A DNA stretch of 27,795 nucleotides from the IMG/VR virus record IMGVR_UViG_3300032676_000818, positions 1-27,795 of that record; one strand, given 5' to 3'. The notes below the pieces were generated by a model, which worked only from the letters and a program-made list of their open reading frames with translations, made no database searches and was not told where the DNA came from. Both the position numbers and the translations under genes were made by a program. The DNA is from a virus. Positions 1-27,795 of this stretch are shown in pieces; within the stretch, counting starts at the first letter, position 1, and each line of letters starts with the position of its first letter.

Positions 1-23
1 TTAACTGGGCGGCTGGCAAGTGA
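1..23 (+). CDS. 3' end of an upstream gene (partial)
   Basis: In the third plus frame the window opens with codons for N-W-A-A-G-K followed by a TGA at 21-23. That TGA overlaps the GTG start at 20 as GTGA, the same coupled arrangement used by many gene pairs in this window. Only six residues are visible, so no function can be given, and the reading is inferred purely from the overlap geometry. Confidence 0.35.
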
Positions 24-568
24 CCGACGTTTACAAGCAAGCCCTCTGCCTGTTCATCCAAGACGGCGTATTGACGCTGGAACAGGTGCAAGAGCAGGTC
101 AAGGTGGCTGAGTCCATGACCATCAAGCGAAGCCGTGAGACGCCATTCTGGGTTGCCGCCGAGGCGCTTTGCCAGCGGCTACAGGATGGCATCGTTGCCA
201 ACTCGTACCGTCCGTTCAAGATGAACGTGACGAACACCAGCGCCATGGAGCGGCTGTTGCGTATCGACAAGGTGGATGAGTCCGAGGCGCAGATGCTCAT
301 CGACTGGTGCCTAGCGCACGAGTTCTGGGCTGGCGTGATTCTCTCGCCGGCGAAGTTCCGCAAACACTACGCCACCATGTACGTACGCAGGGTCGAGGAG
401 CGGAACAAGCGCGAACGTGATGGCGCAAAAGAGGCTCACCTCGTGGAGGTTGCACGACCCAGGTATGAGGTCGCTGACCAGGAGTTCTTCGAGCAAAAGC
501 GCAGGGAGCAAGCGGAGGCAGTGCCAATGCCAAAGGACTTCAAGCGTGTGTTAGGCTTAGCACAATAA
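20..568 (+). CDS. Putative phage replication initiator / replisome organiser-like protein
   Basis: The 182-residue product resembles the C-terminal part of winged-helix phage replication proteins. A helical segment at about residues 40-105 leads into a motif around residues 103-116 (W-A-G-V-I-L-S-P, then K-F-R-K-H-Y) that is typical of phage initiator and DnaD/O-like proteins, where it is thought to contact DNA or load helicase. The last 60 residues are charged and probably form a helix or disordered tail. An in-frame TAA at 2-4 leaves GTG 20 as the only normal start, and it overlaps the previous stop. The resolvase-like and SSB genes that follow support a replication role. The family call rests on pattern resemblance, so the exact function is uncertain. 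Confidence 0.5.
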   Translation: MTDVYKQALCLFIQDGVLTLEQVQEQVKVAESMTIKRSRETPFWVAAEALCQRLQDGIVANSYRPFKMNVTNTSAMERLLRIDKVDESEAQMLIDWCLAHEFWAGVILSPAKFRKHYATMYVRRVEERNKRERDGAKEAHLVEVARPRYEVADQEFFEQKRREQAEAVPMPKDFKRVLGLAQ

Positions 569-581
569 CCAAAGGAGCGTT

Positions 582-746
582 ATGCCAGAAATTTTAATCA
601 CCCAAGAAGTTGCTGATAGGGCTACCGAAGCCGCCGTCGATGCCCTCATGGGCGAGTTCTTGCCTGCTCTGCTAAAGGCTGGCGTTACTCGTAACCAGAT
701 TCAGACGGCGCTCGACTCGTTGAAGGCTGAGAGTGACAACGCCTGA
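582..746 (+). CDS. Small helical protein, 54 aa, unknown
   Basis: A strong ribosome binding site (AAAGGAG, 571-577) lies 4 nt before this ATG. The product is a short, mildly acidic, probably all-helical protein (residues 7-50 rich in A, E, L, T and D) with no cysteine and no membrane segment. Its 3' end overlaps the resolvase-like gene by 14 nt, so the two are probably translationally coupled. It sits between replication genes. I do not recognise the family. It could be a small accessory factor for its neighbour. Confidence 0.65.
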   Translation: MPEILITQEVADRATEAAVDALMGEFLPALLKAGVTRNQIQTALDSLKAESDNA

Positions 747-1074
747 GAAAGCGAAAGGCTCTCAATGGGAGCGTGACGTTGCCAAGGTGTTCAATGAACT
801 GGGCTACCCTCAGGTCGAGCGACGCTACGGTGCAGGCAACACGGTGGACAAGGGCGACCTCAACGGGTTCGCTCATGCCATCATCATCGAATGCAAGAAC
901 TTGAAAACCATCAACCTTGCAAGTATCATGGACGAAACGGCAGTCGAGCGTGCAAACGCTAAGGCTGACGTTGGCATCGCTGTAATCAAGCGACGCAACA
1001 AGCCGGCACGGCTGGGCTACGCAGTCGTGACGTTGGAAGAAATGGTCTACTTGCTTAAGCAAGCAGGCTATTAA
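733..1074 (+). CDS. Holliday-junction-resolvase-like PD-(D/E)XK nuclease
   Basis: The 113-residue product has the arrangement of Hjc-like and other small PD-(D/E)XK nucleases: a Glu in an early helix (W-E-R-D, E13), a G-D pair at 41-42 and the E-C-K signature at 53-55, followed by a mixed alpha/beta C-terminus. Such enzymes cut branched DNA using metal ions bound by these acidic residues. In phages they resolve recombination or replication intermediates and junctions before packaging. The GTG start overlaps the preceding gene and has a weak GAAGG upstream. ssb follows after about 50 nt. VRR-NUC-like or other restriction-fold nucleases are alternatives. The fold is better supported than the exact substrate. 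Confidence 0.75.
   Translation: MTTPEKAKGSQWERDVAKVFNELGYPQVERRYGAGNTVDKGDLNGFAHAIIIECKNLKTINLASIMDETAVERANAKADVGIAVIKRRNKPARLGYAVVTLEEMVYLLKQAGY
1050..1063. repeat. 14-bp perfect palindrome upstream of ssb
   Basis: CTTGCTTAAGCAAG lies at the 3' end of the resolvase-like gene, about 63 nt before the ssb start. It may be an operator for ssb or a chance product of coding for Leu-Leu-Lys-Gln. Weak evidence. Confidence 0.25.
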
Positions 1075-1125
1075 CGTGGTATCATTTAAAAGCCGCAAGG
1101 CACAACAACAGTAAAGGAAATCAAA

Positions 1126-1485
1126 ATGAGTACAACGCTTATCGGACGTATGGTCGGCGACGCCGACCTCAAGTTTACGAACAAGGGCACGGCACTGGCT
1201 AACTTCAGCATCGCCGTGAACCGCAAGAAGGGCGAAGAAGAGTCCGTCTCATACTTCGACTGCACCGCTTGGGGCACTCTCGCTCAGGGCATCTCGGACA
1301 ACCTGCGTAAGGGTCAGCGAGTCATCGTGACTGGCAACCTGTCGCAGGACCGATACGAGAACAAGGAGGGCAAGACTGTCTCGAAGGTCATCCTGACCGT
1401 CGAGGGCGCCGGACCTGACCTTCGCTACGCAAGCGAAGACAAGAAGGCGGCTCCCCGTTACACCACCCCAGAGGAAGACTTCTAA
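1126..1485 (+). CDS. ssb: Single-stranded DNA-binding protein (SSB)
   Basis: The 119-residue product is a compact SSB. The OB-fold spans about residues 1-105, with the usual opening (T-L-I-G-R-M), the F-S-I-A-V-N-R strand, Y-F-D-C-T-A-W-G in the core and G-Q-R-V-I-V-T-G-N-L before the last strand. The C-terminus ends in the acidic tip P-E-E-D-F, like the D-D-D-I-P-F tail through which bacterial SSBs recruit repair and replication proteins. The linker is far shorter than in cellular SSBs, which is common in phages. It coats single-stranded DNA during replication and recombination. The ribosome site is AAAGGAA about 7 nt upstream. whiB starts 3 nt after the stop. Confidence 0.95.
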   Translation: MSTTLIGRMVGDADLKFTNKGTALANFSIAVNRKKGEEESVSYFDCTAWGTLAQGISDNLRKGQRVIVTGNLSQDRYENKEGKTVSKVILTVEGAGPDLRYASEDKKAAPRYTTPEEDF

Positions 1486-1488
1486 CTC

Positions 1489-1872
1489 TTGACGGAATGG
1501 TCCCGAGCCAAATGCATTGGGCTTACGGACCTTTTTTTCGACGACCGCCTCACACAACAGGCTAGCGAAATTTGCGCTACCTGCTCCATCAAGACCGACT
1601 GCCTGCACTGGGCACTAGAACATCGGGAAGCATGGGGAGTGTGGGGCGGTTTGTCGTATCAGGAACTACGCATCGTAGCCGCATCTCTCGGTTACGAGCC
1701 ACCGAATCGCAAAGAGATAGAGCACGGCACCGAGCGTGGTCACGCTCAGCATCGACGGCTCAAACTCAAAGACCCGAGCCACGTCATTTGCCAGCCCTGC
1801 GTTGACGCCTACAACAACGCTACCAAAGTACGAGTAGCCCGTTACCGCAAGAAGCGGAACGGGCTACTCTAA
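1489..1872 (+). CDS. whiB: WhiB-like transcription factor with extra C-terminal Cys module
   Basis: WhiB-like proteins bind a [4Fe-4S] cluster and usually act with the primary sigma factor in actinobacteria; phage members alter host or phage transcription. Residues C9, C29, C32 and C38 give the expected C-(n)-C-x2-C-x5-C pattern, and G-V-W-G-G (residues 50-54) is the signature turn. The C-terminal half is unusual: H-G-T-E-R-G-H-x-x-H-R-R followed by C-x2-C and an R-Y-R-K-K-R end. This resembles a short Cys/His element found on many actinophage proteins. No ATG is in frame, so TTG at 1489, 3 nt after the ssb stop, is the start. Co-transcribed with ssb. Confidence 0.9.
   Translation: MTEWSRAKCIGLTDLFFDDRLTQQASEICATCSIKTDCLHWALEHREAWGVWGGLSYQELRIVAASLGYEPPNRKEIEHGTERGHAQHRRLKLKDPSHVICQPCVDAYNNATKVRVARYRKKRNGLL
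1832..1869 (+). terminator. Long hairpin overlapping the 3' end of whiB
   Basis: A perfect 12-bp stem (GAGTAGCCCGTT at 1832-1843 with 1858-1869) continues as a 4-bp CCGC/GCGG stem closing an AAGAA loop, with one bulged A (1844). It lies wholly within the last whiB codons and the stop follows at once. There is no T-run, so it may be an RNA 3'-end stabiliser or a factor-dependent end rather than a classic intrinsic terminator. Confidence 0.6.
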
Positions 1873-2019
1873 GGGGGAGGCTAGTGGGAGGGGAAGCGCA
1901 CTTGGAGAAAGGGACAAGTCGTTTCATTACTGGGCGGTTATTCCAACCCTCCGCACTAGCGCAATAATCTTACCATGGTTTTCTGTGGTACGTGTTAATC
2001 GTACTCATCTCTCTCCTCT

Positions 2020-2136
2020 CTACAGGCAGTCGTCGCAGTGGTAATTCTGCTCGACGCCCATGTCATTGTACACGATAGTCAACTCACGCTCCTCCATGCA
2101 ACAGTCGCATGGACCAAAAAGGGTGACGCTCCTCAT
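2020..2136 (-). CDS. Tiny Cys-rich protein, 38 aa
   Basis: Reading leftwards from 2136, the ORF encodes 38 residues with two metal-binding-like knuckles, C10-x-C12-C13 and C34-x2-C37 four residues before the end. That spacing could hold one zinc ion. Its ATG overlaps the previous gene's TGA (ATGA), so translation is probably coupled. Last gene of a three-gene minus-strand set in which every product carries two Cys pairs. Function unknown; a zinc-ribbon adaptor or anti-host microprotein is possible. Too short for family assignment. Confidence 0.6.
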   Translation of the reverse strand: MRSVTLFGPCDCCMEERELTIVYNDMGVEQNYHCDDCL

Positions 2137-2285
2137 TCGAGCCCCTCCACGTTCTCAAAGTTTCGACCACAGCGTTCACAAACAAAGTTGTCTGATTCGT
2201 TTACGTAGAACGGCATGCCATCTTCCCAAGTGTCGAGGCATTCTTCGCAGATAAGAATAACAATTGAATAGCCTTTAAGTGACAT
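2133..2285 (-). CDS. Small zinc-ribbon-like protein, 50 aa
   Basis: The 50-residue product has C13-x2-C16 and C36-x2-C39, the layout of a small zinc ribbon, separated by an acidic/aromatic stretch. The start is well supported: AGGAGG lies 5 nt upstream of the ATG. It ends in an ATGA overlap with the 38-aa gene. Middle member of the small Cys-protein set. No catalytic motif is visible, and a DNA-, RNA- or protein-binding adaptor is the most one can infer. Confidence 0.7.
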   Translation of the reverse strand: MSLKGYSIVILICEECLDTWEDGMPFYVNESDNFVCERCGRNFENVEGLE

Positions 2286-2294
2286 CACTGCCTC

Positions 2295-2528
2295 CTAGAA
2301 GTTCGTTGATACTGGGTAACGAGCGCCGGCAAGTGGGCGCCGGCAGACTGGGCACGGGGTGGAACCGTATACACCTTCGGTGCCGATTCGGGTCAGTACG
2401 CCCCAACTCTTAAGAGCCGAGACGATAGCCTCGACGGGCATATGTTCGTAGTTGACCGAGGAGTCGTTGCTCCCGTACTGGCTGACTATGAGGCAGTCGG
2501 TGCAAATTTCAATGACTGGCATTGGCAT
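2295..2528 (-). CDS. Small zinc-ribbon-like protein, 77 aa
   Basis: First gene of the minus-strand set. The 77-residue product has C9-x2-C12 and C59-x2-C62 (the second within a P-C-P-V-C-R-R knuckle), consistent with a zinc ribbon whose two halves are separated by an alpha-helical insert (about residues 30-48). A weak ribosome site (AAGGA, 2536-2540) precedes the ATG, and a promoter with an embedded palindrome lies just upstream. The next gene starts about 10 nt after the stop. Specific function unknown. Confidence 0.7.
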   Translation of the reverse strand: MPMPVIEICTDCLIVSQYGSNDSSVNYEHMPVEAIVSALKSWGVLTRIGTEGVYGSTPCPVCRRPLAGARYPVSTNF

Positions 2529-2546
2529 CTCACTATCCTTACTGTG

Positions 2547-2575
2547 TTAGTAGTCACTGTTGACTACATGTACAA
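2547..2575 (-). promoter_or_regulatory. Putative minus-strand promoter with operator-like palindrome
   Basis: On the minus strand, TTGTAC (2570-2575) and TACTAA (2547-2552) are separated by exactly 17 nt. The spacer and -10 overlap a perfect inverted repeat, GTAGTCA-ctgt-TGACTAC (2550-2567). Transcription would begin near 2540, about 12 nt before the first zinc-ribbon gene. The palindrome between -35 and -10 is a classic repressor position. Predicted from sequence only. Confidence 0.45.
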
Positions 2576-2596
2576 CATTAGTGGCTACACCTATGC

Positions 2597-2661
2597 CAAT
2601 GCAAATTAAAAGACAGATAATGGACAGATAGCGCCTATCTGTCAAATAGATTTGCAATTGG
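2597..2661. promoter_or_regulatory. Nested inverted repeats upstream of the 2711 gene
   Basis: An inner perfect repeat, GACAGATAG-cgc-CTATCTGTC (2623-2643), is preceded by another half-site GACAGATA (2612-2619). Both are bracketed by an outer inverted pair, CCAATGCAAAT (2597-2607) and ATTTGCAATTGG (2650-2661, one extra base). Together they look like a multi-site operator between divergent genes. The binding protein is unknown; a regulator encoded elsewhere in the phage is possible. Confidence 0.5.
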
Positions 2662-2677
2662 GTGGTTGCAGGCACTA

Positions 2678-2692
2678 AGGTACTGAGTACCT
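2678..2692. repeat. Short inverted repeat before the 2711 gene
   Basis: AGGTAC-tga-GTACCT, a 6-bp perfect inverted repeat, lies 8 nt before the GGGAGG ribosome site. It could be an operator half or a small 5'-leader hairpin that modulates translation. Confidence 0.35.
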
Positions 2693-2710
2693 AAACGAAG
2701 GGAGGTGAAT

Positions 2711-2959
2711 ATGGAAACAATTAAGTGGGAGACGCCGGCTCCTTCAGCAAAGAAGGGGCGCCAGTCCAAGAAGACTTTGGCGCTAATCGAAGCAGGGAAG
2801 AGCCGCCCCAATGAATGGTTCGTGTTGCACGAAGGCGCCAAGGGGCGCCCTGCTCCACGCCCATTCAACGGCCCCCAATGGGAGCGTGCGTACCGCACGT
2901 TTTGGGTAGAGGGGGAGACGGTTCACCGTACGTACGTACGCTATATCGGCAACCGCTAG
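2711..2959 (+). CDS. Small basic protein, 82 aa, unknown
   Basis: The GGGAGG at 2700-2705 is 5 nt before ATG 2711. It overlaps the GTG at 2705, so ATG 2711 is preferred. The product begins W-E-T-P-A-P-S-A-K-K-G-R, has a basic N-terminus, a helix, then W-F-V-L and a basic Tyr/Arg-rich end. This pattern (tryptophan near the start, proline/lysine linker, mid-protein helix) recurs in short actinophage proteins of unknown role, some possibly DNA-binding. It lies alone between operator-like repeats and a strong hairpin, so it may be a regulated single-gene unit. Confidence 0.75.
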   Translation: METIKWETPAPSAKKGRQSKKTLALIEAGKSRPNEWFVLHEGAKGRPAPRPFNGPQWERAYRTFWVEGETVHRTYVRYIGNR

Positions 2960-2965
2960 CCTTAG

Positions 2966-3007
2966 TGGCCCCTCGGTACGTATTTACTGGTGCGTACCGA
3001 GGGGCCA
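2966..3007 (+). terminator. 15-bp hairpin after the 2711 gene
   Basis: TGGCCCCTCGGTACG (2966-2980) pairs perfectly with 2993-3007 around a 12-nt loop. It begins 7 nt after the stop of the 2711 gene. No T-run follows, so it is terminator-like rather than a canonical intrinsic terminator. Confidence 0.6.
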
Positions 3008-3030
3008 TAGTGACTTGGAGAAACAATTTT

Positions 3031-3054
3031 TGCGTTCCGAAACTAATCAGTCCG
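3031..3054. repeat. 24-bp repeat, copy 1
   Basis: This copy differs from copy 2 (3077-3100) at one base of 24 and shares its 3' part, CGAAACTAATCAGTCCG. The copies begin 46 bp apart and each is preceded by a T-rich run. The core GTTTCGAAAC of copy 2 is a palindrome; here one base breaks it (GTTCCGAAAC). Likely a protein-binding site. Confidence 0.6.
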
Positions 3055-3076
3055 CCGGCCCAGGCCGGGATTTTTC

Positions 3077-3100
3077 TGCGTTTCGAAACTAATCAGTCCG
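3077..3100. repeat. 24-bp repeat, copy 2
   Basis: This copy contains the intact 10-bp palindrome GTTTCGAAAC followed by TAATCAGTCCG. It shares 23 of 24 bases with copy 1 and 17 consecutive bases with the promoter-proximal copy at 5588. Confidence 0.6.
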
Positions 3101-3278
3101 GCGCGCCACCTTGTGTGTGGATGTGACTTTAGTTTACGGCGGGAGGTCGAGGCGAAGCCTCGGGGGTATGGGGAAGGCGAAGCCTTTCCGACCCCTAGGG
3201 AGAGCACGAGAGGGAACGTCTTGTCGCGATTTTGAGTTGCCGGTTTACCGGCGATGAGAAATTGCGTTTAGGTGCCCT
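3101..3278. other. Non-coding hairpin-rich stretch
   Basis: Between the repeats and the terminator there is no credible gene (2960-3327 as a whole is non-coding). Small hairpins are visible: CGAGGC-gaa-GCCTCG (3148-3162), an 8-bp stem with a GAA loop and one G-T pair (3171-3189), and GCCGGT-tt-ACCGGC (3239-3252). The GAA-loop hairpins resemble those in the 6.2-7.9 kb region. Confidence 0.5.
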
Positions 3279-3326
3279 AAAAAAAGGGAGAGGGAGAGAC
3301 TTTAGTCTCTCCCTCTCCCTTTTTTT
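3279..3326. terminator. Strong bidirectional terminator, 23-bp perfect stem
   Basis: Seven As followed by a purine-rich GGGAGAGGGAGAGACT arm (3279-3301) pair perfectly with 3304-3326, which ends in seven Ts. Because both ends carry A/T runs, it works as an intrinsic terminator in either direction. It sits 1 nt from the stop of the last minus-strand cassette gene (3328) and ends plus-strand transcription coming from 2711. Confidence 0.9.
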
Positions 3327-3327
3327 G

Positions 3328-3552
3328 TTACTTACGCGCGGTCTTGCTGACCTCGCGCCAGAGTCGCCATGCGACTCCGGTGGTGATGCCACCGGACACC
3401 CAACTGGCTGTTACCAGCGTTGATGCGTCCATTGTGACTTGGTTGAGTTCGGTGTACGTCCAGTGCTTGACTAGGTACCCCTCGATGAGACAACCGAGCG
3501 CGAACGCCCAGTCGTGCCATCGCTTGACTTGGAAGTGGAACCCGTACTTCAT
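3328..3552 (-). CDS. Small probable membrane protein, 74 aa
   Basis: Last gene of the amidoligase cassette. Its ATG overlaps the amidotransferase TGA as ATGA, so the two are translationally coupled. The product has Trp/His-rich residues at the N-terminus and one weakly hydrophobic stretch at about residues 43-66 (small residues, Gly, Trp), then a basic end R-E-V-S-K-T-A-R-K. One membrane span with a positive C-terminus is plausible. It is not recognisable as a known family. A membrane partner of the two enzymes or a holin-like protein are options. Confidence 0.65.
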   Translation of the reverse strand: MKYGFHFQVKRWHDWAFALGCLIEGYLVKHWTYTELNQVTMDASTLVTASWVSGGITTGVAWRLWREVSKTARK

Positions 3553-4403
3553 CGTGTGATGTACGAGTCGCAGTTACAAGCCCGCCAGTGTGTGTTGCAC
3601 ACTTGGCACGTGCCGCATTCGTTGCAGATGCCGAAGTCTTGCTGAAACACGTACTCAGGGCAGTCTGCGAGGATGCACTTCTTGCCGTACAAGGCGAGGA
3701 GTTCGTCCTCCGAGGGGATGTCGAACGTGTCGTAATCCTCCCACATGGACTCTTCCTTCTTCACGCTGTACACACTTGCGCTAGCGGGGGTGTATGGCGC
3801 GGCGTACGTGGTACGAGGCTTCCATGACTGGTTAGACCACCAGAGCCCGGACTGCTTGTCCCAACTGCCGAGGTGCTCGCCAAGGATGATGACGGGCATC
3901 TCGTCGTACACGGTGTTCAGGATGACGACTTTGGAGTGCTGCCCCGTGACGTAACCGTCGAGGACATCCCACACGTACGGGTCGGACAGACCTGCCACCC
4001 CGCCGAAGCGGGGCAGCACGTCTTCTGCGAAGACTTGCGAGTCTACGCGGTTGTCCGTCTTGGGGATGCTCAGGCCGAGCATTCCATTGTGGGCGAGCAG
4101 GGAGCCTGACCCGTCACCAACGGTGAATGGGTGGCATCCTGCAAGGTGTACTCCGCCTCGGGTGGCGATGCGTGCGTGGAACAGGTGTCCCAGCACGTCG
4201 TCACCGAGGAGGTCGAGCATCGACAGGTAGCCGTCGATTGCGGTGTCAGCGTCCATTGAGTGGTCGCTTTCGATGGCTCGTGAGGCACCGTCTTGGTAGA
4301 CGATGCCCCAACCGAAGCCATCAGGGTTGTTGATGCACGAGACGACAAGGTCGGCTCGTGTTGGACGCTCGTTGCCGGTCGTGCCGACACAGATTACGCA
4401 CAT
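3549..4403 (-). CDS. Class II glutamine amidotransferase-like (Ntn hydrolase) with Cys-rich tail
   Basis: The 284-residue product begins M-C, giving the N-terminal nucleophile Cys2 expected after Met removal. It keeps the class II amidotransferase landmarks: N-P-D-G-F-G-W-G (26-33), H-A-R-I-A-T-R-G (76-83, the glutamine-binding H-x-R-x-A-T), H-P-F (91-93), H-N-G (105-107) and a D-S-Q-V-F motif (121-125). Such domains hydrolyse glutamine, releasing ammonia for a partner ligase. After about residue 240 it gains a Cys-rich module (C243, C248, C260, C263, C266, C269, C276, C278), probably zinc binding. It overlaps the amidoligase end by 10 nt. It could instead act as a peptidase or gamma-glutamyl hydrolase; the fold is confident and the substrate unknown. 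Confidence 0.85.
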   Translation of the reverse strand: MCVICVGTTGNERPTRADLVVSCINNPDGFGWGIVYQDGASRAIESDHSMDADTAIDGYLSMLDLLGDDVLGHLFHARIATRGGVHLAGCHPFTVGDGSGSLLAHNGMLGLSIPKTDNRVDSQVFAEDVLPRFGGVAGLSDPYVWDVLDGYVTGQHSKVVILNTVYDEMPVIILGEHLGSWDKQSGLWWSNQSWKPRTTYAAPYTPASASVYSVKKEESMWEDYDTFDIPSEDELLALYGKKCILADCPEYVFQQDFGICNECGTCQVCNTHWRACNCDSYITR

Positions 4404-5524
4404 GGGTCAATTCCGTTCTCCAGCGTGAAGCGCTGGTTGTTGAGGATGGCAATTGCCATCGGGTAGTTGTTGGAGCGGACAAACTTGTCGAAGTTCGAGA
4501 AGTTGAGTCCGCCGTTGATGGCTTCGTGAGCCGTCATGTTGCGGGTGTACTCCGCGGCTGCGTGGATGAACTCGATGCAGCCGATGACGCGACCCACAGC
4601 CAGCGAGGGCCGGAAAATCCGGAACTCGATGGTGGCGCCGCCGTTGGCGCCGAGGTTGACTGCGTCGGTGTGATTCGCCGCGTGCGGTGCTTTGACCTTG
4701 ATGGCAGCGCTGCCATTGAGGCCGTCGAACCGTGCGTACGAGGAGCGACGGTTTGCGATGCGAACCCAGTCGTGCTCGTTGCGGGAGAACAGCATCACCA
4801 ATCGCATGGCGTGCGAGTTGGTGAAGTGTCCACGACCGACGTGGACGTGCAGACCCGCGTTGCTGCGGTTCCACGCGCGCTGACCGAGGTTGGAGATTCC
4901 AATCATGGTCTGGTTCAAGTCGCGGGCGATTTCGCGCCATGACTCAAGCGAGCGTGGGTGGCTGACAATTTCCATCCCGTTGTTCAGGGACCCGTCGTAC
5001 TTCAGGTAGAAGTCGTCACGAGTCCAGTCGTCACGGAAGGCGCAGATTGCTTCTTCCAGCCGGTACTGGACGTTTTCCGACTCAAGTTCGATGCCGAAGG
5101 TGAGGACGCCTGTGGGCGATTCACCGATGGCGAACTTGTGCTGAGGACCCGGCTTGTAGCCGTAGTCATCGAGACGGGCTGCGCTGCGTTGTGCCGCAGT
5201 TGGGCAGTCGGGGTCTTCTTCCCACTCGTCGCAGGTGTCACACCAGTAGGCGACATCGCGGATGCAGTCTTCGCAGTATTGTTCACCTGCGCAGTAGATG
5301 TACGAGTGGTGCGCTTCCCAGAAGCACTGGTCGCACGAGTAGCACGTCCACGTGTGGTCATCCACGTGGTCGTAGCACCACTCTTCCACGCGCCCGTAGG
5401 CGGCGATGACTGAGCGTGTGATTTCGTCGTTGTCAATGACGTGCTCATTGCCGTACTCGCACATGGTGGGGTTTTCCGGCTGAATTTCCGGCTGGTCGGG
5501 TACTGCGTTGGTCTCGCTTGGCAT
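4394..5524 (-). CDS. Amidoligase (Amidoligase_2, glutamine-synthetase-like fold) with zinc-binding N-terminus
   Basis: The 376-residue product matches phage and bacterial COOH-NH2 ligases of the glutamine-synthetase fold, which use ATP to join a carboxyl to an amine. Signatures: F-G-I-E-L-E (143-148), Y-D-G-S-L (176-180), E-I-V-S-H-P (185-190), G-L-H-V-H-V-G (224-230) and I-E-F-R-I-F (299-304). These supply metal- and ATP-binding acids and histidines. Residues 22-107 hold ten cysteines, many in C-x2-C pairs (61/64, 84/87, 95/98), likely a zinc-finger docking domain. The start has AAAGGAAG upstream. Known members of this family pair with amidotransferases and are predicted to make peptide modifications. 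The actual substrate cannot be read from sequence. Confidence 0.85.
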   Translation of the reverse strand: MPSETNAVPDQPEIQPENPTMCEYGNEHVIDNDEITRSVIAAYGRVEEWCYDHVDDHTWTCYSCDQCFWEAHHSYIYCAGEQYCEDCIRDVAYWCDTCDEWEEDPDCPTAAQRSAARLDDYGYKPGPQHKFAIGESPTGVLTFGIELESENVQYRLEEAICAFRDDWTRDDFYLKYDGSLNNGMEIVSHPRSLESWREIARDLNQTMIGISNLGQRAWNRSNAGLHVHVGRGHFTNSHAMRLVMLFSRNEHDWVRIANRRSSYARFDGLNGSAAIKVKAPHAANHTDAVNLGANGGATIEFRIFRPSLAVGRVIGCIEFIHAAAEYTRNMTAHEAINGGLNFSNFDKFVRSNNYPMAIAILNNQRFTLENGIDPCA

Positions 5525-5548
5525 AGCGAAACTTCCTTTCTCTCTCGT

Positions 5549-5569
5549 GTTAGCAGACGGTCTGCTAAC
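5549..5569. promoter_or_regulatory. 10-bp inverted repeat before the amidoligase start
   Basis: GTTAGCAGAC-g-GTCTGCTAAC lies 25 nt upstream of the amidoligase ATG, between a TATAAT box and the ribosome site. It could be an operator or a leader hairpin for the cassette. No T-run follows. Confidence 0.5.
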
Positions 5570-5587
5570 GCGACTTTTTAGAAACTT

Positions 5588-5604
5588 TGCGTTTCGAAAC
5601 TAAT
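5588..5604. repeat. 17-bp copy of the 3031/3077 repeat at a promoter
   Basis: TGCGTTTCGAAACTAAT is identical over 17 bases to copy 2. Here the GTTTCGAAAC palindrome (5591-5600) lies just downstream of a minus-strand TATAAT (5603-5608), covering the expected start site. That placement suggests a repressor operator. Confidence 0.6.
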
Positions 5605-5608
5605 TATA
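5603..5608 (-). promoter_or_regulatory. TATAAT -10 box for the amidoligase operon
   Basis: A consensus TATAAT reads leftwards about 80 nt before the amidoligase ATG. The -35 position has no good TTGACA or GTAAC match (CCCAAC at 17 nt), so the promoter may need an activator. The flanking palindromes point to regulation. Confidence 0.45.
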
Positions 5609-5654
5609 GTTAGTGACTAGCCCCTGTTGGGGGTTTTGTTGTGAAAAGGTGGCT

Positions 5655-5695
5655 GGCTGGCGAGCGAGTTCATGTAGTGAACTCGCTCGCCAGCC
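5655..5695. terminator. 18-bp perfect hairpin between the membrane gene and the amidoligase promoter
   Basis: Bases 5655-5672 pair perfectly with 5678-5695 around a TGTAG loop. The hairpin lies immediately after the stop of the minus-strand membrane gene (5699). Read on the minus strand the stem is followed by CACCTTTTCACAAC, a weak T-run. It probably separates the two upstream genes from the amidoligase transcription unit. Confidence 0.6.
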
Positions 5696-5698
5696 TTA

Positions 5699-5881
5699 CT
5701 ACCAACCTTGGCGACGTGCATGCGCGCGCCGCGCACGGGCACGGGCACGCCTCCGGCGGGCACGGGCACGCTCACGCGCATTTGGTCGGTCGGATACAAA
5801 GATGTATAGCGCGAGGAACAGTATCATCACGAATACATCTCCGAGTACGGCGCCCGTGCCGTTTGGGTCTAGAACTCCCAC
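5699..5881 (-). CDS. Small membrane protein with Arg-rich tail, 60 aa
   Basis: The product has one clear membrane span (V-F-V-M-I-L-F-L-A-L-Y-I-F-V) followed by a strongly basic Arg/Ala/His tail (R-A-R-A-R-R-R-R and onward), so it should sit with the tail inside the cell. I chose the GTG at 5881 because TGGAGGA lies 7 nt upstream; an ATG at 5902 would add seven residues. It overlaps the end of the acidic gene by about 13 nt. The tail is encoded by a GC-rich direct repeat, so its length may vary between relatives. It could bind DNA or the acidic neighbour electrostatically. Function unknown. Confidence 0.6.
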   Translation of the reverse strand: MGVLDPNGTGAVLGDVFVMILFLALYIFVSDRPNARERARARRRRARARARRAHARRQGW

Positions 5882-6162
5882 GATGGTTCCTCCATTTCGC
5901 ACTCTGCGAGGTCAGTGTACTGGCGCATGTCGATTTCGTCGAGCCAGCCTTCGTACAGGTGGTCGTACTTGGACAGGATTTCGTTTACGAAATCGTGGTC
6001 GGGGTGCGATTCGTTCTCAGATATGGCTTCGATTTTTCCCAACGTTTTGTATGCTGCGTCGCGATATGCAGGTGTGGCGTTTGTGTTATAGAACGCTTGG
6101 AAAATCCAGTCCGCGACTTCGGCTGGAGTTACTTCTTCCTCGGTTTCGATAAATTCTAACAT
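5869..6162 (-). CDS. Acidic protein, 97 aa, unknown
   Basis: The start at 6162 has AAAGGAAAG directly upstream; an in-frame extension to 6213 lacks such a site. The 97-residue product is very acidic (I-E-T-E-E-E near the start, E-C-E-M-E-E-P-S-W-E-F at the end) and mostly helical. The acidic C-terminus resembles tips that dock on partner proteins. It heads the minus-strand cassette. It may be an adaptor, a DNA mimic or a target of the amidoligase system (Glu-rich), but none of these is shown by the sequence. No membrane span or Cys pair. Confidence 0.65.
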   Translation of the reverse strand: MLEFIETEEEVTPAEVADWIFQAFYNTNATPAYRDAAYKTLGKIEAISENESHPDHDFVNEILSKYDHLYEGWLDEIDMRQYTDLAECEMEEPSWEF

Positions 6163-6226
6163 GTTACTTTCCTTTCTGCAGGCCGGAGTTCCTCTCCGCT
6201 TTTCCCCTGTCACCCCTTGGGAAATG

Positions 6227-6265
6227 GCTCTCCGTTAGCGAGCCGGAGGCGAGGTTACGGAGAGC
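6227..6265 (+). ncRNA. Stem with tandem G-A motif, copy 1
   Basis: GCTCTCCGT (6227-6235) pairs with ACGGAGAGC (6257-6265). Then come a T-T mismatch (6236/6256), AGC opposite GGT (one G-G mismatch), GA opposite GA (6240-6241/6251-6252), and a GCC-GGA-GGC hairpin. The internal layout matches copy 2 while the outer stem sequence is entirely different. Confidence 0.55.
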
Positions 6266-6329
6266 GCGAAGTGGACTCGCTATATGAGGGCTTTAGCCCT
6301 CTGCGAGGCCGGTGAAGCGGGTGTGGGGT

Positions 6330-6373
6330 CGCTAGCCGCTTAGTGAGCCGAAGGCGAACTTAGCGGCGTAGCG
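6330..6373 (+). ncRNA. Stem with tandem G-A motif, copy 2
   Basis: CGCTA and GCCGCT (6330-6340) pair with AGCGGC and TAGCG (6362-6373) around one bulged G (6368). Inside come T6341-T6361, AGT/ACT, GA/GA (6345-6346/6356-6357) and the hairpin GCC-GAA-GGC. This is the cleanest example of the motif. Confidence 0.6.
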
Positions 6374-6377
6374 CGGA

Positions 6378-6461
6378 GCCTCTTAGTGAGTCGAGGTTTA
6401 GAGCCCGTAGGCGAGGCGGGAGCCGAGCCCAACGGGGTCTTACTAAGAAGAACTTAGAGGC
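6378..6461 (+). ncRNA. Stem with tandem G-A motif, copy 3 (multi-branch)
   Basis: GCCTCT (6378-6383) pairs with AGAGGC (6456-6461), followed inward by T6384-T6455, AGT/ACT (6385-6387/6452-6454) and GA/GA (6388-6389/6450-6451). It encloses about 60 nt that can form further stems. Same internal layout, different outer stem. Confidence 0.55.
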
Positions 6462-6491
6462 GTAAGGCCGAAGGACTCCCGCGTGCGACTA

Positions 6492-6592
6492 CAACTTCTT
6501 AGTGAGGACTGGATTGTTTGAGAATGTGGTGGGGCCCCGCTTGCGGGGGTAACGACATTGTCAAAGAATTTGTTGGTCGAACTTAGAAGTTG
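6492..6592 (+). ncRNA. Stem with tandem G-A motif, copy 4 (multi-branch)
   Basis: CAACTTCT (6492-6499) pairs with AGAAGTTG (6585-6592), then T6500-T6584, AGT/ACT (6501-6503/6581-6583) and GA/GA (6504-6505/6579-6580). It encloses the hairpin CCCCGC-tt-GCGGGG (6535-6548). Confidence 0.55.
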
Positions 6593-6723
6593 GCCGGGCC
6601 CCACATCCCATATCATGGAGGGACAGGGGGGCCCCCTTACCCAGCGGGGAAGGGGGCAGTGGGGGATGGGGAGAAGGTAGTTGCGGGCCGAAGGCGAACT
6701 TTGTTAGGGCGTGAACATTACTG

Positions 6724-6788
6724 TTTTGTGAGGCATGGAGCGAGGCACCACGCCGTCAGCGGCACCCCGAGTGGAGTGCCTCACAAAA
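6724..6788. ncRNA. 12-bp long-range stem
   Basis: TTTTGTGAGGCA (6724-6735) pairs perfectly with TGCCTCACAAAA (6777-6788), enclosing 41 nt that includes GCCG-tcag-CGGC. The flanking A/T ends mean it could also act as a terminator on either strand. Confidence 0.5.
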
Positions 6789-6854
6789 AGTACTCAGGGG
6801 TACATTAGATATGGGTCACGCTTTGCGTGACATGCAGGTTTGCGAGTGACCAAC

Positions 6855-6881
6855 AAAAAACCCGGCTGGCGAACCAGCCGG
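6855..6881 (-). terminator. Intrinsic terminator on the minus strand inside the structured region
   Basis: CCGGCTGG-cgaa-CCAGCCGG (6862-6881) is flanked on its left by six As (6855-6860). Read leftwards this is a perfect 8-bp stem with a TTCG loop followed by a T-run, a canonical intrinsic terminator. It implies a minus-strand transcript arriving from the right, which conflicts with or complements the plus-strand motif of 6227-6592. Confidence 0.65.
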
Positions 6882-7243
6882 ATTTAGTGTTGCTAGGCCG
6901 CGTCGGGTTTAGTGTTGGAGTGAGCCTATAGAAGGTCGGCTTTGCCGGCTCTACATCCGCTGGCTAGCGGATGCGCGCGGGCGCCGACGGCGATAAACGG
7001 CGATTCGCTTGCGAATTGCCATCGCCCAAAGGGTAGAACGCCCATAGCGCGGGGAAATTGTGTTGGCTTTAGCCAACGCTCTTGCGAGCGGGGTGGAGCG
7101 AGTGGGAGATGGGTGCGCTTTGCGCGCCTGAGAAGTGTTGGCTGGATGTGAGGTGTGTATGTGGTGAGAGGTGGCTTGGAACAGCAATGCTAATCTGTCT
7201 CACTCCCTATCCTTTCGCCAGAAGAACTTGTTCTTCGTCCGGA

Positions 7244-7278
7244 GATTCACCGTGAGCGGAGCGAACTAGGGGTGAATC
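7244..7278 (+). ncRNA. Variant of the tandem G-A stem motif
   Basis: GATTCACC (7244-7251) pairs with GGTGAATC (7271-7278). The tip reads GT-GA-GC-GGA-GC-GA-AC (7252-7266), the same GT/AC, GA/GA and short hairpin layout as copies 1-2, but with a TAGG bulge in place of the T-T mismatch. Confidence 0.45.
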
Positions 7279-7365
7279 GGAGGGGCGCAATGGCAACCAC
7301 GCAGGCTAGAGAGCCAGGGGCGTGGCCAAGGACATGGTTCGCTTGCGAACCATCCGGCTCGGTAT

Positions 7366-7441
7366 CACCTGGTCAGACATTACTTGTAGTACGCTAACAG
7401 TTGATTGTACAGCGACTAAGTCCACCGTGTCTGACCGGGTG
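7366..7441. ncRNA. 14-bp long-range stem enclosing 48 nt
   Basis: CACCTGGTCAGACA (7366-7379) pairs with 7428-7441, with a single G-T pair. It follows a 9-bp hairpin at 7334-7353 (ATGGTTCGC/GCGAACCAT). It may form a domain boundary of the candidate RNA. Confidence 0.5.
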
Positions 7442-7899
7442 TGTGCCGAGACGGCAAGTTAATAATCGTGCGTTATCTTGCCTACGGGAAACTGTCATTC
7501 TCTCCACGCCTGCTCCCATTTGACTCCGTCAAAGTGGCAGCGGAAAAGGTTTCAAAATATCTATCATCACCTACCAGCCCGCGGCCTACGGGTCGGTACT
7601 TCAAAGATTACGGGGGCTCTTAAAAACAAACACCTCTCCCCGCATTTCCCTCAACTCCAAAGAGTCCGCAATACCAGAACCGCGCGGCGTGAGGCCCGTC
7701 TGTGGAGTAATGCTTCCCCTCGACTATTCACCGGCAACAAATCTGTTTCCGGGCACGCCGACCTAATCCCGCTCTAACCGGGTAACTACGGCGAGTATCT
7801 GTTCCCAGACTCACACTCCGCGGCGACTTCCACGCACGACCACTACCAATGGTGATACTCCATTGTACACCCTCCGCGGCCCAAGGTGCGTGAACCGGC

Positions 7900-7929
7900 G
7901 TAACTTATTAGTACCCCCACTGGTACAAT
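7900..7929 (+). promoter_or_regulatory. Promoter A (GTAACT - 18 - TACAAT)
   Basis: GTAACT (7900-7905) and TACAAT (7924-7929) are separated by 18 nt. The box pair resembles promoters B (8410) and C (22936). Transcription would start near 7936, inside the AGTGGTACCACT palindrome, 20-odd nt before the Cys-rich peptide. Confidence 0.5.
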
Positions 7930-7930
7930 T

Positions 7931-7942
7931 AGTGGTACCACT
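7931..7942. promoter_or_regulatory. 12-bp palindrome at the predicted start of promoter A
   Basis: AGTGGTACCACT is a perfect palindrome covering the expected +1 of promoter A. A further GGTAC half lies at 7922-7926. It is a likely operator. Confidence 0.45.
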
Positions 7943-7958
7943 TACTCGAAGGAAAACT

Positions 7959-8078
7959 ATGTGCGGAACCTGCGGATGCGGCAAGATGTGTAACTGCGCC
8001 GGGTGCACGGCCCTGGCTGACAAGTTCGCCACCGAGCCCATTATCGATTCAATGCCCCCGGCACCGGACGACTACTGA
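7959..8078 (+). CDS. Cys-rich metallothionein-like peptide, 39 aa
   Basis: The product starts M-C-G-T-C-G-C-G-K-M-C-N-C-A-G-C, with six cysteines in the first 16 residues (C2, C5, C7, C11, C13, C16), then an acidic Pro-rich tail ending P-P-A-P-D-D-Y. The dense C-x2-C-x-C pattern suggests binding of zinc, copper or an iron-sulfur cluster, as in small metallothioneins. A ribosome site (AAGGA) and promoter A precede it, and terminators follow. It is a single-gene unit. It might buffer metal or act on host regulators; the function is unknown. Confidence 0.65.
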   Translation: MCGTCGCGKMCNCAGCTALADKFATEPIIDSMPPAPDDY

Positions 8079-8216
8079 GAAACGGTAAAGTAAAACGCCG
8101 AGAAATGGACTAGTAAAGCGGCGGGAAGTTACCCACTGCACCGTCCCCACTCTTTGCATTCCCTGCTAGACTGGGGTTCCTGAATATTACCCTTGGAAAG
8201 TCCAAGGCTCGATGCA

Positions 8217-8255
8217 AACAAAGCCTGCCGGAGTTAGTCACCGGCAGGCTTTGTT
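8217..8255 (+). terminator. Intrinsic terminator, 15-bp stem
   Basis: AACAAAGCCTGCCGG (8217-8231) pairs perfectly with 8241-8255 around a 9-nt loop, and the arm ends in CTTTGTTATT. It lies about 140 nt after the Cys-rich peptide gene and should end its transcript. Confidence 0.8.
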
Positions 8256-8263
8256 ATTACCGT

Positions 8264-8292
8264 AGGCACCTCGGTGCCTTAAAAATTTTTTT
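8264..8292 (+). terminator. Intrinsic terminator with T-run
   Basis: AGGCACC-tc-GGTGCCT (8264-8279) is followed by TAAAAA and seven or more Ts up to 8292. Second of three terminators in tandem on the plus strand. Confidence 0.7.
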
Positions 8293-8396
8293 GGGCCCCC
8301 GGCGAATACTATGGCACCCAAATACTATGACGCAGGCATACCATTTGTGGTAAGGTATTGGCGTCCACAACGGACACACACTCAAACCCTTCCGCG

Positions 8397-8428
8397 AGAA
8401 GCCCCCACCGTAACTGGTGGGGGCTTCT
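8397..8428 (+). terminator. 13-bp terminator hairpin with promoter B's -35 in its loop
   Basis: AGAAGCCCCCACC (8397-8409) pairs with 8416-8428 around the loop GTAACT, followed by TGTGTAT. The loop is exactly the -35 box of promoter B. Confidence 0.7.
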
Positions 8429-8438
8429 TGTGTATACT
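8410..8438 (+). promoter_or_regulatory. Promoter B (GTAACT - 17 - TATACT), probably leaderless
   Basis: GTAACT (8410-8415), a 17-nt spacer and TATACT (8433-8438) are followed after 6 nt by the ATG at 8445. Transcription should begin at or next to the A of the ATG, giving a leaderless message, a frequent arrangement in actinobacteria. It would drive the late operon. Confidence 0.55.
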
Positions 8439-8444
8439 GAAGGC

Positions 8445-8732
8445 ATGACCAAAAACATCAGCACTCACATCACAGCATTGCTGTCGGGGGCAACGTCGAT
8501 TCTGGCACTTGTCCACCCCGGCTTTGTTGTGCCGCCGTTCGTCCAGGGCATCGCTGTAACGCTGCCGGCTCTTTTTGCTGCGGCCATTGAGGCGCTGCAC
8601 TTTGTCAAGACGCACAACCTTCAGGCCAACATCGCCGCCGCCGACCACGTCGTGGCGTCGCTGATGGCTCAGACCCCTGCGCCTACCGCCGCACCCGCTC
8701 CGGTCGAAACCCCCACGACCCCGGCTGCCTAA
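8445..8732 (+). CDS. Small membrane protein, holin candidate, 95 aa
   Basis: The ATG at 8445 has no clear ribosome site but lies 6 nt after TATACT, so it is probably read from a leaderless message. The product has two hydrophobic segments (about residues 9-25 and 28-47), then a charged patch and an Ala/Pro/Thr-rich tail (T-P-A-P-T-A-A-P-A-P). Two spans, small size and a hydrophilic tail are holin-like, and holins form pores in the host membrane at lysis. No endolysin is seen in the window, so the call is tentative. The stop overlaps the next ATG as TAATG. Confidence 0.6.
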   Translation: MTKNISTHITALLSGATSILALVHPGFVVPPFVQGIAVTLPALFAAAIEALHFVKTHNLQANIAAADHVVASLMAQTPAPTAAPAPVETPTTPAA

Positions 8733-8980
8733 TGAGCCACGGGGACGTAATCGAAAACTCGCTTAAGGCGTGGTTAGACGAAAACCTCCCCAAGTTTTTG
8801 ACGAGCATCAACGCTGAACTCCTCGACGAGGAAGAGTGGAAGATGCCCGTCGTTGAGGACTACTGCCTTGTCGTCGCTGTTTCTGATTACAGCGACGGCA
8901 ATGGCGGTGTCTTTACCATCTACGGCGATGCGCCTCAGTACCGCATTGCAGGGTTGCTGGCTACCGCATTGAATAGTTGA
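8732..8980 (+). CDS. Hypothetical protein upstream of terminase, 82 aa
   Basis: An acidic, soluble 82-residue product with an amphipathic first half (V-I-E-N-S-L-K-A-W-L) and a beta-rich second half (Y-C-L-V-V-A-V-S-D-Y). It is linked by TAATG to the holin candidate and by TGATG to the terminase gene, so it is firmly within the operon. The position would suit a small terminase subunit, but no HTH is visible and the next protein already carries one. I do not recognise the family. Confidence 0.75.
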   Translation: MSHGDVIENSLKAWLDENLPKFLTSINAELLDEEEWKMPVVEDYCLVVAVSDYSDGNGGVFTIYGDAPQYRIAGLLATALNS

Positions 8981-10893
8981 TGGCCGTAACACCCGTCCAG
9001 CGCAAGAAGTACTTTGAAGCCCGGACGGCCGGCTTCTCAATTGCCGAGAGTGCTCGCAAAGCCAAGTTCTCTGAGGCAACTGCTTATCGTGTAGAGAAAG
9101 CCGCTCAGGCTCTACGTGCCGACGAAGGCATTGACTCGTCTGCCTCCAACTACCGCGAACTCAAGGCTGAGTCCAAGTTGGAAGGGCCCAAGCCGTACGA
9201 CCGGCTTTGCCCCGAGGCGCAACAAGCGCTCGAAGACTTTGGCTATTTCCGACGCCGGTACTTTGGGCGCATCGCCACGCCGTGGCAGGAAGAGGCCGGC
9301 ACCAAATTAGTTGAACTGCTGGAATCGGAAAACAAAGAGTACGTGGTGATGAACATGCCACCAGGCTCCGGTAAGACCACTCTGCTCCACGACTTGACGT
9401 GCTGGATTATCTGCCGTAACCGCTCGGTGCGCCTGCTCACTGGCTCTGCCACCATGAGCCTCGCCAAGCGCAACCTGATGCGTGTGCGTCGTTCGCTGGA
9501 ACGCGTCATCCCAGAATTGGCGGATGACAACCTGCGGGCCCGTGGCCAGGCCGTTGACGCAGAATCAACCCTCGCCCTGGACTTTGGTCGGTTTAAGCCT
9601 CTAGAGAAAGAACTGTGGACCAATGAAGCGTTCATCGTCATGCAGCCGGAAGAGTCAGGTTCTATCTCTGAAAAGGAACCTACCCTCAGTGCTTATGGTA
9701 TGGATAGCGGTTTCATTGGTGGCCGTTTTGACGGTTGTTTTTGGGACGACCTTGTGGACCCTCGCAAGGTGCGTTCCGCCGAGCAACGCGAAGCAATGGA
9801 AGACTGGTACCAAGACGTGGCGGAAACTCGTCTGGAACCTGCGGGCATGCTGGCCCTTATCGGTCAGCGTCTTGCTCCTGATGACCTCTATCGTTTTGCT
9901 CTGGACATGACCCAGCCCTTGGAGGATGATGCAGTTCTTGACGACCTTACCGATGATGAAATCGCCAATCTACGACACGACAAAAAGTACAAACACTTGC
10001 TGTATCGTGCTCATTACGAGGACCGATGCGCCCCGGAAAACCACAAACGAAACGCCGACGCGTACCCAAAGGGCTGTCTGCTTGACCCACGGCGACTCCC
10101 CTGGCGGGAAATTTCCAACCTCATGTCTAACCGAGGCGAACGTTTCGCTGTCGTGTACCAGCAAGAAGACCTGGCCCTGGACGAAGTCCTTGTCCGGAAC
10201 GAATGGGTTTACGGTCACGGACAGTCCATCGGATGCATCGACAAAGAGCGAGACCGATGGGAAATACCTCGTGGGCTCAACCCCGCTGACTGTATGGTCG
10301 TTGCAACTGCTGACCCCAGCCCCACGAATTACTGGTCGATTCAGTGCTGGCTTTACCACCCTGAAAGCGAACAGCGTTTCCTTCTTGACCTCATTCGCAA
10401 AAAAATGGAGGCGCCAGAACTAATCGACTTTGACTACAACCGGGGCGAGTTCGTTGGAATCATGGAGGAATGGCAGCGGTTGTCGTCCTCAATTGGGTTT
10501 CCTATCCAGACCTGGATAGTCGAGCAGAACGCCGCCCAGCGGTTCATGTTGCAGTATGACCACTTCAAACGGTGGCGCCAACTCAACGGCGTCGAGGTTA
10601 TTCCGCACAACACTTCTCAGAACAAAACTGACCCGAACTACGGTGTTACGACGATTTCTCAACATTGGCGATTTGGTCGTGTACGATTGATGGGTAAGGG
10701 TGAAGGCAAAACTCGGTCGATGCATCTTATCGACGAGGTAACAAAATACCCTCACGGACGGACAGATGACTGCGTAATGGCGGAATGGTTTTTCGAGTGG
10801 AACATTCCCAACCTCTACCGGCCCAAGACAATACAAGTCAAAGCGTGGCGGCCCCAGTGGGTACGCAACACCCAACTATCTAACTTGAGGTAA
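8980..10893 (+). CDS. terL: Terminase large subunit with N-terminal HTH
   Basis: Packages DNA into the prohead by ATP hydrolysis and cuts the concatemer. Visible parts (residues from ATG 8980): an HTH-like segment at about 13-45 (S-I-A-E-S-A-R-K-A, then A-T-A-Y-R-V-E-K) that would normally belong to a small subunit or DNA-recognition domain; Walker A P-P-G-S-G-K-T-T with K132; Walker B C-F-W-D-D near 253-257; and RNase H-like nuclease acids D445 (A-T-A-D-P-S), E515 (W-I-V-E-Q-N) and D596/D597 near the end. The 637-residue length is above the usual 450-550, explained by the N-terminal addition. ATG 8980 overlaps the previous stop (TGATG). Portal follows after 3 nt. Confidence 0.95.
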   Translation: MAVTPVQRKKYFEARTAGFSIAESARKAKFSEATAYRVEKAAQALRADEGIDSSASNYRELKAESKLEGPKPYDRLCPEAQQALEDFGYFRRRYFGRIATPWQEEAGTKLVELLESENKEYVVMNMPPGSGKTTLLHDLTCWIICRNRSVRLLTGSATMSLAKRNLMRVRRSLERVIPELADDNLRARGQAVDAESTLALDFGRFKPLEKELWTNEAFIVMQPEESGSISEKEPTLSAYGMDSGFIGGRFDGCFWDDLVDPRKVRSAEQREAMEDWYQDVAETRLEPAGMLALIGQRLAPDDLYRFALDMTQPLEDDAVLDDLTDDEIANLRHDKKYKHLLYRAHYEDRCAPENHKRNADAYPKGCLLDPRRLPWREISNLMSNRGERFAVVYQQEDLALDEVLVRNEWVYGHGQSIGCIDKERDRWEIPRGLNPADCMVVATADPSPTNYWSIQCWLYHPESEQRFLLDLIRKKMEAPELIDFDYNRGEFVGIMEEWQRLSSSIGFPIQTWIVEQNAAQRFMLQYDHFKRWRQLNGVEVIPHNTSQNKTDPNYGVTTISQHWRFGRVRLMGKGEGKTRSMHLIDEVTKYPHGRTDDCVMAEWFFEWNIPNLYRPKTIQVKAWRPQWVRNTQLSNLR

Positions 10894-10896
10894 TAC

Positions 10897-12792
10897 ATGG
10901 CGCTATCCCCGGACAACGAAAAGGCTGCTGGGCAGATAGTCACGATGTTTCAGGAGCGGCAGATGAGCCGCTCGGGAATCTTCAAGCGAATGGCTGAGGT
11001 GCGTGACCACTACAACGGTGACGTAATCGTTCCCCTGCCGGAGTTGGACGAGGCTGAGAAGCCAGCCATCCCGAACCTTATCGCTCAGGGCATTGACCAG
11101 TTCTCAATGCGTGTGGCGTCGGTCTTGCCCGACATCCAGTACCCCGCTCTCCGCAACGGCATTCAGGCGTCGGAGAACAAAGCGCATGACCGGCGCATGG
11201 CCAACCTCGGTTGGTGGGACATGAACAAGATGACCACCAAGGTCCGCCGTCGCGCCCGCCACTTGACGGCATACGGTATGTCGGCCATCTCCATTTCGCC
11301 CGTGGCCCTCGACCCCAGCGACCGCCGACAGATTCCATTCTGGCGTGTACGCAACCCATTGGCCACGTTCCCGTCACCCATGATTGACCCTGACAACATG
11401 GAGCCAACCGACTGCATCTTCTCAGACCGCCGCCCGCTTGGCTGGCTGCAAGAGAACTACCCGACGCAGATGAATGTGCTGTATCGTGGCGACAAAGGCA
11501 AGTCGGACCTGTTCCAGATTCTGGAATACATGGACGCCGCCGAGACCGTATTGGTTGCCGTCGGCGCCGACCGTCCAAAGGCTACGCCCTATGGCCAGGA
11601 AGTTGGCAAGGGTGCGGCTTCCAACATTGTTCTTGAACGTATCCCCAACCGAGCAGAAGTCTGCCCTGTTGTCATTGCTGGTCGCATTACGCTTGACCGC
11701 TTGCAGGGCCAGTTCGACCAAATGCTCGGCATGTACCAACGAGAGGCAAAACTTGACGCACTCAACACCATCGCGGTATTCCGCAATGTGTTCCCCGATG
11801 AGTGGGTGGTTTCCCCCGCAAACGCACCCACGAGTCCCCGAATTATCCAAGAGGCCGATGGCAAAATGGGTATCCGAGGAATTTTGGATAAGGGACAAAT
11901 CCAACTAATTCACCCACAGCAGACGCAGGACGCGCAGATTGCCATCAGCAACCTTGAACGCGCCCAGCGTATGACGGGCAACATCCCCCAAGAACTTAAT
12001 GGCGAGTCTGGTTCTAACATCCGCACCGCTCGCCGTGGTGCTACTGTCTTGGGGTCAGCCATTGACATGCCACTTCAGGAGTACCAGGAAATTCTGGCAA
12101 ACTCGATGGAACTGGAAAACAACCGCGCTGTCAAGATGATGAAGGCGTACTACGGCAACAAGCCCAGTATGTTCTTCTTCGGCACTGATGGCAAAATCGA
12201 GCGACCGGACTACACCCCTAATGAAACATTTGAAACTGACATGTCAAAGGTTGTCTACCCAATGCCAGGTAGCGACATCAATTCTATGGTGGTGTCTATT
12301 GGACAGCGTGTTGGCATGGGTATCATGTCCAACGAAACCGCACGAATCATGGACCCGGCGATTAAGGACCCGGCGCGTGAAGCGGACTTGGTTGAAGTTG
12401 AGGGTCTACGTAAGGCGCTCCTTACGGGACTTGAACAGCAAGCGGCACAAGGTCAACTAGACCCCAGCATCATTGCTCGTATCGCCTTGGCCAAGTCAAA
12501 GCGCCACACCACGCTGGAAGAAGCCGTCGCCGAAATTCACAAGGAAGAGCAGGAAAAGCAGCAGGCCCAGGCTCAACAGCAGCAGCAGGGACCAACCGCT
12601 GACCAGCAGCCAGGCTTGGGCGTTAGCCCCGACAACCCCATCCAGCAGGGACCGCAGCAGCAGGGACCGCCCGACCTTGGGGCTCTTCTTTCTCAGTTGC
12701 ACGCAGGCGGTGGCGCTCCAGGCGGCGCACCGCAGGGCGGCATGGCACCAGCAGTTGCACAGGCACCAGCACCAGCACCAGCAGGAGTGTAG
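10897..12792 (+). CDS. Portal protein
   Basis: The 631-residue product directly follows terL, as expected for the portal, the dodecameric ring through which DNA enters and leaves the head. Features fit portal proteins of actinophages: an N-terminal helical region with N-L-I-A-Q-G-I-D-Q-F, a long mixed core with R-N-P-L-A-T-F-P, and a helical stem region (about 330-420). The last 90 residues are low-complexity: Gln-rich (Q-A-Q-Q-Q-Q-Q-G), then Gly/Pro/Ala-rich. Such tails are usually disordered, and the repeats may mediate scaffold or internal-protein contacts. The identification rests on position, length and composition. Confidence 0.85.
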   Translation: MALSPDNEKAAGQIVTMFQERQMSRSGIFKRMAEVRDHYNGDVIVPLPELDEAEKPAIPNLIAQGIDQFSMRVASVLPDIQYPALRNGIQASENKAHDRRMANLGWWDMNKMTTKVRRRARHLTAYGMSAISISPVALDPSDRRQIPFWRVRNPLATFPSPMIDPDNMEPTDCIFSDRRPLGWLQENYPTQMNVLYRGDKGKSDLFQILEYMDAAETVLVAVGADRPKATPYGQEVGKGAASNIVLERIPNRAEVCPVVIAGRITLDRLQGQFDQMLGMYQREAKLDALNTIAVFRNVFPDEWVVSPANAPTSPRIIQEADGKMGIRGILDKGQIQLIHPQQTQDAQIAISNLERAQRMTGNIPQELNGESGSNIRTARRGATVLGSAIDMPLQEYQEILANSMELENNRAVKMMKAYYGNKPSMFFFGTDGKIERPDYTPNETFETDMSKVVYPMPGSDINSMVVSIGQRVGMGIMSNETARIMDPAIKDPAREADLVEVEGLRKALLTGLEQQAAQGQLDPSIIARIALAKSKRHTTLEEAVAEIHKEEQEKQQAQAQQQQQGPTADQQPGLGVSPDNPIQQGPQQQGPPDLGALLSQLHAGGGAPGGAPQGGMAPAVAQAPAPAPAGV

Positions 12793-12795
12793 TAA

Positions 12796-13227
12796 ATGCC
12801 ACGTAAAGGTAGGGGCGGCGCACGCCAAGGAACACCGGGCATTGCGTACGGAAACCGTACGGACTTGAACCAGCCCATCTCAACCGTGCCCGGTCAGGAA
12901 TACGGCAAGGCAACGGAGCAGCGCGATGCACAGCGGGCTGTGCCAATGGCTTCTTCCCCCGTCGCCGACATCGACCCCTCTATGGCACCCCCCACCCCGC
13001 AAGGGCGCCCTATGGCAATGCCGGGCTCGTTGCCGTACATTGCTCCCACTTCACGGCCCGACGAGCCAGTAACCGCTGGGCTGCCTACTGGCCCTGGCCC
13101 TGGCCCTGAAGCGTTGGGCGCTACTGGACCAACCTTTGACCAAATCATTCGCAGCGTTGCAAGTAGCCCACACGCTTCTGCCGTTGCTACTCAAATCGCC
13201 AATGTGGCTCGTTCGTTAGGTTATTAA
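12796..13227 (+). CDS. Disordered Pro/Gly-rich protein, 143 aa
   Basis: The product begins with a basic Gly-rich stretch (P-R-K-G-R-G-G-A-R-Q-G), continues through a long Pro/Gly/Ala/Met region with P-G-P-G-P-G-P, and ends in a short helix (I-A-N-V-A-R-S-L-G-Y). It is probably unstructured for its first 110 residues. It lies between portal and the giant protein, with TAATG overlap into the latter. It may be an adaptor or a head-packaged cargo linker. No known family. Confidence 0.8.
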   Translation: MPRKGRGGARQGTPGIAYGNRTDLNQPISTVPGQEYGKATEQRDAQRAVPMASSPVADIDPSMAPPTPQGRPMAMPGSLPYIAPTSRPDEPVTAGLPTGPGPGPEALGATGPTFDQIIRSVASSPHASAVATQIANVARSLGY

Positions 13228-16200
13228 TGGCAGATTTCACTCCCGTCGGTGGCGTTGAAGCAAATGCTGAGGGGCACCGCCCCGGATACACAATTAGCGA
13301 TTCAACCGTTACCGACCCGGGTTTGGACGCAACAAACGCTCTTGGTTTTTCAACCGACCACAAACTCGCCACTTTCATTGCAGACAACTCAGGCTTGGGC
13401 AACTCGCCCGACGCCCTGCTGGGCTACGCCCAGGCCCACGACTTAAACGCAAACCAGGTTTCCGCTGCGGCAAAGTACATGTTGCTGCATCATCACATTG
13501 ACCAGTACCTAGGCCAGCAGACTCAACAAGAAAGCCTGTGGGGCGCATTTACCCACACGGTTTTTAGCGGCGTTCGAAGCGCTGTCGATAGTTGGCAAAA
13601 TGCACTGTTTCACAATCAGAACGAAATCCAAGGGTTTAACAGTGGTGGTGTTCTTGGGGCGCTTGGGGCAAACGCTTCCCAAGACGTAAAAACCGCGGAG
13701 AACATTCCGAAAGATGTTAGTAAAGTTGCCGGTGCGATACCGGGGGCCGTTGAGGGCATTGGCAAAAAACTCTACAACATTCAGATGCAGTCCGAGGCTC
13801 AACAAGCCGAAGCCATTCAAAACCAGGGATTCGTAAAAGGTGTTTTGGGCTCAAGCGCCTACCCAGGAATCATTAGTGGTGCAACGCAAGGCACGGATGA
13901 CATTGCCAAGTTTGTGTGGGATGTTGCCAAGCGGTTTGGCGTAAGTTCTGAAGAGTTGATGACCTTGGGGTTTGAAGGGCCCAAGGGAAATTGGCTGGGC
14001 AACATTGAAGACCTTGGGGCAACTTTTGCAAATGCGATTCGCTCGACGGGAGATTTGGTTAACCCGTTCAGCAAGAGCAACGGTTTCATGCTCATGGCTC
14101 ACACCATGGCGTTCTACCAAAGCGTTGCCGCAAAGTATGGTTGGGCTCACGCGATGGGCTACGCACTCCCTTCAGTCATGGCTAGTCTTGCGACCGATGG
14201 GGCAGTCTCTGCGGGCGTTACCGCCGAAGACGCTGTGACAGCGGCTAGTGACGATGAAGTTATTAACACTGTTAACAACGCCCTTTCAAGTAATGAGCCG
14301 ATTTCGGATGACTTGAAGGCGTCGTATGAAAAGGCGATGGAACGACGGGCTGCTCGTCTTAAGGCGCAGAAGATTACGGAAGAGGGACAAGCCGGCTCGA
14401 AAGCCATGAAGGCTTCTGAAAAGTTCTTTGACTATTCAACGCGTCCGCTTTCTTCAATGTTTAAGGCGGCACGTAGCATGGGTAAGCCCATGGCAAGCGT
14501 CAAGATGAACGCTTTGTACCTTACGACGCAGGAGTCGGCTCTTAAGAGTTCGGACCCCTGGATTAAGGACATGTGGGACAAGACCCGCAACGGTATCGCT
14601 TACGATGCTTCTGGCCGGCCAATGGGGACCGACGGGCAAGTCCTTGCTAGTTATTTTGGTTTGGACAAGGGGAGCATGTTTTTCTCCCCTGTCTCCGGCT
14701 TGACCGACTTCTATACCAAGTGGATTGGCGCCGACCCCTTGGGAGCATACGGCAAAGCAGTCGGTGGCGCTTTCTCATTTGACGGCTTTAGCGGAATGCT
14801 GGGTCGGTGGTTCGGTGGTCTTGGCGTTCGCAGCGCTGATGACGTACAACGAGCCTACAACGAGTACGGGCGCGTGCGTCGCGCTTTCCAGTACATGGCC
14901 ACCCACAATGCCGCCGAGATTGCTGACGCTTTCCGTAATACGTACAGCAACGATGCAGTCCGAGACGTATCTGCGGGCTCTTTGCTTTCTCGTTTGGGCG
15001 AGGCCAAGACCGTCGATGAAGTCATCAAAATCCACCAAGACGTTGCCGAGGGTTTCTCAATGACCAAGGGCATGGTGCCAACCATGACCTACTATGAAGT
15101 AACCAAGGCGGCCCTTAAGGGCAAGTTGGGTGAGATTCTCCACACCGTAGGTGATGCATTTGAAACCGACGGTCGATTCCGTGAATACATCGCCAAGGCC
15201 GTGATGGAGCAGACGGGTGTGGACATCCGCCCAAACAACGCCCTTCTTTACATTGCCAATGGCGACAGCGTCCTGAGCACCACCGCATTTGCCCGTTGGC
15301 TGTCCACCCGGTTCACGCGTGACGCCATGTACATCGACGACCTCTTGGGCAAAGTGGAAAACCGCGTTGTTCGAGTCGGCAGTGCTGACGCCATCCCAGC
15401 GATTATGGACTTCTTGCGCTCTTGTTTGATGGACGAAACTACCATCAAGACTGTTGGCGATGCGCTGCTACACACGACTAACAAGCAGGACTACATCAAC
15501 GTCTACCGCCACGCAATGTATCACGCAGTGATGCGCCGCGTCACCGCAGGTATGAACAAAGCCGAATTGTCAGTTTTCCTTGCGACTTCGTCAGACCACG
15601 TGTGGAATGAAGTGATTCGCATGACCGGACTCGACGGCGGAAGCCGCACCGCGTTTGCTTCTATTGCGGGTGAGTTTGGTGCGGACGCTGCACAGACCGT
15701 CAACTCCGACGCCGCCAAGTTTGGTGGCATTGGCTTGACCCACCTGGGAGAACTTCGGTTCCCGCGTGCGGCAGAACTCCGTGGATTGGCCAAGAGGACC
15801 GAGGCCATAACTGCCACCATCTACGCTTCGCAGCATGGCCAGGAACTTGCCACTCAGTTGCTGAAACTTGAAGACCTGCAGAAATTGGCCGAGTTCCATG
15901 GCGCAGACTTGAACGGCGCAGACGAAGTCGTCCGAACCAAAATCCAAGAAGCAGTCAAAAAGATTGAACCCGTGGCCACCCGCTTTGAAGCGTCAGGCGT
16001 AAGCCCAGAAACCCACGCCATCAACAAGGGTGCTGAGCAATTCAAGGAAGACGGCGGACGTGTGCTTTACATGAAGAACACAAAGCGTCAAAGGCGCATG
16101 CTCTTCAACCAAGCGGCCGACATCCGCATTGCAGCGAATGTAATGGTCAACCGTCCGCAGGAAGCCGCAAGGATGCGGACCCTGGCCGACGCCATTGAAA

Positions 16201-19200
16201 AAATTGCCAGTGGCGCAGAAGGCCACGTTGCCATAATTCGTGGTGACGTTGTTGGCGCGGCAACCACCCGCATGGACGACAACGGTGTTGTCAAGATTGA
16301 CGAGATGGCGCACATGCCTGGCCACGGTACGGCCCACGACGCAATCAAGAAGGCAATTGCCAAGATTGCCTATGGGACCGACTCCCCCATCGAAGGCGCC
16401 GGTCTTGCCTTCACGCCAGATGAAGTTGCCGAGATTGCTAGCGACCCCAAATTGGCCGAGACTGACATGGTCAAGGGATATAACACCGGCCACGACGGCG
16501 TCCAGTCAATCATCGCCAAGCACATGGCTGACAAGTACGCCGCTGAAAGCGAAAAACTTGCCAATGCGTACGACGAGATTCGTGCGGAAGTCTTTAACAT
16601 CCAACCGCGCATAAATTCGCTTGCGGACGAGATTGCTCGTGGAAACTCCGAGAGCCTCTTTGCTTACGCAATGGGCATGGGGGACAAGCCTGCCGACCCC
16701 AAGGAACTTATTCAGGAGATGAACTCCTTAAAGGGCCGACAGACAGCATTCCAGGATGCTGCGACTGAACTCGCTCGTCGCATGGAATCGCCGACGTACA
16801 CGGAGGAAGAACTCCGTAACGCCGTCATTGCGCTTCGGGAGGCAACCCACAACAGCCTTGAACTTAGCGAGATGCTCAAGACGGGCCGTGGGTACAAGCC
16901 ACCAGAAATGAAGAAGTTTATTGCGGACTCCTATTCACAGGACCTGCAGGACGAAGACCTCTACGAAATGCCTGCGTCCGAGACCGGCTGGGACCGTGGC
17001 GTCATTGACCGCCTAAAGGACAGGTTGCAAGAAACGTTCCCGGGAAACCCCGAGACCGCCCAGAAGTTTATTGACCAACTTAACTCGTTTGCCGACATGA
17101 TTGGCAAGGGAATGTTCAAGGGGCTTTTCACTTGGAAGGTCGGCGGTGAAAGCCCTATCGCTTTGGGCGTGTACCCACAAGCAGGTAATTACAACCCGTA
17201 CGACACCATAATGAACATTTTCGACAAGGCGTTGCGCAACCCCGCTTACCTCAAGCACACCCTTGTTCACGAACTCTGGCACCACCTTTCGACCTACGCG
17301 CCTGATGGCGTACTTAAGGGTTTACGAGATGAATTGACTTCAGCGCAGGAGGACTTCCTTAGCAAGTTCCCTCTTCGCGAGTACATTAACTCTAAGGACT
17401 ACGCCTTCGAAGCAGACCCCGAAGAAAAGAAGTACCTCGAAAGCCTTGCGTCAAAGTTCAGGGGCGCCGAAAACATCCCGGTAAATCAAATTGATTTCCG
17501 TCGCCTCCCGTACTACATCATGCGTTACGGCGGACGTAACTACCACCTTGCTAATCTTGACGAGTACTTCGCCGAGAAGATGACGTTTGCGACCGAAGAC
17601 ACGATGACAAACAACCCAACCCTTCGGGCCGCCCGTCGAATCTTTGGCGCGACCCTTGAAGGCATTGGCGCAGTGCACGGCAACAACTTTGCGGAAGAAG
17701 TCTTTAAGGATTTCTGGGAGCAGCGGTTCACTGATTTCTCTCCAGTCAAGGACACCTTGACCATGCGACTTAAGAACCTTGACGCCCAGGCGTTCAACGC
17801 CTTGGTCAAGGACCCGCCCATCGAGACGGTTCAGAAACTGGTCAAGGAAATGTACGCCGCCTATAAGGGGAAGAACCCGTACACCCTTGCTTGGCAGCGC
17901 ACTGCTGACGGCATCAACCGATTCCTGAGCAAGACCTTTGTTCCCCTTGCCCTCTTCTCCGGCGGTTGGGCACTTCGCGTCGGCGCTTCCGAAGCAACGC
18001 TTAACTCCCTACGTTTTGGTGGGTGGGCATCGTTTGACGCAAAGGTAATGACTGCGATTGCGAAGCACGAAGCCCGAGGACTCATGGCGTTGGAAGACGC
18101 TACCAAGGAACGAGGCCTCATCCGCAACGTTGTCGCCGGTGCTTTGCTCGGTGTCGAAAAAAACATCGTCCGAGGCATGGACCAATTCCAGCGAGACCGT
18201 ATGTTGGACGACTTTGTCGGCACCATCATCCGTCACAACGGACACCTGCCCGGTGGCGTGCATGAAGTCGAAGACACCGTGTTCAATGACAAGACGGTCG
18301 AAAACGCAATGGCTGGTCTTGTTCTTGGTGTTGACGACAAGGGCCGTTTCATCATGGCCGATACCCACTCTTCGAAGGACGGCGGCTGGGGCTATCTTTC
18401 GTCGGGCAGCGCAGACTACGTCCGTGCTTTGCGTGAGCACATCACCCGCTTGGCGAACGACCCACTGCTCAACCCCACCTCAAAGAAACTTGAAGAAATC
18501 TTCTACGAGGCCGGCCTCAAGTCAATGGGCGGGGACCTCAATAACCTTCCTCGTGAAGTCGAGCGACTTTCGGCAGACGAGCAGCGCCAGGAGATTATCA
18601 GTGCCGGTGCCTCGCAGTACCGTACGCCTGAGTCGGTGGAGATTCTTCGCGAGCAGTTGGAACAGACCGCACTTGATTCCATCAACAGTCTTTCCGAAGC
18701 AGACCGCGTTCGCTTCGACCGAGACCTCGGTCGCCTTAACGCAACTAGCCCGTTGGCCCGTAATTCCGCTCACGAAGAATGGGCTGCCGTAATCGCCGAA
18801 AATGCCATCAAGAGTGTCATGGGTAAGGACGAGACGGGATACATCTTCCACTCGCCGCTTGTTATGCAGGCCGCAAACCCTGAGACGATTAAGTCAATGG
18901 ACGAGTTCACCCGTGACCTCAACGGCATGGGCGCTACTGCACCGACCAACATCCCGAGCAGCATGACCAAGGCCAGCGCCCCAGGTCGTTACTCGCTCCA
19001 GCACTTGACGCAGGTTGGGCACGACAAATTCCTTGGACCAATCGTGAACAAGATGGTGCGTGAACCCACGTTCCTCCTTGAGCAGCACTACGCTATGGAG
19101 AAGTTGCGCGACCTAGTGAAGATTAACGCGGTGGACGAAGAGACCGCTCAGGCGATGGCCGACGAGCGTGCCTTCCGCAACATGAGTAAGTATGTTCACA

Positions 19201-20954
19201 ACCCCAAGGACAAGACCCTTTGGGAAGTAAACATGCGAGTTGCCGCGCCGTTCTACTTTGCCCAAAACCAGGCTTGGCGTCGTGCTTTCCGCGTCATGCG
19301 CGAAGACCCGGGTGCATTTGAGAAGTACCTTAAGTTGTCTTTGGGCGTGACTAACTACATCAGCAGCGCCTCCTCTGGCGGGAACATCCCAAGCATCTTC
19401 ATCCCGGGCTCAACTTGGCTGGGCAAGTCCGGCGCCATTGCCGGTACTCGTATTGACCCCAACAGCCCCGGTTGGTTCTTCAACCAAATGAACTTTGGCT
19501 TTGCGTTCGACCCAATTTCTGTGTCGTCTGTGTTCCCCACGGGCTCGACGGGCTTTGGCCGCCACGACTACCTCTCAGACCTTGGGCTTTTCCGCCCATC
19601 GTGGGGCCCCGTCGTGACCATCCCAATCAAGATGTCCGAGTTCTTCCTTAACAAGTCACACACCTGGCCGATGCTTTCCAAGGTTCTTAACGCTTGGGTT
19701 CTGGGGCCTGCTTCGGCGAACTCGTCGCTGTACAGCGACTTCTTCCCAAACACGGCCGCTCGCGACTTGCTTGAGGTTGGTGTTTCGTTGGCTGGTGTGT
19801 CTGGCATCCCCCAGTTTTCGACCGACGCTTTGAACAGTACCGAAAACCTTGTCATCAACAACGCAATGGACAACCTGTACACGCGTGAATACGAGAACGT
19901 CTACAACAAGTACGACTGGAACAGCATCAACCCCGACACTGGAAACAAATGGACGCAACAGCAAATTGTCCAGTACTGCCGCGGCCAGGCGGACCTGAGC
20001 ATCACCAAGATGTTCAATCAAGTTGGCTTTACCCAGAAGTTCCTCGACGAAGCCCACGCTCAGGCCATCGTCATGTTCTTGGTGAAGTCAGTGCTTCAGA
20101 TGGGTTCGCCCGTTGCACTGAGCCTTCAGGAGAAGTTCTCGGCTGACCCCGAGTTCCAAAAGATTCTTGACAGCGTTGACCCACTTACCAAGCAGAAGTA
20201 CACGCTTCAGTCGGCGTCGGCAAAGTTTGCGGAGAAGTTCCCCACTCACCTCTACGACCTTGTTGCTCACAGCAGCGGGCCGTACGAGACGTGGGCGGAA
20301 ACAACGTCGGCAGTTCAGTTCATTCAGGACCACCCGAACGTTGCTCGTCAGTTCCCCAACGCATCGGCAATGTTGATTACCCGAGGTAATTACTCGCCGC
20401 AGGCGTACCAACTTGAAGCATCGCTTGGCTTGCGCCAGACGGACGCTCCTCAGGACTACATCAACGCCCTCTTGGTTTCGGCGGGCAACGACTACTACTA
20501 CAACTACCTTGCCACTGAGCCGCAGTTCGGGGGCAACGGGAGCACCGCTGGGCAGGCTATTTCGTACGAACAGTACACCGCCCTCAGCACGGCGGCAAAG
20601 CAGTACGGCATGTCCTCGAACCCGACGTGGTACACCTCGTTTGTTGGTGCTCAGCGGCACAACCTTGAAATAAACGCCTTCAAGGAAATGAACACCATGC
20701 TGAAGTCCAAGGACGTACCAGACGCCGTCTTCGGTGGGGCCGGCGAAAAAGCCAAGTTCGAAAACCTCATTCAGCAATACAACGGGGCTTTGTCCCAGGT
20801 CAACGATTTGGTTTCTGTTGGCGACAAGACGATTGCCAACTACGTCCGCCAGGAATGGTATGCGTTCTGTCTCCAGGCGGCTGCCAACCCGTACTACAAG
20901 AACCAGGGGTACTTCTTGACCTCAGTCCTTGCCAAACTACCCACCGCGAACTAA
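13227..20954 (+). CDS. Giant virion/ejection-type protein (2575 aa) with zincin protease motif
   Basis: The largest gene in the window. The first 450 residues are helical and Ala/Gly rich. Around 1000-1055 a segment (H-V-A-I-I-R-G-D-V-V-G-A, then M-P-G-H-G-T-A) weakly resembles a GNAT acetyltransferase core. At 1348-1353 H-E-L-W-H-H gives the zinc motif H-E-x2-H, and D-E-Y-F-A-E (1445-1450) offers the downstream Glu ligand seen in gluzincin-type metallopeptidases. The C-terminal 1000 residues are Asn/Phe/Trp-rich structural sequence. The position after portal and before scaffold, with giant size, suggests an internal protein packed in the head and ejected with DNA, or a MuF-like head protein fused to enzymes. 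The protease might mature the head or cut host wall or proteins. No exact family recognised. Confidence 0.8.
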   Translation: MADFTPVGGVEANAEGHRPGYTISDSTVTDPGLDATNALGFSTDHKLATFIADNSGLGNSPDALLGYAQAHDLNANQVSAAAKYMLLHHHIDQYLGQQTQQESLWGAFTHTVFSGVRSAVDSWQNALFHNQNEIQGFNSGGVLGALGANASQDVKTAENIPKDVSKVAGAIPGAVEGIGKKLYNIQMQSEAQQAEAIQNQGFVKGVLGSSAYPGIISGATQGTDDIAKFVWDVAKRFGVSSEELMTLGFEGPKGNWLGNIEDLGATFANAIRSTGDLVNPFSKSNGFMLMAHTMAFYQSVAAKYGWAHAMGYALPSVMASLATDGAVSAGVTAEDAVTAASDDEVINTVNNALSSNEPISDDLKASYEKAMERRAARLKAQKITEEGQAGSKAMKASEKFFDYSTRPLSSMFKAARSMGKPMASVKMNALYLTTQESALKSSDPWIKDMWDKTRNGIAYDASGRPMGTDGQVLASYFGLDKGSMFFSPVSGLTDFYTKWIGADPLGAYGKAVGGAFSFDGFSGMLGRWFGGLGVRSADDVQRAYNEYGRVRRAFQYMATHNAAEIADAFRNTYSNDAVRDVSAGSLLSRLGEAKTVDEVIKIHQDVAEGFSMTKGMVPTMTYYEVTKAALKGKLGEILHTVGDAFETDGRFREYIAKAVMEQTGVDIRPNNALLYIANGDSVLSTTAFARWLSTRFTRDAMYIDDLLGKVENRVVRVGSADAIPAIMDFLRSCLMDETTIKTVGDALLHTTNKQDYINVYRHAMYHAVMRRVTAGMNKAELSVFLATSSDHVWNEVIRMTGLDGGSRTAFASIAGEFGADAAQTVNSDAAKFGGIGLTHLGELRFPRAAELRGLAKRTEAITATIYASQHGQELATQLLKLEDLQKLAEFHGADLNGADEVVRTKIQEAVKKIEPVATRFEASGVSPETHAINKGAEQFKEDGGRVLYMKNTKRQRRMLFNQAADIRIAANVMVNRPQEAARMRTLADAIEKIASGAEGHVAIIRGDVVGAATTRMDDNGVVKIDEMAHMPGHGTAHDAIKKAIAKIAYGTDSPIEGAGLAFTPDEVAEIASDPKLAETDMVKGYNTGHDGVQSIIAKHMADKYAAESEKLANAYDEIRAEVFNIQPRINSLADEIARGNSESLFAYAMGMGDKPADPKELIQEMNSLKGRQTAFQDAATELARRMESPTYTEEELRNAVIALREATHNSLELSEMLKTGRGYKPPEMKKFIADSYSQDLQDEDLYEMPASETGWDRGVIDRLKDRLQETFPGNPETAQKFIDQLNSFADMIGKGMFKGLFTWKVGGESPIALGVYPQAGNYNPYDTIMNIFDKALRNPAYLKHTLVHELWHHLSTYAPDGVLKGLRDELTSAQEDFLSKFPLREYINSKDYAFEADPEEKKYLESLASKFRGAENIPVNQIDFRRLPYYIMRYGGRNYHLANLDEYFAEKMTFATEDTMTNNPTLRAARRIFGATLEGIGAVHGNNFAEEVFKDFWEQRFTDFSPVKDTLTMRLKNLDAQAFNALVKDPPIETVQKLVKEMYAAYKGKNPYTLAWQRTADGINRFLSKTFVPLALFSGGWALRVGASEATLNSLRFGGWASFDAKVMTAIAKHEARGLMALEDATKERGLIRNVVAGALLGVEKNIVRGMDQFQRDRMLDDFVGTIIRHNGHLPGGVHEVEDTVFNDKTVENAMAGLVLGVDDKGRFIMADTHSSKDGGWGYLSSGSADYVRALREHITRLANDPLLNPTSKKLEEIFYEAGLKSMGGDLNNLPREVERLSADEQRQEIISAGASQYRTPESVEILREQLEQTALDSINSLSEADRVRFDRDLGRLNATSPLARNSAHEEWAAVIAENAIKSVMGKDETGYIFHSPLVMQAANPETIKSMDEFTRDLNGMGATAPTNIPSSMTKASAPGRYSLQHLTQVGHDKFLGPIVNKMVREPTFLLEQHYAMEKLRDLVKINAVDEETAQAMADERAFRNMSKYVHNPKDKTLWEVNMRVAAPFYFAQNQAWRRAFRVMREDPGAFEKYLKLSLGVTNYISSASSGGNIPSIFIPGSTWLGKSGAIAGTRIDPNSPGWFFNQMNFGFAFDPISVSSVFPTGSTGFGRHDYLSDLGLFRPSWGPVVTIPIKMSEFFLNKSHTWPMLSKVLNAWVLGPASANSSLYSDFFPNTAARDLLEVGVSLAGVSGIPQFSTDALNSTENLVINNAMDNLYTREYENVYNKYDWNSINPDTGNKWTQQQIVQYCRGQADLSITKMFNQVGFTQKFLDEAHAQAIVMFLVKSVLQMGSPVALSLQEKFSADPEFQKILDSVDPLTKQKYTLQSASAKFAEKFPTHLYDLVAHSSGPYETWAETTSAVQFIQDHPNVARQFPNASAMLITRGNYSPQAYQLEASLGLRQTDAPQDYINALLVSAGNDYYYNYLATEPQFGGNGSTAGQAISYEQYTALSTAAKQYGMSSNPTWYTSFVGAQRHNLEINAFKEMNTMLKSKDVPDAVFGGAGEKAKFENLIQQYNGALSQVNDLVSVGDKTIANYVRQEWYAFCLQAAANPYYKNQGYFLTSVLAKLPTAN

Positions 20955-20963
20955 GGAGTAGCA

Positions 20964-21452
20964 ATGCCCGGAGAAACACCAGCACCCGAAAAGACATACG
21001 GTACCGAAGACTTTGCGATGCTAGCCCACAACTACCAAGTGCCCATGTCGTCTGAATCGCTGAAGCAGATGGCCGATGGGGCGGATGAGGGCAAGTTCAA
21101 GGCATTCGAGGAATACCTCAAGACAACCGCCCAAGGACTCTACCCTTCGTTCGCCCCACAGATTGCCTCAGGCATTCCCACGGCGTACTTGCTTGAGCCG
21201 TACCGCCAGTCGGCCAAGCAAATGTTGGGAGAGAACTTCGAACCCGACTTTATGAACGACCCCAAGGCGTCGGCCGCATTGATGGGTGGCCAGGACGAAA
21301 AGACTGGACGCCCCACGCCTATGACGCTGGACCAGTGGAAGAACCACATCCGGACCGAGCCCGCCTTCAAGTGGGCCTACACTCCCGAAGCCCACGCCCG
21401 GGCGAACATGTTGTTAAACACCCTCAAGACAGGAATGGAACAGGTGCAATAG
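20964..21452 (+). CDS. Structural protein, 162 aa, unknown
   Basis: AAGGAG lies about 6 nt before the ATG. The soluble helical product carries Y-P-S-F-A-P-Q-I, A-Y-L-L-E-P-Y-R and the tail T-P-E-A-H-A-R-A. Similar short phrases occur in proteins adjoining giant internal proteins of some phages. The next gene begins directly after its stop. With the 2575- and 492-residue products it forms a small/medium/large set reminiscent of the T7 internal core proteins gp14/15/16, but no sequence relation is visible. Confidence 0.75.
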   Translation: MPGETPAPEKTYGTEDFAMLAHNYQVPMSSESLKQMADGADEGKFKAFEEYLKTTAQGLYPSFAPQIASGIPTAYLLEPYRQSAKQMLGENFEPDFMNDPKASAALMGGQDEKTGRPTPMTLDQWKNHIRTEPAFKWAYTPEAHARANMLLNTLKTGMEQVQ

Positions 21453-22931
21453 ATGGGAACCCCTCAGAAGCCAGCCCCGCCCAAGAAGCCCATTGTCCAG
21501 AACGGGCAAATGATTTTTGGTTCCGTCGGTGGTGGAAAGTACCTTAGCCTTGGCGAAGTCATTAAAGGTTTGGGTATTAGTCCTATCTACAATGGCGTTG
21601 ACTACAGCAAGCAGTTTCTTCAGTACGCTCAGCCGACCGTTAACGGCCAGGTTGTCATGGCTCCGGTCACAAAATCCAGCGAGTTAGCGGACGGCATCTC
21701 TTACCTCATCGGTCAGTACCCGATGCTTGGCGACTATCTTGCCCAGAAGTTCCAGATGACCGAAGGGCAGAAACTACCGCCCGGGTTTGCGGAAATCAAC
21801 TGGCGTTCAATTGAAGCGGCCGGTGGGAACATGTTCAAGGCGGTTCCTCCCGCCCTGGCTTCCGCCAACAAAGAGATTGCCAACGAACAGCAGGCGATTG
21901 CCCAACTCCGCAACAACCTGAACTACGGCATCTCTGCTGGCATCGCCAGCGCCACCGCCAGCCAACAGGCCAATGCCATCGACAACATCCAGCAGACCAT
22001 TGAAAACTGGTACGGCGCTGCATTTCCTGAAATGACGCAGTGGCTTACTAACGCGCTGACGGGACTTATCACCCAGCAGGGAGACCACCTCATCAACCAC
22101 TACGCGCTCATGGACGTGTTGCGTGGTGAGGTTAAACCGCCAGGAATGTCTGACGCAACCTTCAGCAAAATCAAGCAGGACTACGAAACCGCTTTCCCTG
22201 GACTTGTTAAGTACAACTCGGGCAAGGGCAACGTTCGCATGAGCGAAAAGCAGTATCAGGACTACACCCAAAGCATCATGAACGTAGCGACGCAGTACGG
22301 TGCCCCGATGCCTGGACGTAACCAAATCGCCGAAATCCTGAACCACCACATCTCCGCAGCCGAGTACACCCAGCGAGTGCAGGACATTTACTCTCAAGTA
22401 ATCAACGCCGACGCGGGCACCCGCTCCTTGCTGAAGAACGAGTTCGGTATTACTCACAGCGACTTGATGCAGTACATGCTCACGGGCGAAACGCCAAAGG
22501 ACAAGAAGGCGCTTGGCTTACCCCAGATGCAGCGACAGGTGGCAACCGCTGAGATTCAGGACTACGCAAACCGTGTTGGTCTTAAGGGTCTTTCTTTCTC
22601 CGGAGCAACTGACCTGGCAGACATGGCCAAACTTGCAGGCACAGCGGGCAATCAGGGCCTTGCTTATGGTGTCAACCAGATTGAGCAAGGTGTTCTTGGG
22701 GCCAGTCGTGACGTTGCACTCACCCGCAGCCTTCCCGGGGCGAACACCCCCACCCTTAACACGAACACGTTGCTTGCTTCGCAGTTGGCAGGATTCGGTG
22801 GCATCAACCAAGTTGCCGCTCAAACTGAAGTGGCTCGTGCCGAACAAGCAAAGGTCGCTCCGTTCGAAAAGGGCGGTGGCTACGTCGAGACCTCTAAGGG
22901 CGTTACTGGACTTGGCTCCGCAAGGACCTAA
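21453..22931 (+). CDS. Structural protein, 492 aa, possible internal/ejection protein
   Basis: The ATG directly follows the previous TAG (no gap). The first 20 residues are Pro/Lys-rich. A middle region (about 145-190) is Ala/Gln rich and helical, and residues 300-390 contain E-Y-T-Q-R-V and N-E-F-G-I-T-H-S-D-L-M-Q-Y-M-L, a pattern met in actinophage structural proteins. The last 110 residues are Ala/Gly/Leu rich with an A-Q-T-E-V-A-R-A-E-Q helix. No enzyme motif was found. Probably a virion protein acting with the giant protein. Confidence 0.75.
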   Translation: MGTPQKPAPPKKPIVQNGQMIFGSVGGGKYLSLGEVIKGLGISPIYNGVDYSKQFLQYAQPTVNGQVVMAPVTKSSELADGISYLIGQYPMLGDYLAQKFQMTEGQKLPPGFAEINWRSIEAAGGNMFKAVPPALASANKEIANEQQAIAQLRNNLNYGISAGIASATASQQANAIDNIQQTIENWYGAAFPEMTQWLTNALTGLITQQGDHLINHYALMDVLRGEVKPPGMSDATFSKIKQDYETAFPGLVKYNSGKGNVRMSEKQYQDYTQSIMNVATQYGAPMPGRNQIAEILNHHISAAEYTQRVQDIYSQVINADAGTRSLLKNEFGITHSDLMQYMLTGETPKDKKALGLPQMQRQVATAEIQDYANRVGLKGLSFSGATDLADMAKLAGTAGNQGLAYGVNQIEQGVLGASRDVALTRSLPGANTPTLNTNTLLASQLAGFGGINQVAAQTEVARAEQAKVAPFEKGGGYVETSKGVTGLGSART

Positions 22932-22935
22932 CGCC

Positions 22936-22964
22936 GTAACATCTCAATATCCGTAATGTACAAT
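22936..22964 (+). promoter_or_regulatory. Promoter C (GTAACA - 17 - TACAAT) for scaffold/capsid
   Basis: GTAACA (22936-22941), a 17-nt spacer and TACAAT (22959-22964) lie at the start of the largest gap in the late operon, just before the scaffold and capsid genes. The same box pair occurs at promoters A and B. It would boost capsid-gene expression over upstream readthrough. Confidence 0.55.
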
Positions 22965-23005
22965 CTAAATAGGTAGTTGGCCCTGTTTGGCCGCAGGCGC
23001 GCTGG

Positions 23006-23027
23006 CTTCCAAACCCATTTGGGGAAG
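23006..23027 (+). other. Leader hairpin upstream of scaffold gene
   Basis: CTTCCAAA (23006-23013) pairs with TTTGG and AAG (23018-23027) around CCCA, leaving a GG bulge. It sits in the roughly 145-nt leader of promoter C and may stabilise the message or tune translation. Confidence 0.4.
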
Positions 23028-23115
23028 GCACAACCCCGATGCGTAAAGGTGCAGTTTTACAACTTATCCGCTTTGTTAACCTCTGGCAAAGTGCGTACCC
23101 GCAAGGAGCGATTGC

Positions 23116-23598
23116 ATGGCATACGACGACGATTTTGACGAGCAGGAAACGCAGAACCAACCGCTTGACCCGAACATTCGGAAGCAGTTGCGTGAAGCGG
23201 AGAAGGCTCGCAAAGAACTGGAGCAGATGCGCCAGGAACTTGAAACTCAGAAGCGTGAAGTATTGCTGGCTAAGGCAGGTATTCCAGACTCACCTCTCGG
23301 AAATCTTTTCCGAGACGCTTACCGTGGTGAAGCAGACCTTGAGGCAATCCGCCAAAAGGCCCGCGAGTACGGTATCTTGGACGCCCCGCCCGCGCAAGCA
23401 GGACAGTCGAATGACCTTGAACTCGAAGCCCTTCGTCGGGCGCAGGGTGCGACTATTGGTTCTGTCGGGGCAACCCCCGACCCCCAGCAGGAGTACTACG
23501 CGGCACTGGCGGACGCAAAGAGCGTTGAGGAAGTCATGGCAATTGCACGTGGAGAAGTCGGCCGCAAGGTCGGTGTAACCACAGCGGGGATGTACTAA
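23116..23598 (+). CDS. Capsid scaffolding protein
   Basis: The 160-residue product has an acidic N-terminus, a strong coiled-coil segment (about residues 20-52: L-R-E-A-E-K-A-R-K-E-L-E-Q-M-R), then A-G-I-P-D-S-P-L-G-N-L-F-R-D-A-Y and a Pro/Ala linker to a helical end. Immediately upstream of the major capsid gene, this is the usual layout of actinophage scaffolds, which guide prohead assembly and are then lost. AAGGAG lies about 8 nt before the ATG. No protease motif is present, so it is not fused to a maturation protease. Confidence 0.85.
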   Translation: MAYDDDFDEQETQNQPLDPNIRKQLREAEKARKELEQMRQELETQKREVLLAKAGIPDSPLGNLFRDAYRGEADLEAIRQKAREYGILDAPPAQAGQSNDLELEALRRAQGATIGSVGATPDPQQEYYAALADAKSVEEVMAIARGEVGRKVGVTTAGMY

Positions 23599-23629
23599 GC
23601 CTTTCACTTCCTGAAAGGAATCACCCCTT

Positions 23630-24925
23630 ATGGCGACTGACGCCTATAACGTATCGGGTACCGACGCCTTTACCGGCCAGACTACCCTCGATTTCTCGAA
23701 GGCCGCTTACGACCGACTGGCATACTTTGCCCTTCGTCCTGAGTTGTACTTCGACGCCGCTGCTGACGTTCAGCCGACTGCTCAGGCCATGCCTGGTGCT
23801 TCGGTAACGTTCACCATCGTCAACGACTTGCCAATCTCGTCCTCGGCCCTGTCCGAGTCGTCCGACGTTGCAGTCACCGCCCTTTCCGACTCGCAGGTCA
23901 CGCTGACCTTGGCCGAATACGGTAACGCCGTACTCACGACTGCCAAGTTGCGCGGTACCTCGTTCGTGGACATTGACCCTGTTGTCGCCAACGTCGTTGG
24001 TTACAACGCCGGTGTGTCGATTGACACGATTGCTCGTGGTGCCCTCGACAACGGCACCAACGTGATGTACGCATCGGGTCTGGGCGCTACGTCGCTTGGT
24101 TCCGTAACGGCTCGTTCGTCGGTTGCTGCGGCAAACACTTTGTCCTCGCTGGACATTCGTGTCGCTCGTGCTCGTCTGCGCTCGCAGAACGTTCCCACGT
24201 TCGGCGGTATGTACGTCGGTTACATTCACCCCGACTTGGTTGCCGACCTTCAGGGCGAAACCATTTCTGGTTCAAACGTTCAGGGTTGGCGTGCGCCTCA
24301 CGTGTACGCTCAGCCGGGTGAAATCTGGACTGGTGAGTTGGGTGCCTTCGAAGGCGTCCGTTGGATTGAAACGCCTCGCGCTCCCGTGTTCGCGGGTGCT
24401 GGCGCTTCGTCAACAAACGTCTACGGCACCATCGTCTTGGGCCGTCAGGCTCTTGCCAAGGCGTACTCGATGATTGACGGCAATGGCGCGTACCCACACG
24501 TCGTGCCCGGTCCCATCACCGACCGTCTGCGCCGTTACGTCCCGCTGGGTTGGTACTGGCTTGGTGCTTACGGTATTTTCCGTCAGGCTTCTGTCATGCG
24601 TATTGAGTCGTCCTCGTTGCTCGGTGCTGACATTGGCACCTCGTTCGACCCGAACATTGACATGGGTGAATCTTCCGCTGTCACCACCTCGCTGTCAAGC
24701 GTTGCGTTCAACACGCCTTCTACGGGCTTCGCAACGTTCACGGCTTCGGCGGCTCCGGGTCTTGCTACCGACGATTCAGTTGTTATCTCTGGTGCCACCA
24801 CCAGCGGCATCAACGGCACCTACGTCGTCACCGCGGTCAACACTGCGCTCAACCAGTTCACGGTTGCAAGCAGCCTCAGCACTGGTACGCTCGGCTCCGC
24901 CAGCGTGGTCTACCCGGCCAACTAG
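23630..24925 (+). CDS. Major capsid protein (N4-gp56-like, HK97 fold)
   Basis: The 431-residue product carries the features I associate with N4-gp56-type capsid proteins in actinophages: L-A-E-Y-G-N-A-V-L-T-T-A-K-L-R-G-T near 93-109, V-V-G-Y-N-A-G-V-S-I-D near 122-132, and a C-terminal W-Y-W-L-G-A-Y-G-I-F. It forms the head shell. From about residue 350 it carries an extra 80-residue beta-rich domain (V-V-I-S-G-A, N-G-T-Y-V-V-T-A-V) like the Ig-like decorations on phage surfaces. Scaffold lies just upstream and AAAGGAA precedes the start. High expression is expected. Confidence 0.9.
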   Translation: MATDAYNVSGTDAFTGQTTLDFSKAAYDRLAYFALRPELYFDAAADVQPTAQAMPGASVTFTIVNDLPISSSALSESSDVAVTALSDSQVTLTLAEYGNAVLTTAKLRGTSFVDIDPVVANVVGYNAGVSIDTIARGALDNGTNVMYASGLGATSLGSVTARSSVAAANTLSSLDIRVARARLRSQNVPTFGGMYVGYIHPDLVADLQGETISGSNVQGWRAPHVYAQPGEIWTGELGAFEGVRWIETPRAPVFAGAGASSTNVYGTIVLGRQALAKAYSMIDGNGAYPHVVPGPITDRLRRYVPLGWYWLGAYGIFRQASVMRIESSSLLGADIGTSFDPNIDMGESSAVTTSLSSVAFNTPSTGFATFTASAAPGLATDDSVVISGATTSGINGTYVVTAVNTALNQFTVASSLSTGTLGSASVVYPAN

Positions 24926-24943
24926 TAGGAATAGGGGACGAGT

Positions 24944-25093
24944 ATGCCATGGCCTCGTAATTGCGCCGCATGTCGTTCGTTCGACGTGCAGGCAGGGATT
25001 GATGAAATCCACTGCCTCATCTGCGGTCGTCTTACTGACCTCAATGGCGTACTCGTCCCCGTTTCCGACCAGTTCACTTCGGAGGAACTATGA
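24944..25093 (+). CDS. Small zinc-ribbon protein, 49 aa
   Basis: C7-x2-C10 and C24-x2-C27 make a compact zinc ribbon followed by a short beta/acidic tail. It starts 18 nt after the capsid stop and ends in an ATGA overlap with the next gene. A small virion or assembly factor is possible; no exact family is known to me. Confidence 0.75.
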   Translation: MPWPRNCAACRSFDVQAGIDEIHCLICGRLTDLNGVLVPVSDQFTSEEL

Positions 25094-25269
25094 CTGTACC
25101 TACCGGCCTCGGCCTCACGCGTGGATTAGACGCTGCCGACCCAATCCCCGGACGTTCGTTTGACCATGTTGCCGCTGCAAAGCGCAATGACGCCAGCGCC
25201 GTCAAGGGAGAAACCTCAGACCCGTGCTATTGCGGGAACTGCACCATGACAGACGCAAGGTGGATGTAA
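25090..25269 (+). CDS. Small protein with C-x-C-x2-C end, 59 aa
   Basis: The start overlaps the previous stop (ATGA), and its own TAA overlaps the next ATG (TAATG). The product is mostly polar with C46, C48 and C51 (P-C-Y-C-G-N-C-T) near the C-terminus, a possible half zinc or iron-sulfur site that might pair with a partner protein. Function unknown. Confidence 0.7.
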   Translation: MTVPTGLGLTRGLDAADPIPGRSFDHVAAAKRNDASAVKGETSDPCYCGNCTMTDARWM

Positions 25270-25526
25270 TGGAATCACGCGCCGCATTCAAGACCATCTC
25301 GGAGTTCGACCTTCGTAGTGGCGCCGCAAACACGGTGGACACTGGAATCATTCCGCCCCCTGTTACCTCGACCACCACGTCTGGCCCCGTCAACCGTGGT
25401 ATGGAAGCGAACACTGGCCGCGACGGTTTTCAGGCTCCCCTGATTACCGGCATCACCACCATTGACTACGCTGCTGCCACTATTCAGCCTGAAGTCATCC
25501 CCTTCAAGGTTCGAGAGGACATTTAA
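25269..25526 (+). CDS. Head-region hypothetical protein, 85 aa
   Basis: The ATG overlaps the previous TAA and the stop overlaps the next ATG. The product is Thr/Pro/Gly rich with a beta-like end (P-L-I-T-G-I-T-T-I-D-Y). It lies in the position of small head-completion or decoration proteins, but no family signature is visible. Confidence 0.75.
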   Translation: MESRAAFKTISEFDLRSGAANTVDTGIIPPPVTSTTTSGPVNRGMEANTGRDGFQAPLITGITTIDYAAATIQPEVIPFKVREDI

Positions 25527-25756
25527 TGCCTAGCCGTTTTGACGATGTGTTTAGCACGGACAACCGTGAGCGTCCTGGCTTTGTGATGGACTTCCGCCCG
25601 ACCACTCTGCTTGAGCAGAGCCAGATGGGTATTGACCGCGTGAACAAGCCAGTCGGTACTGCCACCACGCCTCGCGGCGAAGTGCAGACTACGGGTGGTC
25701 GTGGTACCACGGACACCGAGGCCGCAATCCGTCTTGGAGCGCAAGGTCGAAAGTAG
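25526..25756 (+). CDS. Hypothetical protein, 76 aa
   Basis: TAATG-coupled to the previous gene. Contains F-V-M-D-F-R-P-T-T-L-L-E-Q-S-Q-M-G-I-D, then a Gly/Thr-rich flexible end. No Cys pair or membrane span. Probably a minor structural or neck protein by position. Confidence 0.7.
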   Translation: MPSRFDDVFSTDNRERPGFVMDFRPTTLLEQSQMGIDRVNKPVGTATTPRGEVQTTGGRGTTDTEAAIRLGAQGRK

Positions 25757-25762
25757 TCCGGA

Positions 25763-26173
25763 GTGGCAACCTTCACTCCGCCCGTAGCATACGATAACCC
25801 ACCCATCCTGCCCTTTGCAGGTGGGCTGGGGAATCGTTTGTTTAGGTACTTCCCCAATCGCAAGCGTTTTATTGCGGTGTTCGCTCTCAGCGACGGCACG
25901 TTTGTTCAGGACACGCCTAACGGCTTTGACCTGAGCGGCAACATCGTTGGTGTGTCGAACACCAACATTCCGTACCCGTACGACCCCAACAACCCTTCTG
26001 CTCCGTACTCAACGTCCTACTACGTCAACTACCAACACACGCCCCCGGTCCCAACGTCCACCAGCGTATCCCACAACCCCTGGATTACTAAAGTGTACCT
26101 AGGGCCGACAACCATTTCGGCTTCCGAAAAAACGGCACTGACTGCCGCTGGCTACGGAGGATGCATTCAATGA
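25763..26173 (+). CDS. Pro/Tyr-rich structural protein, 136 aa
   Basis: GTG at 25763 follows the previous stop by 6 nt. A middle region (Y-P-Y-D-P-N-N-P-S-A-P-Y) and a C-terminal helix (I-S-A-S-E-K-T-A-L-T-A-A-G-Y) lie within a beta-rich protein. The N-P-W-x-T-K near 105-110 and the C-terminal T-A-A-G-Y-G are reminiscent of phage head-tail region proteins, without a firm match. Ends in ATGA overlap with the next gene. Confidence 0.7.
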   Translation: MATFTPPVAYDNPPILPFAGGLGNRLFRYFPNRKRFIAVFALSDGTFVQDTPNGFDLSGNIVGVSNTNIPYPYDPNNPSAPYSTSYYVNYQHTPPVPTSTSVSHNPWITKVYLGPTTISASEKTALTAAGYGGCIQ

Positions 26174-26508
26174 CGACACTACGACACAACACAGGTGTAT
26201 GCCCCGAAGGGTGCTTCGGGTGCAAGGTGGCTTCGGTTGCCTTTGCTCCTTCGGCTATGCCTACCCGGTCCGAGGCAAGCACGGTTGAACGTGAGACTCG
26301 CATCATGCACAAAGACGTGGCCGCCTACCGGCGTCTACGCAAGAACGGATTACAGCCTAAGTCGGTGAAGGGCTCTGCCCGGCTTGAGGCCCGCGCCGAC
26401 TCCAAGTGGGAAGTCGAAACGAACACGTCCCTCAAGGGCGACACGAAACTTGGCAAGCGCCTAGACGAAACCCAAGCGGCAATCAACAAAGGTGAATCGG
26501 TACTCTAA
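26170..26508 (+). CDS. Cys-motif protein, 112 aa
   Basis: Two ATGs are possible. GGAGG (26156-26160) abuts ATG 26161 but is 9 nt before ATG 26170, which also overlaps the previous TGA; 26170 is preferred. C-P-E-G-C-F-G-C-K near the start gives a C-x3-C-x2-C cluster as in many small actinophage proteins. The rest is basic and helical with [11 protein letters not shown]. May bind DNA, RNA or metal. Confidence 0.75.
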
Positions 26509-27795
26509 TGACCACAGGCGTTCTGTCAGGCGTAGTCTTCGGACCTTCGGGTGCGCTCAACGGCGCACAGGTCATGGCCTACAGCACGTCGCTGTTCACC
26601 TCTGAACCTGCCGCTGGCACCGCTGCCCCTACCACCGGCACGATTGGCACGAACGTCTTTGGTCCTGTTACCACCGGCACAAACTTTGGTGGCCCCGGAC
26701 AATGGGAGATGACGGGCGTAGCAATCGATTCGTACTATGTCGCTGTCACTTACCCGATTGGTTCCACCGGCGCTCAGACCTATTGGACGCTGGACGACTC
26801 TTTGGTCTTGACTATTGGACCTGCTGGCCCGACGGGACCTGCTGGCCCGACGGGACCTGATGGCCCGACGGGACCACAAGGACCGGCTGGAACGGGCATC
26901 AGCACTCTGACCGGCGACGTGACCGCTTCTGGCGCCGGCTCAGTCGCCGCTACTCTGGTCGGCACGTCCAACGTCGAGAGCATCATTTCGGCAAACACCA
27001 CGGTCGCTGGCGCACTTCAGAAAGGCACAATCGGCACGATTGGCTCAATCACGGCAACAGGCTCGTCGCAGACAAGCGTGGCGGCCCTGACGTACAACTA
27101 CAACATCGTTTCGGGAGCAACTGCTACAACCAACGGTGGTTCAGGTACGGGTGTCCACCTGCCCTACATATCATCGGTGGGTCAAACCGTTTGGGTTGAC
27201 AACGCCAACAGCACTCACTGGCTTCCCATTTGGCCTTGCATTGGTGACAGTCAAAGCATTGACGGCGCAAGCGCAAACAGCCCTGTATGGATTGCCCCAG
27301 GTTCGTACTGGTTTGGTGTTACGGAAACGACAAGCAACTGGGCTTCGGCAGTACCCTCGCTCAACACGGATTCAAGCGGCAACATCGTCGTCACCTACTC
27401 CAACGGGCAGACGACCTTCGGGCTGGCTTCCAACATCACCGGCTCCACCATCAACTCCACGACTATCCCTACCTCCGCTACCTTGCTCACGTCTACAACA
27501 GGCGTGACCACCTTCGCTGGCGGAACGACTGGGCTGACCCCAGCCTCGGCTACGAGCGGCGCTGTCACCCTTGCAGGCACGTTGGCGGTTGCTAACGGCG
27601 GAACCGGCGTGACCTCCTCCACCGGCTCTGGATCCGTTGTCCTCAACACATCCCCCACCCTCGTCACCCCCGCTCTCGGAACCCCAGCCTCGGGCGTGAT
27701 GACGAACGTGACCGGCCTACCCCTGACGACCGGCGTGACCGGCACTCTGCCTGTAGGCAACGGTGGTACGGGTACGGCTATTGGTGTCACGATTA
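26508..27795 (+). CDS. Collagen-like tail fibre (partial, runs off the window)
   Basis: TAATG links it to the previous gene. A beta-rich N-terminal domain (about 1-100) is followed by nine collagen-like G-x-y triplets (G-P-A-G-P-T repeats, residues 104-130), then Thr/Ser/Gly-rich beta-fibre sequence. From about residue 359 it carries A-N-G-G-T-G-V-T, a run including [12 protein letters not shown] and L-P-V-G-N-G-G-T-G, a repeat family common in environmental phage fibres. Trimeric fibre that contacts the host. 429 residues are visible with no stop, so the C-terminal tip (often host-specific) lies beyond the window. Confidence 0.85.
26817..26870 (+). repeat. Three tandem 18-bp repeats coding the collagen-like stretch
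   Basis: The unit GGACCTGCTGGCCCGACG occurs three times in tandem (the third copy has one change, GAT for GCT). It encodes G-P-A-G-P-T. Such near-identical repeats can expand or contract by slippage, altering fibre length. Confidence 0.75.

Follow-up and report, generated by a model that had tools for sequence, protein, structure and literature searches.

In the window, the whole 27,795-nucleotide stretch of viral DNA that was analysed, an amidoligase gene and a class II glutamine amidotransferase gene are paired on the minus strand and probably encode the two subunits of a glutamine-dependent amidating ligase (probability about 0.65). Four lines of evidence (motifs, fold matches, near-obligate adjacency and congruent trees) lend strong support to the core proposal of the earlier note, in which a GS-fold amidoligase and an Ntn class II amidotransferase jointly form amide bonds. 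The pair is a nearly inseparable unit that is common to hundreds of phages and mobile elements.

In the proposed reaction, the amidotransferase, an Ntn hydrolase with Cys2 as nucleophile, would hydrolyse glutamine and pass the ammonia to the amidoligase. The amidoligase, like glutamine synthetase, would use ATP to form an acyl phosphate of a carboxylate and would convert this intermediate to an amide. The channelling, chemistry and product are those expected from the two families.

Motifs, profiles and folds of the two proteins

The amidoligase (4394..5524, minus strand, 376 aa) is assigned to the Amidoligase_2 type with a GS fold by motifs, fold matches and the profile scores of its relatives. 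It contains a Cys-rich, LIM/zinc-ribbon-like module at residues ~22-107 and a catalytic core at residues ~140-350. The motifs GIELES, KYDGS, EIVSHP, GLHVHV, R259 and TIEFR are present, and the colinear GS-type catalytic set is complete (E146, E148, E185, H226, H228, R259 and T298-E300-R302). Residue conservation was compared among 120 viral relatives and 63 relatives from bacterial genomes. The GS-type motifs are invariant in 119-120 of the viral and 62-63 of the bacterial-genome sequences.

The amidotransferase (3549..4403, minus strand, 284 aa, catalytic Cys2) is likewise assigned by motifs, profiles and fold matches. Its motifs are Cys2, HAR..T.G, HPF, HNG and D121, and its glutamine-binding and oxyanion residues are R78, T81, G83, N106, G107 and D121. 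These motifs were found to be invariant or nearly so among the 120 viral relatives, and in all 120 the catalytic Cys2 directly follows the initial Met. Every expected catalytic motif is kept in both proteins, for which the earlier note had described near-complete amidoligase and Ntn amidotransferase signatures. Class II motifs by themselves do not distinguish ammonia donation from gamma-glutamyl hydrolysis.

A PF12224 profile search of the window's own record gave no match, so direct hmmscan and the relatives were used instead. With hmmscan, the window amidoligase scores 18.0 bits against Amidoligase_2 (PF12224; E=0.0028), which is below the cut-off of 22. Relatives exceed this cut-off with 38.4, 34.6 and 22.7 bits, and two of them match Amidoligase_2 with E=2e-9 (L012) and E=2e-8 (L010). 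The window amidotransferase scores 23.0 bits against GATase_4, right at the cut-off. The two window proteins match PHROG 16683 (E=3e-25) and PHROG 25883 (E=5e-17). Taken alone, the window proteins give weak but real family evidence.

AlphaFold models of the pair have mean pLDDT values of 69.6 and 73.4, neither of which is high-confidence. In Foldseek searches, the amidoligase model matches glutamine synthetase, YbdK, GmaS and Dop in the PDB (E 4e-5 to 1e-3) and the amidotransferase matches GlmS/GFAT, EgtC and PurF, with TM-scores for the pair that are low (mostly 0.3-0.45). Against viral amidoligases, the amidoligase model reaches E 2.5e-22. The amidotransferase matches PurF/GlmS by sequence too. 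No sequence-level relative with a solved structure was found for an amidoligase of this type.

Both proteins contain Cys-rich modules, which the earlier note considered to have been gained in each. This holds for the amidotransferase. Its C-terminal module of eight Cys (residues 243-278) is kept in 116-118 of the 120 viral relatives and is missing from 59 of the 63 partners of bacterial-genome amidoligases, a distribution that places it in the phage branch. It does not hold for the amidoligase. The nine Cys at residues 22-107 are retained in 98-119 of the 120 viral relatives, and the module is ancestral and common to phage and bacterial-genome homologues. Both modules most likely bind zinc and dock a substrate or partner.

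Pairing and distribution

The amidotransferase lies directly downstream of the amidoligase in 77 of 79 viral-contig amidoligase relatives, and both exceptions run off the contig. In the reverse count, 77 of 78 amidotransferase relatives adjoin an amidoligase, and the exception is at a contig end. The homologues thus co-occur in other phages, adjacent and in the same order, as the earlier note's reading called for. The gap between the two genes has a median of 2 bp across 176 distinct pairs and is 50 bp or less in 169 of them. No amidoligase-amidotransferase fusion protein was found.

The amidoligase and amidotransferase trees are congruent (Mantel r 0.86), with lower values against terminase (0.65 and 0.71). 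Once terminase distance is removed, the correlation of the pair is 0.74. Once amidotransferase distance is removed, that between amidoligase and terminase is 0.12.

Two candidate generalisations about the pair were rejected. A universal third component is not present, as no neighbour except the amidotransferase recurs across host groups. The Cys module was dropped as a strict marker of pairing because the pair in StenR_269 has no such module. The core can also occur unpaired: in Clostridioides difficile phage AR1086-1, the amidoligase core has neither the Cys module nor an adjacent amidotransferase.

A Mycobacterium chimaera plasmid, Methylophilales phages and mycobacteriophage Marvin carry the pair as well. 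In Clostridial integrated elements, the same amidoligase has a GATase_6-type partner (E 3e-12 and 1.5e-13). When the collection of bacterial and archaeal genomes was searched with the phage-type amidotransferase as sole query, no relative was found; the amidoligase profile does find relatives there. In the haloarchaeal virus PhiCh1, a related amidotransferase adjoins gp41, which bears colinear HGMEIE/HVH/TIELR motifs. Despite these motifs, gp41 was not accepted as a proven amidoligase, as the profile-profile probability is 1-3% and the homology is not significant.

Known systems and alternative readings

One of the nearest known counterparts is Marvin gp105/gp106 with its relatives (PHROG 22302/25883). 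As in the window, the amidoligase is directly upstream of the class II amidotransferase, and Cys motifs precede the core of the amidoligase and are found again at the C-terminal end of the amidotransferase. Identity to the window proteins is about 29% and 27%. The Marvin genes are 79 bp apart whereas those of the window overlap, the accessory genes are not those of the window, and both genes are annotated merely as "glutamine amidotransferase domain protein". The Clostridial pairs (Oscillospiraceae and others) also have a Cys-module amidoligase, which for the most part scores 220-270 bits with the phage profile, and a class II amidotransferase directly downstream. Their amidotransferase belongs to a subfamily other than that of the window protein, with scores of 22-36 bits to the phage profile at most loci, and has no C-terminal Cys module. 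Neighbours of the Clostridial pairs include resolvase, DUF960, DUF3846 and DUF5906. MurT/GatD combines a Mur-ligase fold with a class I-like amidotransferase. It resembles the window pair as a two-gene system for glutamine-dependent amidation (PMC3267633 for the pair) but has no homology to it.

The "peptidoglycan modification" cassettes of the phiEco32/LUZ24/tf/RIO-1 type combine PF12224, GATase, ATP-grasp and GGCT (PMC3890496, PMC5498523). As in the window, one phage encodes both Amidoligase_2 and a class II amidotransferase (StenR_269, L023). Unlike the window, these cassettes contain extra ligases, GGCT and ATP-grasp genes, and the StenR_269 amidoligase belongs to PHROGs 7469, 7631 and 2443 and has no Cys-rich module. 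GGCT (PF06094) and RimK-type ATP-grasp (PF08443) gave no match in the window, which is a fragment, or in 21 related records; the control StenR_269 was positive for both in the same search. The kind is already known (Marvin gp105/gp106; Iyer 2009), and the window pair adds a minimal form that lacks the GGCT and ATP-grasp genes of those cassettes. Phage amidoligases were predicted in 2009, and this two-gene family pares down the question of their role. Some 180 distinct loci carry the unit. Marvin, which has one version of it, grows on M. smegmatis mc2 155, a tractable host. A substrate found in Marvin would assign a function to hundreds of viral contigs and the corresponding Clostridial elements.

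For the target of the two-subunit ligase, three kinds of candidate share the probability in roughly equal parts, each less likely than not: a protein or peptide of the phage or the host; a host cell-envelope peptide precursor, which is the most quoted and slightly less likely; and a small metabolite or nucleotide. Within the ligase model, the pair could amidate or crosslink peptidoglycan stem-peptide carboxylates, tailoring the envelope for superinfection exclusion, a possibility held with similar doubt. The earlier note likewise named wall modification or superinfection exclusion as a possible role. As quoted in PMC10580990, PMC5498523 and PMC11318856, a role of this kind was proposed for phiEco32 (Iyer 2009), and it is repeated for later phages. 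This proposal, the peptidoglycan in the bacterial hosts of all confirmed members and the chemical analogy with MurT/GatD amidation (PMC3267633) favour envelope tailoring. The window phage and its 21 related records, however, have none of the GGCT or RimK-type ATP-grasp genes of the published cassettes. A tyrosine integrase was found in 1 of these 22 records, so there is no obvious need for lasting exclusion in lysogens. The host of PhiCh1 has no murein, yet the virus encodes a related amidotransferase beside the protein with amidoligase-like motifs (homology not significant). A somewhat unlikely reading is that unrelated phages and integrated elements retain the pair, as a tailoring enzyme sufficient in itself, for one shared purpose and with a non-peptidoglycan substrate (a protein of host or phage, a peptide or a nucleotide), in a widespread amidation of a protein or metabolite for host takeover or counter-defence.

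The other rival readings are less probable. In a protect-deprotect scheme, which is unlikely, the amidoligase would add a gamma-glutamyl or other group that the Ntn enzyme later removes, with no ammonia transfer, as in PuuA/PuuD or, in ergothioneine synthesis, EgtA/EgtC. The ligase matches to YbdK (a GS-fold enzyme of the glutamate-cysteine ligase type) and Dop and the partner match to EgtC agree with this scheme, and near-obligate pairing fits it equally well. The amidotransferase nevertheless matches the ammonia donors GlmS and PurF at least as well, by sequence too, and the Clostridial partners are plain GATase_6-type. In the EgtC and PuuD pathways, other enzymes act between the ligase and hydrolase steps, and no intervening-step enzyme is conserved beside the pair. 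DNA or nucleotide modification, in which the pair forms an amide on a modified base, is very improbable. Zinc modules could bind nucleic acid, and class II amidotransferases and amide-forming ligases are known in some phage base-modification pathways. The usual companion of hypermodification is a thymidylate-synthase-family gene. Against base modification, no gene of this family, one family and not an exhaustive set, is present in 23 records including Marvin. An anti-phage defence system borne by phages and mobile elements is equally improbable: the pair is found on phages, a plasmid and integrated elements, but for neither the phage nor the Clostridial form of the pair does a PADLOC model match either protein, and no effector-like third gene is conserved.

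Layout of the locus and accessory genes

The earlier note described five overlapping or closely spaced minus-strand genes at 3328-6162. Five minus-strand ORFs are present, but they are grouped 2 + 3 across a 175-bp gap. The amidoligase and amidotransferase ORFs share 10 bp, and the amidotransferase ORF shares 4 bp with that of a 74-aa protein (3328..3552, minus strand), which overlaps the amidotransferase stop. The other two genes encode a protein of 60-67 aa (5699..5902, minus strand, start 5902 or 5881) and, by composition, an acidic protein of 97 aa with 25 D/E against 5 K/R (5869..6162, minus strand).

Of the two small putative membrane proteins that had been proposed, that at 5699..5902 is retained. 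It has one clear transmembrane segment (Kyte-Doolittle maximum 2.62), an Arg-rich basic tail and a positional counterpart in L006 (6316-6507). The 74-aa protein is weakly hydrophobic and marginal (1.0). Homologues of the acidic and 74-aa genes are limited to the window's own phage and L005-L007 among loci L001-L018. With this distribution, the suggestions that membrane proteins localise the pair and that the acidic protein is an adaptor or substrate find no support. Conservation of the three accessory genes is confined to the nearest relatives, whereas the core of two genes is near-universal. The source virus probably has an actinobacterial host.

Three non-coding elements, to which no strand is assigned, were found at the locus. 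Within the 175-bp gap, a perfect 21-bp palindrome, GTTAGCAGACgGTCTGCTAAC (5549..5569), lies immediately 5' of the amidoligase; it is the sole copy in the window and looks operator-like. A perfect 18-bp inverted repeat (5655..5695) lies in the same gap, which separates the amidoligase from the small membrane gene, and is a possible terminator or processing site. A bidirectional terminator-like hairpin with 23-bp perfect arms and A and T runs (3279..3326) closes the unit.

Layout of the minus-strand cluster

In the 27,795-base virus record, a minus-strand cluster of five small-to-medium genes is flanked by a plus-strand early block (SSB, WhiB) and a late block (terminase, portal, capsid). The amidoligase gene (5524-4394, 376 aa) overlaps the class II amidotransferase gene (4403-3549, 284 aa) by 10 bp, and a 74-aa minus-strand gene overlaps the amidotransferase end by 4 bp. 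At 3279-3326 the unit ends in a hairpin that resembles a bidirectional terminator, its perfect arms 23 bp long. The acidic gene (6162-5869, minus strand) overlaps a small minus-strand gene (5902-5699) whose product has a single, strong transmembrane segment and a tail rich in Arg. Between these two genes and the enzyme genes lie 175 bp that hold an 18-bp inverted repeat and a 21-bp perfect palindrome, GTTAGCAGACgGTCTGCTAAC (5549-5569), just 5' of the amidoligase start. The palindrome is the sole copy in the window, is not expected by chance and looks operator-like. The five minus-strand genes of the earlier note are confirmed, but because this gap divides them two and three, the cluster may form two transcription units and not a single one.

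Among the 18 compared loci L001-L018, homologues of the acidic and 74-aa genes are confined to the phage of the window itself and its nearest relatives (L005-L007), and the transmembrane/basic gene has a positional counterpart in L006 (6316-6507). These genes are therefore lineage-specific neighbours, and the adaptor, substrate or anchor role once suggested for them is unsupported. Of two proposed small membrane proteins, the transmembrane/basic one stands; the 74-aa protein shows no more than marginal hydrophobicity.

The plus strand carries, between the portal and major capsid genes, a 2,575-aa ORF (13227-20954) for which PHROG gives no match (E<=0.001) and Pfam no meaningful one. Within it, HTLVHELWHHLS is an HExxH motif like that of zinc peptidases, and the ORF product is possibly a giant ejected virion protein.

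Family assignment and Cys-rich modules

Both window enzymes are at the edge of Pfam detection (Amidoligase_2, E=0.0028; GATase_4, a match at the cut-off), so the family assignment rests on relatives, whose Amidoligase_2 E-values reach 1.7e-9 (L012), 2.4e-8 (L010) and 1e-4 (L006). The amidoligase motifs GxExE, DGS, E.VSHP, GxHxH, R and TxExR follow the catalytic motif order of glutamine synthetase. Of 120 distinct viral loci, 119-120 keep them unchanged, as do 62-63 of 63 bacterial-genome loci. The amidotransferase Cys2, HxRxxTxG, HPF, HNG and Asp are present in all or nearly all of the 120 viral loci. AlphaFold models have moderate pLDDT (69.6 for the amidoligase, 73.4 for the amidotransferase), highest in the cores. 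Foldseek matches the amidoligase to glutamine synthetase, YbdK, GmaS and Dop, and the amidotransferase to GFAT/GlmS, EgtC and PurF, in agreement with the signatures first read from the window. In BFVD, the amidoligase matches an annotated phage amidoligase (E 2.5e-22); one other match carries a LIM-domain protein annotation. No solved structure is near the amidoligase by sequence.

Each of amidoligase Cys 22, 50, 61, 64, 84, 87, 95, 98 and 107 is retained by 98-119 of the 120 viral loci, the last one less strictly. Since six CxxC motifs also precede the core in 53 of 63 bacterial-genome loci, this module is common across the family and not a gain, as the earlier note had supposed for both enzymes. 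For the amidotransferase a gain holds: residues 243-278 include eight Cys that 116-118 of the 120 viral loci retain, but the matching region lacks any CxxC in 59 of 63 bacterial-genome partners. Cys spacing and a beta-hairpin/helix pattern suggest that both modules bind zinc.

Linkage and distribution of the pair

The amidotransferase lies directly downstream in 77 of 79 viral loci found via the amidoligase (best 80 of 426 relatives), and the amidoligase directly upstream in 77 of 78 found via the amidotransferase (best 80 of 225), although some contigs are near-duplicates and the counts are not independent events. Contigs of the two unpaired amidoligases end 1 and 33 bases past the gene, and the sole unpaired amidotransferase is cut at its contig start. 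The 176 distinct pairs have a median gap of 2 bp (<=50 bp in 169). Many of the viral loci are syntenic with the window: 84 have a terminase, 82 WhiB and 74 a sigma-factor-like gene, which indicates one large phage lineage with actinobacterial hosts. The amidoligase and amidotransferase trees correlate at 0.86, and at 0.74 after removal of terminase distance, whereas amidoligase and terminase correlate at 0.12 once amidotransferase distance is removed. The pair thus moves as a unit.

It is also present in mycobacteriophage Marvin and relatives, a podovirus from Manatee Spring, Methylophilales phages, a Mycobacterium chimaera plasmid and many Clostridial loci adjoining resolvase or DUF5906. Together with the tree correlation, these unrelated replicons show that the linkage exceeds shared synteny; the co-occurrence implied by the earlier note is found well beyond this phage. 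At least 62 of 80 bacterial-genome loci encode the complete set of class II motifs after the amidoligase, and several others end early. Against the phage profile, the amidoligase of most Clostridial loci reaches 220-270 bits, but its partner only 22-36 bits against the phage amidotransferase profile; the partners tested are clear GATase_6. From these sequences, the kept trait seems to be amidotransferase activity, not one particular protein.

Small DUF960 or DUF3846 genes are often near the amidoligase in the Clostridial loci (L182-L261), in elements with resolvases. The 154-kb M. chimaera plasmid carries a Marvin-type pair (3860-5532 of its locus) whose amidotransferase, as annotated, begins without the MC N-terminus; this start is probably placed too far downstream. 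Clostridioides phage AR1086-1 (2740-4929 of its locus) has an amidoligase core that lacks the Cys-rich module, and the gene after it is nucleotidyltransferase-like instead of an amidotransferase. In the haloarchaeal Natrialba virus PhiCh1, whose host lacks murein, a class II amidotransferase homologue directly follows a protein with colinear amidoligase-like motifs (gp41-gp40, 2929-4576 of its locus); homology of gp41 to the amidoligase is not significant, and profiles do not confirm it.

Predicted chemistry and known relatives

From what is established for glutamine synthetase and for class II amidotransferases, the two enzymes would together form an amide on a carboxylate, using ATP and glutamine-derived ammonia; ammonia transfer within the pair is predicted by analogy. 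The best rival is an EgtA/EgtC-like protect-deprotect pair, which the motifs do not separate from an ammonia-transfer pair. Cell-wall modification against superinfection has been proposed (Iyer 2009, cited by PMC10580990 and PMC5498523), and PMC10580990 quotes secondary metabolites and phage-host interaction for Marvin. Taken over unchanged, the wall idea fits poorly with the window and 21 related records, which may be fragments: none yielded a GGCT or RimK-type ATP-grasp gene, both of which were found in the control phage StenR_269, and a tyrosine integrase was detected in only one. Base hypermodification gains no support, since no thymidylate synthase gene was found in the records searched (possibly fragments).

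Marvin gp105/gp106 have the same two-gene architecture as the window, including both Cys regions, so the window pair belongs to a known, uncharacterised type; the papers searched report no functional assay for any of its members. What is new is quantitative: the two genes are practically obligate partners, travel as a unit, are widespread among actinophages and have a counterpart in Clostridial elements. In Marvin (gp105, 3920-5281 of its locus) and relatives, the amidoligase gene is deposited under the name 'glutamine amidotransferase domain protein', apparently a mis-annotation common to this gene and its neighbour.
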